Origin: Dyella subtropica
GTDB lineage: Bacteria > Pseudomonadota > Gammaproteobacteria > Xanthomonadales > Rhodanobacteraceae
Length of the DNA stretch: 64,000 nucleotides
Direction: 5' to 3'
Assembly: GCF_026283965.1 (NCBI RefSeq)
Contig: NZ_JAPDPD010000014.1
Location: 1 to 64,000, forward strand
The notes below the pieces were generated by a model. It made no database searches and was not told the origin of the DNA. It was given only the letters and a program-made list of their open reading frames with translations. Within the stretch, counting starts at the first letter, position 1. Each line of letters starts with the position of its first letter. Positions 1 through 64,000 of the stretch are shown here, piece by piece. The translations under genes were made by a program, and so were the position numbers.

Positions 1-234
1 GGCCCGGGCGTCGGCGAAGGCAGACTGGCTGTCTGTCGAGGCGGCGCCCGGGCCGCAGGCGAGCTGACACCGCGGCCCCCACATGTGAATACTAAAGACG
101 GGGTGATGCCCAGAAGGCTCGCGGTGCGTGCCGCGCGGCTTGCCAAGGCGACCAGCCTTCCCGGCGCCACGCAACACGCACCGCGAGCCTTCTGGGCATC
201 ATGCCGCCTTCGTTGAATAGATCAGAGCACCCCT
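1..234. repeat. Nested-palindrome element, copy 1 (left end outside window)
   Basis: No gene is visible here. Two stem modules can be read. The first has arms 1-10 and 45-54 (GGCCCGGGCG and its complement) around an apical hairpin, CAGAC at 21-25 and GTCTG at 31-35. The second has a perfect 26-bp inverted repeat, 105-130 with 175-200, around a core that contains GCGCGGCTTG and GCGCCACGC and an apical hairpin AAGGC/GCCTT (144-148, 154-158). The right end (215-234) matches the right terminal repeat of the element at 15002-15321 with one difference over the overlap. It stops directly before the ATG of the next gene. The left terminal arm must lie outside the window. Confidence 0.75.
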
Positions 235-1137
235 ATGAATCGCGCCATGAGCGAGCAGGCAGGTTTCGATATCCGGAAATTCCAGCGCTGGAAGCGCCCC
301 TTCGAGGTGGGCGTCTGGTTGCTGTCCATCCTGCTCAATACCGTGTTCAACGGTTTGGTCGCCTGGTTCGACACCGTATATCGAGCCCATCGCACCTCCG
401 GCATCGAGCCGTGGATCTGGGAGGTGAGCAGCGGCCTGACGATCCTGGCTCTGGTGCCGCTGGTGGTCATGGCGGCGCGGCGTTGGCCGTTCCGGTTCGA
501 CAGCTGGCGGCGCAGCCTGAAGGTGCACCTGTTGCTCAGCGTCCCGTTCAGTCTGGCCCATGTCGGGATCATGGTGGCGCTGCGCCACCTGGCCTATGCC
601 GTCATGGGCAGCCAGTACGATTTCGGTAGCGATTGGCTGCAGCAGTTGGGCTACGAGTACCTCAAAGATATCCGCACCTACTTCCTGTTCGTCGGGCTGA
701 TCTCGCTCTATGGCTTCGTGCTGCGCCGCCTGCAGGGCGAGGCGAGCCTGCTCGCAGAGCCCGACGTGGGTCCGCCGGTGGAGCCGGTGGAGCGGCCGGA
801 GCGTTTCCTGGTGCGCAAGCTGGGCAAGGAATTCCTGATCGCCGCCCGCGAGATCGAGTGGCTGCAGGCTTCAGGCAACTACGTGAACCTGCATGTGCGC
901 GGGCGCGACTATCCGCTGCGCGCCACCATGGCCGGGATTGAAGATCGCCTTGATCCCGGACGCTTTGTGCGAGTGCATCGCAGCTACGTGGTCAACCTCG
1001 ATTACCTGGCCGAAATCGAACCGCTGGACACTGGCGATGCCCGTTTGTCGTTGCGCGACGGCGCGAAAATTCCCTGCAGCCGGCGCTACCGCGCGTTGTT
1101 GCGGGAGCGTTTCGGTGAGGCCGTAGTCACCCTGTAG
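235..1137 (+). CDS. Membrane-anchored LytTR-family transcriptional regulator
   Basis: A 300-residue protein. The N-terminal half has about four hydrophobic segments (roughly 25-48, 65-83, 99-122, 140-163) and no receiver domain. The C-terminal third (about 190-298) is a LytTR DNA-binding domain, seen in the run from FLVRKLGKEFL through EIEWLQASGNYVNLHV to FVRVHRSYVVNL. Proteins of this layout are thought to sense a signal in or at the membrane and bind promoters through the LytTR beta-fold; the target here is unknown. No Shine-Dalgarno is visible because the repeat at 1-234 ends at base 234. An ATG at 247 is an alternative start. The TAG stop lies inside a REP sequence. Confidence 0.85.
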   Translation: MNRAMSEQAGFDIRKFQRWKRPFEVGVWLLSILLNTVFNGLVAWFDTVYRAHRTSGIEPWIWEVSSGLTILALVPLVVMAARRWPFRFDSWRRSLKVHLLLSVPFSLAHVGIMVALRHLAYAVMGSQYDFGSDWLQQLGYEYLKDIRTYFLFVGLISLYGFVLRRLQGEASLLAEPDVGPPVEPVERPERFLVRKLGKEFLIAAREIEWLQASGNYVNLHVRGRDYPLRATMAGIEDRLDPGRFVRVHRSYVVNLDYLAEIEPLDTGDARLSLRDGAKIPCSRRYRALLRERFGEAVVTL

Positions 1138-1233
1138 GAGCCCACCCTGTGGGCGAAAGCCCTGCGCTAGCAGGGCCGATGTTCTAAAGGCGCGGCCCTA
1201 TCGGGCCGTTTCGCGCACAGGGTGCGCTCCTAC
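1134..1233. repeat. REP pair (BIME-like), GTAG type
   Basis: Two inverted GTAGGAGC...-type REP units face each other: GTAGGAGCCCACCCTGTGGG at 1134-1153 and the complementary unit ending CTCCTAC at 1233, separated by two further G+C-rich hairpins. The 5' tetranucleotide GTAG and small palindrome are typical of REPs mobilised by RAYT transposases. Further copies are at 48868, 54553 and 59946. The stop codon of the LytTR gene (1135-1137) is the TAG of this GTAG. Confidence 0.85.
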
Positions 1234-1293
1234 AGTTGCGCCGTCCTGCTAGCCGTTCCACTCTAAGCGCCTTCTTGTCACCGGACCTTGCCG

Positions 1294-2028
1294 ATGAACC
1301 TGCCGCGCTTCCGTTCCGTCGCTACCGCCCTGGGCGTCATGCTCGTGTTTGCCGGCTGCACGCCGTCGGGTGATCAGGCGGCTCCGGCAGCCCAGGCGCC
1401 GGCTCAGGCGCAGGCCGATGAAGCGGCGAAGAAGCTGGACACCTACCATCAGCTGTTGCGCATCGGTAACGACGAAATGGCTACCACGATGGGCAAGGAC
1501 ATCGTCAGCCGTTATCCCGACAGCGCGGCGGCCAAGGAAGTGCAGCAGAGCCTGCCCGAGATCGAAAAGCGCTGGAAGGAAACCAGCGAGAAGAATCGCC
1601 TGCAGGGTTTGTGGCTGTATCAGGTGTCGCCGATGCAAGGCGGCACGCAATCCACGGCCACCATCTATAGCAGCCAGCCTTCCGGCAACGATCGCGTGCG
1701 CCTGGTGCTGCGCCGGCATACCGAGTGGGGCCAGAACGCATTCCTCTACAGCGGTGGTGCCCATGGCTTCGTGTGCAAGGCCAATTGCACGCTGCACACG
1801 GTGGTGGACGGCAAGGACACCGGCATCAAGGCCTTCGCACCCAGCACCGGTGAGCCGGCGCTGATGATCCGCGATGACAAGGCATTCATTGCCATGCTGG
1901 AGAAGGCGAAGAAGATCACCATCGACGTCACCATGCAGGATGGCGAGAAGAAATTGCAGCTGGTGTATGAAGTCGGTGGCTTCGATCCCGCCAAGTGGCA
2001 AAGCGTCAGCAAGGGCAAGAAGAAATGA
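1294..2028 (+). CDS. Predicted lipoprotein of unknown function
   Basis: A 244-residue protein with a lipoprotein signal peptide: basic start, hydrophobic stretch and a lipobox ending in VFAGC near residue 22. An Ala/Pro/Gln-rich linker follows. The mature part begins with a helical segment (DEAAKKLDTYHQLLRIG) and a run resembling a half-TPR, then beta-rich sequence that includes two cysteines (FVCKANC). I do not recognise a named family. An in-frame TTG at 1288 is possible, but the ATG at 1294 gives a normal signal peptide. It is followed at short distance by another lipoprotein gene on the same strand. Confidence 0.7.
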   Translation: MNLPRFRSVATALGVMLVFAGCTPSGDQAAPAAQAPAQAQADEAAKKLDTYHQLLRIGNDEMATTMGKDIVSRYPDSAAAKEVQQSLPEIEKRWKETSEKNRLQGLWLYQVSPMQGGTQSTATIYSSQPSGNDRVRLVLRRHTEWGQNAFLYSGGAHGFVCKANCTLHTVVDGKDTGIKAFAPSTGEPALMIRDDKAFIAMLEKAKKITIDVTMQDGEKKLQLVYEVGGFDPAKWQSVSKGKKK

Positions 2029-2106
2029 ATGCCCGTTCATAAGGAATGTGCACTGATCGGGGCATCGCGCGTTCTTGCGATAGTCCCCCACACGGAGGTC
2101 GTCCCC

Positions 2107-2556
2107 ATGTTTGCCAAACGTCTTTTGATCGGTGCAGTACTCGCCACGTCGCTGGCTGCCTGCGCCAGCGTGCCTTACGCGCAGCGTATGAGCGATCGTC
2201 AGGCAGCGTATGCCGCCGCCGCCGGCGAGCCGGTACGCAGTTTCCGCTTCTTCGAGCTGTATTCGTGGGAGCCGCTGGGCAACAGCCAGCTCGCCGTCTA
2301 CACCCGGCCGAATCAGGCATGGCTGCTGAGTGTGAGCGGGCCTTGCCCGGATCTGGAATTCACCAACGCCATTGGCCTCACTTCCAACATGAGTGAAGTG
2401 TCGATCAACTTCGACAAGGTGCTTACCGGTCGTACCTTCCCTTGCACCATCTCGCAGATCCGGCCGATCGATGTCGCCAAGATGAGGGCAGTGGAACACG
2501 AGCAGCGCAAGATCGAGGCTGCGTCGCGTCCGCAAGATCCCGCCGCCAAGAACTGA
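2107..2556 (+). CDS. DUF6491-like lipoprotein
   Basis: A 149-residue lipoprotein. The signal peptide MFAKRLLIGAVLATSLAAC ends in a clear lipobox (LAAC). The mature part, with RSFRFFELYSWEPLG, QLAVYTRP and a conserved Cys pair (GPCPDL, FPCTISQIRPID), matches my memory of the small secreted DUF6491 family of xanthomonads; its function is unknown. The frame stays open back to 2029, but the ATG at 2107 is preceded by CACGGAGG at about 2092-2099 and starts the signal peptide, so it is preferred. Confidence 0.75.
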   Translation: MFAKRLLIGAVLATSLAACASVPYAQRMSDRQAAYAAAAGEPVRSFRFFELYSWEPLGNSQLAVYTRPNQAWLLSVSGPCPDLEFTNAIGLTSNMSEVSINFDKVLTGRTFPCTISQIRPIDVAKMRAVEHEQRKIEAASRPQDPAAKN

Positions 2557-2566
2557 TGTCCGAGGT

Positions 2567-2830
2567 ATGAGCGAGCCTGAAATCTACTGCCCGTTGTGCA
2601 CCTGGCGTCCGGCGGGCAGTAGCCGCTGGCGGTGTTCATCGATGATGGGTGGATGCGACACGGTGTGGAACACGTTCTGGACCGGTGGCGTTTGCCCGGG
2701 TTGCAGCTACCGCTGGGAAATCACTATTTGCCTCGCCTGCAAGAAGTTCTCGCCGCACGAAAACTGGTATCACTGGCCGCCGCGGCCGATCGACGAGATC
2801 GAGCGACAACTCGAAGCAGAACGCTCGTAA
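2567..2830 (+). CDS. Small Cys-rich (zinc-ribbon-like) hypothetical protein
   Basis: An 87-residue protein with eight cysteines, six of them in three CxxC motifs: CPLC near the N-terminus, CPGC in the middle and CLAC after it. The spacing suggests one or two structural zinc sites, with the single cysteines as extra ligands. It is rich in Trp and Tyr and has no signal peptide, so it is probably cytoplasmic. It begins 10 bases after the lipoprotein gene and may be co-transcribed with it. I cannot assign a family. Confidence 0.6.
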   Translation: MSEPEIYCPLCTWRPAGSSRWRCSSMMGGCDTVWNTFWTGGVCPGCSYRWEITICLACKKFSPHENWYHWPPRPIDEIERQLEAERS

Positions 2831-2854
2831 CGCTGTCGCAAGCAGTGAGCCGTC

Positions 2855-3676
2855 CTAGTTGAGAAACAGCCTTTCGGCGATCCTCGCCAGCGGCTTTTCC
2901 ACCAGATGCTGCACGCGTGGCGGCAGGTCCAGCGGTTTGAGCAGCATCTTCACCGTCATCTCGGCCGGGATGTTCCGGCGCAGCAGCGCTTGCGCCCGGC
3001 CGGTGATGCGCTTGAACTCGGCCTGGTCCTCCTTGTGCTGCGGATAGCACTGGTTGAACACGTGGCGCAGGGCGATGTCGCTGTCCTCGCTCTTGATCTC
3101 GTTCACCCGCTTGAGGATGGTGCGGAACACCTTGTAGCGGCCGAAGCCCTCGCGTTCGCGGTACAGCCGGTAGTGATGGTAGAAGTGCTTGAAGTGGCGC
3201 ACTTCGTCGCTCTTGATGCGGTTGGTGAGCTGTTTGAGCACCGGCTCGTCGGTGATGTCATTGAGGGCGCGGTACAAGCTGGCGGTGCCGGTCTCCACCA
3301 CGCAGCGCGCGGCCAGTTCGAGGCCGCGGCTGGTCTCCAGCTGGTCCGTGGTGCACACCGCGCCGTACTCTTGCCAGAACGACTGAAAGCCGCGCTCCCA
3401 ATCGAACTCCGGCCATACCTTTCTCACATAGGCAGCGAGGGCGCGGCCGTGCTGCAACTCCTCGTGCTCCCAATGCTGGCTCAGCCAGGTCTGCAGGGTC
3501 TCGTCGCCAGCGAAGTGGTCGACGAGGTTGTGCGTATAGAGGTCCGAGCCGCTCTCGACGAAAGAGGAGCTGCAGAGGAGAAAGAAGAGGTCTTCGTTGT
3601 GGCGGATTCGCTCGAATTCGATCCGATCGAGGTCCAGGCTTTCCAGACTCCAGGGCAAGGAGATGTTGTAGCTCAC
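2855..3676 (-). CDS. Ferritin-like diiron protein
   Basis: A 273-residue soluble protein with a four-helix diiron carboxylate signature: E41, E73xxH76 (in EHEELQH), E128 (in VVETG) and E158xxH161 (in SDEVRHFKHF). This is the ligand set of ferritin-like oxygenases and desaturases. The exact reaction is unknown; acyl-ACP-desaturase-like or rubrerythrin-like roles are possible. All six ligands are present, so it should be catalytically competent. It converges with the Cys-rich gene at 2567-2830, 24 bp away. Confidence 0.75.
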   Translation of the reverse strand: MSYNISLPWSLESLDLDRIEFERIRHNEDLFFLLCSSSFVESGSDLYTHNLVDHFAGDETLQTWLSQHWEHEELQHGRALAAYVRKVWPEFDWERGFQSFWQEYGAVCTTDQLETSRGLELAARCVVETGTASLYRALNDITDEPVLKQLTNRIKSDEVRHFKHFYHHYRLYREREGFGRYKVFRTILKRVNEIKSEDSDIALRHVFNQCYPQHKEDQAEFKRITGRAQALLRRNIPAEMTVKMLLKPLDLPPRVQHLVEKPLARIAERLFLN

Positions 3677-3975
3677 GCGGGATTTCCTGTGCGGGCCCGG
3701 GCCGGTTCGTTACGGGGCGTACGCCGGCCTGGCATGACTGTTCTGTGACAACAGCATACGACGAGACCGCCGCGGTGGATTAATGCCTACCGACCTATAG
3801 CGAGCGCCTGGTCTGGACGAGTAAAGGTCCGGGCGTGATATATGGCCAAGCCGGCCGGTTCCGGCGAGTTGAGACGGTGCGCGCAGGAGCGCGCACGACC
3901 AGCGGAGCTGGCCCGAAGGGCACGCACTATGGATGGTGCGAGTAAAGGGAAGCAAAGCCCTCTTCAACACTACTG
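3677..3975. other. Intergenic region, no gene seen
   Basis: About 300 bases between two minus-strand genes. Open frames here are short and unlike any protein I know. A small inverted repeat GCGCGC-AGGA-GCGCGC occurs near 3880-3895. The promoter of the ferritin-like gene probably lies in the part next to 3677. Confidence 0.5.
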
Positions 3976-4392
3976 TCAGGGCACCACGGTCACTGGCACG
4001 CGCGCACCGGCCAGCACGTCGGTGGATACCGAGCCGAGCAGCCAGCGCGCCAGTGCACCGCGTTCGGTGTGGCCGATCACGATGTGGTCGATGCCGTGTT
4101 GCTTGACCTGCTGCAGCAGCGCGTCGCCTGGATTGCCGGGGACGACTTCCACGTCGATGAGCGCTTCCGCCTCTGGCGCCATGGTCTTCAGTTCCGCCAG
4201 CAGTTCGTTGGCGCGCTGAGCACCGGAGTCGGCCATCACCAGTGCGCAGGTATCCGCAGCGCCTTCGATCAACTTCACCGCGTTCACCACGCGTACCCGG
4301 CCACCGCCTGCGCGTGCCAGCTCGACCGCGTAGCGGAACGCACGCTGCGACGAAGCGGAGCCGTCATAGCCGACCAGTGCGTATTTGAGCAT
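3976..4392 (-). CDS. Universal stress protein (UspA family)
   Basis: A 138-residue single-domain Usp. It starts with the beta-strand and Asp of the fold (MLKYALVGYDGS) and ends with the glycine-rich nucleotide loop (IVIGHTERGALARWLLGSVS) followed by a hydrophobic strand ending PVTVVP. These are the ATP-binding elements of the Usp family, although the loop is slightly different from the consensus. It probably acts as a cytoplasmic dimer in stress survival. It is followed by a glycine-zipper envelope protein gene upstream on the same strand, 18 bp away. Confidence 0.9.
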   Translation of the reverse strand: MLKYALVGYDGSASSQRAFRYAVELARAGGGRVRVVNAVKLIEGAADTCALVMADSGAQRANELLAELKTMAPEAEALIDVEVVPGNPGDALLQQVKQHGIDHIVIGHTERGALARWLLGSVSTDVLAGARVPVTVVP

Positions 4393-4410
4393 GAGGTTGC
4401 CTACCTGGCC

Positions 4411-4851
4411 TTACTCGGTGACTTCGTGGCAGCGATGCTCGACATGGGTGTTCTTGGCCTGCTGGTGCTCCTCGATTTTCTTGCCCGCATAGCCGCCGCC
4501 CACGGCGCCGGCCACCGTCGCCAGTGTCCGTCCCTTGCCACTGCCGATCTGGTTGCCCAGCAAGCCGCCGGCAACGCCGCCGATCGCCATGCCGGCGATC
4601 TGGTTGGAGTCTTTAGGCGTGTCCTGCACGGTCACGTCTTCGCACACCGTGCGGGTCCTTGGCTGGGTGACGGCGGTGGACTTGGTCGTCTTGTGTTTGG
4701 TGGTCTTGTGTTGGGGCGTGGCGTGATGGGCTGTCGTGCTGCTCGTCGCGGGCGCAGGGTTGCTAGATGGGGCGGTGGTTTGAGCGTAAAGGTCGCTGCT
4801 GGCGAGCAGCAGAAGAGACAGGCCAGCGGCGAGTGCGGTCTGCAGTTTCAT
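4411..4851 (-). CDS. Glycine-zipper 2TM domain protein, exported
   Basis: A 146-residue protein with a signal peptide (about 1-23, ending DLYA). A low-complexity Thr/Ser/His/Lys-rich linker (about 25-65) follows, then a glycine-zipper segment (AIGGVAGGLLGNQIGSGKG and VAGAVGGGYAGKKIEE) as in the Rickettsia 17-kDa antigen family. Such proteins sit in the periplasm or outer membrane. Two Cys (in TVCEDV and HRCHEV) flank the zipper and could form a disulfide. The linker shows short Thr-Lys repeats (HKTTKHKTTKS). Confidence 0.8.
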   Translation of the reverse strand: MKLQTALAAGLSLLLLASSDLYAQTTAPSSNPAPATSSTTAHHATPQHKTTKHKTTKSTAVTQPRTRTVCEDVTVQDTPKDSNQIAGMAIGGVAGGLLGNQIGSGKGRTLATVAGAVGGGYAGKKIEEHQQAKNTHVEHRCHEVTE

Positions 4852-5061
4852 GGCGTCCTCTCCCTTGGTGACCTTGGGGGAATAAGTCTGCGCGCAGCCT
4901 TGTTAGCGACAGATCAACGAGCCCGCGAAAGCGGGCATCCACGCCGCAATCACATGCAGTAGCGAAGTCTGAACATCGCCACTCGCCCTTGCCGGACCGT
5001 TCAGCGGAGCGGTCTACCATGGCCAGTGCACCAACCCTTACTACCGCGAAAGGAGATGACC

Positions 5062-5520
5062 ATGATCAAGCGTTCTATGGGAATGGCAGCGCTGATATTG
5101 GCGGTCGCAGGCGGCATGACCGCATGGCCGGTGACGCATGCGCAGGCGGCTGAGGCGAGCGTGGATTGCGACCTCAAGTTCAACCTTACCGGTTGGTCGA
5201 TCCTGTACAAGCACGCCGAGGGCTCGGGCGCGATTAGCTGCAAAAACGGGCAACATTCGGCAGTGAAGATCAACGTCGTGGGCGGCGGCCTTACCGCAGG
5301 CAAGTTCCGCATCGACAACGGCAAGGGCGAGATCACCCACGTTCGTGGCATCGAGGATGTCTTCGGCGACTACGTGCAGGCGGGTGCCGAGGCTGGCGTG
5401 GTCAAGAGCGGTACGGTGCAGCTGTTGACCAAGGGCACGACCTCGTTGGCCCTGGAGGGTACGGGCGAAGGCATCAACCTGGGCGTATCGGTGGGCAAGT
5501 TCACCATCAGCAAGCCGTAA
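5062..5520 (+). CDS. Exported protein of unknown function (possibly DUF992-like)
   Basis: A 152-residue protein with a signal peptide ending AQA-AEA. The mature part has two cysteines (DCDLKF and AISCKNG) and a glycine-rich beta-strand pattern ending in SLALEGTGEGINLGVSVGKF. This is reminiscent of DUF992 proteins, but I am not sure. An AGGAG at 5051-5055 sits 6 bases before ATG 5062, which decides the start; the upstream in-frame ATGs at 5026 and 5056 lack this spacing. Confidence 0.65.
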   Translation: MIKRSMGMAALILAVAGGMTAWPVTHAQAAEASVDCDLKFNLTGWSILYKHAEGSGAISCKNGQHSAVKINVVGGGLTAGKFRIDNGKGEITHVRGIEDVFGDYVQAGAEAGVVKSGTVQLLTKGTTSLALEGTGEGINLGVSVGKFTISKP

Positions 5521-5537
5521 AAACATGATGGCAGGTT

Positions 5538-5567
5538 GACGAAGGGCGCCATGGGGCGCCCTTCGTC
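5538..5567 (+). terminator. Strong hairpin after the 5062-5520 gene
   Basis: A 13-bp perfect inverted repeat (5538-5550 with 5555-5567, loop ATGG) begins 17 bases after the stop codon. It is not followed by a T-run, so it may stabilise mRNA or be a weak terminator. Confidence 0.5.
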
Positions 5568-5617
5568 GTTGCTACGCGTACACTTCGCCTGCTTACCCCC
5601 ACATCTGGAGTCACGTC

Positions 5618-6163
5618 ATGCGCCGTAACGTCCTGCTACTCATGTTGATCCTGCTGGTTGGGCTGATGGCCCCCGCGTTCGCCGACGAGGCGCCCACGGC
5701 CTTGCCGCAGTCTGGTCAGGCCGCGCCCGATTTCCGCCTGCAAGACCAGAACGGTAAATGGCACGCAGCGTCCGATTATCGCGGCCACTGGCTGGTGCTG
5801 TACTTCTATCCCAAGGATTTCACGCCGGGCTGCACCACGGAGGTCTGCACCTTCCGCGACGACATCGCCAAGCTGCGCAAGGCCGGTGCCGATGTGGTGG
5901 GTGTGAGTCTGGATGACGTGAAATCGCACGCCGAGTTCGCCGCCAAGTATCACGTGCCGTTCCCGCTGCTGGCCGATGCCGAGCGCAAGATGTCGGAAGC
6001 CTATGGCGTGCTCACCTCCAAGATGGGTATGCACTACGCCAAGCGCACCACCTTCATCGTTGACCCGCAGGGCAAGGTCGCCAAGGTCTACCAGGATGTC
6101 GACCCAGAGAAGAATTCCGCCCAGGTGCTGGCGGATCTGGCGACGCTGAAGGCCGCGTCCTGA
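5618..6163 (+). CDS. Periplasmic peroxiredoxin, BCP/PrxQ type
   Basis: A 181-residue AhpC/TSA-family thiol peroxidase with an N-terminal signal peptide (about 1-22, ending AFA-DE), so it should act in the periplasm. The peroxidatic Cys is C72 in FTPGCTTE; C77, five residues later, matches the resolving Cys of atypical two-Cys BCP proteins. The downstream strand RTTFIVDPQGKV is typical. It would reduce H2O2 or organic peroxides with electrons from a periplasmic thioredoxin-like donor. The stop overlaps the next start by one base (TGATG). Confidence 0.9.
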   Translation: MRRNVLLLMLILLVGLMAPAFADEAPTALPQSGQAAPDFRLQDQNGKWHAASDYRGHWLVLYFYPKDFTPGCTTEVCTFRDDIAKLRKAGADVVGVSLDDVKSHAEFAAKYHVPFPLLADAERKMSEAYGVLTSKMGMHYAKRTTFIVDPQGKVAKVYQDVDPEKNSAQVLADLATLKAAS

Positions 6164-6639
6164 TGCCATTGAAGGCTCATGGCCATGCGGCAAATCCCTT
6201 TCCGGGGTTTGCCGCATGGCGCCTGGTGCTGTGGTTGTTGCTCATGCTGGCAGTCTTTGGTTGCCTGCAGTACGCGCGTCACGCCGAGTACATCTATCTC
6301 GCCGCCTCCCTCGCGGTGATTGTGGTCAGCGCCGGTTGCATCCTGCGGCAAGCGTGGGCGCGCGACGCCATGCGCGTGGTGGCGGTGCTGCTGGCCGTGT
6401 GGTCACTGGTCACCGGTGGGGTGATGCTGACGCAGTGGAGTCAGCTCGAGGAAGCCAGGCAGGCGGCACAAGCCCAGCCACAGATGGCCGAGCTGGCGAT
6501 GATGATGGTCGAGCGCGCTCGCCGTACCTATCAGATCGTGTTGGTGTTCAAGGCGATAGCTGTGCCCGTGATGCTGTGGCTGGCCTGGCAGCTTGGGCGC
6601 CCGTCGGTGAGCGCCCAGTTCAGAACACGGGGAGCATGA
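6163..6639 (+). CDS. Four-helix inner-membrane protein, unknown function
   Basis: A 158-residue protein with four predicted membrane segments (about 17-35, 41-60, 67-90, 119-143). Its ATG shares one base with the stop of the peroxiredoxin gene, so the two are almost certainly translated from one mRNA. It may support the periplasmic peroxiredoxin, but nothing in the sequence shows electron-transfer residues: there is only one conspicuous Cys in each of the first two helices. No family recognised. Confidence 0.7.
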   Translation: MPLKAHGHAANPFPGFAAWRLVLWLLLMLAVFGCLQYARHAEYIYLAASLAVIVVSAGCILRQAWARDAMRVVAVLLAVWSLVTGGVMLTQWSQLEEARQAAQAQPQMAELAMMMVERARRTYQIVLVFKAIAVPVMLWLAWQLGRPSVSAQFRTRGA

Positions 6640-6704
6640 GCGGATTCAGCGAAGGTTGGTAAGCGGCAGGGTATCGCTGCTTTCTTCGTTATTGAGGATG
6701 TTGC

Positions 6705-7457
6705 ATGCGCCGGTCCCCGCTTCTGTTTTCTCTGATCCTGGCTTTTGGCAGCGTTGGCCTGCACGCGCAGGATCTGGCCACGACCTGCCAAGCCAGCAGC
6801 AGCTACGACCTGACGCTGAAAGCCGCCAGCGTGATGTTCGATCGGCCGCAGCCGGCGCCGTTCCATGTTGAGCTGCAGGATGGCAACCTGCGTACCGATG
6901 GCGCGCCGGTGCATTTGAATGCCGAGGATCAGGATCGGCTGGCGCTGTTCGAACGGGAGTTGCGCGCGCTCGCGCCACGCGCCAAAGCGGTCGCGCAAAA
7001 CGGCGTGGATATCCTGGCCCAGGCGGTGCGCGAAGAAGCTGCTGGCATGGGACTTGGCGCTGACACACAGGCCGAACTGAACCAACGCCTCGCCTCGCGT
7101 GTGGCGGAGCTGAAGCAGCGCATCGCTACCAGCAATAGCACGCATGATTGGCAGGGCGACATGGCCGACCAATACGCCAGCCAGATCGCCAGCGATCTGT
7201 TGCCCTTGCTGGCTGGCGACCTCGGCCAGCAGGCCGTTCAGGCGGCCCTGAGCGGTGACCTGCAAGCCGCTGCCAGCCTACGCGATCGTGCCTCCGATCT
7301 CGCCACCCAGTTGCGTCCGCGACTGGAGCGCCGGATGCAGGCCTTGCGCCCACAAATCCAGGCGCTGTGCCCCTCGATCCGGCACCTGGCTGAATTGCAG
7401 CAGGGTGTACGCGGGGGTAAGGGACAGCCGCTCAACCTGTTGCAGATCGCTCAGTAA
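6705..7457 (+). CDS. DUF2884 (YggN-like) exported protein
   Basis: A 250-residue protein with a signal peptide (ending LHAQ) and the DUF2884 pattern: an N-terminal Cys (TTCQASS), a strand with HVELQDGNLRTDG, then long helices including ALAPRAKAVAQNGVDIL, and a late Cys (IQALCPSIRHL). E. coli YggN belongs to this family; its function is unknown. A second family member lies at 14092-14913 and keeps the same order of landmarks, so the pair are diverged paralogues. Confidence 0.8.
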   Translation: MRRSPLLFSLILAFGSVGLHAQDLATTCQASSSYDLTLKAASVMFDRPQPAPFHVELQDGNLRTDGAPVHLNAEDQDRLALFERELRALAPRAKAVAQNGVDILAQAVREEAAGMGLGADTQAELNQRLASRVAELKQRIATSNSTHDWQGDMADQYASQIASDLLPLLAGDLGQQAVQAALSGDLQAAASLRDRASDLATQLRPRLERRMQALRPQIQALCPSIRHLAELQQGVRGGKGQPLNLLQIAQ

Positions 7458-7574
7458 CAACGGGAGCTGAGCGATCGAGGGCTTGGCCGGGCGGATTAAT
7501 GTCTTGCTAAGTGAGCGAGTTCGAGGATAGCGACGGTCTGGTCTCATCCCTCGAACCGCCCGGAGGCGGTCACC

Positions 7575-8015
7575 GTGTCGCATCTCAACCACCCGCTCTA
7601 TAACGCCCTGATCCGTCGCGGCATCGACGATCGCGACCTGCATCGGCGGGCGATGGCGCAGGTGCGCGACCCGGCGCTGCAGATGCTGCTGTTCGAAAAC
7701 CTGCAGACGCTCGACTCGTTGATCGACGACCTGCAAGGCCAGGTTCGTGCCGACGGCGGCGTGCCGGCCGAACACGGCAGCATGGCCGGGACCCTGCAGA
7801 GCCTGCTGGCGGACGTTTTCACTCGTTTCTCCGCGCATCGTGATACCGCCTGGGTGCAACGCCTGGCGAGTCACGAGTGCGGTCTGTTGCACAGCTTCGA
7901 GCGGCGTTTGCAGCGGGCGCCGGTGGAATCTCGCGGTGTGCTGGGACGCCAATTGAGTCGCCTTTACGGCATGCACAAAGATATGCACTGTCTCGCCGGG
8001 ACCACCCACGGTTGA
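7575..8015 (+). CDS. DUF2383-like four-helix-bundle protein
   Basis: A 146-residue, probably cytoplasmic, all-helical protein starting with GTG. The spacing of helices and phrases such as VRDPALQMLLFENLQTLDSL and SMAGTLQSLLADVF resemble the PA2169/DUF2383 four-helix-bundle family, related to ferritin-like folds; no metal-ligand motif is obvious. It is followed 3 bases later by the DUF924 gene, suggesting an operon. Confidence 0.65.
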   Translation: MSHLNHPLYNALIRRGIDDRDLHRRAMAQVRDPALQMLLFENLQTLDSLIDDLQGQVRADGGVPAEHGSMAGTLQSLLADVFTRFSAHRDTAWVQRLASHECGLLHSFERRLQRAPVESRGVLGRQLSRLYGMHKDMHCLAGTTHG

Positions 8016-8018
8016 GCG

Positions 8019-8591
8019 ATGACTATGCCTACGGCGCAGGACCTGCTGGATTTCTGGTTCGATTCCGCCCATGAGGTGCGCTGGTTCGACCGTGATGATG
8101 CTTTCGATGCCCGGATACGCGAACGCTTCGGCGTACTGCATGCCAAAGCCGCGCGCGGCGAACTCGCCGCGTGGGCGGAAACGCCTGACAGCTGGCTGGC
8201 ACTGCTGATCCTGCTGGACCAGTTCAGTCGCAATCTGTATCGCGATGATTCACGGGCATTCGCCTGCGATCTGCAAGCGCAGACACTGGCCCTTGCCGGC
8301 ATTGTGCGCGGCCATGACACGGCGTTGCCGTTGCTCCGCCGGAGCTTTGCTTACTTGCCGCTGGAACATGCCGAGGATGCCGCCCTACAGCAACGCTCTG
8401 TCGACCTGTTTGGCGGTTTATGCACGCAGGCGCCGAACGACGAGCGTTATGCGGACTACCTTGGCTATGCGCGCCGCCATCAGGCGGTGATCGATCGTTT
8501 CGGGCGCTTCCCCCATCGCAATGCCATCCTCGGTCGGCGCTCAACGCCGGCCGAGGAAAGCTACCTCGCCGAACCCGGTGCAGGTTTCTAG
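8019..8591 (+). CDS. DUF924 family protein
   Basis: A 190-residue protein with the DUF924 signature: DLLDFWF near the start, WLALLILLDQFSRNLYRDD in the middle, FAYLPLEHAEDAALQQRSV, and the C-terminal FGRFPHRNAILGRRSTPAE. The fold is TPR-like and the function is unknown. Its length is normal for the family. It starts 3 bases after the preceding stop. Confidence 0.9.
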   Translation: MTMPTAQDLLDFWFDSAHEVRWFDRDDAFDARIRERFGVLHAKAARGELAAWAETPDSWLALLILLDQFSRNLYRDDSRAFACDLQAQTLALAGIVRGHDTALPLLRRSFAYLPLEHAEDAALQQRSVDLFGGLCTQAPNDERYADYLGYARRHQAVIDRFGRFPHRNAILGRRSTPAEESYLAEPGAGF

Positions 8592-8622
8592 TCTTACTCA
8601 TCTCGAGGAAAGGAGATCCGTC

Positions 8623-8895
8623 ATGCGTCGCTATTTGCTGATTCCGCTGTTGCTGATCAGCCTTGCCGCCGATGCCACGAGCACATTGCGCGTTGGCAGC
8701 CAAGTATTGACCGTGGGAGACAGCGCCCTGCGCGCGATACAGCTGTTGGGCGAGCCCGAATTCAAAGAGCCGGTGGAGAACGACGAAGGCGCTTATCTCG
8801 GCGAGCGCTGGCAGTACCAGCGCGACAACGGCCGAATCACCATGATCACCATCATCTACGGCAAGGTCAGCCTGATAGAAGACCGCTCGCGCTGA
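8623..8895 (+). CDS. DUF2845 exported protein (paralogue 1)
   Basis: A 90-residue protein with a short signal peptide (MRRYLLIPLLLISLAADA). The mature domain STLRVGSQVLTVGDSALRAI, then LLGEP, ERWQYQRDNGR and IIYGKVSLIE, is DUF2845; the fold is like small outer-membrane assembly (BamE/SmpA-like) domains. AAAGGAGA at 8609-8616 lies before the ATG. A paralogue follows at 9007. Confidence 0.85.
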   Translation: MRRYLLIPLLLISLAADATSTLRVGSQVLTVGDSALRAIQLLGEPEFKEPVENDEGAYLGERWQYQRDNGRITMITIIYGKVSLIEDRSR

Positions 8896-9006
8896 CACGA
8901 ACAACTCGGCAAGTCCTACAACCTCGGCTGGTGTGGCGCGGATGCCGCCCTGATTCTGGCGCGGCTATGGTTTCCCGACACGTGCCGTTGCCGTGGCTGA
9001 CTGGGA

Positions 9007-9321
9007 ATGTTTATGCGCCGGATTTTCTTGTTGGTGTTGTTGGCGTGGGCATGGGATGCCCGCGCCTCCGACACGCTGCGGGTCGGCAACAAGGTGCTGA
9101 CCACCGGCGATAGCGCCGCACGGGTGGTTGAGCTGCTCGGTAAACCCACGCATAAGGCGCGTGGGAACAAGGCCGGCAGTGGCAAGTCCAGCAGCGCCAA
9201 GCACAAAGGGAAGAAGCCCGAGGCGAAGGGGGGCGAGCGGTGGCAATACCGGCGCGGCAGTCGTACCACCACGATCACCATGGTGGACGGCAAGGTGGCT
9301 CATATCGATGAGCGGGGGTAG
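9007..9321 (+). CDS. DUF2845 exported protein (paralogue 2)
   Basis: A 104-residue paralogue of the 8623-8895 product: SDTLRVGNKVLTTGDSAARV, then LLGKP, ERWQYRRGSR and MVDGKVAHID align throughout. It differs by a Lys/Gly/Ser-rich insertion (about residues 50-75) between the two halves of the domain. An ATG at 9013 is an equally good start. The tandem pair suggests local duplication. Confidence 0.8.
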   Translation: MFMRRIFLLVLLAWAWDARASDTLRVGNKVLTTGDSAARVVELLGKPTHKARGNKAGSGKSSSAKHKGKKPEAKGGERWQYRRGSRTTTITMVDGKVAHIDERG

Positions 9322-9384
9322 TGCACGTGGCGGTGGCGTCGAGCGTCATGCGATAAAGGCGGCGATCCAAGGGGAGGCCGTTCT

Positions 9385-10608
9385 ATGTCGCAGTATTCGT
9401 CCACGCAAGGTCCATCGGCTGGCAGCCTGCTAAGGGCCCGAGTCGAGGGTGGACACGGCAAGGTCACCAATATCGAGTTGTTCTTCGATTTGGTCTTTGT
9501 CTACGCGATCACGCAGCTCTCGCACACGTTGTTGCAGGCATTGAATCTGGTAGGCGCCGTCCACGTACTGCTGTTGTTTCTGGCCGTTTGGTGGGTATGG
9601 GTGTTCACCGGTTGGATCACCAATTGGCTGGACCCCGAGCGCCTTGCCGTCCGCGTGATGTTGTTGGCACTCACCTTCGCCGGCCTGCTGTTGTCGACCT
9701 CGTTGCCCGACGCGTTCGGCGAGCATGGCCTGCTGTTCGCAGGTGCGTTTGTGGCCATGCAGGTGGGCCGGACGTTGTTCATGCTGTGGGCGATGGGTCG
9801 GGACGCGCCTGCGGCGAACCGGCGCAACATCATCCGCATTGCCGTGTGGCTGTCTTGCTCTGGCGTGTTCTGGCTGATCGGCGGATCATTGGGAGGCGAA
9901 ATCAGGTTCGCCTTCTGGGTGGTGGCGCTGACCATCGAATACCTTGGCCCCGCTGCGTATTTCTACGTGCCGGGCCTAGGCCGTTCGAGTACTGCCGAGT
10001 GGGACGTGGAGGGTGGTCACCTGGCTGAACGTTTCAGCCTGTTCGTGATCATCGCGCTGGGCGAATCGGTGGTGGTGACCGGTTCCAGCTTCGCCCAGAC
10101 GGCGCGGCAAGCCGATACGATCTTCGCTTTCGCCGTCGCCTTTCTCGGTTGCGTGGCGATGTGGTGGATCTACTTCGACCTCGCTGCCGACCGCGCCAGT
10201 CACGCGATCCGCCACTCCTCCGATCCGGGGCGCACGGCGCGGCTCGGCTATACCTATCTGCATTTGTTGATCGTGGCTGGCATTGTGGTGAGTGCCGTGG
10301 GTGATGAGTTGAGCCTCAGCCAGCCGCATGCGCGCTGCGATATCGCCAGCGTGGCGGTGCTGATCGGTGGTCCTGCGCTCTATTTGTTGGGCAATGCGCT
10401 GTTCAAGATGACCGTCAACCAGATCAGCTTTCCGCTGTCGCACCTAGTCGGACTGGGCCTGCTGGTGCTTCTGGTGGCACCCGCCTTTCTGCTGTCGGTG
10501 CTGTGGCTGTCGGCGCTGACCACCGCGGTGCTGATTCTGGTGGCGGCATGGGAAACGCTGTCGTTGCGCTCGGTGCGTCGCATGTTGAGCGAAGAGGCGA
10601 GTCACTGA
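9385..10608 (+). CDS. LtrA-family (low temperature requirement) membrane protein
   Basis: A 407-residue polytopic membrane protein. The N-terminus HGKVTNIELFFDLVFVYAITQLSHTL is the hallmark of the LtrA family, named for a Listeria locus needed for growth in the cold; the biochemical role is unknown. About ten membrane helices follow, with ERFSLFVIIALGESVVVTG in the middle, also conserved. The last 94 bases of the gene are the start of a 318-bp tandem duplication, so a second copy of the C-terminus lies downstream. Confidence 0.9.
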   Translation: MSQYSSTQGPSAGSLLRARVEGGHGKVTNIELFFDLVFVYAITQLSHTLLQALNLVGAVHVLLLFLAVWWVWVFTGWITNWLDPERLAVRVMLLALTFAGLLLSTSLPDAFGEHGLLFAGAFVAMQVGRTLFMLWAMGRDAPAANRRNIIRIAVWLSCSGVFWLIGGSLGGEIRFAFWVVALTIEYLGPAAYFYVPGLGRSSTAEWDVEGGHLAERFSLFVIIALGESVVVTGSSFAQTARQADTIFAFAVAFLGCVAMWWIYFDLAADRASHAIRHSSDPGRTARLGYTYLHLLIVAGIVVSAVGDELSLSQPHARCDIASVAVLIGGPALYLLGNALFKMTVNQISFPLSHLVGLGLLVLLVAPAFLLSVLWLSALTTAVLILVAAWETLSLRSVRRMLSEEASH

Positions 10609-11150
10609 TTTGGTTTTGCTCCCTCTCCCCCGTTTACCGATTTGTGCACGGGGGAGAGGATTGAGGTGAGGGTCGGGTGCTCGCGATAACCTCTCACCGT
10701 CGTCACCCCGGCGTAGGCCGGGGTCCAGTGGCATTGCCGTTTGATGTTCGCGTTGTCGCAACCTGGTTCGCCTGCGGCGGGCTTTCGAACCGCTGCCGCG
10801 GTCCGAGTCACTTTTCTCTGCTTGCCCAGAGAGCTGACCACCGCGGTGCTGATTCTGGTGGCGGCATGGGAAACGCTGTCGTTGCGCTCGGTGCGTCGCA
10901 TGTTGAGCGAAGAGGCGAGTCACTGATTTGGTTTTGCTCCCTCTCCCCCGTTTACCGATTTGTGCACGGGGGAGAGGATTGAGGTGAGGGTCGGGTGCTC
11001 GCGATAACCTCTCACCGTCGTCACCCCGGCGTAGGCCGGGGTCCAGTGGCATTGCCGTTTGATGTTCGCGTTGTCGCAACCTGGTTCGCCTGCGGCGGGC
11101 TTTCGAACCGCTGCCGCGGTCCGAGTCACTTTTCTCTGCTTGCCCAGAGA
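10515..11150. repeat. 318-bp perfect tandem duplication spanning the 3' end of the LtrA gene
   Basis: Bases 10515-10832 and 10833-11150 appear identical by eye. Each unit holds the last 31 codons plus stop of the LtrA-type gene, then a dispersed repeat: a hairpin around CCCCCGTTTACC...CGGGGGAG, a palindrome CCCCGGC-GTAG-GCCGGGG and a final ACTTTTCTCTG...CAGAG. Only the first copy of the coding part is joined to the gene. The stretch 10609-11215 holds no gene of its own. The dispersed part recurs at 36710-36936 and 43541-43676. Confidence 0.95.
10833..10926 (+). pseudogene. Duplicated C-terminal fragment of the LtrA-type gene
   Basis: The second copy of the last 31 codons and stop of the 9385-10608 gene. 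It has no start or signal of its own and is a by-product of the tandem duplication. A frame through it opens upstream at 10741, but that part reads through the repeat. Confidence 0.85.
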
Positions 11151-11215
11151 AAAGTAAGGCGGACTCTGGATACAAGTGCAACACCCCGATGGAAACCCCA
11201 AGAGCAAAACGGGGG

Positions 11216-12223
11216 CTAAGCTTGTTGGAGAGATGCGAGCAAACGTTCGGACGTCCATTTGACTGGTGAGGTTTCTGCTTCGCGTATCAGGGCGATGATG
11301 CGTTCGTTGACTGGGGCGCGTCTGCCGAGGCGAGTAGCCAGTTCCACGATTTCGCCATGCAGGGCGTCGACTTCAGTGCGCCGGCCCGCCTGCAGGTCTT
11401 CCCAGGTCGAGGAGCGCGCCAGGGGATCGATCGCCAGCATGCGCGGTGCAATGCGCGTGAACAGCGCATCCGGTAGTTCCAATACCCGTGGCAGCCAACT
11501 TGCGGGTAGTGGTGTCAGTCGCGCCAGCGGCAGGCCGGCAGCGGCAAAAACTGACAGGGCTTCGCGCTGGGCCAAGGCCAGGCAGCGTCGCCAACCGCGT
11601 TCAGCCAGTTGCTGCCGCAGTGGCACGTTGGATAGGGCGTTGATGGCGTTGTTGAGATTGAACAGCAGCTTGGCGCGTTGGACGGCCGGCATGTCCTGTC
11701 GTTGCTGCAAGGGAAGTCCCGCTGCCTCAAAGACAGGAAGAAAACGCGCGAGCGCCGGGTGTTCTTCGACCATCAGCTCGCCGCTCGAACCTTGATGAAA
11801 CACGCCGGGCGACTGCTGTAGCACGTTGAACGGCACCATGCCTGCGAGCACGGTGCGGCCGGGCAGGGTGTTGCGCAGGATTTCGGCGTTGCGCAGGCCG
11901 TTCTGGAAGCTGATGACCAGTGCGTCTGGCGGCAACACATCGGCCAGTTCGCGGCCCGCTTGCGCGGTATCGGCCGATTTCACCGTGACCAGCACCAGCG
12001 ATGCGACGGCCGCCTGCGGCTCTGTTTGGATGTCCAAAGATGTGCCTGAAATGACCCGATGGAAGCCTTGTAGGTCGCTCAGGGTCAGACCGCGCTCACG
12101 CAGCACATGGGCCATGCGCGCACGGCCGATCAGGCGTACGGCGATCTGATCATGCAGTCGCCCGCCGAGATAGCAGCCGACACTACCAGCGCCATAGACG
12201 ACGATAGCTGGGCGATCGCTCAT
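11216..12223 (-). CDS. panE: 2-dehydropantoate 2-reductase (ketopantoate reductase)
   Basis: A 335-residue NADPH-dependent reductase that would make pantoate for coenzyme A synthesis. The nucleotide-binding loop VVYGAGSVGCYLGGRL is at the N-terminus. VKSADT and SFQNGLRNAEIL follow in the Rossmann domain, and the helical C-terminal domain has KLLFNLNNAINAL (catalytic Lys and Asn) and STWEDLQAGRRTEVDALHG (the Ser and Glu of the family). Its ATG overlaps the stop of the upstream FAD-dehydrogenase gene by 4 bases (ATGA). PanE-family enzymes with other 2-oxoacid substrates exist, so the substrate is probable, not proven. Confidence 0.88.
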   Translation of the reverse strand: MSDRPAIVVYGAGSVGCYLGGRLHDQIAVRLIGRARMAHVLRERGLTLSDLQGFHRVISGTSLDIQTEPQAAVASLVLVTVKSADTAQAGRELADVLPPDALVISFQNGLRNAEILRNTLPGRTVLAGMVPFNVLQQSPGVFHQGSSGELMVEEHPALARFLPVFEAAGLPLQQRQDMPAVQRAKLLFNLNNAINALSNVPLRQQLAERGWRRCLALAQREALSVFAAAGLPLARLTPLPASWLPRVLELPDALFTRIAPRMLAIDPLARSSTWEDLQAGRRTEVDALHGEIVELATRLGRRAPVNERIIALIREAETSPVKWTSERLLASLQQA

Positions 12224-13878
12224 GCGACGGCCGCCGCGGCGGCACGTCCGGCGACGCGTCCGGAGAAAAGACAGCCACCGAGAAAGCTGCCCTCAAGCGC
12301 GCGATAGCCATGCAGGCCACCACCGCCAAAGCCGGCCGCCTCGCCGGCTGCGTACAGGCCCGGCAGCGGCTGGCCATTGTGGCCGAGCACGCGCGCCTGC
12401 AGGTCGGTCTCAAGTCCCCCCAGCGTTTTGCGGGTGAGGATGTTGAGCCGCACAGCGATCAGCGGTCCATTCGCCGGATCGAGCAACCGATGCGGTTTCG
12501 CCACGCGCACCAGCTTGTCGCCGCGGTAACGGCGCGCATTGTGGATGGCCATCACCTGGCCGTCTTTGGCGTAGGGGTTGTCGAACTGCAAGTCGCGCGC
12601 CTCGATCTCGCGGCGGACCAGCGCTGCGTCGAGCAGGCCGTTGCCGGCCAGCGCATTCATGCCGGCGACCAATTCCTCCAGCGTGTCTCGCACGATGAAG
12701 TCGCGGCCATGCTGTTTGAATGCCTCCACCGGCGCAGGCGCACCCTTGCCGACGGCGCGCTTCGCCACCTGGCGCCAGCTCTTGTTGGTGAGGTCGGGAT
12801 TTTGTTCGGAACCCGATAACGCGAACTCACGCCGGATGATCTGCTGGTCGAGGATGAACCAGCTGTAGTCGTAGCTGGTGCCGCGCAAGTATTCCAGCGT
12901 GCCCAACGTGTCGAAGCCTGGCCACAGCGGGCCCGGCAGTCGCTTGCCCGTGGCGTCGAACCATAGCGAAGAAGGGCCGGGCAAAATGCGGATCGCATGC
13001 ATCGGCCAGATGGGGTTCCAGTTCTCGATGCCCTCGACGTAGTGCCACATGCGATCGCGATTGATCAGCCGCGCGCCGGCTGTCTCGCTGATCCCGAGCA
13101 TACGGCCATCCACATGAGCGGGCACGCCGCTGAGCATGTGAGTCGGCGGCTCGCCAAGACGCTGCGGCCAGTTTTGGCGCACCAGTTCATGATTGGCACC
13201 GATACCGCCGGAGGCGACGATCACGGCCTGCGCACGATGTTCGAAGTGGCCGATCGCATCGCGCGAACTCGGCTTGCCGCGCTCCATCGCATCATCGGCC
13301 AGTACGCTGCCGCGCGCACCGACGACGGTGCCGTTCTCGACGATCAGTTCATCCACGCGATGACGGAAGCCGAATTGCAGCAGGCCTTTCGTTTGCGCCT
13401 CGCGAGCGCGCCGCACGAACGGTTCGATCACACCCGGCCCGGTGCCCCAGGTGACATGAAAACGCGGTACCGAATTGCCATGACCATAAGCGCCGTGCCC
13501 GCCACGTTCGGCCCAACCCACCACCGGAAACCAGCGCATGCCCATCGCATGCAGCCACGGACGTTTCTCGCCAGCGGCGAAATCCACATAGGCTTCGGCC
13601 CAGCGGCGCGGCCAGTGATCCTCCGGCCGGTCGAACGCTGCGGTGCCCATCCAGTCGGCTAGGGCGAGCGCGTGCGAGTCACGCACACCCATGCGCCGTT
13701 GTTCCGGTGAGTTGACGAAGAACAGGCCGCCGAAGGACCAGAACGCCTGGCCACCCAGGCTCTGTTCCGGCTCCTGATCCAGCACCAGCACCCGCTTGCC
13801 AGCGTCGGTCAGCTCGGTGGCGGCCACCAGGCCAGCCAGGCCAGCGCCGATCACGATCACATCGCACCTGTCCCGCAT
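12220..13878 (-). CDS. FAD-binding dehydrogenase (fumarate reductase/ketosteroid dehydrogenase-like flavoprotein)
   Basis: A 552-residue flavoprotein. The dinucleotide loop DVIVIGAGLAGLVAATELT is at the N-terminus, followed by LDQEPEQSLGGQAFWSFGG, and a second FAD contact GEAAGFGGGGLHGYRALEG at the C-terminus. This is the FAD_binding_2 layout shared by fumarate reductase and 3-ketosteroid-1-dehydrogenase. The ATG at 13878 (MRDRCDV) is chosen because it precedes the Rossmann strand directly; the frame is open to 13911. Translational coupling to panE is suggested by the ATGA overlap. Confidence 0.82.
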   Translation of the reverse strand: MRDRCDVIVIGAGLAGLVAATELTDAGKRVLVLDQEPEQSLGGQAFWSFGGLFFVNSPEQRRMGVRDSHALALADWMGTAAFDRPEDHWPRRWAEAYVDFAAGEKRPWLHAMGMRWFPVVGWAERGGHGAYGHGNSVPRFHVTWGTGPGVIEPFVRRAREAQTKGLLQFGFRHRVDELIVENGTVVGARGSVLADDAMERGKPSSRDAIGHFEHRAQAVIVASGGIGANHELVRQNWPQRLGEPPTHMLSGVPAHVDGRMLGISETAGARLINRDRMWHYVEGIENWNPIWPMHAIRILPGPSSLWFDATGKRLPGPLWPGFDTLGTLEYLRGTSYDYSWFILDQQIIRREFALSGSEQNPDLTNKSWRQVAKRAVGKGAPAPVEAFKQHGRDFIVRDTLEELVAGMNALAGNGLLDAALVRREIEARDLQFDNPYAKDGQVMAIHNARRYRGDKLVRVAKPHRLLDPANGPLIAVRLNILTRKTLGGLETDLQARVLGHNGQPLPGLYAAGEAAGFGGGGLHGYRALEGSFLGGCLFSGRVAGRAAAAAVA

Positions 13879-14091
13879 GTCCCCGTTCCCCGTCGCGAAC
13901 CAAGCCCCCAACTTAGCGTGTCGCGAGATGGCTGCCTATGCGCATTGCGCCATGACGCAGCTATGACCGATGGCAGGGCATGACGCCTGGCCCATGTTCG
14001 GCTACTAGCCGCGGCGCATCGTGCCATCACGAGCCGAGGGACGAGCGGCCGGCCATGCAGAGACCGCAAACAGGCTCTAAGGGAGGCACTT

Positions 14092-14913
14092 ATGCGTACG
14101 ACGTTTACTGCCATCACGCTGGCGCTCGGCTTGGTGCTTGGTGCGCCGGCTCAGGCGCGCGAGATTCACATCAATCATCCGGCCTGCGGTTACGACACGC
14201 CTTACAACCTGCAGGTCGATGACTCGGGCATCCGCTTCGATCGCGAAAGCGGTATGCCGGGCAAGGTATTCATGCACGATGGCTTTGTGCGTGTGGATGG
14301 CCGTGATCTAGCCGTCTCCGCCGACGATGCCGTCCGCCTGCGTCAGTATGAAACCAGCGTGCGCGCGCTGCTGCCGGAAGTGGCTGGCGTCGCGCGCGAC
14401 GGCGTGGATATCGGCTTCACCGCGATGCGCGCGGTGATGATGACCTTCGCCGAAAACGAGAGCGAACGCCGCCAGATGGTGGGGCGCCTGGACGAGCGGC
14501 GCGCCCAGGCGCTGGCGCAGATCGATGGCTCGCTCGGCCATGGCGTGTGGAAGCACGACGCGATCAGCGACGTCGTGGCTGACAGCATCCAGGACTCCGT
14601 GTCCGAACTGGTCAGCAAGGTCACGGCCGGCGCGGTGAAAGCGGCGTTGAGTGGCGATCAGAGCAAGGTGGCTGCCTTGCAGGCGCGCGCCGATACGCTG
14701 GACAAGACCATCGATAAAGAAGTCAACGCACGCGCCGACAAGCTTGAGGTGCGCGCACGCGCGTTATGCCCTCGCTTACAGGCGCTGGAGCAATTGCAAC
14801 AGCAGTTCCAGTTCCGCCTTGCCGACGGCTCGCGCTTGGAGCTGATGACACACGACAAGGACGAGCAGAAGAAGGCAACAACCGGTAAGGAACCCAAAGT
14901 CGCGCTGCGCTGA
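14092..14913 (+). CDS. DUF2884 (YggN-like) exported protein, second paralogue
   Basis: A 273-residue protein with a signal peptide ending in APAQA-RE. The first Cys (HPACGYD), the strand with MHDGFVRVDGRDL, the helix VRALLPEVAGVARDGVDI and the late Cys (RALCPRLQALEQL) match the order in the 6705-7457 protein. The C-terminus is longer and Lys-rich. An intrinsic terminator follows. Function unknown, as for YggN. Confidence 0.82.
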   Translation: MRTTFTAITLALGLVLGAPAQAREIHINHPACGYDTPYNLQVDDSGIRFDRESGMPGKVFMHDGFVRVDGRDLAVSADDAVRLRQYETSVRALLPEVAGVARDGVDIGFTAMRAVMMTFAENESERRQMVGRLDERRAQALAQIDGSLGHGVWKHDAISDVVADSIQDSVSELVSKVTAGAVKAALSGDQSKVAALQARADTLDKTIDKEVNARADKLEVRARALCPRLQALEQLQQQFQFRLADGSRLELMTHDKDEQKKATTGKEPKVALR

Positions 14914-14958
14914 GCGGCTTTCCAGGGCCCCAGTTTCTCCCTCGTGGTTGGCCCTGAT

Positions 14959-14991
14959 GCCGCGCCCCTTCCCCGGGGCGCGGCTTTTTTT
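14959..14991 (+). terminator. Intrinsic terminator
   Basis: A perfect 10-bp stem (GCCGCGCCCC at 14959-14968 with 14975-14984) and a 6-base loop, followed by seven T residues. It lies 45 bases after the DUF2884 stop. Confidence 0.9.
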
Positions 14992-15001
14992 ATCCTGTAC
15001 C

Positions 15002-15321
15002 AGGGATGCTCTGATCTATTCCGCGTACCCGGCATGACGTCCAGAAGGCCCGCAGGCTGCGCCGCGCGGCCAGTCTGCCCGGCGTCGCGCAACACAACCT
15101 GCGGGCCTTCTGGACGTCACCCCATCATTCAATTCAACACGTTGGGGCCGCTCTGTATGCACGCAGCGCTTCGCCCCAGCGTCTCGACAGACGGCCAGTC
15201 TGCCTTCCTCGCTCCTCAGAGCCGAGTCCATCCATGGACTCTCCCCGCGTGCGCCGCTGCGGCAAACCGCTGCGCGCATACAGGGCGGTGACGGGTACGC
15301 GGAATAGATCAGAGCATCCCT
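15002..15321. repeat. Nested-palindrome element, copy 2 (complete)
   Basis: A 320-bp element bounded by a perfect 30-bp terminal inverted repeat (15002-15031 with 15292-15321). Inside are two stem modules. Module A has arms 15036-15056 and 15098-15118 (21 bp, perfect) around a GCCGCGCGGC...GTCGCGCAACAC core. Module B has arms 15153-15168 and 15268-15283 (16 bp, one mismatch) around a core that contains CAGAC/GTCTG and a GAGTCCA...TGGACTC hairpin (15224-15241). No protein is encoded. It accounts for most of 14992-15391. Confidence 0.85.
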
Positions 15322-15391
15322 AGTCCTACAGAACCTTGATGGCTCGCCTGCTAGGCTTCGCGCCTCGTTTCACAGGTTTGGGTTCTGATCC

Positions 15392-16216
15392 ATGCACGAT
15401 TTACTCGCGCGTCTGCATCTGTCCGAAGACGTCATTCAACTCATCACCAATCTCGTCAGTGCGCTGCTGATCCTGCTGGTAGGCATCTGGCTGGCGGCGC
15501 GCGCGGCCAATATCGCGCAGCGCGCCATGCGGCGCGCCAATCTCGATTCCACGCTGAGCGGTTTCCTGCGCAACCTGATCAACGGCGTGCTGATCGTGTT
15601 GCTGGTGGTGATGGCGTTGCAGCAACTCGGCATTCCCTCGGCGCCGTTGATCGCCGCGCTGAGCACGGCTGGCCTGGCGATCGGCCTCGCCCTGCAAGGC
15701 TCGCTGAGCAACCTGGCCTGGGGCGTGTTGCTGATCGTGTTCCGTCCATTCCGCGTTGGCGACTTTATCCATGCCGGTGGCATCGACGGCACCGTGGAGA
15801 GTGTCAACCTGATGCACACCGTGCTGGTGCTGCCGGACAACCGCGAGGCGGTGGTGCCCAACGGCAAGATCGGGGCCGACGCCATCATCAACTTCAACCG
15901 GCGCGGCACGCGTCGCCTCGAGCTGAAGGTGGGCATCGGTTACAAGGACGACATCGGCAAGGCAATGAACGCGGTGCAGCAGCTGTTCGCCGCCGACCCG
16001 CGCATCCTGCGTGACCCCGCGCCGGGCGTGTGGACCGACAGCCTGGGCGAGAGTGCGGTGTATCTGGTGGTGCGCGCCTTCGTGCGCAGCGGCGACATCT
16101 GGGCCACACAGACCGATCTGCTGCGCGCGATCAAGGAGCGCTTCGAGGCCGAGGGCATTCGCATCCCGTTCCCGCAGCGCGAGCTGACCGTGGTGCAGGG
16201 ACGCCTGGTGGACTGA
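15392..16216 (+). CDS. Small-conductance mechanosensitive channel (MscS family)
   Basis: A 274-residue MscS-type channel. The three membrane helices lie at about 17-36, 62-80 and 87-110. The pore helix TM3 shows the Gly/Ala packing pattern ALSTAGLAIGLALQGSLSNL. The cytoplasmic beta domain begins at FRVGDFIHAGGIDGTVESV and includes VVPNGKIGADAIINF; the C-terminal alpha-beta domain ends REL. Its length is typical of E. coli MscS. It would release solutes during hypo-osmotic shock. A second, different MscS-type gene lies at 18381. Confidence 0.93.
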   Translation: MHDLLARLHLSEDVIQLITNLVSALLILLVGIWLAARAANIAQRAMRRANLDSTLSGFLRNLINGVLIVLLVVMALQQLGIPSAPLIAALSTAGLAIGLALQGSLSNLAWGVLLIVFRPFRVGDFIHAGGIDGTVESVNLMHTVLVLPDNREAVVPNGKIGADAIINFNRRGTRRLELKVGIGYKDDIGKAMNAVQQLFAADPRILRDPAPGVWTDSLGESAVYLVVRAFVRSGDIWATQTDLLRAIKERFEAEGIRIPFPQRELTVVQGRLVD

Positions 16217-16280
16217 CTGGGTCGCGCGCCTGTCATTGGTTGGGTCGACGCGAGGCGCCCTCGCTGCCTGCGCCCCTGGT

Positions 16281-16353
16281 GCATACATACGTATGCGCAT
16301 GGTACCTGCGGCCAGTGTTGAGCCAGACGAAATCGTTAATCCTTCGCTATGAT
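16281..16353 (+). promoter_or_regulatory. Possible promoter region of the pdh E2 gene
   Basis: The palindrome CATACGTATG (16286-16295), inside GCATACATACGTATGC, lies upstream of a -10-like TATGAT at 16348-16353. No good -35 box is at the right spacing. The palindrome could be an operator, for example for a PdhR-like regulator, but this is inference. Confidence 0.35.
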
Positions 16354-16412
16354 TGGGCTCTTGCGCGCCGCCATCCCCGGGCGCTGCGCCATCGCCATCC
16401 GTAGGAGAAACC

Positions 16413-18089
16413 ATGGCCGACCTTAAAGAAGCCCGCGTCCCCGACATCGGTCACGACAATGTCCCGGTGATCGAGGTTCTGGTGAAACCCGGCGACAAGG
16501 TCGCGAAAGAGCAGAGTCTGATCACTCTGGAATCAGACAAGGCCACCATGGAAGTCCCGGCGCCGTTCGCCGGTACCATCAAGGAAATGAAGCTCAAAGT
16601 GGGCGACGAAGTTTCCGAGGGCGCTGTGATCGCGATCATCGAGGCCGATGAGGCCGGTGCCGCGCCGGCCCAGCCGGAAGCGCCCAAGGCCGCCGCTCCG
16701 GCGCCTGCACCGGCTCCTGCCAAAGCGGCCGAGCCCAGCCGTGCCGAACCCGCGAAGCCCGCCACTGCCGGCGGCGTGCGCGAGGCCCTGGTGCCGGACA
16801 TCGGTGGCCACGAAGGCGTGCCCGTGATCGAGGTGCTGGTGAAGGTTGGCGATACCGTCGCCAAGGACCAAAGCCTGATCACCCTGGAGTCGGACAAGGC
16901 CACCATGGAAGTGCCCGCGCCGTTCGGCGGCGTGGTCAAGGAACTCAAGGTCAAGGTGGGCGATGAGCTCTCCGAAGGCAACGTGATCGCGCTGATCGAA
17001 AGCGCGGACGCCGCCCCGGTATCCGCGCCCGTTGCGGCCAAGGTCGAAGCGCCGAAGGTGGAAGAGAAGCCGGCCCCGATCGGCGGCCGCGGCATCCTGC
17101 CGGGCAACGCGCCAGAAGGCGACGTGGCACCCACCGCACGCCCGCCGTTCGATTCGCGCATCGTCATGCCGGGTGATGCGCCTTACGCCAGCCCCGCGAT
17201 CCGCGCCTTTGCGCGCGAGCTTGGGGTGGACGTCCATCAGGTAAAGGGTACGGGTCGCGGCAGCCGCATCATGCGTGAGGACGTTACGGCCTACGTCAAG
17301 CATGCGCTGGCCTCCGGTGCACGCCCCACCGGCGCACCGCAGGCGACCGGCGGCGGGCTCAACCTGCTGCCGTGGCCCAAGGTCGACTTCGCCAAGTTCG
17401 GCGAGATCGAAGAGAAGCCGCTGTCGCGCATCCAGAAGATTTCCGGCGCCAACCTCGCCCGCAACTGGGCGATGATCCCGCACGTTACCCAGCACGAAGA
17501 CGCCGACATCACCGAGCTGGAAGCCTTCCGCAAGAAGCTCGGCGAAGAGAACAAAGACCTCAAGGTCACCCCGCTGGTGTTCCAGATCAAGGCGGTGGTC
17601 GCGGCGCTGAAGAAATTCCCGCAGTTCAATGCATCGCTCGACGTGAGCGGCGAAAAGCTGATCCTCAAGAAGTATTTCCACATCGGCATCGCGGTGGACA
17701 CGCCCGATGGCCTGGTGGTGCCGGTGATCCGCGATTGCGACAAGAAGGGTTTGATCGACCTGGCGCTGGAGCTGGGCGAGATCTCCAAGAAGGCGCGCGA
17801 TAAGAAGCTCGGCCCGAACGAGATGTCCGGCGGCTGCTTCTCCATCTCCTCGCTGGGCGGCATCGGCGGCACCGCGTTCACGCCGATCGTCAACGCGCCG
17901 GAAGTCGCCATCCTCGGCGTCTCCAAGGCGCAGACCAAGCCGGTGTGGAATGGCAAGGAGTTCGCGCCGCGCTTGATCCTGCCGCTGTCGCTGTCCTACG
18001 ACCATCGCGTGATCGACGGGGCACTCGCCGCGCGCTTCGCTTCCTTCCTCGCCACCCAGCTCGGCGACATCCGCCGCCTGCTGCTCTGA
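16413..18089 (+). CDS. aceF: Dihydrolipoyllysine acetyltransferase, pyruvate dehydrogenase E2
   Basis: A 558-residue E2 subunit. It has two N-terminal lipoyl domains with lipoylation sites K43 and K162, both in ESDKATME, joined by Ala/Pro/Glu-rich linkers. The peripheral subunit-binding domain has [20 protein letters not shown]. The catalytic domain has the active-site DHRVIDGA near the C-terminus. It transfers acetyl groups from lipoate to CoA. The ATG at 16413 follows GTAGGAGAAA; upstream frame extension is ignored. The E1 gene (aceE) is not in the window, and E3 lies 1.3 kb downstream after an MscS gene. Confidence 0.95.
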
Positions 18090-18110
18090 CCGAGACGGTG
18101 AGGCGGTGCT

Positions 18111-18380
18111 AAGAGCCTGCTCCCTATCTTTTCGTAGCCCGCGTTGAGTGTCGCCGGGCGCCAGGTGGTGGAGCGTGGCGCAGCGCCTGGCTGGCTGCCA
18201 GGCCAAGCCGCGCGCCGCCGCATGGCGCCCGGCGACACTCAACCCGAAGGGCCGGGTCTGTTTGCACGCCAGCCGGCGTCATCGTTCGGTCGTGTACGGA
18301 CGTACACTTCCTCACTCTTCCTTGGCTGGCGTGCAAACAGATCCCGGCGCGGGCCACGAAAAGATAGAGAGCAGGCTCTT
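18111..18380. repeat. Nested-palindrome element, copy 3 (complete)
   Basis: A 270-bp element bounded by 24-bp terminal inverted repeats with one mismatch (18111-18134 with 18357-18380). Module A has perfect 21-bp arms (18143-18163 with 18223-18243) around GTGGCGCAGC, the apical hairpin GCCTGG/CCAGGC (18185-18190, 18198-18203) and AAGCCGCGCGCC. Module B has perfect 17-bp arms (18258-18274 with 18324-18340) around the hairpin GTGTAC-GGAC-GTACAC (18292-18307). The last base of the element touches the ATG of the next gene. It fills the gap after aceF. Confidence 0.88.
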
Positions 18381-19319
18381 ATGCGCTCCCACCAAGCCAC
18401 GTCCGCACTGACCGCCTTGGCCAGTGCGGACGCGGGCACCGTCCCCGGCAATTGGCTCGGTTCGCGGTTGCTTCATACCGACGACTTCGACCTTTCCCTG
18501 GGGGCGGTGATCGCCGCCTGTCTGCTGTTTCTGGCATGTCTGGCGCTGTCGGCGATACTGCGTCATTTGCTGAGGCGCTATGCGCGCAGGCACGAGAACG
18601 TCAATCCATCGGCCGTCTATACCGTTGGTCGACTAACCCACTATCTGTTGCTCACGCTCGGTGTGCTGCTGGCGCTCAACGCCACCGGCATTCCGATGGC
18701 GCGGTTCACGGTGTTCGCTGGCGCGCTCGGTGTCGGCCTGGGCTTTGGCCTGCAGGCGATCTTCAACAACTTCGTTTGCGGCCTGATTCTGTTGTTCGAC
18801 CGCAGCCTTCGAGTGGGCGATTTCGTGGAGCTGGCCTCCGGTGTGCATGGTGTGGTGCGGGGTATCCACATCCGGGCCACGCGAGTCACCACCAACGACG
18901 ATCTCGACATTCTGGTGCCGAACTCGGAATTCGTGACTGGCCAAGTCGTCAATTGGACCGTGCGCGAGGGCCTGCGCCGGCTGAAAGTGCCTTTTCATGT
19001 CGCCTACGGCAGCGATAAGGAACAAGTGAAGGAAGCGGCGCTGGACGCCGCGCGCGCCGTGCCTCACACCTATGCCTTCGAAGGGCCGCACGCGCCGCAG
19101 GTATGGTTGGCGGAATTCGGCGACTGGGCATTGAAGTTTCAGTTGGTGGTATGGCTCAACGCCGATGCCACGCGCAGGCCCGGTGCCGCGACGGCAGCCT
19201 ATAACTGGGCTTTGCATTCGGCTTTGCAGGCGCACGGCATCCGCATTCCGCTACCGCAATACGACGTGCGCCTGCGCGACGCGCAGGCCGTGACGGCTAC
19301 CGATAGTTCTCCCCATTGA
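18381..19319 (+). CDS. MscS-family mechanosensitive channel, second type
   Basis: A 312-residue MscS-type channel with an N-terminal extension and membrane helices at about 42-62, 88-107 and 112-140. The pore helix is VFAGALGVGLGFGLQAIFNNFVCGL, and the beta domain starts LRVGDFVELASGVHGVVRGI and ends DILVPNSEFVTGQVVNW. It is closer to the MscK/YnaI-like subgroup than the 15392 protein. The frame continues upstream to 18144, but those codons are the repeat element, so ATG 18381 is preferred. The gene therefore has no separate leader beyond the repeat. Confidence 0.88.
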   Translation: MRSHQATSALTALASADAGTVPGNWLGSRLLHTDDFDLSLGAVIAACLLFLACLALSAILRHLLRRYARRHENVNPSAVYTVGRLTHYLLLTLGVLLALNATGIPMARFTVFAGALGVGLGFGLQAIFNNFVCGLILLFDRSLRVGDFVELASGVHGVVRGIHIRATRVTTNDDLDILVPNSEFVTGQVVNWTVREGLRRLKVPFHVAYGSDKEQVKEAALDAARAVPHTYAFEGPHAPQVWLAEFGDWALKFQLVVWLNADATRRPGAATAAYNWALHSALQAHGIRIPLPQYDVRLRDAQAVTATDSSPH

Positions 19320-19370
19320 TCACAGGCGGACGCCGGTTACCGGCTCCGCTCGAACACCCAAGGAAACAGC

Positions 19371-21146
19371 ATGGCCAACACCATTGAAATCAAAGTTCCC
19401 GATATCGGCGGCCACGACGGCGTGCCGGTGATCGAAGTGCTGGTGAAGGCCGGCGACACGGTGACCAAGGACCAGAGCCTGATTACGCTGGAGTCGGACA
19501 AGGCGACGATGGAGATTCCGTCGAGCGCCGCCGGCACCATCAAAGAGCTGAAGGTGAAAGTGGGCGACGAGCTGTCCGAAGGTTCGGTGATCGCTGTGCT
19601 CGAAGTCGCCGGTGACGCCGCTGCTCCCAAGGCGGAAGCGCCGAAGGCCGCATCCGCACCGACGCCCGCCGCGCCTGCTCCGGCCAAGGCCGCCGCACCG
19701 GCACCTCAGGCAGCAGGCGCCTCCGGTCGCACCGCAGACATCGAATGCAAACTCGTCGTGCTGGGTTCCGGTCCGGGCGGCTACACGGCGGCCTTCCGCG
19801 CCGCCGATCTCGGCGTCGACACCGTACTGGTAGAACGCTACGCCACCCTCGGCGGCGTCTGCCTCAATGTCGGCTGCATTCCGTCCAAGGCGCTGCTGCA
19901 CGCCGCCGCCGTCATTGACGAGGCCGAAGCGATGGCCGCACACGGCGTCAGCTTCGGCAAGCCCAAGCTAGACCTCGACAAGTTGCGCGGCTTCAAGAAC
20001 AAAGTGGTCGGCCAGCTCACCGGCGGCCTGAGCAGCATGGCCAAGCAGCGCAAGGTGCGCACCGTGCAAGGCGTCGGCACCTTCGTGTCGCCGCATGAGA
20101 TGGAAGTAGAGACGGCCGAAGGCAAGAAGCTGATCCGTTTCGAGAACGCCATCATCGCTGCCGGATCGCAGTCGGTGAAGCTGCCCGCGTTCCCGTGGGA
20201 CGACGAGCGCATCGTGGATTCCACCGGCGCACTCGAATTGAAAGACGTGCCGGCCAAGTTGCTCGTCGTGGGCGGCGGCATCATCGGTCTGGAGATGGCC
20301 ACCGTATACGCCGCGCTCGGCAGCGAAGTGACCGTGGTCGAGTTCATGGACCAGCTCATTCCGGGTGCCGATGCCGACCTGATCCGGCCGCTGGCCAAGC
20401 GCCTCGGCGGCAAGCTCAAGGGCGTGCATCTCAAGACCAAGGTGGTCGAGGCCAAGGCTACCAAGAAGGGCATCGAGGTCAGCTACGAAGGCGAGAGCAT
20501 TCCCGAAACCAAGCTGTTCGATCGCGTGCTGGTCTCCGTGGGCCGCTCACCGAACGGCAGCAAGATTGGCGCTGAGAAGGCTGGCGTCGCCGTCACCGAG
20601 CGCGGCTTCATCAATGTCGACACGCAGATGCGCACCAACGTGCCGCACATCTACGCCATCGGCGATCTGGTCGGCCAGCCGATGCTGGCGCACAAGGCCA
20701 CGCACGAAGCCCGCGTTGCCGCGGAAGTGGTCGCCGGCATGAAGAGCTACTTCGATGCGCGTGTGATTCCGTCCGTTGCCTTCACCGATCCGGAAGTGGC
20801 ATGGGTGGGCGTGACCGAGCGCGAGGCGAAGGAAAAGGGCCTCAAGATCGGCGTGGGCAAGTTCCCGTGGGTGGCCAGCGGCCGTGCCATCGGCATCGAC
20901 CGCACCGAGGGCTTCACCAAGCTGCTGTTCGACGAAGAGACCCATCGCGTGGTCGGCGGCGCCATCGTCGGCCCGCATGCCGGCGATCTGATTGCCGAGA
21001 TCACCCATGCGATCGAGATGGGCAGCGAAGCCGCCGACATCGGCCTCACCATCCATCCGCATCCGACGCTGAGCGAATCGGTGGGCATGGCGGCGGAGGT
21101 GTACGAAGGCACCATCACCGATCTGTACCTTCCGAAGCGGAAGTGA
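19371..21146 (+). CDS. lpdA: Dihydrolipoyl dehydrogenase (E3) with N-terminal lipoyl domain
   Basis: A 591-residue E3. Residues 1-80 are a lipoyl domain (K44 in ESDKATME), an Ala/Pro linker spans 82-118, and the flavoprotein starts at about 125 with the FAD loop [15 protein letters not shown]. The redox disulfide is C164/C169 ([13 protein letters not shown]). The NAD loop is [17 protein letters not shown], and the catalytic His lies in [10 protein letters not shown]. It reoxidises dihydrolipoamide for pyruvate dehydrogenase. Lipoyl-E3 fusions are known in xanthomonads, neisserias and some others. ATG follows CAAGGAAACAGC. Confidence 0.95.
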
Positions 21147-21162
21147 TGCTCCGGTTGCGGTG

Positions 21163-21195
21163 AAAAAAGCCCGGGCTGGTCCCGGGCTTTTTTTA
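21163..21195. terminator. Bidirectional intrinsic terminator
   Basis: Stem AAGCCCGGG...CCCGGGCTT with a 5-base loop, an A-run before it and a T-run after it. It can end lpdA (+) and the convergent membrane-protein gene (-). Confidence 0.92.
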
Positions 21196-21200
21196 CGACC

Positions 21201-21878
21201 CTACGCGTGCGGCCGCTGATCCGCCGGCAGGTTGGTTTCGATCTTCTTTGTCAGGTTGTCCAGCATATTGACGAGCTCGCTCGCCGCGCCAGCCATCTGA
21301 TTGACCACGCGTAGAAGCTCGCGCGGCTGATAGTCGTCGGCCTGGACGTCCAGCATCGCATCGATCATGCGCGGTCCATCGAGAACCATCGGTATATCCT
21401 GGGCCTGAATGGTACCGCTGAGGGTCTGCATCGCGTAAATGGTGGAGTAGTTCCGCAACCGTTCGCTTTCTATCCAGCCAGCGGACTGGTTGGCCACTGT
21501 TACATCCCAGGCTTCGCGGCGCAGCATCGGCCAGCGGTAGTCGAGGTAGAGTCCGTGCGGCGTGGCCTGTCGTACATGGCGGTGAATCACCTCATCCGGC
21601 ACATGCGCCTTCAGGTCGCTGCTCAGCGCATCGCGCAGCGCACTCAGTTCGCGCAGGCGGGCGGCATCGTGTTCGCGAACGCGGCGAATCTCGGCGAGGT
21701 TCTGCTGGATCTCCGCTTCGATCTTGGCGCCGGCCTCGGCAGCCGCATGCCGATGGTGTGTGTGCTCGATCCACGCTTCCAATCCCAGCGCGGTGAGGAT
21801 GCTGAGCACGATCATCAGGTAATGCTTGGAAAAATCTTTCAGCGAATGAAGGCGTTCTTTCGGCAGTTCGAGGTGCAT
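21201..21878 (-). CDS. Single-pass membrane protein, paralogue A of three
   Basis: A 225-residue protein. The N-terminal HSLKDFSKHYLMIVLSILTA continues to LGLEAWIEHTHHRHAA, one membrane helix (about 18-35) followed by a His-rich exit and a long, probably periplasmic, helical domain. It aligns along its length with the products at 22002-22697 and 23685-24365 (for example EAWDVTVANQSAGWIESERLRNYS). The layout resembles DUF6090-type proteins of Bacteroidetes, but this is only a visual likeness. Function unknown. Confidence 0.75.
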   Translation of the reverse strand: MHLELPKERLHSLKDFSKHYLMIVLSILTALGLEAWIEHTHHRHAAAEAGAKIEAEIQQNLAEIRRVREHDAARLRELSALRDALSSDLKAHVPDEVIHRHVRQATPHGLYLDYRWPMLRREAWDVTVANQSAGWIESERLRNYSTIYAMQTLSGTIQAQDIPMVLDGPRMIDAMLDVQADDYQPRELLRVVNQMAGAASELVNMLDNLTKKIETNLPADQRPHA

Positions 21879-22001
21879 GCGTGACTCCGCTGTTTGTCGA
21901 TCCGGGTCGATGGTGCGGCTTACGGGCTGTGGGCGGACGTGAAAAAGTTCGCAGGGACAGACTCATCCGGACACGATGCATGCGGCCGGCTTTTTGGTGG
22001 T

Positions 22002-22697
22002 TCAGGAGGCCTGCGCTGGCTTTGCAGTGTCGGGGCTTCCGTTCGGCAGCGCTGCGGCAAGCTGCTTTTCCAGCAGGCCGAGGTTGTTCACCATTTGGCG
22101 TTGCATGGCGATCATCTGGCTGATGACATGCAGGAATTCGCGCGGCTGAGCCTCATCGGTCTGCAGGTCGGCGACCGTGTCGACCAGCCCTGTGCCGGTC
22201 ATCAGTATCGAGATGTTCTCGGTCATCGCGGCGGCGGAGTCGCGCTGGTTGGCATAGGCGGCGGAGTAGCGTTGCACGCGCTCATGGTCGATCCAGCTGA
22301 CCGCCTGGTTCGCTACGCCCACGTCCCAGGCTTCGTGGCGCAGGGAGGGAAAGCGGAGGCCCAGATCGAAACGGTCTTTCGCCTGCTCCAGGATGTGCCG
22401 CTTGATGGTGTCTTCCGGGACGCGTGCTTTGAAATCCTCGATCAGTGAGTCACGGATTTTGGAGAGCCGCTTCAGCTGTTCGGCATCATGCTCCAGGGCA
22501 GCGTGGGTTTCGGTCAGATTGGTACGGATCTCCGCCTCGATCTGCTGGCTGGCCACCTCAGCAGCATGGGTGTGGTGCGAACGCTCAATCCACGCCTCCA
22601 GCCCCAGCGCGGTGAGGATACTGAGCACGATCATCAGATAGTGCTTGGAGAAGTCCTTGAGCGAATGAAGGCGCCCTTTCGGGAGTTCGAGGTGCAT
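22002..22697 (-). CDS. Single-pass membrane protein, paralogue B of three
   Basis: A 231-residue paralogue of A. The first 40 residues differ from A at only a few positions (KGRLHSLKDFSKHYLMIVLS, then LGLEAWIERSHHTHAA). The remainder is more diverged but keeps EAWDVGVANQAVSWIDHERVQRYS and the ILMTGT-type segment. The C-terminus is longer and Ala/Pro-rich. It is followed upstream by the divergent DapB-like gene. Confidence 0.75.
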   Translation of the reverse strand: MHLELPKGRLHSLKDFSKHYLMIVLSILTALGLEAWIERSHHTHAAEVASQQIEAEIRTNLTETHAALEHDAEQLKRLSKIRDSLIEDFKARVPEDTIKRHILEQAKDRFDLGLRFPSLRHEAWDVGVANQAVSWIDHERVQRYSAAYANQRDSAAAMTENISILMTGTGLVDTVADLQTDEAQPREFLHVISQMIAMQRQMVNNLGLLEKQLAAALPNGSPDTAKPAQAS

Positions 22698-22879
22698 GCT
22701 GCGAATCCAGGCTGATGGGTGGTGATCGGGGAGCCGGAGCGTAACTGATTGGCCGCAGGAATCGCAGTGCGGCGAACTGGGGGGGGCTGACGATCCATAA
22801 GCGCCACGGCGTATTGAGTACTCTCAAGAGCAGCCCAACATCCCTGGGTTCGATAAGTGCAGTGGTAAAGGAGATCGTT

Positions 22880-23680
22880 ATGACACTGAAGGTTTGTCTT
22901 GCCGGAGCTACCGGCTGGGCCGGTTCCGAACTGGCTCGCGGCATCGCGGCCACCGATGATCTCCATCTGGTCAGTGCGATTTCGCGTAAACATGCCGGCC
23001 AGCCGCTTGGTGCCGTACTCGGTGAAAGCCGTCTCGATACGCCGGTGTTCGCCAGTGCGACAGAAGCCTTGGCGCAGCCCTGCGATGTATTCGTGGAATA
23101 CACCAAGCCCGACAGCGCCAAGGCCAACATCCTCGCCGCGCTGGCGCATGGTGCGCATGTCGTCGTGGGCACCTCGGGCCTCACTGACGAGGACTACGCG
23201 CAGATCGACGAGGTGGCACGCAAGCACCAGCGCGCTGTGCTGGCCTGCGGCAACTTTGCGCTCACCATGGTGCTGATGCAGAAGTTCGCCGAGATGGCGG
23301 CGAAGTACATCCCCAGCTGGGAGATTATCGACTACGCCTATGAGGGCAAGCCGGATGCGCCGAGCGGCACCGTGCGCGAGCTAGCCGGGCGCCTTGGCAA
23401 GGTGCGCCAACCGGAGCTGGCCGTGCCGCTGGAGCAGACCAACGGCGTGCGCGAAACCCGCGGCGGTACCTTGGCCGGAACGCAGGTGCATGCCGTGCGC
23501 CTGCCGGGCTTCGTGCTTGGTGCCGAGGTGATCTTCGGCATGCCCGACCAGACGCTGACGCTCAGGCACAACGCTGGCGGCAGCGCGAAGCCTTATGTGG
23601 ATGGCGCGCTGCTGGCGATCCGCAAGGTATCCACCCTGGTCGGATTGTATCGGGGCCTGGATGCGGTGCTGGACGTCTAA
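22880..23680 (+). CDS. DapB-like reductase with altered active-site histidines
   Basis: A 266-residue Rossmann-fold protein similar to 4-hydroxy-tetrahydrodipicolinate reductase of lysine biosynthesis. It shows the nucleotide loop CLAGATGWAGSEL, the segment VVVGTSGLTDEDY, and the substrate loop GKPDAPSGTVREL with DAPSGT at 159-164. E. coli DapB uses a His-His pair and Lys here; in this protein the pair is replaced by Ala153-Tyr154 while Lys157 remains. It may reduce another substrate or be a diverged DapB. AAAGGAG at 22868-22874 fixes the ATG at 22880. Confidence 0.78.
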   Translation: MTLKVCLAGATGWAGSELARGIAATDDLHLVSAISRKHAGQPLGAVLGESRLDTPVFASATEALAQPCDVFVEYTKPDSAKANILAALAHGAHVVVGTSGLTDEDYAQIDEVARKHQRAVLACGNFALTMVLMQKFAEMAAKYIPSWEIIDYAYEGKPDAPSGTVRELAGRLGKVRQPELAVPLEQTNGVRETRGGTLAGTQVHAVRLPGFVLGAEVIFGMPDQTLTLRHNAGGSAKPYVDGALLAIRKVSTLVGLYRGLDAVLDV

Positions 23681-23684
23681 GCGT

Positions 23685-24365
23685 CTAGCTTTGGGCCTTG
23701 CCCACGATGGCGGGCACGGACTTCACCAGGTGCGCCTCCAGCTGCCTGAGGTGCGACTGGGTTTGGGTCGTGACGTTGATCATCTGGCGCAGCACGACCA
23801 GGTATTCGACCGGGTCGACCTCCATGCCGAGGGTAACCCGTGTGCGCAGCGTGGACATATGCGGCGCGTCGAGGGTGATGGTGCTGTCGTGAGTCATCCA
23901 GGATGCGGCATCACGCAGTTCGGCATAGGCCGCTGAGTACTGGCGCAGCTTGGCGGCGTCTACCCAGCTGGCGGACTGGTTGGCGACGGAAACATCCCAT
24001 GCCTGGCTGGCGAACACTGGCCAATTGAGGCTGAGCCCGAAGTCATCCTTCCTGGCCTGGATATGCTGGTTGATGGTGGCCGCCGGTACGCCCTCGCGGA
24101 TGTCTTTGGTGATCGCCGCGTCCAGGTCACGCATCGGTTGGAAGCGCTCTTCGTTGGTCTTGAGCGAGCTGCGTACATCCGCCAGGGCGCCGCGCAGTTC
24201 ATTCTCAATTTGTGCGCTCGCTGATGCGGCGGCGTGCTCGTGATGGGTGTGCTCGATCCATGCCTCCAGTCCCAGCGCGGTCAGGATGCTGAGCACAATC
24301 ATCAGATAGTGCTTGGCGAACTCCTTGAACGAATGCGTCGAGACCTTGGGTATTTCGATATGCAT
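23685..24365 (-). CDS. Single-pass membrane protein, paralogue C of three
   Basis: A 226-residue paralogue of the 21201 and 22002 products. It keeps HSFKEFAKHYLMIVLS, then LGLEAWIEHTHHEHAA, and later QAWDVSVANQSASWVDAAKLRQYS. It is separated from the other two by the DapB-like gene, with which it converges at a 4-base gap. Three such genes within 3.2 kb point to local duplication and a shared, unknown, envelope function. Confidence 0.75.
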   Translation of the reverse strand: MHIEIPKVSTHSFKEFAKHYLMIVLSILTALGLEAWIEHTHHEHAAASASAQIENELRGALADVRSSLKTNEERFQPMRDLDAAITKDIREGVPAATINQHIQARKDDFGLSLNWPVFASQAWDVSVANQSASWVDAAKLRQYSAAYAELRDAASWMTHDSTITLDAPHMSTLRTRVTLGMEVDPVEYLVVLRQMINVTTQTQSHLRQLEAHLVKSVPAIVGKAQS

Positions 24366-24445
24366 GTCGCGTTCCGGGTGGGGCTGGCGGACGCGCAGCG
24401 TACCCGATACGCAGGCACCTGTTCATGGGTCCGGTGGGCCGGCTC

Positions 24446-24477
24446 CAAAAAGAAAGGCCGCCGGGGGTACCGGCGGC
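24446..24477 (-). terminator. Intrinsic terminator of the TonB-receptor gene
   Basis: On the minus strand the hairpin GCCGCCGG...CCGGCGGC (24457-24477) is followed by a T-rich tract (24446-24456). A further hairpin lies at 24498-24520, between this and the stop codon. Confidence 0.75.
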
Positions 24478-24538
24478 AAACTGGGAAGATCCTGCTGCCC
24501 GGCCAGAGATAGGCCGGGCGGCGGTACAGCTTTTTGGA

Positions 24539-27500
24539 TTACAGCGAGAAGTCGTATTCGGCGTTCAACTGCACGTAGCGCGGTGGCTGGAAGGCCGTCG
24601 GCATCTTGTACGTCGAACCGAACAGCGAGGTGCCGCCAGTTTGGCCGGTTTCGCCCGACTGGTTGACCGAGGTGACCATTTGCTTGTTGAACACGTTGAA
24701 CACGTTCGCGCGCAGGGTCAGGCCCTTCACCCAATGCGGCTTGTACTGCACGTTGGCGTCCACGTTCCAAGTGTTCGGCGTGCGGCCGGCGCTGCCCTGG
24801 TTGATCTGCTGGTTATGGCACATGTTGTAGACGCCCGTGCCATAAGCGCCTCCGATGGTTCCATCGATCGGGTTGAGGCCATAGCAGCTGATCGGTATGC
24901 CGGTCTGGAACACGCCGTTTGCGCCGACCGTCCACTCCTCGTTGATCTGCCAGGCACCGTAGACCTTGAAGGTGTGGCGGTGGTCGTTCGGCAAATAGCC
25001 GTTCGAGCCGATCATCAACTCCGGATAGTCGAACAAGTAGGACGTGCCGGTATCGGTCTGCTTGTTGTTGGAGTTGACCAGGCCTTCGGTATTGCCCCAC
25101 AGGCGCGACCACACGTACGAAGCCTTCACGTAGAACCGGTTGTCGAACGCGCGCTCGGCCGTCAGTTCCAGTGCTTCATACTTGCGCTTGTAGGCCGGCT
25201 CGCCGATCTGTGCTGCGTTGAGGTTGATCGGGTAGAGCTTGCCGCTGGTGTCGAGCGGGAACAGCAGGCTGGCGCTGCTGCCTGGGTTGTAGATGAAGCA
25301 GCCACCCGGGATGTTCGGGTCCACCGAGCCAAGCTGGTTGGTCGGCAGGTTGGTGCCGAAGTGCGCATTAGCGTAGGCGTACACCGGACGCAGGTCGCAC
25401 GAGTCGTCGGTGCCGTTGATCACCTTGCGATATGTGCCCTTGACGCCGAATGTCCAGTTCTGCACCTGCTGCTGCGCGCCCAGGATGAACTCACGCTGCT
25501 TGAACGGACGCAGGTTGGTGGCCGCCGACGAGTGCGGGTTCGGTGTGACGCCGGTCTCGCCGTTGTAGATGGTCGGAGCGTAGTTCGTATTCAGCGCAAT
25601 CAGCCCCGCAGGAACCGGAGCTAGGCCTAGCGGCTTGCCGGTCTTCGGGTCGACGCCGGTATAGGTGTAGAACTGGTAGCCGAAGAGCGAGGCCGAGGCA
25701 CCACGCAGCGAAACTTCGGCGTCCAGCGGCAGCGAGTAGTCGCCGGCGCTGCCGTAGACCTTCAGCGTCGAGTCGCCGTGAACGTCCCACGAGAAGCCGA
25801 GGCGTGGCTGCCAGCTGTTGGACATCTTCACATAGTCCTGGCCCTGGCCGTTCTGGTCCTTGAAGCCGTCATTGCGGACGCCGATGCGCAGCAACAGGTT
25901 ACTGGTGATCTGCCACTTGTCCTGCAGGTAGAACGCCTTCTGTTGAAGCGTCGCCTTCGCGCCGGTAGCGAACGTCGTGGCCTGCACGACGCTGTCGACT
26001 GGGTTCGGTGTCGCGTCGTAGCCCAGATAGGCCGTCGGCAGGCTCTGATAGGTGAAGCCCGCGCCGCCTTCGCTTGCTGCACCGGCAAACGTCTTGAAGC
26101 GGGTCTGTTGCCAACCGGCCGTCAGGTCGTGATCGCCGAGCTTGTACTCGAGGTCGAGGCGGGCATTCTTGGTCGTGTCCTTGCTGTTCGGAATGCCCAG
26201 TGTGCCAACGAAGCTGCAGCTGTAGTTCGTATAAGGGGTCACGCCCGGAACGTTGTTGACGATCGCGTTACGGCTATCGGTGATCGCCGGGCAACCCGGT
26301 GCATTGATCGCGTTGAAGATGTTGCCGTCATACGACTCTTGCACACCGTTGGCCGCTGTGGCGCGGTTGGAGCGATGATTGATCGATTCGCCATACATCG
26401 CCTGCACGCTGAAGTCGTCTGTGATGTACGAGGTGTACTTCAGGATGTGGTTGGCACCGCCGGTCTTGTCGTAGATCTGGCCAAGATAGTTGTAGTGGTA
26501 CGGGACGTTGTTGGCGTCGTAGTTGTAGTCGTACACCGAGGTCGTGCGCTTACGGGTGTTGTCGAAGCCCGTGTATTCCAGCAGGTTGCTCGCGTTGATG
26601 TTCCAGTCCAGCTTCACCAGGTAGGTAGGATTGGTGGTCTTGACCTTGTCGTAGCCCGGACCAACCGCCTGAGTGCTGCCGTAAGCGGCGTCAGTGGTAC
26701 GCGTGCCGCCCACGAGGGCGAACACGAACAACTTGTCCTTGATCACCGGGCCACCCAGCCAGGCGTTCCAGCGCGTGCTGAAGTCGAGCGCGCCACCGCC
26801 ACCGCCGCCTTGGGCGCCAGCATTCGCCGCGTTACCGGTGAGGAAGTTGCGATTCAGCGCGTTCGACTGGAACAGCGTGCCGTTGTTCTCGTAGATGTTC
26901 TTCTGTTTCGCCTGCCAGAACTCAGGGTTATAAGTGATGTCGGCACCGCCCTTCCACTCGTTGGTGCCGCGCTTGGTCTGCACCGAGATCACGCCACCGG
27001 TGGAGTTGCCGTATTCGGGGCCGTAGCCGCCGTTCTGCACTTCTTCCTGGTCGATGGCTTCGAACGGAACCTCGGAGAACGTCAGGCTCTGGAACATATT
27101 GCTGACGTTGAAACCGTTGACGTAGTAGCTGTTCTCGGCAACCGAGGCGCCGCCGACCGAAGCGAGGTTTCCGAACGCGCTGTCGCCGCGCGAGACGCCG
27201 GGCGCCAGCAGGGCGACGGACGTCTGGTTGCGCGCAATGGGCAGGCTCTTCATTTGGTCGGCGGTGAGCACGGTGGCCGTCTGCACCGAGGACACGTCGA
27301 TCGCGGGCAGGGCGTTCGCTACCACGTTAATGGTGCTCAGCTGCTGTGCCGAGGCAGCGGGAGCGGCGGCCGTGGCCAGATTGAGATTGAAGCCCTGGCC
27401 GGCGACGACACGGATATCGCGACTGGTGGTCTGACCGTTCTCGGTGACATTTACCCGGTAGGTGCCGGGCTGCACCGAGCTGACGTTGAACTTGCCGTCC

Positions 27501-27697
27501 TTCTCGACCGTCACTTCACGCGACTGATTATTGCCGAGGTTGATCACTTCCACCTTGGCGCCCGCGTCGGCCGTGCCGAACACGGAGCCCACGGTGCTTT
27601 GCGCCTGGGCAGCGCCGCAACCAAGGCCAAGGGCCATGGCGACGGCGAGAACCATGTGACGCTGACGGATTACGTGGTTAAACCTGCGATGCAGCAT
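24539..27697 (-). CDS. TonB-dependent receptor with N-terminal carboxypeptidase-regulatory-like domain (Oar-like)
   Basis: A 1052-residue outer-membrane receptor. The signal peptide ends GAAQA near residue 33, followed by a CarboxypepD_reg-like domain (about 38-115: GSVFGTADAGAKVEV, VQPGTYRVNVTENGQ). The plug has VVANALPAIDVSSVQTATVL and GGYGPEYGNSTGGVISVQTK. The large beta-barrel is rich in aromatic strands and ends in YVQLNAEYDFSL with a terminal hydrophobic pattern. The first ATG that gives a signal peptide is 27697, with AGGAGGGGAG just upstream, so the 29-residue extension is dropped. Oar-like receptors import or bind large substrates; the ligand is unknown, and no adjacent transporter indicates it. 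Confidence 0.9.
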   Translation of the reverse strand: MLHRRFNHVIRQRHMVLAVAMALGLGCGAAQAQSTVGSVFGTADAGAKVEVINLGNNQSREVTVEKDGKFNVSSVQPGTYRVNVTENGQTTSRDIRVVAGQGFNLNLATAAAPAASAQQLSTINVVANALPAIDVSSVQTATVLTADQMKSLPIARNQTSVALLAPGVSRGDSAFGNLASVGGASVAENSYYVNGFNVSNMFQSLTFSEVPFEAIDQEEVQNGGYGPEYGNSTGGVISVQTKRGTNEWKGGADITYNPEFWQAKQKNIYENNGTLFQSNALNRNFLTGNAANAGAQGGGGGGALDFSTRWNAWLGGPVIKDKLFVFALVGGTRTTDAAYGSTQAVGPGYDKVKTTNPTYLVKLDWNINASNLLEYTGFDNTRKRTTSVYDYNYDANNVPYHYNYLGQIYDKTGGANHILKYTSYITDDFSVQAMYGESINHRSNRATAANGVQESYDGNIFNAINAPGCPAITDSRNAIVNNVPGVTPYTNYSCSFVGTLGIPNSKDTTKNARLDLEYKLGDHDLTAGWQQTRFKTFAGAASEGGAGFTYQSLPTAYLGYDATPNPVDSVVQATTFATGAKATLQQKAFYLQDKWQITSNLLLRIGVRNDGFKDQNGQGQDYVKMSNSWQPRLGFSWDVHGDSTLKVYGSAGDYSLPLDAEVSLRGASASLFGYQFYTYTGVDPKTGKPLGLAPVPAGLIALNTNYAPTIYNGETGVTPNPHSSAATNLRPFKQREFILGAQQQVQNWTFGVKGTYRKVINGTDDSCDLRPVYAYANAHFGTNLPTNQLGSVDPNIPGGCFIYNPGSSASLLFPLDTSGKLYPINLNAAQIGEPAYKRKYEALELTAERAFDNRFYVKASYVWSRLWGNTEGLVNSNNKQTDTGTSYLFDYPELMIGSNGYLPNDHRHTFKVYGAWQINEEWTVGANGVFQTGIPISCYGLNPIDGTIGGAYGTGVYNMCHNQQINQGSAGRTPNTWNVDANVQYKPHWVKGLTLRANVFNVFNKQMVTSVNQSGETGQTGGTSLFGSTYKMPTAFQPPRYVQLNAEYDFSL

Positions 27698-28115
27698 TGA
27701 CTCCCCTCCTGGTAGCTTGCCTGCGCCTCGTGCGGCGCGTGCCGATTTGTCATCTCCTGACGAGCCTGTTGTTTCTTTTGGCAACAGTTCCCCCGATTCG
27801 CCCGGATTGCCCTGGCGAATGGCTGTCGATTTACAACAGTGATGGCTGAGTCAGTCTCCCCACCTGCGGGAATGTCATTGGGTGACGACATTCGCAGGAG
27901 CCAAGACAGTAACTGCAGAAACAATTGTTACGCAATGGTTGTTTTTACGTGACCGTATTTTTAACGGCCAACCGCGATTTACTTGCCATGGGCGGCGCTT
28001 GAGTCGCAAGAAATAACAGCGGCGAAGTGATTTATTTTTGACGATATCTTTGACAGTCGCGGTAAATCGAGCGTGCTCTTTGCGTAATTAATTGCGACGC
28101 GGCGGGCGTCGGTAG
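27698..28115 (-). promoter_or_regulatory. A+T-rich leader and promoter region of the TonB-receptor gene
   Basis: About 418 bases without a gene, noticeably richer in A+T than the surroundings between 27880 and 28090. It contains the 10-bp palindrome AACAATTGTT (near 27920-27930). I see no convincing -35/-10 pair. It follows the dinB gene on the same strand, so the receptor is probably transcribed from its own promoter here. Confidence 0.45.
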
Positions 28116-29243
28116 TTATCCTGGGCCGAAAAGGTCGCTTTGTGCGATGTAGCTATCCCTTTCCACAAAGCTGGAAAGCCCCACACCCACCAAGCGATAG
28201 CGGCTCTCGGCCGGCCGCTCCACGCGGGCACGCAGGGCGCAGGCCAGGTCAGCCAGCTCGACGGCCGAAGCGGGGCGTGTGGAGGGTGTGAGGCTTCGGG
28301 TCAGCGTATGGAAGTCCGACGTTTTCAGCTTCAGTACCACCGTGCGTGCGATGCGGCCGTGTTCGCCTTCTGCTTCACGCTCATGCGCCGCCCAGGTTTT
28401 CTCGGCGAGCCGGCGGATATGCGGCTCGAGTTCGTCCAGGGTCAGATCGTGCTCGAAGGTATCTTCGGCGGAGACCTGCAAGGTCGGGCGATCAGACTGC
28501 ACGGGATGATCGTCGATACCGAGCGACAGCTCATGCAGGCGGCGCCCCCAGCGACCGAACTGTTGTTCCAGGTCTTGCGGCGGCATGTTGCGTAAGTCAC
28601 CCACGGTGGCGATGCCCAGCGCGGCGAGTTTGGTTTCCATCACCTTGCCGACGCCAGGCAGGCGACCCACGGCGATCGGTGCCAGAAACGTCAGCACCTG
28701 TTGTGGGCGGATCACAAACAGGCCATCGGGCTTGTTCCAGTCGGAGGCGATCTTGGCCAGGAATTTGTTCGGCGCGACACCCGCGGAAGCGGTGAGCTGC
28801 GTTTCCTCGCGGATGGCCGCGCGAATCGCTTCGGCGGTAGCGGTCGCCGAGGGCAGGCCGGTCAGGGTAGTGGTGACATCGAGATAAGCTTCGTCCAGCG
28901 ACAGCGGCTCGATCAGATCGGTATGTCGGGCGAAGATTTCGCGCACTTGTCGCGACACGGCCTTGTAGCGCGAGAAATCCGGCGGCACGAAGATCGCCTG
29001 CGGACACAACCGCTCGGCGCGCACCGCCGGCATCGCCGAGCGCACGCCAAATTTTCGCGCCTCATAGCTCGCCGCGCACACCACCGAGCGCGCACCGCGC
29101 CACGCTACCACCACCGGCTTGCCGCGCAGCGACGGGTCGTCGCGTTGCTCCACCGACGCGTAGAACGCGTCCATGTCGACATGCAGAATTTTGCGCGTGG
29201 TTGGGGACACGAAAGGCGTGGTCGATGAGGTGGTGAGCGCCAA
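28116..29243 (-). CDS. dinB: DNA polymerase IV (Y-family)
   Basis: A 375-residue Y-family polymerase for bypass of DNA lesions. The catalytic acidic residues are visible in KILHVDMDAFYASVEQRDD and EPLSLDEAYLDVT, the fingers motif in VVCAASYEARKFGVRSAMP, and the helix-hairpin-helix region in VGRLPGVGKVMETKLAALGI. The little-finger domain follows. All active-site residues are present, unlike in the ImuB protein of this window. No SOS box was identified in the short upstream region. Confidence 0.95.
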   Translation of the reverse strand: MALTTSSTTPFVSPTTRKILHVDMDAFYASVEQRDDPSLRGKPVVVAWRGARSVVCAASYEARKFGVRSAMPAVRAERLCPQAIFVPPDFSRYKAVSRQVREIFARHTDLIEPLSLDEAYLDVTTTLTGLPSATATAEAIRAAIREETQLTASAGVAPNKFLAKIASDWNKPDGLFVIRPQQVLTFLAPIAVGRLPGVGKVMETKLAALGIATVGDLRNMPPQDLEQQFGRWGRRLHELSLGIDDHPVQSDRPTLQVSAEDTFEHDLTLDELEPHIRRLAEKTWAAHEREAEGEHGRIARTVVLKLKTSDFHTLTRSLTPSTRPASAVELADLACALRARVERPAESRYRLVGVGLSSFVERDSYIAQSDLFGPG

Positions 29244-29397
29244 GAGTTAAGCACGGAACGGGCAAGACATGCCTGATCCTGCGAGTTGTTTGCCCATTCC
29301 TGTGGCCGGCATTGAACCTGTCGATCACACCCGCAGATCACACCCGCTTGCCACCCGCCTTGTCAGGATGAAGGTGGCTCACCGCGAGGAATGATCG

Positions 29398-30084
29398 ATG
29401 AAGATTTTGATGGTGCTCACGTCGCATGACCAACTGGGCAGCACGGGCCACAAGACCGGCTTCTGGCTGGAAGAGTTCGCTGCGCCGTACTACACGTTCA
29501 AGGACGCGGGTGCGGAGATCGTGCTCGCTTCACCCAAGGGCGGGCAGCCGCCGTTGGATCCCAAGAGTGATGCGCCCGACACGCAGACTGAAGCCACCCA
29601 TCGTTTCCGCGCCGACGCCCCGGCGACGAAAGCGCTGGCTTCCACCCTCAAGCTCAGCGAAGCGGTGAAAGGGCAGTACGACGCCGTGTTCTATCCGGGC
29701 GGCCATGGGCCGCTGTGGGATCTGGCCGAGGACCAGGATTCGATTCGACTTATCGAGCGCAGCTACGCTGCTGGCAAGCCGGTCGGTGCGGTGTGTCATG
29801 CACCGGCGGTGTTTCGCCATACCAAGCGTGCCGATGGCCGGTCGCTGGTGCAGGGCAAGTCGGTCACTGGTTTTACCAACAGCGAAGAAGCGGCCGTGGG
29901 CCTGACCGACGTGGTGCCATTTCTCGTCGAAGACATGCTCAAGGCCAACGGCGGCCACTATTCCAAGAAGGCCGATTGGCAGGCTTATGCCATCACCGAC
30001 GGCAATCTGATCACGGGACAGAACCCGGCCTCGTCGGTGAGTGTCGCGAAAGCGATGCTTGCGTTGTTGCGCGCGGAAGGTTGA
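29398..30084 (+). CDS. DJ-1/PfpI-family protein (Hsp31/HchA-like class I glutamine amidotransferase fold)
   Basis: A 228-residue protein with the nucleophile elbow GAVCHAPAVF (C133, H134) and an upstream acidic residue in HKTGFWLEEFAAPYY (E25 or E26), as in Hsp31-like glyoxalase III and chaperones. It would act in the cytoplasm on methylglyoxal or protein glycation. A strong hairpin (30096-30119, TCCCTGGCCC...GGGCCAGGGA) follows the stop and separates it from the convergent genes. Confidence 0.88.
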   Translation: MKILMVLTSHDQLGSTGHKTGFWLEEFAAPYYTFKDAGAEIVLASPKGGQPPLDPKSDAPDTQTEATHRFRADAPATKALASTLKLSEAVKGQYDAVFYPGGHGPLWDLAEDQDSIRLIERSYAAGKPVGAVCHAPAVFRHTKRADGRSLVQGKSVTGFTNSEEAAVGLTDVVPFLVEDMLKANGGHYSKKADWQAYAITDGNLITGQNPASSVSVAKAMLALLRAEG

Positions 30085-30095
30085 CGGCCTTCTTG

Positions 30096-30119
30096 TCCCT
30101 GGCCCGTTCGGGCCAGGGA
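30096..30119. terminator. Hairpin between convergent genes
   Basis: A 10-bp perfect stem with a GTTC loop between the PfpI-like gene and the convergent monooxygenase-like gene. It lacks a T-run, so its role as terminator is uncertain. Confidence 0.5.
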
Positions 30120-30128
30120 TGCCAGCAC

Positions 30129-30491
30129 TCATGCGCCCAACACGAGTAACTCGTGCCGTCGGCGTGAGTCGATCGGCGCCTCACCGCGCTCATGCAAGCC
30201 ATAGTCGCGCACCACGTCCGCCACGCGAATGCGGTAGTCGGCAAAGATACCCGCCCGACCGGCGTGCTGGGCTTCGCGATGGGATTCCATCGCGCGCCAT
30301 TGCTTGACCGCTGTTTCATCGCGCCAGAAGGACAGCGATAGCAGCTTGCCGGGCAGGGTGAGGCTTTCGAAGCGTTCGATGGAAAGAAAGCCGTCCACAC
30401 CGTCCAGCAAAGGGCGCAGGTCGGTGGCGATGTCCAGATAGGCCTTCCGCATACCCGGTGCGGGCTGCACTTCGAAGATCACCGCGATCAT
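30129..30491 (-). CDS. Antibiotic biosynthesis monooxygenase (ABM) domain protein
   Basis: A 120-residue single ABM/dimeric alpha-beta barrel protein: [20 protein letters not shown], then [20 protein letters not shown] and [21 protein letters not shown]. Members range from heme-degrading and quinone-forming monooxygenases to proteins of unknown role. Its ATG overlaps the stop of the NIPSNAP-like gene by 4 bases, so the two form an operon and may make a heteromeric complex. Confidence 0.82.
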
Positions 30492-30835
30492 GCGTGTGCC
30501 GCCATCAAGCCGGCGGGCAGGTTGAAGGCCCCATCCACGACTTCCACGAACGAGCGTTCCTCGCGCCGGATGAAACGTTGCGCCTGCGCCATGGCGAAGT
30601 TGGCGGCGCCTTCGGGGTCGGACTTCAAGCGGGTGCGATAGGCCTCATAGGCGGCCAGGCTATCGAAGGCGATCAAGGCCCAGGCGATGTCGTTGCTGCC
30701 TTCATGCGGCAGGAAGTAGCCGATGAGGTGGCCTCCGCAGCGCGGGATGATGCGGCCCCAGTGTTCTGCATACGTCTTGAAGGCCTCACGCTGAAACGGG
30801 TCGATCTCGTAACGAATCAGGCAAGCGATGCTCAT
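30488..30835 (-). CDS. NIPSNAP-family small protein
   Basis: A 115-residue protein with [22 protein letters not shown] and [20 protein letters not shown], matching the NIPSNAP branch of the dimeric alpha-beta barrel fold. It is directly coupled (ATGA overlap) to the ABM-domain gene. Both proteins have the same general fold, so they may be ancient duplicates or subunits. The substrate is unknown. Confidence 0.82.
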
Positions 30836-30969
30836 GGTGATTCCTTGGTGGTTGTGGCCACCTTAGCTGCCGTACGCCGCCGAACGTTTCGTCCACGAGC
30901 GAAGCGTGAGCGCGAATGTGGCGAAGGTCATCCGCTTTTCTGTCCGCTCTCAGGTTATTGTCGGTGCCC

Positions 30970-32301
30970 ATGACCGAGACGACATCCAGTTCTTACCTCC
31001 GCCGCCTGGGCACTTGGGACGCAGCCGCCATTGTGATTGGCGGCGTGATTGGCGGCGGTATCTTCCGCAGCGCTTCCACCGTGGCCGAGCGCACTTCATC
31101 GGGCTGGCAGTTGCTGACACTGTGGGCCATCGGTGGGCTGCTTACCCTGACGGGTGTGCTGTGTTACGCGGAACTCGGTGCGAGGCGACCGCAAGCAGGC
31201 GGCATCTACATCTACTTGCGCGAGGCCTTCGGTCAGCTGCCAGCGTTTCTGTTTGGCTGGTGCATGGCGCTGATCAACTACCCCGGCAGCGTGGCGGCGG
31301 TGGCGACCACGTTCGCGGACTATTTCTGCGCGGCCGTCGGTCTCCCTCTGCTATGGGTGAAGCCGGTGGCGGCGGGGGGCATCACGCTCATCGTTGGCGT
31401 GAACTTCTTCGGCATTCGCGCTGGTGCGCGCATGCAAAATCTTTTCACCGTGCTCAAGCTCGGCGCGATTGTGATGCTGGTGGTGACGGGGCTGGTGTTT
31501 GCACGCGGACATCTAGGTGTGGCGCTGGAACCTGATACCTCGCGCCCGGTGGCGCCGTGGGCGTTCCTCGGCGCGCTGTTGCCGGTGTTGTTTACCTATG
31601 GCGGTTTTCATTACCTCAACGATTTGGCCGGTGAGGTGAAAGAGCCACAGCGCACCTTGCCGCGCGCGCTTGGGCTCGGGCTGGCCGGTGTCGTGGTGTG
31701 CTACGTGCTGGTCAACCTGGCCTATCTCGCCGGTCTCGGTCATGCGGGCCTCGCGGCCAGTCACGCGCCCGCGGCGGACCTGATGCGTCACCTGTTCGGA
31801 GACGCCGGTGCGCGCCTGATCGCGGTGGGCATCGCGTGTTCCACCTTCGGCTACTGCAGCATCGCCATCGCTGGTGGTGCGCGTGTGCTGCAGACCATGG
31901 GCGCGGACGGCATGTTCTTCAGCGCTGTCGGCCGCATCGACCCGCGTTCGCGCGCGCCGCAGGTGGCGTTGGCGGTGCTGGGTGGGTGGGCGATCGTGCT
32001 GGTGTTGTCGGGCAGCTTCGGTCAGTTGCTCAACTACACCACGGTGGGCGAGTGGCTGTTCCATGCGTTCGGCATCGCCACGCTGTTCTGGTATCGCCGC
32101 CGCTTTGCTAACGAACCTTCGCCGTATCGCGTGCCGTTTTATCCGCTGCTGCCGTTGTTGTTCGTGGTCACCGTGCTCGGCGTGATCATCGCCACCACGC
32201 TTGATTCGCCGGGCGATGCGGGGATGAGTTTGCTGTTGGTGCTAGCGGGTGCGCCGGTGTACTTCGTGTGGCGGGCCTGGCAGCGCCGTCAACTGGCGTA
32301 A
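30970..32301 (+). CDS. APC-family amino acid permease
   Basis: A 443-residue transporter with about twelve membrane helices. The N-terminus WDAAAIVIGGVIGGGIFRS is the conserved first helix of the APC superfamily and its Gly-rich unwound substrate site. PGSVAAVATTFADY and FTYGGFHYLNDLAGEVKEPQ follow, as in the LAT/APA branch. The likely substrate is an amino acid or a polyamine. ATG 30970 is used because it puts a short hydrophilic tail before helix 1; the frame opens at 30916. Confidence 0.9.
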   Translation: MTETTSSSYLRRLGTWDAAAIVIGGVIGGGIFRSASTVAERTSSGWQLLTLWAIGGLLTLTGVLCYAELGARRPQAGGIYIYLREAFGQLPAFLFGWCMALINYPGSVAAVATTFADYFCAAVGLPLLWVKPVAAGGITLIVGVNFFGIRAGARMQNLFTVLKLGAIVMLVVTGLVFARGHLGVALEPDTSRPVAPWAFLGALLPVLFTYGGFHYLNDLAGEVKEPQRTLPRALGLGLAGVVVCYVLVNLAYLAGLGHAGLAASHAPAADLMRHLFGDAGARLIAVGIACSTFGYCSIAIAGGARVLQTMGADGMFFSAVGRIDPRSRAPQVALAVLGGWAIVLVLSGSFGQLLNYTTVGEWLFHAFGIATLFWYRRRFANEPSPYRVPFYPLLPLLFVVTVLGVIIATTLDSPGDAGMSLLLVLAGAPVYFVWRAWQRRQLA

Positions 32302-32312
32302 AGCACACGCGC

Positions 32313-33203
32313 TTAGTCGCCTGCTCTTAGCATGCCTATGAGTGCGCGTAAACCTGCGGAGACATAGCGTCGGCTGGGGTAGTAAAGAAACAGGTCGTCT
32401 TCGTACGCACACCAGTCGTCCAGGCAGCGGATCAGCGCTCCGCTTGCCAGATGTTTGGTGACGCGGTAGTCCCAAACGTAGGCGAGGCCGCATCCCTGCA
32501 GGGCTGCTTCGATCATGAGTTCATGCTCATCGAGCGTGATCGACCCGTTCACTTCGACGTCGACCACGTCGCCATCGCGCTCGAAGTGCCAGTTGAGCAA
32601 AGCGCCGCTGGGGTAGCGGTATCGAACACAGGCGTGCTCGCGTAGATCGCCCGGCGTCATCGGGATACTGCGCCCCTTGAAATACGCCGGGGAGCCGATG
32701 ACGGCGAAACGCAGCCGCGGCTTGATGCGCACGGCGACCATGTCTTGGGACAGCCGTTCGCCAAAGCGGATACCCGCATCGAAGCCCTCTTCGACGATAT
32801 CCAGCAAGCGATCGGTGGCGATGACGTCGAGATGCAGGCCCGGGTTCTGTTTCAGCAGCGGCCCCATGACATCCCGAAACACGAATGGCGCGATGGAGTT
32901 GGGTACCGTCAGCCGAACCGTGCCAAACGGCGTGCCGCGAAACGCATTGAGGCCGTCCAGCGCCTGATCGATCTGCTCGAACGCGGGGCGCAGCTCGGTG
33001 AGCAGGCGCTCGCCGGCCTCGGTCAGCGAAACGCTGCGGGTCGTGCGATGAAACAGCCGCACACCGACCCGTTCTTCCAGGTTGCGAATGGCATGGCTGA
33101 TGGCCGACGAGGCTACGCCGCGCTCGATCGCGGCTTTGCGAAAACTGCTCTGCCGGGCCACCGCCAGAAAGGTGGAAAGCTCCGCCAGTTCGGCGCGTTG
33201 CAT
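32313..33203 (-). CDS. LysR-family transcriptional regulator
   Basis: A 296-residue LysR regulator. The N-terminal winged helix is ELAELSTFLAVARQSSFRKA, then SSAISHAIRNLEERVGVRLF, TTRSVSLTEAGERLL. The effector domain starts near GTVRLTVPNSIAPFV. It is divergent from an SDR gene, with 158 bp between the starts; by family precedent it probably controls that gene and itself. ATG 33203 (MQRAELAEL) is used. Confidence 0.92.
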   Translation of the reverse strand: MQRAELAELSTFLAVARQSSFRKAAIERGVASSAISHAIRNLEERVGVRLFHRTTRSVSLTEAGERLLTELRPAFEQIDQALDGLNAFRGTPFGTVRLTVPNSIAPFVFRDVMGPLLKQNPGLHLDVIATDRLLDIVEEGFDAGIRFGERLSQDMVAVRIKPRLRFAVIGSPAYFKGRSIPMTPGDLREHACVRYRYPSGALLNWHFERDGDVVDVEVNGSITLDEHELMIEAALQGCGLAYVWDYRVTKHLASGALIRCLDDWCAYEDDLFLYYPSRRYVSAGLRALIGMLRAGD

Positions 33204-33361
33204 GGTTTGCGCTCCGATGATTGATCTATTGAATTCACTACTCTGTTCTGGATTGTACGCATGGATATATTTATTGGGAGGGCCCAACTATCGCTCACCG
33301 GTGGGCGGCTTCGTTGGAAGTCGCCCCGCCCGGGCGAAACCTCACCTATAGAGAGAACCCC
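33204..33361. promoter_or_regulatory. Divergent LysR/SDR control region
   Basis: 158 bases between the divergent starts. The part 33218-33280 is rich in A+T (GATCTATTGAATTCACTACT and GGATATATTTATTGGG). LysR-type operators with a T-N11-A core would be expected here, but I cannot single one out. The ATG at 33362 is preceded by TAGAGAGAACCCC rather than a strong Shine-Dalgarno. Confidence 0.4.
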
Positions 33362-34132
33362 ATGTCATCGATCCGTTTGAAGACCCTGGAGGGCAAAGTC
33401 GCCCTCGTTACTGGCGCCAGCTCCGGTATTGGCCGAGCCACCGCGTTGGAACTCGCCAGGCGCGGCGCCAAGGTCGTCGCCAGTGCGCGGCGCCAGCCGG
33501 AGATCGACGCGCTCGTCGCGCAGATCCAGCAGGAAGGCTTCGAGGCCACCGCCGTGGTGGCCGATATCAATGTCGAGCAAGATGTGATCGACCTGGTGGC
33601 GAAGACCGTCGCTACCTATGGCCGTATCGATATCGCTTTCAACAATGCCGGCACCGAGGGTGAGTTCACGCCCTTTGTCGAGCAGTCGAACCAGGCGTAC
33701 GACACGATCTTCAACGCCAATGTGCGTGGCGTGTTCTGGTCCATGAAGCACCAGGCCCGCGCCATGCTGGCGCAGGGCGGCGGCACCATCATCAACAATG
33801 CCTCGATGGGCGGCGTCATCGGCTTCGGCAATGCGGCGCTTTACATCGCCAGCAAGCATGCGGTGATGGGGCTGACCAAGACCGCTTCCATCGAATGGTT
33901 CAAGCAGGGCGTGCGCGTCAATGCCATCTGCCCCGGCCTGATCGACACACCGTTCCAGGATCGTATCTGGCCATCCGAACAGGCCAAGGCCGATTTCGGT
34001 GCGGCATCGGTGCCGGGCCGGATGGGTACGCCAGAAGAAATGGCTGCGGTCGTGGCGTTCCTGGCTTCCGACGATGCTTCCTTTGTGTCGGGGCATGGCC
34101 TGCTTGCCGATGCGGGCTACTCGATCGCCTGA
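33362..34132 (+). CDS. Short-chain dehydrogenase/reductase
   Basis: A 256-residue classical SDR with all signature residues: TGASSGIGRAT for cofactor, NNAG, the catalytic Ser in NNASMGG, YIASK for the Tyr-x3-Lys pair, and PGLIDTPF. Arg residues after strand 2 (ASARRQPE) suggest NADP preference. Substrate unknown. It is divergent from a LysR gene that probably regulates it. Confidence 0.9.
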   Translation: MSSIRLKTLEGKVALVTGASSGIGRATALELARRGAKVVASARRQPEIDALVAQIQQEGFEATAVVADINVEQDVIDLVAKTVATYGRIDIAFNNAGTEGEFTPFVEQSNQAYDTIFNANVRGVFWSMKHQARAMLAQGGGTIINNASMGGVIGFGNAALYIASKHAVMGLTKTASIEWFKQGVRVNAICPGLIDTPFQDRIWPSEQAKADFGAASVPGRMGTPEEMAAVVAFLASDDASFVSGHGLLADAGYSIA

Positions 34133-34248
34133 GCAGGCTGCCACGCGTCTCCTGGCCTTGCACGTCGCAGGGCCAGGAAGCGGCATGGCAAGTCGCCCTT
34201 CATACGTAAGAGGCATACTCGAACCTTCTCTCGCGCGAAGACTCGGGC

Positions 34249-36390
34249 ATGAACAAACTTCTTGGCATCGGTTTGTGCAGTTTCGCCCTGCTGGCGGCCT
34301 GTCATGCATCGACTGACATGGCCGTGACCGATCTCGCGCAGACCGGATCAGCATCGCGTATCACGCTGGACCAAGTGCAACGTGTGGGGTCGCCGGAGAA
34401 GGCCAGCGATGGCCAGCTGCAGCAGCGCTACGCGTTTCAGCCAACCGTACAGCCGCAGTTGGTGATTTCACCTTTGCACGGCAGCTGGGATCGGTCGACG
34501 CAAGGCGAATTGCACTTGCATGTGCAGAACGCGATGGATTGGGCGGTGACGCTCACCGTCGATATCGACGGCGTCGGCAAGGACCAGCACCTGCACGCCA
34601 ACATCGCGTTGCCCGCCGGTCCAGCCCAGACCGTGGTGGTGCCGCTACACGCCGCCTCGCCGCGCGCGCAAGGCATGCAAGTGGCGCCGCCCATGCCATA
34701 TGACGCGAACGGCCATCGCATCCTGGTCGCCACCACGGTGGAGGGGGCGCTGGATCTCAAGCAAGTCGGCGCGATCCGTCTGGGCATGCCCGCACCGCAA
34801 GCGCCGCAAACGCTGCTGCTGGGACGCATCGAGACGAAGGCGGGCGACGGGGCGCTGAGTGATGCTTATGCCGGCATCGTCGATCGCTATGGGCAATACA
34901 CGCGCGGCCAGTGGCCGGAGAAGATCGACACCGACGAGACGCTGCGTTCTGCGCAAGCGAAAGCGCAGGCCGATCTGGCCGGTGCGCACGAAGCCGCTCA
35001 GCGCGATATCTATGGCGGTCGTTTGGATGCGCCGGTCTTCAAATCCAGCGGCTGGTTCCGCACGGAACGGCGCGATGGCCGCTGGCAGTTGGTGACGCCA
35101 GAGGGGCACGCCTTCTTCTCGCTCGGCGTGAATGCGGTGGTGCCCGATGGTGGCCGCAGTTATGTGGAAGGCCGCGAGTCGATGTTCAAGGATCTGCCGC
35201 CGGCCAGCGGCGAGTGGAGCGCGTTCTACGGCAGCGGCGACAACCGCCGGACCGAAGCGGGCTCGGCCGCTGGCATCGGCTACAACCACGGCCACTGGTT
35301 CGATTTCTACGCCGCCAATCTCTATCGCCTCGATGGCAAGGACTGGCCCGCCGCGTGGCGCACGCGCACCCTGGATCGCTTGCATGGCTGGGGCTTCAAT
35401 ACGCTGGGCAACTGGAGCGATGACGCCTTGGCCAAGGCGCACAAGCTGGCCTACACGCGCTCCATCAATATCGCCGGTGAGTTCGGCAACGTGTCCAGTG
35501 GCTACGACTACTGGGGGCGCATGCCCGATCCCTTCGATCCGCGTTTTGCGCAGGCCGCCGAAACCGCGGTGGCAAATGCGGTGAAGGATGTGCGTGATGA
35601 TCCATGGCTGCTCGGCTACTTCGCTGACAACGAGCTGGCGTGGGCCGGGCAGGGGCCGCAAGGGCGTTGGGGATTAGCGCAGGGTACGTTGCGTGGCGAA
35701 GCGCGCAGTCATGCCAAGCAGGCGTTTATCGCGGCGTTGAAACAGAAGTACGGCGAGCCGGCGAAGCTGGCGGCGGCCTGGGGTATCACGCTGGCATCGT
35801 GGGAGGCATTGAACGCCACCAACTTCGCCGCGCCCGATCCCAGCGAAGCACATCCCGCCGTCGCGGCCGACTACAGCACGTGGCTGAAGCAGTACGCCGA
35901 TCAATACTTCCGCACCGTCGCGGAAGCGATCCGCCGGCATGATCCGCATCACCTGTTCCTCGGTGGCCGCTTCGCGGTGAACACGCCAGAAGCCGTCGCC
36001 GCCTGCGCGCAATACTGCGACGTGATCAGTTTCAACAGCTACACCGACGTACCGCAGCACGGTGTCGACATAGCCGCCGTGGCGAAGCTCGGCAAACCGG
36101 CGCTGATCACCGAATTCCACTTCGGCTCCGACGACCGCGGTCCGTTCGGCAAGGGCGTGGTGTCGGTATGGAACGAGCAGCAGCGCGGCGAGGCGTACGC
36201 GCGCTATATCGATGCCGCCATGAAAGACCCAAACATCGTCGGCGCACACTGGTTCCAGTACGCCGACCAGCCGGCCAGCGGCCGCCTGCTCGACGGCGAG
36301 AACGCGCATATCGGGCTGGTGGGGATAACCGACGTGCCGTTCGGCGGGTTCGTGAAGGCGGTGAGCGACGCGAACCGCAAGCTGCCTTGA
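34249..36390 (+). CDS. Glycoside hydrolase lipoprotein, GH50/agarase-like
   Basis: A 713-residue secreted enzyme. The lipobox LLAAC (residues 14-18) marks an outer-membrane lipoprotein. A beta-sandwich-like region (about 70-190) precedes a TIM-barrel: LVTPEGHAFFSLGVNAV, LHGWGFNTLGNWSD, then acid/base E462 in FADNELAWAG and nucleophile E622 in LITEFHFGSDDRG. The layout is like GH50 beta-agarases and GH42-like beta-galactosidases; the actual polysaccharide is unknown. No sulfatase, SusCD-like or TonB gene is adjacent, so it stands alone. Confidence 0.78.
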   Translation: MNKLLGIGLCSFALLAACHASTDMAVTDLAQTGSASRITLDQVQRVGSPEKASDGQLQQRYAFQPTVQPQLVISPLHGSWDRSTQGELHLHVQNAMDWAVTLTVDIDGVGKDQHLHANIALPAGPAQTVVVPLHAASPRAQGMQVAPPMPYDANGHRILVATTVEGALDLKQVGAIRLGMPAPQAPQTLLLGRIETKAGDGALSDAYAGIVDRYGQYTRGQWPEKIDTDETLRSAQAKAQADLAGAHEAAQRDIYGGRLDAPVFKSSGWFRTERRDGRWQLVTPEGHAFFSLGVNAVVPDGGRSYVEGRESMFKDLPPASGEWSAFYGSGDNRRTEAGSAAGIGYNHGHWFDFYAANLYRLDGKDWPAAWRTRTLDRLHGWGFNTLGNWSDDALAKAHKLAYTRSINIAGEFGNVSSGYDYWGRMPDPFDPRFAQAAETAVANAVKDVRDDPWLLGYFADNELAWAGQGPQGRWGLAQGTLRGEARSHAKQAFIAALKQKYGEPAKLAAAWGITLASWEALNATNFAAPDPSEAHPAVAADYSTWLKQYADQYFRTVAEAIRRHDPHHLFLGGRFAVNTPEAVAACAQYCDVISFNSYTDVPQHGVDIAAVAKLGKPALITEFHFGSDDRGPFGKGVVSVWNEQQRGEAYARYIDAAMKDPNIVGAHWFQYADQPASGRLLDGENAHIGLVGITDVPFGGFVKAVSDANRKLP

Positions 36391-36584
36391 TCGACGGAGG
36401 GATAGGTCGCTGTATCTCGGAGACTTTGAACGGGCTCTCAGGCGCATCCCTTTCAAGTGACGCATCGGCATGGAGCTGCTCTTTTGACGCGGCAGAACCT
36501 GATGGCCTCCAGATGAGCGAGGGTTTGCGTTTGATCTTGGGGTCCCCTGTGCAGCGGTGAGGGCTGGACGATAAGGCCCGCAGG

Positions 36585-36640
36585 GGCATGGGCAAGGATG
36601 CCCATGCCTTTTCGACACGACAGGGACGTCGTGTCGAAAA
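36585..36640. repeat. Pair of adjacent palindromes
   Basis: GGCATGGGCA...TGCCCATGCC (36585-36608) followed at once by a perfect repeat TTTTCGACACGAC...GTCGTGTCGAAAA (36609-36640). They lie in the gene-free stretch 36391-37024, which otherwise holds the dispersed repeat and the operator of the next operon. They resemble REP-like sequences of the order. Confidence 0.7.
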
Positions 36641-36709
36641 GCCCGGCCAGACCTCACGGACCCGCAGGCGAAGCCGGAGGGCGCGGAACCGGGGTGGCCT
36701 CTCTTTTGG

Positions 36710-36936
36710 TTACTTTTCTCTGGCCAAACAGAGAAAAGTGACCCGGCCTCCGGCAGGAGGACGGAAGCCCGCGGCAGGCGAGCCAGGTCGCGACAACGCG
36801 AGCATCAAACGGCAACGCCACTGGACCCCGGCCTACGCCGGGGTGACGAAGTAGAAGCAGTGTCGCGAGCACCCGCCCCTCACCCCCAATCCTCTCCCTC
36901 GCACACAAATCGGTAACCGGGGAGACAAGGCAGGGG
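36710..36936. repeat. Dispersed intergenic repeat, copy 2
   Basis: It starts with TTACTTTTCTCTG...CAGAGAAAAGTG, runs through GGAAGCCCGCGGCAGGCGAG, the palindrome CCCCGGCCTACGCCGGGG, and ends in a stem related to CGGTAACCGGGG. The same order, reversed, makes up the duplicated unit at 10515-11150, and the second half recurs at 43541-43676. Confidence 0.88.
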
Positions 36937-36940
36937 GCGA

Positions 36941-36969
36941 GCGCCTTGAAAAGGATGGCTCTCAGGCGC
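36941..36969. repeat. Conserved-loop hairpin, copy 1
   Basis: Stem GCGCCT/AGGCGC (36941-36946 with 36964-36969) around a 17-nt loop TGAAAAGGATGGCTCTC. The hairpin at 43682-43712 has nearly the same loop but another stem. It stands directly after a dispersed repeat in both places. Confidence 0.65.
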
Positions 36970-36990
36970 TGAGACGGGCAAAGTGCTATC

Positions 36991-37013
36991 TTGATTATCG
37001 GCCCGATAATCAA
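36991..37013. promoter_or_regulatory. 23-bp palindromic operator upstream of the SOS mutagenesis operon
   Basis: A perfect odd-centred palindrome, arms TTGATTATCGG and its complement around a central C, 11 bases before the ATG of the UmuD-like gene. It overlaps the expected promoter or leader. It does not match the E. coli SOS box (CTGT-N8-ACAG) or the alphaproteobacterial box. It is probably the site of an autoregulator. Confidence 0.75.
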
Positions 37014-37024
37014 ATGCGCATCCC

Positions 37025-37594
37025 ATGCCCCGTTCCGACCATGGTGGATCCCGTCCCGGCGCTGGCCGCCCTGCGGGCGAGGCCAGCCAGCGCATTCGCG
37101 TGCCGGAAAGCCAGGTGCCGGCGGTGCTGGCCTATCTGGACGCCTACCGCCAACCCGCGTCGCTGGAGGCGCCGCGCCCGGTATCGCTGAACCCCTCGAC
37201 GGTCGCGCTCACCGCCTTCACCAGCCGGGTGCCGGCGGGTCTGCCAAGTGCCGCGGACGACCATGTCGACGAGGTGGTCGATCTCAATGAACACCTCGTC
37301 CTTCCGGGGCATGAGCCGAGCACCTTCATCATCCGGGTATCCGGCTGGTCGATGATCGGCGCGGGCATTTTCGATAACGACGAAGTGCTGGTGGATCGCG
37401 CGCTGAAGGCACGGCAGGGCGACATCGTGGTGGCGATCGTCAACGGTGAGTTGTCGATCAAGCGCCTCGGCAAGGTGGATGGCCATATCGCCCTGCTGCC
37501 CGAGAACGCGCACTTCAAACCCATCGTATTCAAGGAAGGCGAAACCCTGGAGATCTGGGGTGTTGTCACCAAGTGCCTGCGCAATCTGCGCTGA
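37025..37594 (+). CDS. umuD: UmuD/LexA-type self-cleaving (S24 peptidase) protein
   Basis: A 189-residue protein heading the mutagenesis operon. The C-terminal S24 domain has the cleavage site A71-G72 (SRVPAGLPSAADDH), catalytic S109 (VSGWSMIGAGIFDND) and K146 (GELSIKRLGK), in the UmuD arrangement. The N-terminus holds a basic GSRPGAGRPAGE motif, then a possible ribbon-helix-helix strand and helix (QRIRVPESQVPAVLAYLDAY), rather than the winged helix of LexA. It could be a UmuD-like polymerase accessory, an autorepressor, or both. The 23-bp palindrome upstream favours some repressor role. LexA2 of other imuABC operons is the known comparison. Confidence 0.85.
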   Translation: MPRSDHGGSRPGAGRPAGEASQRIRVPESQVPAVLAYLDAYRQPASLEAPRPVSLNPSTVALTAFTSRVPAGLPSAADDHVDEVVDLNEHLVLPGHEPSTFIIRVSGWSMIGAGIFDNDEVLVDRALKARQGDIVVAIVNGELSIKRLGKVDGHIALLPENAHFKPIVFKEGETLEIWGVVTKCLRNLR

Positions 37595-37600
37595 GCGGCC

Positions 37601-38221
37601 ATGGGCAACGTCGTCGCGCTGTCGTCACTGATCCAGGGCCGCCAGGTCTGGAAGGGACAGGCGGCGCCGATTCCGGGCAGCAGCCCGACGGGATGGCAGC
37701 TGCTCGATGCCGCGCTGCCGACCGGCGGCTGGCCCGACGCGGCGCTGACGGAAATCCTGCTGCCCGCGGATGGCGTCGGCGAGCTGCAGCTGGTGCTGCC
37801 CACCCTGGCGCGCCTCACCCAGGCAGGCCGCAGCGTGATGGTGATCGCGCCGCCGTATACGCCTTATGTTCTTGGCTGGGAACGGCGCGGTGTGGCGATG
37901 TCGCAGGTGGACATCGTGATGGCCGATATGCGCGACGCGCTGTGGGCGGCCGAGCAATGCCTGCGCTCGGGCAGTTGCGCGGCGGTGCTGGCCTGGCCGA
38001 CGCAGGCGGACGACCGCGCGCTGCGCCGGTTGCAGGTGGCCGCCGATACCGGCAAGGCGCTGGCCTTCGTCTTCCGCGACCGGCGCCATGCGGTGCAGGC
38101 GTCTCCGGCGGCCTTGCGGCTGGAACTGGAAACGGAGCCTTCACTGCAAGTGCGCGTGCGCAAGTGCCGCGGCGGCAACGCGCCTGCACAGCCCGTGCCC
38201 TTGCACGCCGGCTGGTCATGA
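37601..38221 (+). CDS. imuA: ImuA, translesion synthesis accessory protein
   Basis: A 206-residue RecA/SulA-related protein. It has SSPTGWQLLDAALPTGGWPDAALTEIL near the N-terminus, the region that corresponds to the Walker A area, and VMVIAPPYTPYVLGWERRGV. It lacks a proper P-loop, as usual for ImuA. It would help ImuB and DnaE2 in SOS mutagenesis. It starts 6 bases after the umuD stop. A nested-palindrome element begins within its stop codon and separates it from imuB. Confidence 0.9.
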   Translation: MGNVVALSSLIQGRQVWKGQAAPIPGSSPTGWQLLDAALPTGGWPDAALTEILLPADGVGELQLVLPTLARLTQAGRSVMVIAPPYTPYVLGWERRGVAMSQVDIVMADMRDALWAAEQCLRSGSCAAVLAWPTQADDRALRRLQVAADTGKALAFVFRDRRHAVQASPAALRLELETEPSLQVRVRKCRGGNAPAQPVPLHAGWS

Positions 38222-38383
38222 GAGCCTGTTCAATACCTCCGCGCGGCCCGAGTTGGCCCGCTGTGGGCACCAGCTGGCGATGCGCGGCTTGGCCTGACAG
38301 CCAGTCAGGCGCTGCGCCACGCCCCACCACCTGGCACCCACAGCGAACCAACTCGGGCTGCTCAGAGATATTGAACAGGCTCT
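38221..38383. repeat. Nested-palindrome element, copy 4, inside the imu operon
   Basis: A 163-bp element with 19-bp terminal inverted repeats, one mismatch (38221-38239 with 38365-38383). The inner arms 38249-38273 and 38331-38355 pair with a few mismatches. The core is GCGCGGCTTG, the apical hairpin GCCTGAC/GTCAGGC (38292-38298 with 38304-38310, loop AGCCA), and GCTGCGCCACGC. It has a single module only. The first base is the last base of the imuA stop, and the Shine-Dalgarno GAGGAGG of imuB follows directly after its end. Confidence 0.85.
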
Positions 38384-38397
38384 GAGGAGGGCGCGTC

Positions 38398-39807
38398 ATG
38401 CTGTGGGCCTGCGTACTGCTGCCGCATCTGGCGCTGGATGGTGTCCTTCGACGCCGCCCTTCCTCTGACGCGCCTTTGGCGCTGGTGACCGGGTCGGCGC
38501 AGGCGCGCACGATCTTCGCCGCCAATGCGCCGGCTCGCGCCGCCGGTTTGCGCGCTGGGCAACGTCTGTCGGCAGCGCAGGCTTTGCTGAGCCAGTTCGA
38601 GACGATCGAGCACGACCCGGAGGCGGTGAAACGCTGGCATCGTTTTCTGGCCGCATGGGCGTATCGCTACAGCTCCGAGGTGACGTTGTTCCCGCACGCG
38701 ATCGTGCTGGAGGTGAGCCGGAGTCTCGGTCTGTTCGGACCCTGGCCGCGCTTTGAGCGCTTGCTGCGCGACGATCTTGTGTCGCTGGGTTTTCGCCATC
38801 GCGTGACGCTGGCGCCGACCGCGCATGCCGCCTATGTGTTGGCGGGCATGCACGATGGCCTGGCGGTGACCACGCCGGAGACTTTGCAGCGTGCGCTGGG
38901 CGCGGTGTCGATCGCGCATGCTCGCCTTCCGCCGAAAGCCGCTGCATCTCTGCCGATGATGGGCATCCGTCAGCTGGGGCAGTTGCTGAGCTTGCCGCGC
39001 GCCAGCTTGCAGCGCCGCTTCGGCAGCGAATTGCTGGACTACCTGGATCGGCTGACCGGCGACGCACCCGAGTTGATGGAAGGCTATCGGCCACCCGATA
39101 CGCTGGACCTGCGCATGGAGTGGACGCATGAGATCGAGCAGGTCGAGGCGCTGATGTTTCCACTGCGCCGATTGACCGGCGATCTTGCCGCGTACCTGGC
39201 GGGACGCGACGGTGGTGTGCAGCGCTTCGTGCTGGAACTGGAGCATCGCGCGGGAGCGCCGACGCGCGTGAACGTGGGCCTGCTCGCTGCAGAGCGCGAT
39301 GGCGCGCTGTTGTTCGAATGCGCGCGTGGACGGCTGGAGCGCCTGGAGCTTCCGCAGCCCGTCGTGGCGATGCGACTGATGGCGCGTGAGCTTCCGCCGT
39401 TCGTGCCGGCCGGGCGCGATCTGTTCGATACGCGCCCCGCGAACGCCATGCCGTTGGAGCAGTTGCGTGAGCGTTTGCGTGCGCGGCTTGGTGAGCGCGC
39501 CATCCATCGGTTGCGGCGCACGATCGATCCCCGTCCCGAACATGCGCAGACGACAGCCGAGGACATGAGGCTTCCGCCGGTGGTGACATCACTGCCACGC
39601 CCGACCTGGCTGCTTGGCACGCCGATACCGCTGCGCGGACAAGTCACGGTACTGGCCGGCCCGGAGCGCATGGAAACAGGCTGGTGGGACGGCGGCGATC
39701 TGCGCCGCGACTACTACGTAGTGCGCACTGCGCAAGGGCAGCGTGCCTGGGTATTCTGTCCGCCGGGTGAGCCGGGCCAATGGATGCTGCACGGGTGGTT
39801 CGCATGA
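38398..39807 (+). CDS. imuB: ImuB, catalytically inactive Y-family polymerase homologue
   Basis: A 469-residue Y-family-like protein. It keeps the fold ([29 protein letters not shown]) but where DinB has the acidic SLDEA motif it has [10 protein letters not shown], so the catalytic acids are missing, as in other ImuB proteins. ImuB links DnaE2 to the beta clamp. The clamp motif is not certain, though [14 protein letters not shown]-like segments fit the helix-hairpin region. The start follows GAGGAGG at 38383-38389. It overlaps dnaE2 by 4 bases. Confidence 0.92.
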
Positions 39808-42800
39808 ACACCTATGCCGAGCTGCATTGCCTGTCGAATTTTTCGTTCCAGCGGGGCGCGTCGAGTGCGCGCGAGTTGTTCGATCGCGCCAAGGCATGTG
39901 GCTACTCCGCGCTGGCGATCACCGACGAGTGTTCGCTGGCCGGCATCGTGCGTGCGCATGAAGCCGCGCGCGATACCGAGATCCAACTGATCGTCGGCGC
40001 CGAATTCCAGCTGGACGATGGTCCGAAGCTGGTGCTGCTGTGCGAGAACCTGGCCGGTTACAGCGCGTTGTGCGCCTTGATCACGCGTGGCCGGCGTGCG
40101 GCAGAGAAGGGGCGTTATCGCGTTTCACGGCACGACCTGGCCGATGGCTTGCCCGGCACGCTGGCGCTGTGGATACCCGCGGCCGAACCGGATCGCGAAC
40201 ACGGTGCATGGTTGCGCTCACTGTTCGGCGATCGCCTGTGGCTGGCGGTGGAGCTGCATTGCGGGCCGGACGACGCCCAGCGCCTGCGGACACTCGAAAC
40301 TCTGGCGGCATCGCTCGGTATAGCGATGGTGGCTGCTGGCGATGTTCACATGCATGTGCGTCGTCGTCGTGCCTTGCAGGATGTGCTGACGGCGATTCGC
40401 CATCACCTCACCATGGCGGAAGCCGGCGCGGTGCTGTTCAAGAATGGCGAGCGTCATTTGCGCACACGCGATGCGCTGGCGGCGATTTACCCCGCGGCCT
40501 TGATGGAAGAAAGCGTGCGCATCGCCGGACGTTGCCATTTCAGTCTGACGGAGTTGCGCTACCGCTATCCCGCCGAGTTGGTGCCGGCAGGGCATACGCC
40601 GGCCACGTGGCTGCGGCATTTGACGGAGAAGGGCATCCGCTGGCGTTGGCCGAGTGGCGCGCCGGCCAAGGCGCTCGCCCAGATCGAGCACGAGCTTGGA
40701 CTGATTGCCGCGCTCGGCTACGAATCCTATTTCCTCACTGTGCAGGACATCGTCCGTTTCGCCCGTGACGAAAACATCCTTTGCCAAGGGCGCGGTTCGG
40801 CGGCGAATTCCGCTGTCTGCTATGTGCTGGGCGTGACCGAGGTGGATCCGGATCGCATCAATCTGCTGGTCGAACGTTTCATTTCCATCGAGCGTAACGA
40901 GCCACCGGATATCGACGTCGATTTCGAGCACGAGCGGCGCGAGGAAGTGATCCAGTACATCTATCGCAAATACGGTCGCGACCGCGCCGCGCTGGCGGCC
41001 ACTGTCATCAGCTATCGCGGCAAGAGCGCCGTGCGCGACGTGGCGCGTACCCTGGGTCTGCCGACCGACCAGATCGATATGCTGTCCAAGGTGCTGGCGT
41101 GGTGGGATGGTGAGGAGCCGCTGGACGGGCCATTGCGCGAGCGCGGTTTCGACCCGGCCAGCCCGGTACTGCAGCGCGTGTTGAAGCTCACGGCCGAGCT
41201 GCTGGATGCTCCGCGCCACCTGTCGCAACACGTGGGCGGCTTCGTAATCTCCGACCAGCCGCTGTCGCAACTGGTGCCGGTCGAGAATGCCGCCATGCCT
41301 GATCGCACCATCATCCAGTGGGACAAGGACGATCTGGATGCGTTGGGCTTGCTCAAGGTGGATTGCCTCGCGCTCGGCATGCTGACTTGCGTGCGTAAAT
41401 GCCTGGATCTGCTGCGCCAGCATCGCGGCAAGGATCTGACGCCCGACACCATCCCGAAAGAGGATCCCGATACTTACGCCATGATCCAGCGCGCCGACAC
41501 CATCGGTGTGTTCCAGATCGAAAGTCGTGCGCAGATGGCCATGCTCCCGCGGTTGCTGCCAAAGAATTTCTACGACCTGGTGATCGAAGTGGCGATCGTG
41601 CGGCCGGGGCCGATCCAGGGCGACATGGTGCACCCGTATCTGCGACGCCGGCGTGGTGAGGAGGGTGTCGACTATCCATCTGAAAAGCTGAAGCCGGTGT
41701 TCGAGCGCACGTTGGGCGTACCGTTGTTCCAGGAGCAAGTCATGAAGTTGGCTATCGTGGCGGCCGACTACACGCCCGGTGAGGCTGATCAACTGCGTCG
41801 CGCGATGGCCGCCTGGAAGCGGCATGGCGGTATGGAAAAACACCGCGAACGCATTACCCAGGGCATGCTTAAAAATGGCTACACCGCCGAATTCGCGGCG
41901 CGCCTGTTCGAGCAGATCAAGGGCTTCGGCTCCTATGGTTTTCCCGAGAGCCACGCCGCGAGTTTCGCCGGCATCGTCTACGCCAGCAGCTGGCTGAAAT
42001 GCCATGAGCCGGCGGCGTTCACCTGCGCCTTGCTCAATGCGCAGCCGATGGGTTTCTACGGACCGAGCCAGATCGTGCAGGACGCACAGCGTCATGGCGT
42101 GACGGTGCGGCCGGTCGATGTGCGTTACAGCGAGTGGGACAACACGCTGGAAGCCGACGCGAGCGGTTCGCTGATGCTGCGGCTCGGACTCCGTCAGGTA
42201 CGCGGATTCAGAGAGGACGTTGCACATCGTTTGTCAGGCGCGCGTCAGCACGGTGCCTTCAGCGACATGGCCGACCTATGCGCACGCGCCGGACTCGATA
42301 GCCACCATCAGGAGGCGTTGGCCGAAGCGGGCGCCTTGCGCGGCCTGGCCGGCCATCGCCACCGCGCACGGTGGGCCATCGCCGGTGTCGAGCCGCAGCT
42401 GCCGTTGTTCGGTCACGCGAGTCCAAAGGAACAGGCCATCGTGCTGCCGCCGCCATCGCAGGCCGAAGACACCCTGGCTGATTACGCGCGCGTGGGTCTG
42501 AGCCTGGGGCCGCATCCCATGCAGCAGATTCGTGCCCGATTGCGGGCCGCGCGTTGCGTGGATTCACGCGCGCTACGCGATCGCCCCCATGCCAGCCAAG
42601 TGCGCACCGCCGGCTTGGTCACACAGCGCCAGCGACCGCAGACCGCAAGCGGCGTCACCTTCATCACGCTGGAAGACGAGTACGGGCCGATCAATATCGT
42701 TGTCTGGAGTCAGGTCGCCGAGAGGCAGCGACGCGTTTTTCTGGAGGCGCGCCTGATGGGCGTCGATGGGCAATGGGAGCAGGTGGATGGTGTCAGTCAT

Positions 42801-42875
42801 TTGATCGCGCATCGGCTGATCGATATGAGCGAACTGCTTGGGCCGCTCGACAGTCGGTCGAGGGACTTTCATTGA
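39804..42875 (+). CDS. dnaE2: Error-prone DNA polymerase DnaE2 (ImuC)
   Basis: A 1023-residue C-family polymerase. The PHP domain is at the N-terminus ([42 protein letters not shown]). The polymerase core has [21 protein letters not shown] and the catalytic acids in [36 protein letters not shown]-like and [14 protein letters not shown] segments follow, with an OB domain near the C-terminus ([18 protein letters not shown]). It copies past lesions with ImuA and ImuB during the SOS response. The start ATG overlaps the imuB stop (ATGA); the open frame begins at 39780. Confidence 0.95.
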
Positions 42876-43145
42876 GGCGCTTTCAACCAGAAGCGAACAC
42901 TCTTCAAATCATGACGTTCTCAGGACTGTTCATGGATCGGCTGTTTGCCGAGTGCGTTATTAAAGCGAGAGTTGCTCAGAAGGTTTGCAACCGGGGCCGC
43001 AAGCACGGAGCGCTGCCCGCACACCCGGCTTGCGGCCCCCGGCTGCAAGCCTTCTGAGCCTCTGAAGAGCTCATCGGGCCGCGCCATGCGATTGAGATGG
43101 CGAACAAGCAGCCACCCACACCTACGACCCAATGGAACCGGTTTG
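42876..43145. other. Intergenic region holding a repeat hairpin
   Basis: No gene seen. Its main feature is the long hairpin at 42974-43059. The part after 43063 has a lower GC content than the neighbouring genes. Confidence 0.5.
42974..43059. repeat. Long hairpin related to the nested-palindrome elements
   Basis: Arms 42974-43003 and 43029-43059 pair with few mismatches and one bulge. The arm base TCAGAAGGTTTGC matches CCAGAAGGCTCGC of copy 1 (110-122) and CCAGAAGGCCCGC of copy 2 (15041-15053). The core differs (CACGGAGCGCTGCCCGCACA) and no outer terminal repeat was found, so this may be a solo or decayed module. Confidence 0.65.
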
Positions 43146-43418
43146 TCAGTCGACGAGTTGGTTACGCCGGCTAGATCGGAAGACCTGTCTCGATGACGGA
43201 ACAAATAGCCGTCTCTGCATCAGGCACAGGCTCAGGTACAACGAACTCAAGGCAAGACCCCGCCATATGCCGACGTCGCTGCTGCCAACACCAACAACGA
43301 GTTCAGATGCAGAGAACAAGAAGAGCAATCCTGTTGCGACCAGGCAAATGTTCCGCAAGCGGTATTCGCGAGATAGGCGACTGGTGAAGGTCTTCATGCA
43401 GCCATTGTGCGGTTGCAT
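43146..43418 (-). CDS. Possible small two-helix membrane protein
   Basis: A 90-residue candidate starting MQPHNGCMKTF. It has two hydrophobic stretches (ICLVATGLLFLFSASELVVGV and GIWRGLALSSLYLSLCLM) and a basic tail (RRLFVPSSRQVFRSSRRNQ). The base composition is lower in GC than the neighbours. The frame is open further upstream to 43649, but that part runs through the dispersed repeat. No Shine-Dalgarno is clear and no family is recognised, so it may be non-coding. Confidence 0.35.
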   Translation of the reverse strand: MQPHNGCMKTFTSRLSREYRLRNICLVATGLLFLFSASELVVGVGSSDVGIWRGLALSSLYLSLCLMQRRLFVPSSRQVFRSSRRNQLVD

Positions 43419-43540
43419 TCCATAAAGATGCGATATGGCGGAATCGGCTCGCCATATAGATAGCGTAAATTCTTTGCCGTTGCGGATAGCGTCCGTAGCG
43501 GATTCAACCTCCCAGTGCATCAGCCGGCGCCAAGCCATCG

Positions 43541-43676
43541 CGACAACCGAACGGCAACGACACTGGACCCCGGTCTGCGCCGGGGTGACGAAGTTGAAAC
43601 GGTGTCGCGAGCACCCGCCCCTCACCTCAATCCTCTCCCCCGTGCACAAATCGGTAAACGGGGGAGAGGAGGCAGG
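43541..43676. repeat. Dispersed intergenic repeat, copy 3 (partial)
   Basis: It matches the second half of the repeat at 36710-36936 (CGGCAACGACACTGGACCCC, GGTGTCGCGAGCACCCGCCC, then the CCCCCGT...ACGGGGG stem). The start with the ACTTTTCTCTG motif is missing. It keeps the same orientation relative to the hairpin that follows. Confidence 0.88.
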
Positions 43677-43681
43677 TTGCA

Positions 43682-43712
43682 GACGTCTTGAAAGGGATGG
43701 CTTTAAGACGTC
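43682..43712. repeat. Conserved-loop hairpin, copy 2
   Basis: Stem GACGTCT/AGACGTC (43682-43688 with 43706-43712) around the 17-nt loop TGAAAGGGATGGCTTTA, 14 of 17 bases as in 36941-36969. It overlaps the stop codon of the SDR gene by two bases and could serve as its 3' mRNA end. Confidence 0.65.
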
Positions 43713-45306
43713 ACCAATCCGTAGGCCGATAGTCCTTCAAGAATTGGCCCCACACGTGTTCCCCGGTGTTGATGCCGTGGATGATCGGGTCGACGATGCG
43801 TGCGGCGCCGTCGACGATGTCGAGCGGCGGGTGGAAGCGCTCTTCGACGACCTTGCGCGCGGCGATGTCCGCCGGGTCTTCGTCGGTCACCCAGCCGGTG
43901 TCGACGCTGTTCATGTGGATGCCGTCGTTCTGGTAATCGGTCGCCGACGTGCGCGTCATCATGTTGAGCGCGGCCTTGGCCATATTGGTGTGGGGGTGGC
44001 GCGTGGTTTTGAAGTTACGGTAGAACTGGCCTTCCATCGCGGACACGTTGACGATGTGTTTGTCGCGCTCGGGTGTGCGCAGCATCAGCGGCTTGAGTCG
44101 CGCATTGATGATGAATGGCGCGATCGCGTTGACCAATTGCACTTCCAGGAGTTCGACTGAGGGCACTTCAGCCATCAGTAGCCGCCAGGAATTGCGGCCA
44201 CGCAGGTCGACCTGTTGCAGGTCCTGGTCGAGCCTGCCTTCGGGAAACAGGTGGTGTTGCGCCAGCAGTTCCTCGGGCAGCAGCGGCAGTTGCGACAGTT
44301 CAGCGGCACGAGTCAGTCCGGCCATGTTGGAGGCGTTGCCGCGCGGCATCATCATCGAAGTGCCGGCTTCGGGAAGCATGTGCGAGTTGCGCAACCCTTC
44401 GTAGTGACCGACCAGCTTGCGTACGGTTTCCGGCATGTCATGCAGCGCGGCGGTTTCGCTTTCCATCATGTGCGCATAGAAATCCGGTGGGCGGCGCACG
44501 GTCTGGCAGGCGTTGTTGACGATGAAATCCAGTCGCGACCGGGTGGCGGTCAATTCCTGGCAAAACGCCTCCACGCTGGGTGTGTGGCGTAGATCGAGGC
44601 CGTATATCTGTAGACGGTGTTCCCAGTCGCCAAAGTCGGGTTCTTCTGCGTAGCGTGCCGCTGAGTCGCGTGGAAAACGCGTGGTGACAATCAATTCGGC
44701 ACCCGCGCGCAGCAACTTCAGCCCCGCCTGATAACCGATCTTTACCCGGCCGCCGGTGAGTAGCGCGACGCGGCCGCGCAGGTCGGCGGTTTCGGTGCGC
44801 TTGGCGTAATTGAACGGCGCACACGTCGGGCACAGTTGGTCGTAAAAGAAATGGATGGCCGAATACTTCTGCTTGCACACATAGCAATGCTGCGGCTCGA
44901 TCGACTCGCGTGGCTGCACGGCATCCGCGGCGGCCTGATCGTCAGCGACATGTTTGTCGTGTGGCTCGAAGCCGACCGGTGCGAACACATTCGGCGTTGT
45001 GAATACCGGTTTGCGTCGCAATGCGCGAATGCCGGTTTGATGCAGCACCGAATCGTCAGCCTGAATCTTCGAGGCATGTCGCGCCTTCTCCGCCGCTTTC
45101 AGCTTCGCGCGACGTGTGGCGGGATCAGGGTGGTAGACGCTGGCGACCGCTTGATGCAGGCGAGCGCGGTCCGGGGCTGGGAGTTGTTCCAGCCGTTGCG
45201 GGTCGGCAGCAAGCCATTCCAGGAGCTCCGTCGCAGCGCGCAGGTTGTCGAGGAGGGCATGGTCTGCGTCATCTTGCGAAGGCAGGGTGGAAGTGGTGTT
45301 CGTCAA
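43711..45306 (-). CDS. SDR-family oxidoreductase with N-terminal zinc ribbon and altered active site
   Basis: A 531-residue protein, about twice the normal SDR length. Residues 1-135 are helical and charged. A four-Cys ribbon follows (C141, C144, C159, C162 in CYVCK...CPTC). The SDR domain starts near 178 with the cofactor loop TGGRVKIG. It also has NNACQTVRRP and the Ser in NVSAMEGQF (S422). At the Tyr-x3-Lys position the Lys is K444 but the Tyr is replaced by Thr440; Y429 is the nearest Tyr. An insertion of about 110 residues sits between the NNA strand and the active site. The substrate is unknown. Confidence 0.8.
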   Translation of the reverse strand: MTNTTSTLPSQDDADHALLDNLRAATELLEWLAADPQRLEQLPAPDRARLHQAVASVYHPDPATRRAKLKAAEKARHASKIQADDSVLHQTGIRALRRKPVFTTPNVFAPVGFEPHDKHVADDQAAADAVQPRESIEPQHCYVCKQKYSAIHFFYDQLCPTCAPFNYAKRTETADLRGRVALLTGGRVKIGYQAGLKLLRAGAELIVTTRFPRDSAARYAEEPDFGDWEHRLQIYGLDLRHTPSVEAFCQELTATRSRLDFIVNNACQTVRRPPDFYAHMMESETAALHDMPETVRKLVGHYEGLRNSHMLPEAGTSMMMPRGNASNMAGLTRAAELSQLPLLPEELLAQHHLFPEGRLDQDLQQVDLRGRNSWRLLMAEVPSVELLEVQLVNAIAPFIINARLKPLMLRTPERDKHIVNVSAMEGQFYRNFKTTRHPHTNMAKAALNMMTRTSATDYQNDGIHMNSVDTGWVTDEDPADIAARKVVEERFHPPLDIVDGAARIVDPIIHGINTGEHVWGQFLKDYRPTDW

Positions 45307-45410
45307 AATACTTTCCGGAGTCGGGTGGCCAGGCGATCAGCATCACCATCGGGATAAAAATGTCGCCGCAGGGGCGTCGGCTTTGCCGCTAGCGCATCCG
45401 CCGCGGAGTT

Positions 45411-45818
45411 TCAGCCCAACAGGCTGCTGGCCGCGCCGAACGCAATGAGCATGATCACCGCCACCGCCAGGCAGGCGCTGGTGGGTTTGATGCGGCGCGA
45501 GTCGAAGCGTGGCACCAGGCGCCACAGCAGCGCCGCGCCGATCACCATGTTGGCGACCATGAAGGCCCGCCACCAGGCGGTCTTGATCACGGCGGCGGCA
45601 TCGAACTGCGCGCCGGTGCGCAGCAGCACGAGAGCGATGACTACCACGTCGATCATCATCCACAGCAGGCAGGCGAGGTAGGTGCGGTTGAACACCACCG
45701 GGCAGCGCTCGATCCAGCGCAGCACAGCCCAGGCGATGATGGCGATGAACAAGGCGCCTATGCTGCTGTAGAGCACCCACCACAGCAGGCTGCTGAGCAG
45801 GACGAGGAAGGTGTTCAT
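45411..45818 (-). CDS. Small inner-membrane protein, unknown function
   Basis: A 135-residue protein with four hydrophobic helices (about 3-35, 47-68, 82-100, 113-132). Its ATG overlaps the stop of the Mpo1-like gene by 4 bases, so the two are coupled. No family recognised. The frame extends to 46190, but those codons are the antisense of nothing known and lie in another frame of the Mpo1-like gene, so the ATG at 45818 is used. Confidence 0.7.
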   Translation of the reverse strand: MNTFLVLLSSLLWWVLYSSIGALFIAIIAWAVLRWIERCPVVFNRTYLACLLWMMIDVVVIALVLLRTGAQFDAAAVIKTAWWRAFMVANMVIGAALLWRLVPRFDSRRIKPTSACLAVAVIMLIAFGAASSLLG

Positions 45819-46312
45819 GCGGATTCCCCTAAGCCGAGGCGGCGCAGCAGTTTGTCCATCAGCCAGGCTGGGCCGATCAGCAGGTAAGCGAGATCGGTGA
45901 GGAAGCTGGGGCGGCGTCCTTCGATGGCGTGACCGATGAATTGGCCGACCCAGGCCACGGCGAATACGCCGAGCGCGCACCACAGCAGCGTCATCGATCC
46001 CAGTTGGCGATAGAGCAATTCGGTAAGCAGGTCGAGCAGCACGAAAAAGATCAGCAATGCACCGGCCAGCTTGCGCGAATGCTTCCAGTACCAGGCGAAT
46101 GCCAGGACTTGCGCACCCACGGACCAGAACCCCGGCCGTCCGAGCATCGATGGCACCGGCAGGGTCCATAGCAGGGCCACCACGCACCACACGATCAACG
46201 GCACGCAGATCCAGTGCAGCAGCCGGTTGGTGGGATGCTGGTGATCGCGGCTGTAGCTGTCGAGCCAGTCGCGCATGCTGCGTGGACCTTGTGTGTCGTC
46301 GGTGGGCTGCAT
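45815..46312 (-). CDS. Mpo1-like (DUF962) membrane protein
   Basis: A 165-residue protein with about four membrane helices. The N-terminal HQHPTNRLLHWICVPL and the later AWVGQFIGHAIEGRRPSF carry the conserved His residues of the DUF962/Mpo1 family. Yeast Mpo1 is an iron-dependent dioxygenase that shortens 2-hydroxy fatty acids; a similar role here is likely but not shown. It is coupled to the small membrane protein gene downstream. Confidence 0.85.
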   Translation of the reverse strand: MQPTDDTQGPRSMRDWLDSYSRDHQHPTNRLLHWICVPLIVWCVVALLWTLPVPSMLGRPGFWSVGAQVLAFAWYWKHSRKLAGALLIFFVLLDLLTELLYRQLGSMTLLWCALGVFAVAWVGQFIGHAIEGRRPSFLTDLAYLLIGPAWLMDKLLRRLGLGESA

Positions 46313-46322
46313 CAGAGGGTCC

Positions 46323-46655
46323 TTAGTGCGCGCTGCTTTTGGAGAACAGGTTGAGCACCAGTACGCCGGCCACGATCAGGCCGATACCGAGCATGCCGGC
46401 GAAGTCGAGCTTTTGCCGGTAAGCCACCACCCCGATCAGGGCGATCAACGCCGTGCCGACCCCCGACCACACCGCGTAGGCGATGCCGATGGGGATGTGG
46501 CGCAGGGTGAGGCTGAGGCAATAGAAGGCGACGCCATAGCCGGCTATCACGGCGATGCTCGGAACCAGTTTGCTGAAACCTTCGGAGGCTTTCAGCGCAC
46601 TGGTTCCGATGACCTCGGCGACGATTGCGATGCCGAGATAGAGCCAGGCGTTCAT
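46323..46655 (-). CDS. Small multidrug resistance (SMR) family transporter
   Basis: A 110-residue, four-helix protein. The essential membrane Glu is E14 ([19 protein letters not shown]), and [20 protein letters not shown] is the conserved third helix. This is the EmrE/QacE branch, which exports cationic antiseptics and dyes using protons; the GdX/SugE branch exports guanidinium. The sequence looks closer to EmrE. It works as a dimer and no second subunit is nearby. It begins 4 bases after the purC stop on the same strand. Confidence 0.92.
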
Positions 46656-46659
46656 CCAC

Positions 46660-47556
46660 TCAATCCAGTGTGATGCCGGCGAGACGTTGCAGTGCTTCGG
46701 CGTACTTGGCGGAGGTGCCAGCGATGACGTCGGCGGGCACGCGCGGGCCCGGCGCCTGCTTGTTCCAGCCCTGCGTTTCCAGGTAATCGCGCACGAACTG
46801 CTTGTCGTAGCTCGGCGGGCTGATGCCTACGCGGTACTGATCGGCCGGCCAATATCGCGTGGAGTCCGGCGTCAGCATTTCGTCCATGATGTAGAGCTTG
46901 CCGTCCTCGTCCGTGCCAAATTCGAACTTGGTGTCGGCGAGGATGATGCCGCGCTCGGTGGCATAGGCAGCTGCCCACCGATAGATGGTCAGCGTCGCTT
47001 CGCGCACTTGTTCGGCGAGATCGGCGCCAACGGCGGAGACCACCGCATCGAAGCTCACGTTCTCGTCGTGATCGCCCACGGCGGCCTTGGTCGACGGTGT
47101 GAAGATCGGTTCCGGCAGTTGCTGCGCCTGCTGCAGGTCGGCGGGCAGCTTGATGCCGCACAGCGAGCCAGTGGCTTGGTAGTCCTTCCAGCCCGAGCCA
47201 ATCAGATAGCCGCGTGCAATGGCTTCCACCGGCACCGGCTTCAGGCGGCGCGTGACCACGGCGCGCTTTTCGTACAGCTTCAGGTCGGTGCCGGCAGGCA
47301 GCACGTCGCTGAGCGGCGTATGTAGCAGGTGGTTGGGCACCAGGTGTTCGGTCTTGCCGAACCAGAAATTGGAGATTTGCGTAAGCATCTCGCCCTTGCC
47401 GGGGATCGGGTCGGGCAGCACGACGTCGAACGCCGAGAGGCGGTCGGTGGCCACGATGACGAGGCGGTTGCCTGGCAGCGCATAGACGTCGCGCACCTTG
47501 CCGCGATGGATCAGTTCCAGGCCGGGCAGGTTCGATTGCAGCAAGGTGGTGGGCAC
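46660..47556 (-). CDS. purC: Phosphoribosylaminoimidazole-succinocarboxamide synthase
   Basis: A 298-residue SAICAR synthetase of purine synthesis, joining CAIR and aspartate with ATP. Seen motifs: [28 protein letters not shown] at the N-terminus, [17 protein letters not shown] in the middle, [11 protein letters not shown] and ADQYRVG-type substrate region near the C-terminus. The length is that of the longer, eukaryote-like PurC form found in many proteobacteria. Divergent from the cytochrome gene. Confidence 0.96.
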
Positions 47557-47704
47557 GACGGGCTCCTGGGCGATGCGATGGGGCAGGTGAGCGCGACATT
47601 GTACCGGCTGATGCCTGTCCTGCAGTCAGAGGGCTGGCCGCAGCACCCCGGGAAGTGCCGATTGGGCTGCTAGAATCGCTCCCCTTTAACCCCATGTGTG
47701 GCCG

Positions 47705-48031
47705 ATGCGAATCGTACTGACAGCGGCGCTCAGTCTTGCCGCCAGCCTGCCCACTCTCGCCGCACCGGCCGCGAAGCCTGTGCGCCTGGGCCTGTGCGCG
47801 GCCTGCCATGGGGAGACTGGCATGGCACAGATTCCCGGCGCCCCTCATCTCGCGGGCCAGAAGCTGGATTACCTGCGCGAAGCCCTCAAGCAATACCGCG
47901 ATGGTCGCCGCAACGTGCCGCTGATGCGCGCCGCCATCGGCCCGGTCAGCGACTCCGATCTGGATGAGCTGGCGCGCTGGTACAGCGCGCAATCGCCGCA
48001 GCCCCAGGAAAAGGACAAGGGCAAGCCATGA
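47705..48031 (+). CDS. Monoheme c-type cytochrome, exported
   Basis: A 108-residue protein with a signal peptide (ending TLA-AP) and one heme-binding site CAACH at about residues 33-37, with the axial Met likely in NVPLMRAAIGPVSDSDLDELARW. This is the c4/c5-like short class I pattern (MAQIPGAPHLAGQ). It is probably periplasmic and takes part in electron transfer to an oxidase. Its stop overlaps the djlA start by 4 bases. Confidence 0.88.
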   Translation: MRIVLTAALSLAASLPTLAAPAAKPVRLGLCAACHGETGMAQIPGAPHLAGQKLDYLREALKQYRDGRRNVPLMRAAIGPVSDSDLDELARWYSAQSPQPQEKDKGKP

Positions 48032-48843
48032 ACGTGTCCTGGACCCTGCTGCTCGCCTTTCTCGGCTTGATCTTTGGCCACGGTCTGCCCGGGGCCATCG
48101 TGGGCGGCATCGCCGGTTTCATCATCGATAGCCTGAAGCAGGGCCAGCGTCGCCGCGCTACGCCCGAGGCCGGCGGCTACATCGGTCCGCTGTTCGCTTT
48201 GCTGGGCGCGGTGGCGAAATCGGATGGGCGCGTGTCGGAGGCGGAGATCGCCGTCGCCGAACGCCTGATGTCGCGCATGGGCCTGGACGTCGAGCAGCGC
48301 AAGCAGGCCATCGGCAGTTTCAATAGCGGCAAGCAGCCTGAGTTCGATGTAACCCCTGCCATCGATGGCCTGCGCCAGTGGGTGGGCATGCGTCGTGACC
48401 ATGCCTTCCCGGTACTCGACGTAGTGATCGAAACCGTGCTGGCCGAGGGCAATCCGCCGCCGGAGAAAATGTCGATCCTGCGCCAGCTGGCCTTTGCGCT
48501 GCGCGTCAGCGATATGGAGCTGATGGCGCTGATGGCGATGAAGGGCTACGCCTGGAACGCCGCCGCTGGCGGCCAACGTCGCGGTTACGGCACGGGTTCC
48601 AGCGGCGGCAGCTATGTGCCGCCTCAGCGCAACACCAACGGTCCTGATCCCTACACCGTGCTCGGCATCGAGCGCAGCGTGGACGACCGCGCGGTGAAGC
48701 GGGCCTATCGCAAGCTGATTTCCGAGCACCACCCCGACCGCCTCGGCGATCTGCCCGAAGACATGCGCAAGCGTGCCGAATCCCGCGCTAGCGAGATCAA
48801 CGCGGCTTACGAGCGGATCAAGGCGGATCGCGGGTTCAAATGA
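48028..48843 (+). CDS. djlA: DjlA-like membrane-anchored DnaJ protein
   Basis: A 271-residue protein: an N-terminal membrane helix (about 5-33) with Gly pattern, a TerB-like domain (about 50-165, [15 protein letters not shown]), a Gly/Ser-rich linker, and a C-terminal J domain starting [22 protein letters not shown] with the HPD motif (SEHHPDRLG). It recruits DnaK to the inner membrane. The 4-base overlap with the cytochrome c gene suggests a link to envelope protein quality. Confidence 0.93.
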
Positions 48844-48867
48844 ACTCGTTCAAATAACATCGACGTG

Positions 48868-48944
48868 CAGGAGCCCACCCTGTGGGCGACCCTCGCATGC
48901 GACAGCGTTACCACTTCGGATCGCGCACAGGGTGCGCTCCTACA
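48868..48944. repeat. REP pair, GTAG type
   Basis: CAGGAGCCCACCCTGTGGGC at 48868-48887 faces CGCACAGGGTGCGCTCCTAC at 48923-48942, as in the pair at 1134-1233. It lies between djlA and rpe, ending 12 bases before the rpe start. Confidence 0.85.
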
Positions 48945-48955
48945 GGATTCACGTC

Positions 48956-49624
48956 ATGAGCAAGCAAAGCGCCGTCATCGCCCCATCCATTCTCTCCGCC
49001 GACTTCGCCCGCCTCGGCGAGGACACCGCCAAGGCGCTGGCGGCCGGTGCCGATTGGGTACATTTCGACGTGATGGACAACCACTACGTGCCCAACCTCA
49101 CCATCGGGCCGCTGGTGCTCAAGTCACTGCGCGACTACGGGATCACCGTGCCGATCGATGTGCATCTGATGGTGAAGCCGGTGGACCGCATCGTGCCTGA
49201 CTTCGCCAAGGCCGGCGCCAGCCTGATCAGCTTCCACCCGGAAGCCAGCGAGCATGTGGATCGCACTATCGGTCTGATCAAAGACTCGGGTTGCCAGGCT
49301 GGTCTGGTGTTCAACCCGGCTACGCCACTGAGCTGGCTGGATCACGTGCTCGACAAGTTGGACCTGGTGCTGATCATGTCGGTCAACCCCGGTTTTGGCG
49401 GCCAGAAGTTCATCCCCGGCGCGCTGGACAAGCTGCGCGAGGTGCGCCGCCGCATCGACGAGAGCGGTCGTGCGATCCGGCTTGAAGTGGATGGTGGCGT
49501 CACCGCCGACAACATCGGCCAAATCGCTGCGGCGGGCGCCGACACCTTCGTGGCCGGTTCGGCCATCTTCAATGCGCCGGACTACCGCACGGTCATCGAA
49601 GCCATGCGCAAGGCCATTGGCTAA
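48956..49624 (+). CDS. rpe: Ribulose-phosphate 3-epimerase
   Basis: A 222-residue TIM-barrel enzyme of the pentose phosphate pathway. Metal and catalytic residues are visible in [41 protein letters not shown], and [12 protein letters not shown]; the phosphate loop is in FVAGSAIF. The frame is open from 48773 but the earlier part is the end of djlA and the REP, so ATG 48956 is used. In xanthomonads rpe lies upstream of trpE; here the sortase-type two-component genes lie between. Confidence 0.96.
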
Positions 49625-49634
49625 GCCATTGCGC

Positions 49635-49668
49635 AAATAAAAATCCCGGCGCAGGGGAGGCGCCGGGA
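49635..49668 (-). terminator. Intrinsic terminator on the minus strand
   Basis: The hairpin TCCCGGCGC...GCGCCGGGA (49644-49668) is followed on the minus strand by TTTTTATTT. On the plus strand there is no T-run. No minus-strand protein gene ends here. Confidence 0.75.
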
Positions 49669-49805
49669 AAAGGACGTCGGAACGACGTTCAGAGGAGACC
49701 ACATTGGCTGCACCCGATGCTCCTGCGTGCTCCACGGCAATGGAACGGGTGCCCACCGCAAATTGAGACAGGCTTCCACCCGATTGGTTCCCGGTGGTTA
49801 CAGTT
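49640..49805 (-). ncRNA. Candidate small RNA on the minus strand
   Basis: The stretch between the two minus-strand terminators (49635-49668 and 49817-49843) holds no convincing ORF but has complementary runs (for example GCACCCG/CGGGTGC at about 49711-49717 and 49747-49753). A transcript starting near 49800 would end at a good terminator after about 160 nt. I see no clear promoter; the limits are a guess. Confidence 0.35.
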
Positions 49806-49816
49806 TTCTGTTGAAC

Positions 49817-49843
49817 AAGAAAAAGCCCCGCGCAAGGCGGGGC
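49817..49843 (-). terminator. Second intrinsic terminator on the minus strand
   Basis: The hairpin GCCCCGC...GCGGGGC (49825-49843) is followed on the minus strand by TTTTCTTGT. It lies 164 bases downstream of the 39-codon ORF at 50007-50126 and could end its mRNA or another small RNA. Confidence 0.7.
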
Positions 49844-50006
49844 AGGAACTCACCAACGGGGGCGGGATCTTCCTTGAGGGCGGTTACAAGAGACTGCCAG
49901 TCCGGGTTGGGCTCCTCGCCCTAGTGACCGGCACGATTCCCTTCGCACCGGCCACCCCCATGCGTTCCACGGCAACTCTACGGAGTCGGTTCAAGTCCAC
50001 GGGGGC

Positions 50007-50126
50007 TCAGTGGATGCTCATGATCAGGCCGAGCAGCAGGGCGCCAAGCGCCAGCGTCACGCGCAGGGGTTCAAAGCTGCGCAGTTCGGCGTTTGGGTCG
50101 ACGTTGGGTTGGCTGTGCTTTGACAT
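50007..50126 (-). CDS. Possible 39-residue single-helix membrane protein
   Basis: The ORF MSKHSQPNVDPNAELRSFEP continues to one hydrophobic helix (VTLALGALLLGLIM). A GGAGCGG lies at about 50135-50141 on the minus strand. It is too small to place in a family; such proteins are often real. The region between it and rpe has no other gene. Confidence 0.45.
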   Translation of the reverse strand: MSKHSQPNVDPNAELRSFEPLRVTLALGALLLGLIMSIH

Positions 50127-50290
50127 GGGTGCCGCTCCGCTTAGGTGTGTGCCATTGGGCACTACCGAAGGGCATTTGCGGTGATATGAAATGGCGCAGC
50201 GAAGGCAGCTTCTGGCAAATGGCCGGCGCGCCAACCGATATGTAAAGAACAGGGTAGCTTGGTTACTGTCGATCAAACGGAGTGTTGGTC

Positions 50291-51091
50291 ATGCCAAAAA
50301 TGTGGGTGAGAAAAGCGTCGTTCTTTTATCTGCTGATGGTGGGGGGCATGGCTTCTGCGCATGCGAGCGGCACGTGGCAGGACGCTCGCTCAGTGGCGTC
50401 CAGTCTGGCGGATGCGAAAACCGCGAAGTCGGATCAAGGGCTGGCCGATTTGCAACAAACGAATTGCCCTGCGGGTCTCGAACGCTTTGTGCCGGGCAGC
50501 TACTACTACTGCGTCGGCGTGCGTGACTTGGCCAGAAACGAGCCTGAAAACGGTGCAGCCATGCTCAAGACCGCGGCGGGATGGGGCAACAAATCGGCGC
50601 AATATCTGTTGGGCGTTAGCTATTACAGGGGCGCGGGTTTGCCGATGGATCGCGCGCAAGGTTTGGCTTGGCTGGAGCTGGCTGCAGAGCGCAAAGATCC
50701 GACCTATATCGCGGCTCTTCAGGAAGCCATGAGAGAGGCGACTCCGGACGAGCAGGCCAAGGCAAGCACGCTGTGGCAAAGCATGGTTTCCACCTATGGG
50801 GATAGTCACGCAGCCCGACGCGCAGAGCGACGCTATCGGCACGAGCGCGATGTTCTGATGCAGAACGAGGTGTACGGCTCCAAGGTCTGTATTGCCGGCA
50901 TCACCTCGGTGGATGTTGCCCGGGCTGACCCGAGAGTTCCCGACTATGACTCCGAGTCCCAGTGCAGGAACGCCCAGCCGGTGGCTTTGGCGGCAGCCAA
51001 GCTGGATACGTTCGAGGATCAATTGCTGGAAGGCTGGTCGGGCCACGTGAGCGTGGGACAGCTACAGCAGGTGTCTTCACCCCGAAACTGA
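50291..51091 (+). CDS. Exported protein with Sel1-like repeat
   Basis: A 266-residue protein with a signal peptide ending ASAHA. A Sel1-like (SLR) unit is seen in GNKSAQYLLGVSYYRGAGLP and DRAQGLAWLELAAERKDP, preceded by a degenerate one (CVGVRDLARNEPENGAAML). Four cysteines flank (TNCPAG, YYYCVG, KVCIAG, SQCRNA) and may form disulfides. It lies directly before the two-component system genes; a link is possible but not shown. Confidence 0.75.
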   Translation: MPKMWVRKASFFYLLMVGGMASAHASGTWQDARSVASSLADAKTAKSDQGLADLQQTNCPAGLERFVPGSYYYCVGVRDLARNEPENGAAMLKTAAGWGNKSAQYLLGVSYYRGAGLPMDRAQGLAWLELAAERKDPTYIAALQEAMREATPDEQAKASTLWQSMVSTYGDSHAARRAERRYRHERDVLMQNEVYGSKVCIAGITSVDVARADPRVPDYDSESQCRNAQPVALAAAKLDTFEDQLLEGWSGHVSVGQLQQVSSPRN

Positions 51092-51202
51092 AAGGGCGGG
51101 CTGCCGGCATCGTGTGGCAAAATGCGGGCGGCCTTCTCTTGCGCCTTGCGCACAAGGTTCGGGCATAGCACGCTGCGCACCATTGTCAGACAGGGAACCG
51201 CC

Positions 51203-51892
51203 ATGGGCCGCAGTATTGCCATCGTCGAAGACGAGCCGCTGATCCGCGCGAACTACGTCGAGGCGTTGAATCGCTTCGGCTACGACACGCGCGGCTATGG
51301 TTCGCGCCAGGAGGCTTCCAGCGCCTTCGCCATGCGCTTGCCAGAATTGGTGATCATCGACATCGGCCTGGGCGATGAGCCGGAGGGCGGTTTCGACCTG
51401 TGTCGCGAGTTGCGCGCAAAGTCGGCGACGCTGCCGATCATCTTCCTCACCGCGCGCGATTCGGATTTCGACGTGATCTCCGGCCTGCGCCTGGGCGCGG
51501 ACGATTACCTCAGCAAGGACACCAGCTTGCATCAGCTGGCGGCACGCATCGCGGCACTGTTTCGCCGCATCGAGTCGTTGAAGGCGCCGGCTTCCAGCGA
51601 GACGGTGATCGAGCATGGCCCGCTCAAGCTCGAATCCGAGCGCATGCGCATCACTTGGAACAGCGAAGAAATCCCGCTCACCGTTACCGAGTTCTGGATG
51701 GTGCATACGCTGGTGCGCTTCCCCGGTCATGTGAAGAACCGCGACCAGCTGATGCGCGAAGCTGAGCTGGTGGTGGACGATGCCACCATCACCTCGCACA
51801 TCAAGCGTATTCGCAAGAAGTTCATCGCCATCGCGCCGGAGTTCGATGCCATCGAGACAGTGCACGGCGTGGGTTATCGCTGGAGACCGTGA
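51203..51892 (+). CDS. OmpR-family response regulator, 'dedicated sortase system' type
   Basis: A 229-residue response regulator: receiver with acidic pocket D10/E11, phospho-acceptor D53 (ELVIIDIGLGDEPEGG), Thr in FLTARD and Lys in YLSKD; winged-helix output domain (ITWNSEEIPLTVTEFWMVHT, VHGVGYRWRP). From memory it matches the TIGR family found next to proteobacterial dedicated sortases. The partner kinase is at 52523. The frame is open from 51122, but ATG 51203 starts the receiver. Confidence 0.88.
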   Translation: MGRSIAIVEDEPLIRANYVEALNRFGYDTRGYGSRQEASSAFAMRLPELVIIDIGLGDEPEGGFDLCRELRAKSATLPIIFLTARDSDFDVISGLRLGADDYLSKDTSLHQLAARIAALFRRIESLKAPASSETVIEHGPLKLESERMRITWNSEEIPLTVTEFWMVHTLVRFPGHVKNRDQLMREAELVVDDATITSHIKRIRKKFIAIAPEFDAIETVHGVGYRWRP

Positions 51893-52482
51893 TGCGCACG
51901 TGGCTGCTTGGTTTTCTGCTTGCGCTTGCGTCGATGGCGCAGGCCGGTGAGGCGTCTGGCGAGAAGACAGCGATGATTTATGGCAAGCCTGACGGCGCCG
52001 TGCCGGGCTGGTCTATCGTCACGTTGGTGCCCCAAGGTTGGACACAGGATTGTTGCCAATACGCCAAAGCCATCGGCGTCAATCTGGTGCTTTATCGCGG
52101 TGAATGGACGGGTGAACCGAATCGGGTGATGGTGCTCAACGTCTGGCCCCAAAAGCTGCCGACGCTGGCAGCGGAGTGGCAGGACGACAAAAAGCACTAT
52201 CTGCAACGCGATCCGGCTGCCAAGGTGTCCGCGTTTGCGGTCAACAACCCGAAGATGGCCTGCCAGGGTGGCCTGTATCAGGGCACCGATCATATGGACG
52301 ACGTCGTGGTGTTCTGCGACCCCGGCAAAGCCGCCGGCATCCACCTCAGCTGGTCGATGACCGTAGCGGCCAACGATGCGTCGCGTGGAGAGGTGCTTGA
52401 GCGCTTCAAGCGGGTCGTCGAGCAATCCATCTATATGAAATACGAGCCCGGGCACCGTCCGGCGGATGCGACCAAGCGTTGA
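51892..52482 (+). CDS. Exported protein of unknown function between regulator and kinase
   Basis: A 196-residue protein with a signal peptide (ending AQA-GEA). The mature part has four or so Cys (QDCCQYA, MACQGG, VFCDPG) and a strand-rich pattern. Its ATG overlaps the response-regulator stop (TGATG), and the kinase follows 40 bases later, so all three are probably one operon. By position it might modulate the kinase sensor or report the sensed signal. I do not recognise a family. Confidence 0.7.
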   Translation: MRTWLLGFLLALASMAQAGEASGEKTAMIYGKPDGAVPGWSIVTLVPQGWTQDCCQYAKAIGVNLVLYRGEWTGEPNRVMVLNVWPQKLPTLAAEWQDDKKHYLQRDPAAKVSAFAVNNPKMACQGGLYQGTDHMDDVVVFCDPGKAAGIHLSWSMTVAANDASRGEVLERFKRVVEQSIYMKYEPGHRPADATKR

Positions 52483-52522
52483 ATAGTCCCTCGATGCCGG
52501 CGGCCGGCGATAAAGTGGCGCC

Positions 52523-54556
52523 ATGACGCTCCGCCGCAAGCTGCTTCTTGTCGCCCTGTGCACGCTGGCTTTGCCGGTGGGCGGCTGGTTGTACGTGCGA
52601 CAGATGGAAATGCTGTTGCGCGAAGGACAGGAACAGGCGTTGGTGGCATCGGCACGGGCGGTGGCGCGCAGCTTGGTAGTGACTCATGCGCCGCTGCCAC
52701 AGGGCGACGCCGGCTGGTATGTGCAGCGGACGGCCAACCCGATCACGGTAGACGGTTACGGTGACGACTGGGCGCCGTTGACGCCGTGGAGCCAGCCGCT
52801 GGAGGGGCACGGCAAACTGCTGCTGGCCGAGGACAAGGATTGGCTTTACGTCTACATCGATGTGCGCAGCACGCATCGCACGCGCGCGGACGCGGAGGAC
52901 GCCAACGCACTTGCGGCCGATCACCTGATCCTGGGGTTGGACAAGGGCGGGCAGCAGCGTCGCTATTTGCTGGCGAGTGCCGCGCCTGGGCCGGTCACGG
53001 CGCGACCACTGGACCCTGCTGTGGAGAAATTCCCCGATTTGCTGGTTGCGCAATGGCAAGAAGATGGTAGCGGCTATCGCGTGGAGCTGCGCCTGCCTCG
53101 AAGCCTGGGTTTGGAAGGGCTTGGTGTCGGCGTGCACGATGCATCCGCTGCCACCGGCACCGACCCGCAGTCGGTCGAGATGCGTCCGCTGCTGAGTTAT
53201 TCCGCAACGCTGTCGAAGGAGTTGTCCCAGCTCGCACCGGACAACGTGCAGGCGCGCGTGCTGGCGCCGCAGGGATGGCTGCTCGCGCGCAGCGGCCGGC
53301 TCGGTACGGCAACGGCCGCGGCTTCCGATCAGCCGGGCTGGTTCGCTTCGCTGATCTATCGTTCGCTGCTCGCCAATCGCCTCGAGAATGCAGAGCCCTG
53401 GACCGATGACGCGCCACGGCTGGACGTGACCGAAGTAAAGGCGGCACGCGACGGCAACCCGGCCACCTTGTGGCGACGTGGCGAGGCGCGCGGCAGCGTG
53501 GTGTTGGCCGCTGCTGTGCCGGTTGGCCAGGGCGGCAAGGTGCAAGGCGTGTTGCTGCTGGAGCAGGCAAGCCGCGCTGTACCCCTGCTGGCCAACCGTG
53601 CATTGCTGGGTTTGTTGATGACCAGCTTCGGCGTGTTGCTGGTGGCAGGCGCCATCTTGCTGGCCTTCGCGACCCGCTTGAGCTTCCGCCTGGCTCGTCT
53701 TCGCGACGCCGCCGAGCAGGCGCAGGTCAACGATGGCCGTCTGGACGGCCAGGTGATGATCGGCAAATTCCCGATGACTGACGCCGAGGACGAGATCGGC
53801 GACCTCGCACGCAGCTTCGAGAGCCTGCTGGAAGTGGTCGGCGGCTATACCGACTACCTGCGCACGCTCGCGTCCAAGCTGTCCCACGAATTGAATACGC
53901 CGCTGGCCATCGTGAAGTCCTCGCTGGACAACCTGGAGCACTCCCTATTGGATCGGGCGGCGCTGCCACCCGACGCGGCGCCCTACCTGGCGCGTGCGCG
54001 TGACGGTGTGGCGCGATTGGGAGCACTGGTGCGCGCGATGAGCGAAGCCAGCAGGATGGAGCGAGCCATCGCCGCCGCCGAGCCGGAAGACGTCGATCTG
54101 GTCGAAGTCGTGCGCGGTTGCGCCGACGCCTACCGCCCCCTGGCCGGCACACGGCGACTGGATTGCCTGCTGCCGAAGACGCCTCTGCATCTGCATTGCG
54201 CACCAGAACTGATCGCCCAGGCGCTGGACAAACTCTTCGACAACGCCCTTTCGTTTACACCGGAAACCGGCTGGTTGCGCCTGAGTCTGCGCGCCATCGA
54301 CCACGGCGCGGAGATCGAGCTGGCCAATCAAGGTTCGCCGTTGCCGGCCGCGATGCACGGGCGCCTGTTCGATTCGTTGGTGAGCCTGCGCGACAAAGCC
54401 ACACCAGGCGATGCCCCCCATCTTGGCCTCGGGCTCTACGTAGTGAGGCTGGTAGCCGAACGCCACCACGGCGTGGCCTCAGCGCGCAATCTCGACGATG
54501 CCAGCGGCGTCGCCTTCACGCTGCGTCTGCACGGTATGCCGCGTCAACGCCTGTAG
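52523..54556 (+). CDS. Sensor histidine kinase, 'dedicated sortase system' type
   Basis: A 677-residue membrane kinase. A first helix (about 5-25) and a second (about 365-390) enclose a large periplasmic domain. Its first part (ITVDGYGDDWAPL, LLLAEDKDWLYVYIDV, DHLILGLDKG) looks like a CBM9-type carbohydrate-binding fold. A HAMP-like linker precedes the H-box ASKLSHELNTPLA (H455), an N-box DKLFDNALSF, and the G-box LGLGLYVV. It would phosphorylate the regulator at 51203. No sortase or target gene is in the window. The stop codon is the TAG of a REP. Confidence 0.87.
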   Translation: MTLRRKLLLVALCTLALPVGGWLYVRQMEMLLREGQEQALVASARAVARSLVVTHAPLPQGDAGWYVQRTANPITVDGYGDDWAPLTPWSQPLEGHGKLLLAEDKDWLYVYIDVRSTHRTRADAEDANALAADHLILGLDKGGQQRRYLLASAAPGPVTARPLDPAVEKFPDLLVAQWQEDGSGYRVELRLPRSLGLEGLGVGVHDASAATGTDPQSVEMRPLLSYSATLSKELSQLAPDNVQARVLAPQGWLLARSGRLGTATAAASDQPGWFASLIYRSLLANRLENAEPWTDDAPRLDVTEVKAARDGNPATLWRRGEARGSVVLAAAVPVGQGGKVQGVLLLEQASRAVPLLANRALLGLLMTSFGVLLVAGAILLAFATRLSFRLARLRDAAEQAQVNDGRLDGQVMIGKFPMTDAEDEIGDLARSFESLLEVVGGYTDYLRTLASKLSHELNTPLAIVKSSLDNLEHSLLDRAALPPDAAPYLARARDGVARLGALVRAMSEASRMERAIAAAEPEDVDLVEVVRGCADAYRPLAGTRRLDCLLPKTPLHLHCAPELIAQALDKLFDNALSFTPETGWLRLSLRAIDHGAEIELANQGSPLPAAMHGRLFDSLVSLRDKATPGDAPHLGLGLYVVRLVAERHHGVASARNLDDASGVAFTLRLHGMPRQRL

Positions 54557-54579
54557 GAGCGCACAGGGTGCGCTCCTAC
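54553..54579. repeat. Single compact REP palindrome
   Basis: GTAGGAGCGCAC faces GTGCGCTCCTAC with a 3-base centre. The GTAG supplies the stop codon of the histidine kinase gene (54554-54556). Being so compact, it can also form a transcript-ending hairpin. Confidence 0.9.
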
Positions 54580-54586
54580 AAAAACG

Positions 54587-55747
54587 TCAAGGCGAAGCCA
54601 GCGCCACCCTCCGCACGATCCAGCCCCCCGCCTCATGCAGCACTTCAATCTGCCGCGTACTCGGCGCACCGCAGTCGCCGGCCTTCTCCCGGCAGGCGGC
54701 AAGGGAAACCCGCAGATGCTGGTCATCGCTCAATTCGAAATCTGTCAGCCGCTCGGTCGCCTGGCTGGCGGCATTTTCCAATGCCGTGCCGATGAAGACA
54801 CCGCTGCGAAACACATATAGCTGCAGGTTGTCTGGGTGGCAGGCGCTGTCGTAGCCAGAAGCGGCTTCAGCTACGTAAGTATCGCCTTTGCGTTGCGCGC
54901 GACCGGTGAGCAGGCGCTGGCCACCGGTCAGCAGGAAGCGGTCCTCGTCATTGCGCGGACCGGGTGCGGCTGCGCAATGCGTGGTGTCGGGGCGGACAGT
55001 GGTGTTGTCTTCGTCATCCGCGGCTTCCAGCGGTTGCAGCGGGCGCGGAATGTACGGCTGCTGCACGAGTGCAGCCGGCGGCGGCTGCAGTGGCCGATGC
55101 AGCCACAGCGTCAGGCCCACCACGCCGATCAGCAGGCTGGTTACGGCCCAGCCGCGTCCGCGCGTGCCGGGATGGCGAAGCAGCCATAGCAGCGTGCCCA
55201 GGCCCAGCAACAGGGCGATCGATGCCAGTGCAGGCCATAGCAGGGCCAATACGGAAACGCAGACAGCAGCGATGGCCCAGCGCGAGACCGCGGTGCTGGG
55301 CTGGTTGGGCATCGGTGGCGGAGTCGCGGTGGCATGCGTCGCTGGCAGGGGTGGGGGGAGCGAGGCTTTGTGCGCGGTCGATGCCGGCGCCCACGGAAAC
55401 CATTGCTGCCCGCCGTCGTGACACCACTGGTCGCCCGCTTCGGCGTAGCGGGAAAGCACCGACTGAGGCAGCGGGCCACGCAGCTGTCCTTGGCGTAACA
55501 GCCAGACAAGAGGCGCGTCGTCGGGTGCCACGTGGGCCTCGACGCCCATCTCTTCCAGTTGCGCAGCCTGCGCCTGCGCTGCGGCCTGTTCCAGTCCGCG
55601 ACGGATTAGCAATGGCGCGCGTTCGAATACGCGTTGGCGGAAGTCGGCGCCCTCCATGCCGAAGGCACCGGCCATGCGCTCATGCACAGCAGCGGGATCC
55701 TGGCCGTCCAGCAGGCGGCCAGTGAGCACAAGGCAATAAAGATCCAT
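54587..55747 (-). CDS. Membrane protein with GYF-like domain
   Basis: A 386-residue protein. Residues 1-75 are soluble (LYCLVLTGRLLDGQDPAAVH), 77-120 resemble a GYF_2-like domain (PLVWLLRQGQLRGPLPQSV, QWFPW), a Pro-rich linker follows, then three membrane segments (about 155-215). The C-terminal part has paired Cys (THCAAA, SACHPD, AACREKAGDCGAP). Its function is unknown. It converges with the kinase gene, eight bases past the REP. Confidence 0.7.
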   Translation of the reverse strand: MDLYCLVLTGRLLDGQDPAAVHERMAGAFGMEGADFRQRVFERAPLLIRRGLEQAAAQAQAAQLEEMGVEAHVAPDDAPLVWLLRQGQLRGPLPQSVLSRYAEAGDQWCHDGGQQWFPWAPASTAHKASLPPPLPATHATATPPPMPNQPSTAVSRWAIAAVCVSVLALLWPALASIALLLGLGTLLWLLRHPGTRGRGWAVTSLLIGVVGLTLWLHRPLQPPPAALVQQPYIPRPLQPLEAADDEDNTTVRPDTTHCAAAPGPRNDEDRFLLTGGQRLLTGRAQRKGDTYVAEAASGYDSACHPDNLQLYVFRSGVFIGTALENAASQATERLTDFELSDDQHLRVSLAACREKAGDCGAPSTRQIEVLHEAGGWIVRRVALASP

Positions 55748-55848
55748 GTCCAATCCCCCGAGGCGCCGAGTCCTGCGCCGATGTCCCAAGGGTAGGTGTG
55801 TGCCCGAGGGTGCACAAGCGGGATTTCGGTTCGTTGCACGGCTATGCC

Positions 55849-55854
55849 TACAAT
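55849..55854 (+). promoter_or_regulatory. Possible -10 box of trpE
   Basis: TACAAT lies about 46 bases before the GTG at 55900. The -35 box at the expected spacing (TTCGGT) is weak. If this is the promoter, the upstream open frame to 55798 cannot be coding, which supports the 55900 start. I see no Trp-codon leader peptide or attenuator between here and trpE. Confidence 0.4.
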
Positions 55855-55899
55855 GGCCGCCCCAAGTTCCTCCCGTTTGGCCTTCCGGATCCCCGCAAC

Positions 55900-57375
55900 G
55901 TGATCTCCCGAGACGAATTCGACGCGCTGGTTGCCCAGGGCCACACGCGCATCCCGCTGGTGCGCGAGGTGTTCTCCGACCTCGATACGCCGCTGTCGGT
56001 GTACCTGAAACTGGCTGATGGCCCGTACACCTTTCTCTTCGAGTCGGTCGAGGGTGGCGCCACCTGGGGGCGCTATTCGATCATTGGTTTGCCGGCGAAG
56101 CGCGTGTACCGCCTGCGCGGGCACGAGCTGGAAGTGGAGGATTCAGGCGAAATCACCGAGCGTCGCCATCTCGACGATCCGCTGGGCGAAATCGAGAAGC
56201 TGCGTCTGCAGTACGACGTGCCGCGCCTGCCGCAACTACCCGCCTTCAGCGGCGGCCTGGTTGGCTATTTCGGTTTCGAAACCATCGGCTACATCGAGCC
56301 GCGCCTGGCGCAGTGGGATCGCGCCGATGAGCTGGGCACGCCCGATGTGCTGCTGATGCTCGCTGAAGAAGTGGCCGTGTTCGACAACCTCAAGGGTCGG
56401 TTGTACCTGATCGTGCACGCCGACCCGTCGCAGCCGCATGCCTATGCGGAGGCGCAGCGCCGATTGGATGCGCTGGTGTACCGCCTGCGCCAGGGTGGCG
56501 CTTCGTACCCGCAGCTGACTCAGTCCATCGCGCTGGATGAGGGCGATTTCAAATCCTCCTTCACCAAGGAAGAGTTCGAGGCGATGGTGGAGCGTGCGAA
56601 GGAATACATCCGCGCCGGCGACATCTTCCAGGTGGTGCCCTCGCAGCGTCTGAGCATCGGTTTCCATGCACGCCCAGTGGACGTGTATCGCGCATTGCGT
56701 GCACTCAATCCCTCGCCGTACATGTATTTCGTCGATCTCGGCGGGACGCAGATCGTTGGTTCCTCGCCGGAGATTCTGGCGCGTCTGAAGGACGGCAAGG
56801 TGGTGGTGCGGCCGCTGGCTGGTACCCGCAAGCGCGGCGCCACCGAGGAAGAAGATCTGGCGCTGGAAGCTGAGCTGCTGGCCGATCCGAAAGAGCGCGC
56901 CGAGCATGTGATGCTGATCGACCTTGGCCGCAACGACATCGGCCGCATCAGCGAGACCGGCAGCGTGGAAGTGAGCGAATCGTTCGCCATCGAACGCTAC
57001 TCGCACGTAATGCACATCGTCTCGCAGGTGCAAGGCAGGGCCCGTCCGGGGTTGGGTTACATGGACGTGCTCAAGGCGACGTTCCCCGCTGGCACGCTCA
57101 GCGGCGCGCCGAAGATCCGCGCGCTGGAAATCATCCAGGAGCTGGAGCCGTACAAGCGCAACATCTACGCCGGGGCGATCGGCTGGATCGGCTGGTGGGG
57201 TGATGCGGATACCGCCATCGCCATTCGCACCGCCGTGATCCAGGACGGCCGCCTGCACGTGCAGGCCGGCGCCGGCATCGTCTATGACTCCGATCCCGCC
57301 GCCGAGTGGGAGGAGACCATGAACAAGGGGCGCGCGCTGTTTCGCGCGGTGGCGCAGGCGGCGAAAGGGCTTTAG
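55900..57375 (+). CDS. trpE: Anthranilate synthase component I
   Basis: A 491-residue chorismate-using subunit. The N-terminal feedback region has TPLSVYLKLADGPYTFLFESVEG with the Ser of the Trp-binding LLES-like element. The catalytic domain has IFQVVPSQR, PSPYMYFVDLG, GSSPEILARLKDG, RPLAGTRKRG, and HVMLIDLGRNDIGRI, and ends LSGAPKIRALEII. The open frame begins at 55798, but homologues usually start at MIxxxEF, which fits GTG 55900. It works with TrpG, whose gene lies 0.9 kb downstream after a UbiC-like gene. Confidence 0.95.
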   Translation: MISRDEFDALVAQGHTRIPLVREVFSDLDTPLSVYLKLADGPYTFLFESVEGGATWGRYSIIGLPAKRVYRLRGHELEVEDSGEITERRHLDDPLGEIEKLRLQYDVPRLPQLPAFSGGLVGYFGFETIGYIEPRLAQWDRADELGTPDVLLMLAEEVAVFDNLKGRLYLIVHADPSQPHAYAEAQRRLDALVYRLRQGGASYPQLTQSIALDEGDFKSSFTKEEFEAMVERAKEYIRAGDIFQVVPSQRLSIGFHARPVDVYRALRALNPSPYMYFVDLGGTQIVGSSPEILARLKDGKVVVRPLAGTRKRGATEEEDLALEAELLADPKERAEHVMLIDLGRNDIGRISETGSVEVSESFAIERYSHVMHIVSQVQGRARPGLGYMDVLKATFPAGTLSGAPKIRALEIIQELEPYKRNIYAGAIGWIGWWGDADTAIAIRTAVIQDGRLHVQAGAGIVYDSDPAAEWEETMNKGRALFRAVAQAAKGL

Positions 57376-57408
57376 GCTGATGCTCGGTCACTCATCAAGG
57401 ATGACGCT

Positions 57409-58107
57409 GTGAGCCTTTCCATCATGCGATACGGCATCGTTGCGCTGCCGCTGTTGTATTCGCTCACGGCATCCGCGCGTGAGCCGTCCACGTTGCCGTG
57501 GGCGGACGATCCGTATAGCCGCATGAAAGCGATGGCGATGCTGCAGTCGCTCAACGCCGATCTATTGAGTCACCCAAGCGCGACGCTGACGCTGGAACGC
57601 TGGTGCGGCGCGCATCATCTGGCCCATGACGCCAAGGTGGTGGCGCGACGTGTGCGTGGTGCGAACAAACCCTTGCCGGAAGGCGCGCGCGAACTGCTTG
57701 GTATTGGCGCGGATGAGGTGGTGCGCTACCGCCAGGTGCAGCTGGTCTGCGGCAACTTGGTGCTGTCCGAGGCGGATAACTGGTATGTGCCATCGCGGTT
57801 GAGCGACGAAATGAACCGCGAGCTGGACGGCACGGACGTGCCGTTCGGCAAGGTGGTGCAGTCGCTGCATTTCCGTCGACAGACACTTTCGGCAGAGTTG
57901 TTGTGGTCGCCGCTGCCGCCGGGTTGGGATGTGGAAGGGGCGTCGCTGCCACCCTCCACACAAGAACCGTTGCGGATTCCTACGCATGTGTTGCAACACC
58001 GGGCGATCCTGGTGGCGCAGGACAGTCGGCCTTTCAGCCTGGTGGTGGAGAGCTATACGTCGAACGTACTTGCGATGCCGTCGACGGTGTTGCGGCCCAC
58101 TCCCTAG
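57409..58107 (+). CDS. Exported UbiC/UTRA-fold-like protein
   Basis: A 232-residue protein with a signal peptide (ending ASA-RE). The middle section EVVRYRQVQLVCGNLVLSEA, then NWYVPSRLSDEMNREL and DVPFGKVVQSLHFRR, has the order of a chorismate-lyase/UTRA fold. UbiC makes 4-hydroxybenzoate from chorismate, but here the protein should leave the cytoplasm, where chorismate is not available. It lies between trpE and trpG, two chorismate enzymes. Function not assigned. Confidence 0.65.
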   Translation: MSLSIMRYGIVALPLLYSLTASAREPSTLPWADDPYSRMKAMAMLQSLNADLLSHPSATLTLERWCGAHHLAHDAKVVARRVRGANKPLPEGARELLGIGADEVVRYRQVQLVCGNLVLSEADNWYVPSRLSDEMNRELDGTDVPFGKVVQSLHFRRQTLSAELLWSPLPPGWDVEGASLPPSTQEPLRIPTHVLQHRAILVAQDSRPFSLVVESYTSNVLAMPSTVLRPTP

Positions 58108-58286
58108 CGTCGTCCCTTGCCCTGTCAGGGGGGCGAGGCTTGCGCCAACCTGGCGCCAATGGCACACGTTCCAGTCATTTCGAGGTGCGGGCGTGGCGAC
58201 GCGCACAGGTCATCTGTGGCATCAAATGGCCGGCTATACTGTAGATTCCCTTGCGGCCCTGGGTGTCGCATGTCTGCAGGCTCGCC

Positions 58287-58883
58287 ATGCTCTTGATGAT
58301 CGACAACTACGACAGCTTCACCTTCAACCTCGTGCAATATCTGGGCGAGCTGGGACAGGAGGTGAAGGTGGTGCGAAACGATGCGCTCGACGTGACCGGC
58401 ATCCGCGCGCTGCGGCCGTCGCACATCATGATTTCGCCGGGGCCGGGCACACCGGATGATGCCGGCGTATCGCTCGATGTGCTGCGCGAACTGTCGGGCG
58501 AGATTCCAGTGTTCGGTGTATGCCTGGGGCATCAGGCGATCGGTCAGGCTTTCGGCGGCAAGGTGATCCGGGCCAAGCAGATCATGCATGGCAAGACGTC
58601 GCCGGTACGCCATCGCGGCCAGGGCGTGTTCGCCGGCCTGCCGAATCCGTTCGAGGCTACGCGCTATCACTCGCTGGTGGTGGAGCAGTCTTCGTTGCCC
58701 GACTGTCTCGAAGTGACCGCGTGGACGGAGAACCCCGACGGTTCCATCGACGAAATCATGGGCCTGCGCCACAAGACGCTGGCGGTGGAGGGGGTGCAGT
58801 TTCATCCCGAATCGATCCTGACCCAGCACGGCCACGATCTGTTGCGTAACTTCATTGGCTTGCCGCTGAAGCTGGCCGCATGA
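58287..58883 (+). CDS. trpG: Anthranilate synthase component II (glutamine amidotransferase)
   Basis: A 198-residue class I amidotransferase: [20 protein letters not shown] at the N-terminus, oxyanion/Cys elbow [16 protein letters not shown] (C79), KTSPVRH, and the His-Glu pair in [12 protein letters not shown]. It provides ammonia to TrpE and may also serve PabB. Its stop overlaps trpD by 4 bases (ATGA), giving a trpGDC unit. A -10-like TATACT (58235-58240) lies upstream. Confidence 0.95.
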
Positions 58884-59935
58884 GCGGGCAGGGACGCAGC
58901 ATCACCATCACGCCGCAGGAAGCGCTGCAACGCACGATCGAGCACCGCGAGATTTTCCACGACGAGATGATCGAGCTGATGCGGCAGATCATGCGCGGCG
59001 AGGTGAGTCCGCTGATGACCGCGGCGATCATCACGGGCCTGCGCGTGAAAAAAGAAACCGTAGGCGAGATCACCGGTGCCGCACGTGTGATGCGCGAACT
59101 GGCGGCCAAGGTGGAGGCGCCGCCGCACGATCATTTCGTCGACATCGTCGGCACGGGCGGCGATGGCGCGTCCAGTTTCAATATTTCCACTGCGTCGATG
59201 TTCGTGGCCGCCGCCGCGGGGGCGCGTATCGCCAAGCATGGCGGGCGCAGCGTGTCGTCCAAGTCAGGCAGCGCCGATGTGCTGGAGGCGTTGGGCGCAT
59301 CGATCGACCTGTCGGCGGCCAAGGTGGCGCAATGCATGGCCGAGACCGATATCGGCTTCATGTTCGCGCCTAACCATCATCCGGCGATGAAAGTCGTGGC
59401 GCCGGTGCGCAAGGAAATGGGGGTGCGCACCCTGTTCAACATCCTGGGGCCGCTGACCAACCCGGCTGGGGCGCCGAACATCCTGATGGGCGTGTTCCAC
59501 CCCGACCTGGTGGGCATCCAGGTGCGCGTGCTGCAGCAGTTGGGCGCGCGTCACGCGCTGGTGGTGTGGGGGCGCGACGGGATGGACGAAATCTCGCTGG
59601 GCGCGGCAACCCTGGTCGGCGAGCTGCGCAACGGCGAAGTGCGTGAATATGAGGTGGAGCCGGAGGACTTCGGCCTGGCCATGGCCTCCAGCCGCAACCT
59701 GCGCGTGGAGAACGCCGCGGAGTCCCGGGCCATGCTGCTGGACGCGCTGGAAGGGCGTGGTGGCGTGCCGCACGACATTGTCTGCCTCAATGCCGGTGCG
59801 GCGCTGTATGCGGCTGATGTCGTGAATTCGATCGGCGACGGCATCGAGCTGGCACGCGCGACCATTGCCAGAGGGGCCGCTCGTGCAAAAATGGACGCTT
59901 TCGTGGCGACCACCCGGCGTCTTGCCCAGGCATAG
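58880..59935 (+). CDS. trpD: Anthranilate phosphoribosyltransferase
   Basis: A 351-residue enzyme that joins anthranilate and PRPP. The PRPP loop is [21 protein letters not shown], the metal and anthranilate contacts are in [29 protein letters not shown] and [15 protein letters not shown], and DGMDEIS near the C-terminus. Its length is typical. It is translationally coupled to trpG and followed by trpC after about 107 bases that include a REP. Confidence 0.96.
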
Positions 59936-59945
59936 GCCAAAGGCT

Positions 59946-59972
59946 GTAGGGGCGCACATCTTGTGCGTGTAG
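59946..59972. repeat. REP sequence, GTAG type (degenerate)
   Basis: GTAGGGGCGCACATCTTGTGCGTGTAG, a single REP with a short palindrome GCGCAC/GTGCGT. It lies between trpD and trpC. Confidence 0.65.
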
Positions 59973-60042
59973 CGCCAACGGCGTGGTGACGTTGTACCCT
60001 TACTCGCGCACTGCCCTGCGCTCCTGACGAACACAGCCGACC

Positions 60043-60837
60043 ATGACCGACATCCTGCAACGCATCCTGACGCGAAAGACGGAAGAAATCGCCGAACGCA
60101 GCGCCAGGTTGCCGCTGGCCGAACTCTCCGCGCGTGCAGCCGACACACCGGAGACGCGAGGCTTTGCCGCCGCCATCGAAGCGAAGATCGAGGCCGGCCT
60201 GCCGGCGGTGATCGCCGAGGTGAAGAAGGCCAGCCCGAGCAAGGGTGTGATCCGTCCCGATTTCGATCCGGCCGCGATCGCGCGCAGCTACGAGAAGGGC
60301 GGGGCGGCCTGCCTCTCCGTGCTGACGGACAAGGATTTTTTCCACGGCAGCGAGGACTTTCTTCGGCTGGCACGTGATGCCTGTTCGCTGCCAGTGTTGC
60401 GCAAGGATTTCGTGATCGATCCGTACCAGGTATACGAAGCGCGCGTGATCGGTGCGGACTGCATCCTGCTCATCGTCGCTGCGCTGGGTGATGCGGCCCT
60501 GCTCGAGCTTTCGTTGCTGGCAGCGGACCTGGATCTGGACGTGTTGTGCGAAGTGCATGACGCCGAGGAGCTGGAGCGCGCACTGGCCCTGCCGGTGCCG
60601 CTGATCGGCGTGAACAATCGCAACTTGCGCACGTTCCAGACCTCGCTGGAGACCTCGCTGGATCTGCAGCAGCTGATGGAATATGACCGCATCCTGGTCA
60701 GCGAGTCGGGTATCCACACGCCTGGCGATGTGGAGCTGTTGCGCGATGCCGGCATCAATGCGTTTCTGGTTGGTGAGGCCTTCATGCGCGCCGACGATCC
60801 GGGCGCCGAGTTGAAGCGGCTGTTCACCGCGCTCTGA
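60043..60837 (+). CDS. trpC: Indole-3-glycerol phosphate synthase
   Basis: A 264-residue single-domain IGPS. Catalytic residues are visible in [80 protein letters not shown] and [12 protein letters not shown]. TrpF is not fused. It closes indole ring formation from CDRP. The last gene of the trpGDC run; a HAD phosphatase gene starts 5 bases after its stop. Confidence 0.96.
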
Positions 60838-60842
60838 CCCAT

Positions 60843-61547
60843 ATGTTTGCAGGGGAAGATGTGAAGGTCATGCCAGGGACGGTGGACGCGAGAGCTTATG
60901 TGCCGCGCACCGTATTGTTCGATTTCGATGGTGTGCTGTTTCGCGGGGACTCGTTTGGCGTGTTCATGCGCGAGCGCTTCGGCCAGTCGCTGTTCCGTCG
61001 CCTGATGCTGGTGCCAGCCTTGCCGTGGATGCTGGTGACCTGGCCGATTTCATGGCGGCTCCCGATACGAACCGCCGTGCATATCGGGCTGCTCGGGCTG
61101 AGCGAGCGGCGTTATACGGAGGCAGCTGCGGCCTTTGCGGCCTCGCTGGTGCGCCGCCCGGGCCAGTTTTCCCGCGATGGCCTGCATGCACTGCGCCGCC
61201 ATCAGGCGGCTGGTGATCGAGTGATTGTGGTGACCGGCTGCGAGCAGACGGTGGTCAGGGGCATTCTCGACCAGCTGGGGCTCGATGAGCTGGAAGTACT
61301 CGCTTCGGAACTGAAGCCTGGGCTTTTGGGGATGCGCGTCAAGTTCCACAACGTGGGGCGACGCAAGCTGGTCAAGCTGAAGGCGGCCGGCGTGGTGGAG
61401 TGGCAGCTGGCGTACAGCGATTCGCTGCAGGACATTCCCATGTTGAAGCCGGCGACTGAGGCCGTGCTGGTCAATGGCACGCCCAAGGTGTGCAAGCGGC
61501 TGGAAAAGGTCTTGGGTCGCACGATCACCCGCGTCGACTGGTTCTGA
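60843..61547 (+). CDS. HAD-superfamily phosphatase, subfamily IB
   Basis: A 234-residue HAD phosphatase: nucleophile motif VLFDFDGVLFRGDS (D27, D29), a cap region with a hydrophobic run (MLVPALPWMLVTWPISWRL), motif II Thr in VIVVTGCEQTVV, and motif III in LAYSDSLQDIPML. The pattern is that of SerB-like subfamily IB enzymes acting on phospho-serine, phospho-glycerol or similar substrates. It is probably expressed with trpC. GTG 60861 or ATG 60870 are other possible starts. Confidence 0.85.
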   Translation: MFAGEDVKVMPGTVDARAYVPRTVLFDFDGVLFRGDSFGVFMRERFGQSLFRRLMLVPALPWMLVTWPISWRLPIRTAVHIGLLGLSERRYTEAAAAFAASLVRRPGQFSRDGLHALRRHQAAGDRVIVVTGCEQTVVRGILDQLGLDELEVLASELKPGLLGMRVKFHNVGRRKLVKLKAAGVVEWQLAYSDSLQDIPMLKPATEAVLVNGTPKVCKRLEKVLGRTITRVDWF

Positions 61548-61584
61548 TCCAGCCGGCATGGTCACTTGTTTTGTGGTCGTCAGA

Positions 61585-61612
61585 GTGATTATGTTAGTGC
61601 TTACATAATTAC
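61585..61612. promoter_or_regulatory. Probable MarR-type operator
   Basis: Arms 61585-61594 (GTGATTATGT) and 61603-61612 pair with one mismatch over 10 bases, with an 8-base spacer; the inner seven, ATTATGT/ACATAAT, are perfect. It is A+T-rich and sits 12 bases before the ATG of a MarR-domain gene, where an autorepressor site is expected. Confidence 0.75.
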
Positions 61613-61624
61613 TGAGTTCCGTCC

Positions 61625-62608
61625 ATGTACCTGTCTTCGCTCGCCGAGCTGGCGCTCGGCAGTCGTCTCAAAGCACTCAGCGATCACTTTTACGGTGCAG
61701 CCGACGAGGTTTATCGCGCCTGCAACGCGCAGATCGAATCGCGCTGGTTCCCGGTGTTGCGCTATCTGTGGGAAAACGGGCCAAGCACGGTTGGCGATGT
61801 GGCGTCCGCCATCGGCCAGACCCACTCCGCCGTCAGCCAGCTGGCTGACAAGCTGGTGCGCGCCGGCATGCTCAGGCGCAAGCGCGATCCCGCGGACGGT
61901 CGGCGCAGCGTGCTCACTCTCACGGATAAGGCGAACCGTTCGTTGTCCGGGCTCGGTTTGATCTGGTGTTCGATCCGGCGCGGCGCGGTGGCGGCGCTGG
62001 GAAGCGAGGGCGAAAAACTGCTGTCGGCGCTGGCTGCGTGCGAGAAGGCCCTGCAGGAACGGCCGATCGTCGACACCATCCTGGCCGAGCACGCCGCGCT
62101 GAGCTCCGCGCCGCTGGAGATCGTGCCTTACGAGCCTGTGCTGGCCGGGCACTTCTATCGCCTCAATGCGCAATGGCTGCAGCGGCACTTCCAGTTGGAG
62201 GAGATCGATCGCCAGATGTTGAGCGACCCGGAGCGTTATGTATTGGCGCCTGGTGGGGTGCTGCTGTTCGCCCGGCTGGGCGGCGAGGTCATCGGCACCT
62301 GCGCCTTGCTGCAGGAATCGCCGGGTGTGTACGAGCTCTCGAAGATGTGTGTGGACGAGACCTTCCGAGGGCTCGGCGCCGGCCGGCAGCTGCTCGATGG
62401 CGTGATCGCCGAGTTTCATCGGCGCGGCGGGAAGGAGCTGTTCCTGGAATCCAATAGCCGCTTGAAGACCGCACTGCGCATGTATGAGCAGGCGGGTTTC
62501 GTCATGCAGCCGGGCACGCGGGCAGGCTCGCACTACGAGCGGGCCGATGTGTACATGATTTACGCGCCGCCGACAGCGTCGGTGCGAAAGAAGGCGCGCA
62601 AGAGCTGA
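61625..62608 (+). CDS. MarR-GNAT fusion protein
   Basis: A 327-residue two-domain protein. Residues 1-155 form a MarR winged helix (FPVLRYLWENGPSTVGDVAS, HSAVSQLADKLVRAGML, RDPADGRRSVLTLTDKA). Residues 165-315 form a GNAT acetyltransferase with the acetyl-CoA loop VDETFRGLGAGRQLLDGVI and a C-terminal YEQAGF motif. It may regulate its own gene and acetylate a small molecule or protein that acts as signal. A hairpin at 62624-62650 follows. Confidence 0.9.
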   Translation: MYLSSLAELALGSRLKALSDHFYGAADEVYRACNAQIESRWFPVLRYLWENGPSTVGDVASAIGQTHSAVSQLADKLVRAGMLRRKRDPADGRRSVLTLTDKANRSLSGLGLIWCSIRRGAVAALGSEGEKLLSALAACEKALQERPIVDTILAEHAALSSAPLEIVPYEPVLAGHFYRLNAQWLQRHFQLEEIDRQMLSDPERYVLAPGGVLLFARLGGEVIGTCALLQESPGVYELSKMCVDETFRGLGAGRQLLDGVIAEFHRRGGKELFLESNSRLKTALRMYEQAGFVMQPGTRAGSHYERADVYMIYAPPTASVRKKARKS

Positions 62609-62623
62609 GCGGCCCCGCAAAGC

Positions 62624-62650
62624 AACATCCCGGCTTGCGCCGGGATGTTT
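62624..62650 (+). terminator. Probable terminator of the MarR-GNAT gene
   Basis: AACATCCCGGC and its complement (62624-62634 with 62639-62649) around a TTGC loop, followed by a short TTTGTG. It can also serve clp, which converges from the right. Confidence 0.7.
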
Positions 62651-62678
62651 GTGCAAGAGTGAGCAGTGAAGCTGGCGC

Positions 62679-63374
62679 TTAGCGCGTGCCTCGCACCACG
62701 ATGGTCTTGCCAGCCACGTCGATCATCCCCTGCTCCTCCAACTGCTTGAGCACGCGGCCCACCATTTCGCGCGAGCAGCCGACGATGCGGCTCACTTCCT
62801 GGCGCGAGATGCGGATCTGGGTGCCTTCCGGGTGGCTCATGGCGTCCGGCTCCTGGCACAGATCCAGCAGCGTGCGGGAGATGCGGTTGGTGACGTCCAT
62901 GAAGGCCATGCGGCTGACCTGGCGTGAGGTGCGCAGCAGGCGATGGGTGAGCTGTGAGCCGATGGCGAACAGGATCTTCGGGCATTCCTCACGCAGCGGG
63001 CCTTCCATCAGATGGAACAGGCGCTCGTAGCTGATTTCGGCCATTTCGCACGGCGTGCGGGTGCGCACCATGGATTCGCGCTGCGCCTGCTCCACAAATA
63101 GGCCCATTTCGCCGATGAACTGGCCACGGCTGAGGTAGGCCAGGATCAGCTCCCGCCCCTGCTCGTCCTCGGTGCAGACGGCCAGCGAGCCGTCGATGAT
63201 GTAGTACAGCGTATTGGCCGGGTCGCCCGGACGGATGATGGCCGTCTTGCCCGGGTAGCGACGGCGGTGGCAGAGGGCCAGGAACCGCTCCATCGACGCC
63301 GGGTCAGGCGCAAAGTTGGCAGGAGCCTGGGATCGTTCAAAAGCTTGTTGTAGTTGGTATTTGAGTTGCGCCAC
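62679..63374 (-). CDS. clp: CRP-like global regulator Clp
   Basis: A 231-residue CRP/FNR-family regulator. The cyclic-nucleotide fold has RPGDPANTLYYIIDGSLAV and GQFIGEMGLF; the C-terminal helix-turn-helix is RISRQEVSRIVGCSREMVGRVLKQL. In Xanthomonas, Clp is inhibited by c-di-GMP and controls virulence and motility genes; the Glu linked to that binding (E99 in Xanthomonas) aligns with E100 here from memory. Clp is divergent from speD, as in xanthomonads. Confidence 0.93.
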   Translation of the reverse strand: MAQLKYQLQQAFERSQAPANFAPDPASMERFLALCHRRRYPGKTAIIRPGDPANTLYYIIDGSLAVCTEDEQGRELILAYLSRGQFIGEMGLFVEQAQRESMVRTRTPCEMAEISYERLFHLMEGPLREECPKILFAIGSQLTHRLLRTSRQVSRMAFMDVTNRISRTLLDLCQEPDAMSHPEGTQIRISRQEVSRIVGCSREMVGRVLKQLEEQGMIDVAGKTIVVRGTR

Positions 63375-63653
63375 GATCTGTCCTAACGAAGTAGGGTCAA
63401 GCCTGCCGCCAAAGCGGCAGGGCTCGCAGGTCTAAATCAGTCCCCGCGGCATTATGGCAAACAAGTCGAGCCTGCCAAGGTTCAGTTTTTCCTTTTTTTG
63501 CCGCATACTTCACGATCTTTCGGTCGCGACCCCTGTCGCATGCCGGTCACAAGGGTCGCGGAAGCTTGATGCTTTCGCGTCGAACTATCCAGCGGGGACC
63601 CTTGTCGCTAACCCGCCTCTGCTGCTGGCCTCATTCCGGCCTGGAGAGTCGCT
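63375..63653. promoter_or_regulatory. Divergent clp/speD control region
   Basis: 279 bases between the divergent starts. There is a T-rich tract (TTTTTCCTTTTTTTG near 63485-63500) and a short inverted GCCTGCCGC/GCGGCAGGGC near 63400-63422. I cannot pick convincing -35/-10 boxes and see no clear CRP-type half-sites. An open frame at 63454-63660 does not look like a protein. Confidence 0.5.
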
Positions 63654-64000
63654 GTGGTGAAACCACTCCCGCGCCTGCGTCTGCAAGGCTTCAACAACCT
63701 GACCAAGGCTTTGAGCTTTAACATCTACGACATCTGCTATGCGGTGTCGGAAGAGCAGCGCCAGCGCTATATCGAATACATCGATGAGCAGTACGACGCC
63801 GATCGTCTGACCCAGATCCTGACGGATGTGGCGGAGATCATTGGCGCCAACATCCTAAACATTGCGCGTCAGGACTACGATCCGCAAGGGGCTTCGGTCA
63901 CGATCCTCATCTCCGAGGAGCCCGTGATCGAGAAGCTGGGTCGCGACACCATCTCCGGTGCCGTGGTCGCGCACATGGACAAGAGCCACATCACCGTCCA
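63654..64000 (+). CDS. speD: S-adenosylmethionine decarboxylase proenzyme (partial)
   Basis: The first 115 codons of SpeD are in the window: [20 protein letters not shown], then [40 protein letters not shown] and [12 protein letters not shown]. The last part precedes the Lys-Ser processing site that gives the pyruvoyl group, so that lies past the end of the window. It makes decarboxylated SAM for spermidine. GTG at 63654 is preceded by GGAGAG (63643-63648); the start is inferred from homologues beginning (M)VKPLPRL. Confidence 0.93.

Follow-up and report, generated by a model that had tools for sequence, protein, structure and literature searches.

The first gene of the imuA-imuB-dnaE2 operon of Dyella subtropica very probably encodes a UmuDAb-type autorepressor of the whole umuD-like-imuA-imuB-dnaE2 operon, relieved by self-cleavage after DNA damage. 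We computed the homology of both halves of the protein to UmuDAb and UmuD, its catalytic residues, the position of its operator, the co-occurrence of domain and operator, and the absence of LexA, and from these we infer binding, repression, RecA-stimulated cleavage, and damage induction. A sequence-only reading of the same DNA had proposed that a self-cleaving protein autoregulates the mutagenesis operon through an operator of its own, which the domain-operator pairing supports; it had also proposed a new type of regulator, and this novelty did not survive, as the protein shares its N-terminal domain with UmuDAb and the site has the TTGA/TCAA arms of UmuDAb.

The operon and the S24 domain

The window, by which we mean the whole 64-kb stretch of DNA that was analyzed, carries a gene for a 189-aa S24 protein (37025-37594) as the first gene of the imuA-imuB-dnaE2 operon, with all genes on the same strand (Table 1). 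Pfam found Peptidase_S24 (residues 67-181) as the sole match in this protein and none in its N-terminus, and therefore a LexA winged helix is missing, in agreement with the sequence-only reading. Like LexA, the protein has an S24 domain with the residues for self-cleavage and is predicted to autoregulate DNA-damage genes, but it lacks the winged helix, has a different operator, and scores 90.3 bits on the LexA model, below the cut-off of 110.95. The S24 part exceeds the NCBIfam cut-off for UmuD (NF007621, 129.6 bits, cut-off 110), and its nearest solved fold in Foldseek is UmuD′ (1ay9); these features are shared with UmuD of DNA polymerase V, from which the window protein differs by its additional DNA-binding-type domain, its operator, and an operon without umuC. 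Since the predicted cleavage site and the catalytic serine and lysine are intact, RecA-stimulated self-cleavage is the likely mode of release, as in UmuDAb and LexA.

The gap between imuA and imuB is 176 bases in the window versus about 12 in the related locus L003. The space between the two genes holds a repeat (38221-38383) that is self-complementary and about 160 bp long; a second copy, 81% alike, is found at 18109-18230, and the element is probably a small mobile repeat.

Table 1. Features of the locus, with positions in the window
Feature	Position	Strand	Basis or remark
P1, second inverted repeat TCTCA-GGCGC-TGAGA	36960..36974		16 bp before operator; conserved in relatives
Probable extended -10 promoter element TGcTATCTT	36984..36992	+	Overlaps left arm of operator
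Predicted operator	36991..37013		Arms TTGATT (36991-36996) and AATCAA (37008-37013), centre ATCGGCCCGAT; arms kept in relatives
Predicted UmuDAb-type self-cleaving repressor gene	37025..37594	+	189 aa, S24; Pfam, NCBIfam, UmuDAb homology
Predicted N-terminal DNA-binding domain, residues 1-43	37025..37153	+	Basic arm HGGSRPGAGRP, extended EASQRIRVP, helix 28-42; alignments, model
Predicted cleavage site Ala71-Gly72	37235..37240	+	Gly72 invariant, Ala71 at least 90% conserved, 51 sequences
Predicted catalytic Ser109	37349..37351	+	Invariant in 51 sequences
Predicted catalytic Lys146	37460..37462	+	Invariant in 51 sequences
imuA	37601..38221	+	NF033429 ImuA_translesion, 216 bits, cut-off 150
imuB (Y-family-like polymerase)	38398..39807	+	PF00817 IMS, 30 bits, cut-off 23.2
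dnaE2 / imuC (error-prone polymerase)	39780..42875	+	NF004225 error-prone DNA polymerase, 1521 bits, cut-off 939

The N-terminal domain

The consensus of the N-terminal domain is HGGxRPGAGRP..E..IRVPxSQ, and the RPGAGRP-type basic motif pointed out in the sequence-only reading occupies residues 10-16 of the 189-aa protein; R10, G14, R15, and P27 do not vary across 51 sequences. Pfam searches of 31 domain-bearing members gave S24 plus sub-threshold noise and nothing else, a PDB profile search with the domain found no match (best E 0.43), and Foldseek matches cover the S24 part, with none to the N-terminal domain. In two monomer models, built from alignments of 31 and 51 sequences, the arm is disordered, the residues around 20-27 are extended (mean pLDDT of about 80 for block 21-30), a single helix spans 28-42, and the linker that follows is disordered up to about residue 69; no strand is assigned.

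Ribbon-helix-helix repressors have an extended segment followed by a helix, plus a second helix. It is unlikely that the window protein is a true member of this group, with two chains forming a two-stranded sheet through IRVP and binding one operator. The extended IRVP followed by the helix SQVxxVxxYL does resemble the first half of such a unit, and neither Pfam nor PDB gave a match that contradicts it, but the domain has no profile match to a known domain either, and both models show a single helix with a disordered linker past residue 43, although as monomer models they leave space for an unusual dimer. Several family members are too short for a second helix: the stretch from P27 to the scissile Gly measures 27-28 residues in the shortest members and 17 in locus L145, and part of it belongs to the S24 domain, so there is no room for one. 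The sequence-only reading was thus right about an extended stretch that leads into a helix, while the strand (none in the monomer models) and the ribbon-helix-helix as a whole were not borne out. Judging by the models, we would favor a basic arm with a strand-helix unit, dimerized by S24, over either a helix-turn-helix or a full ribbon-helix-helix.

Homology to UmuDAb

A 378-kb Acinetobacter contig (L114) encodes a 203-aa protein in which E24, K40, N41, A83, G124, and W192 fit the published numbering, and its gene adjoins a divergent 78-aa ORF, as in umuDAb-ddrR; by these features, the protein appears to be UmuDAb. The contig itself is filed as Acinetobacter phage, carries umuDAb and the ddrR-like ORF, and is probably bacterial chromosome. 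Aligned from residue 1, the window protein and UmuDAb are 36% identical over 208 columns, and a profile built from 18 non-Acinetobacter domains gave 49.5 bits on UmuDAb residues 8-43, where the best of 20,000 shuffles gave 9.6. The UmuDAb mutants E24K and K40P/N41P are impaired in repression and DNA binding (PMC11332147), and E24 and K40/N41 fall inside the arm-strand-helix domain. In the available text of the same source, the N-terminus of UmuDAb is described as two helices of a putative helix-turn-helix, and its operator as 21 bp with TTGA/TCAA arms and a GTnAC core that matters more than the arms (PMC11332147); an operator of this type is seen in L114. A tblastn search for DdrR at E 0.01 among 94 locus sequences matched its own locus alone.

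The operator palindrome

A perfect 23-bp palindrome, TTGATTATCGG-C-CCGATAATCAA, with arms of 11 bp (36991-37013; full sequence TTGATTATCGGCCCGATAATCAA), lies 11 bases before the ATG at 37025, as described in the sequence-only reading, and the whole 23-mer occurs at one place in the genome even when three mismatches are allowed. Its description as unlike known SOS boxes also held: seven LexA box patterns scanned over 36850-37060 gave no LexA-type box in the promoter, where that reading had named a canonical LexA2 box as counterevidence, and the lone match in the interval, to an alpha-type pattern with 2 mismatches, starts within the gene itself (37032). The 21-bp UmuDAb operator pattern had no match over 36850-37060 even with 6 mismatches allowed.

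It is highly improbable that the inverted repeat works as an RNA or terminator hairpin instead of a protein site. Its 11-bp arms are perfect, and it is one of five such repeats (arms 11, loop up to 4) in the window, where 60 dinucleotide shuffles gave a mean of 0.18 and a maximum of 2, so four others of this size exist; in relatives, however, the inner stem is broken and the arms are kept (e.g., TTGATTGACGTCCCGATAATCAA), no T run is present, and the repeat overlaps the predicted -10 element. Because relatives keep the operator arms without the palindromic centre, and the centre in the window is GGCCC and not a GT core, the conserved entity is the two arms, and complete palindromy in the window is a local accident. 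The perfect palindrome as such, which the sequence-only reading had taken for the operator, is therefore not what has been conserved.

Pairing of domain and operator

The family set comprised 62 loci, 23 of them named and 39 chosen from S24 tables (LexA N-terminus absent or gene before imuABC). Three lack the domain (L091, L095, and L097), and the other 59 gave 44 distinct N-termini once identical first 40 residues were merged. TTGAWT-N10/11-AWTCAA was found within 130 bases upstream of all 44 domain-bearing genes, 40 exact and 4 with one mismatch, where the chance level for at least 11/12 arm positions in this sample is 0.29 (dinucleotide shuffles). At the same threshold, arms were found before 0/28 LexA genes of the same family (3 reach 10/12, with 1.24 expected) and 0/3 S24 genes without the domain. 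A GTnC-type core is present in 32/44, and the other 12 fail the core rule, as the window does.

The operator precedes imuABC in L003-L022 (20/20 with imuA and imuB; dnaE2 in 19, as one contig ends) and in L069-L085, which are partly the same loci. It also precedes imuABC in L104-L107, in which the N-terminal domain is joined to a LexA-type C-domain; two of these were tested and gave 143.5 and 138.4 bits on TIGR00498, so that the NCBIfam model calls them LexA without a winged helix. In the domain-bearing loci of L093-L103, the operator lies before Y-family polymerase ORFs (umuDC-like pairs, by eye), and both domain and operator are missing from L095 and L097. Absence of the palindrome before orthologous operons, which the sequence-only reading had named as an argument against itself, was not observed, and the arms are conserved there.

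At the class level, the domain profile matched 34/369 gammaproteobacterial genomes and 30/272 genera, with the four weakest matching by the basic arm alone. Among 29 loci beyond the window, at least 11/12 arm positions were found in 15 (0.78 expected), at least 10/12 in 24 (7.05 expected), and at least 10/12 together with a GTnC-type core in 20 (1.11 expected), the arms having been taken from the Xanthomonadales set and the core rule written after the class-level upstream regions had been inspected, so that it is not independent. L119, L120, L126, L141, and L142 stay below 10/12, and L138, L139, L143, and L145 lack the core. A search of the phylum found the domain in 8/398 genomes, some by the arm alone; the domain family is mainly gammaproteobacterial in the sampled genomes.

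One genome, G323, encodes three proteins of about 91-96 aa that lack S24 and carry an unrelated tail behind the domain (L148, L149, and L150; contigs C16, C88, and C91); the tail of the one protein tested belongs to no Pfam or NCBIfam family. At least one operator copy lies before each of these genes. TTGAWT..GTWAC..WTCAA occurs at 13 places in the 3.4-Mb genome, and none of these is outside the three small contigs (5.0, 3.5, and 3.5 kb) that encode these proteins; the reversed-pattern control gave 1 place. The link between domain and operator is therefore separable from self-cleavage. Across these loci, the operator goes with the domain and not with the downstream genes.

Two viral contigs (L182 and L183) carry domain-bearing S24 genes whose upstream operator arms score 11/12 and 12/12. 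An AGR-type basic arm without RVP is also present in phage-contig proteins (L184-L188), with upstream arm scores of 8 to 10 of 12, and in L177, L179, and L180 from the phylum search; such an arm alone is not specific to the domain family. L177 has a 12/12 operator-arm match in AT-rich DNA, without the core, a warning against over-reading single matches.

Promoter and second inverted repeat

TGnTAnnnT is found at the place corresponding to the extended -10 element in 39/45 promoters, and as the left operator arm overlaps this conserved element, binding should exclude polymerase. The second inverted repeat, P1, scored as TCTCA-N5-TGAGA or TCGCA-N5-TGCGA, keeps at least 8/10 positions in 41/45 promoters (window included), 15-17 bp from the operator, with the TCGCA-N5-TGCGA variant in L104-L107. 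It also precedes two UmuD genes that have neither domain nor operator (L091 and L095), and it occurs at 5 exact places in the genome; no damage genes were seen near the other four when their ORFs were inspected by eye. P1 points to a further factor that may act on this promoter.

Such a P1 factor, or another unrelated regulator, could own the palindrome, in which case the S24 protein would be a UmuD-like polymerase manager whose N-terminal extension serves another purpose. This we hold to be very unlikely. P1 is as conserved as the operator in the family and stands before UmuD genes with neither domain nor operator, both of which would fit an independent regulator, but no operator is found where the domain is missing, whether before S24 or LexA genes, and the operator tracks the domain across operons, C-domains, and genera, even without S24. 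Moreover, in vitro binding to arms of this kind is documented for UmuDAb, which has the same domain (PMC11332147).

LexA and the regulon

At an E-value limit of 0.01, the 37025-37594 product is the single S24 match in the genome assembly (4.95 Mb, 99.96% complete). No LexA DNA-binding domain in it exceeded the cut-off (five weak matches, best 18.9 vs 23.7 bits), and the single match to TIGR00498 was the 37025-37594 gene, below the cut-off. TIGR00498 exceeded its cut-off in 90/147 sampled genomes of the family, in 0/6 genomes of the window's genus (g1), and in 0/11 of the g14 genomes listed; all 17 g1 and g14 genomes carry a gene of the 37025-37594 type before imuABC, and several of them have further S24 matches (e.g., G040, G053, G081, and G133). 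Because no LexA was found in the genome, the protein would serve there as the LexA-like switch of the mutagenic polymerases. Some domain-bearing relatives also have LexA (e.g., G009, G058, G034, and G051), so the domain-operator pair is independent of LexA absence.

A 27-base operator pattern with up to 3 mismatches occurs at 7 places in the genome, and the imu site is the only one with up to 2. Exact operator arms with spacers of 9-12 occur at 2 places, the imu site and a site 80 bp before metJ; the latter has no core and was rejected as a second operator, being taken as chance. No operator was seen by eye upstream of recA, so the suggestion that the palindrome marks other damage genes of the genome is unsupported. 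As the genome has one good operator, the regulon looks like essentially one operon, a single-operon switch. A small perfect repeat, CAGTAT-GGG-ATACTG, lies upstream of recA (G000:C11 around 327985, L108).

Discussion

In the mechanism that we propose, two repressor copies joined via S24 would place their N-terminal arm-strand-helix domains on the TTGATT...AATCAA arms. Both the extended -10 and the probable start site are overlapped by the operator, so its occupancy would shut down transcription of the entire operon. Upon DNA damage, cleavage between Ala71 and Gly72 by Ser109/Lys146 would be stimulated by the RecA filament, detaching the DNA-binding part and allowing expression of the operon; once RecA is no longer active, fresh repressor would silence it again. 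Counting against the autorepressor are the GGCCC centre of the window's operator in place of a GT core, the 12/44 relatives that fail the core rule, and the unmatched 21-bp pattern of UmuDAb, and also the class-level misses (5/29 below 10/12 arms and 4 more without core) and the second conserved repeat P1.

As far as the available text of these sources goes, the window protein shares with UmuDAb homologous N-terminal and S24 domains over its whole length, the TTGA/TCAA arms, an Ala-Gly cleavage site, and an upstream operator (PMC4807011, PMC11332147, PMC7273328, PMC3978071). A host without LexA is also shared, but this is not general, given the domain-bearing relatives with LexA. The two systems differ in their operators, which are 21 bp with GTnAC for UmuDAb and 22-23 bp in the present set, with GTCCC/GTnC in relatives and GGCCC in the window, and in their surroundings, as umuDAb adjoins ddrR whereas the window gene sits in an imuABC operon. 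UmuDAb, by the same accounts, acts on several umuDC operons, in contrast to the apparent regulon of one operon in the window. The GTnAC core and the 21-bp length characterize the Acinetobacter site, not the protein family at large. Other S24 repressors that are not LexA have taken over SOS-like genes, among them HdiR in Streptococcaceae and non-canonical LexA proteins in Bacteroidetes; these are described as phage-repressor-like, with other motifs (PMC8565304).

The accessible parts of the literature place UmuDAb in Acinetobacter or Moraxellaceae (PMC4807011, PMC11332147, PMC8565304, PMC3978071, PMC7273328), call its operator unique, and consider its domain helix-turn-helix-like (PMC11332147, PMC8565304). 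In open-licence literature, we found no description of a UmuDAb-type family outside Acinetobacter, nothing on LexA in Dyella or on LexA and the SOS response in Rhodanobacter, and incidental mentions alone of UmuD with ribbon-helix-helix. Our results suggest that a switch of the UmuDAb kind is much more widespread than thought. We lean toward a broader view in which the arm-strand-helix domain is an unrecognized proteobacterial DNA-binding family, neither helix-turn-helix nor full ribbon-helix-helix, that is portable with its own TTGAWT-(GTnC)-AWTCAA operator. Before umuDC or imuABC, it would be joined to self-cleaving domains of the UmuD or LexA type, and on small contigs to partners that do not cleave; it would have replaced LexA in Dyella-like bacteria and put RecA-controlled mutagenesis on a single-operon switch. 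If this is true, UmuDAb is one member of a broad family and not a peculiarity of Acinetobacter or Moraxellaceae, its operator can be read from sequence, and its DNA-binding domain is of another make than helix-turn-helix. The family would also explain damage control of mutagenic polymerases in lineages that show no LexA, and the dozens of protein-operator pairs provide a test set for recognition rules and for the replacement of SOS repressors.

On an A. baumannii plasmid (L115, 1335-1365) and an Acinetobacter phage (L117, 1370-1395), umuD genes without the domain have UmuDAb-like sites upstream, TTGATTACGTTACGTTTTCAA and TTGAATATGTTACAAAATCAA, respectively, as would be expected of targets of the host's UmuDAb.
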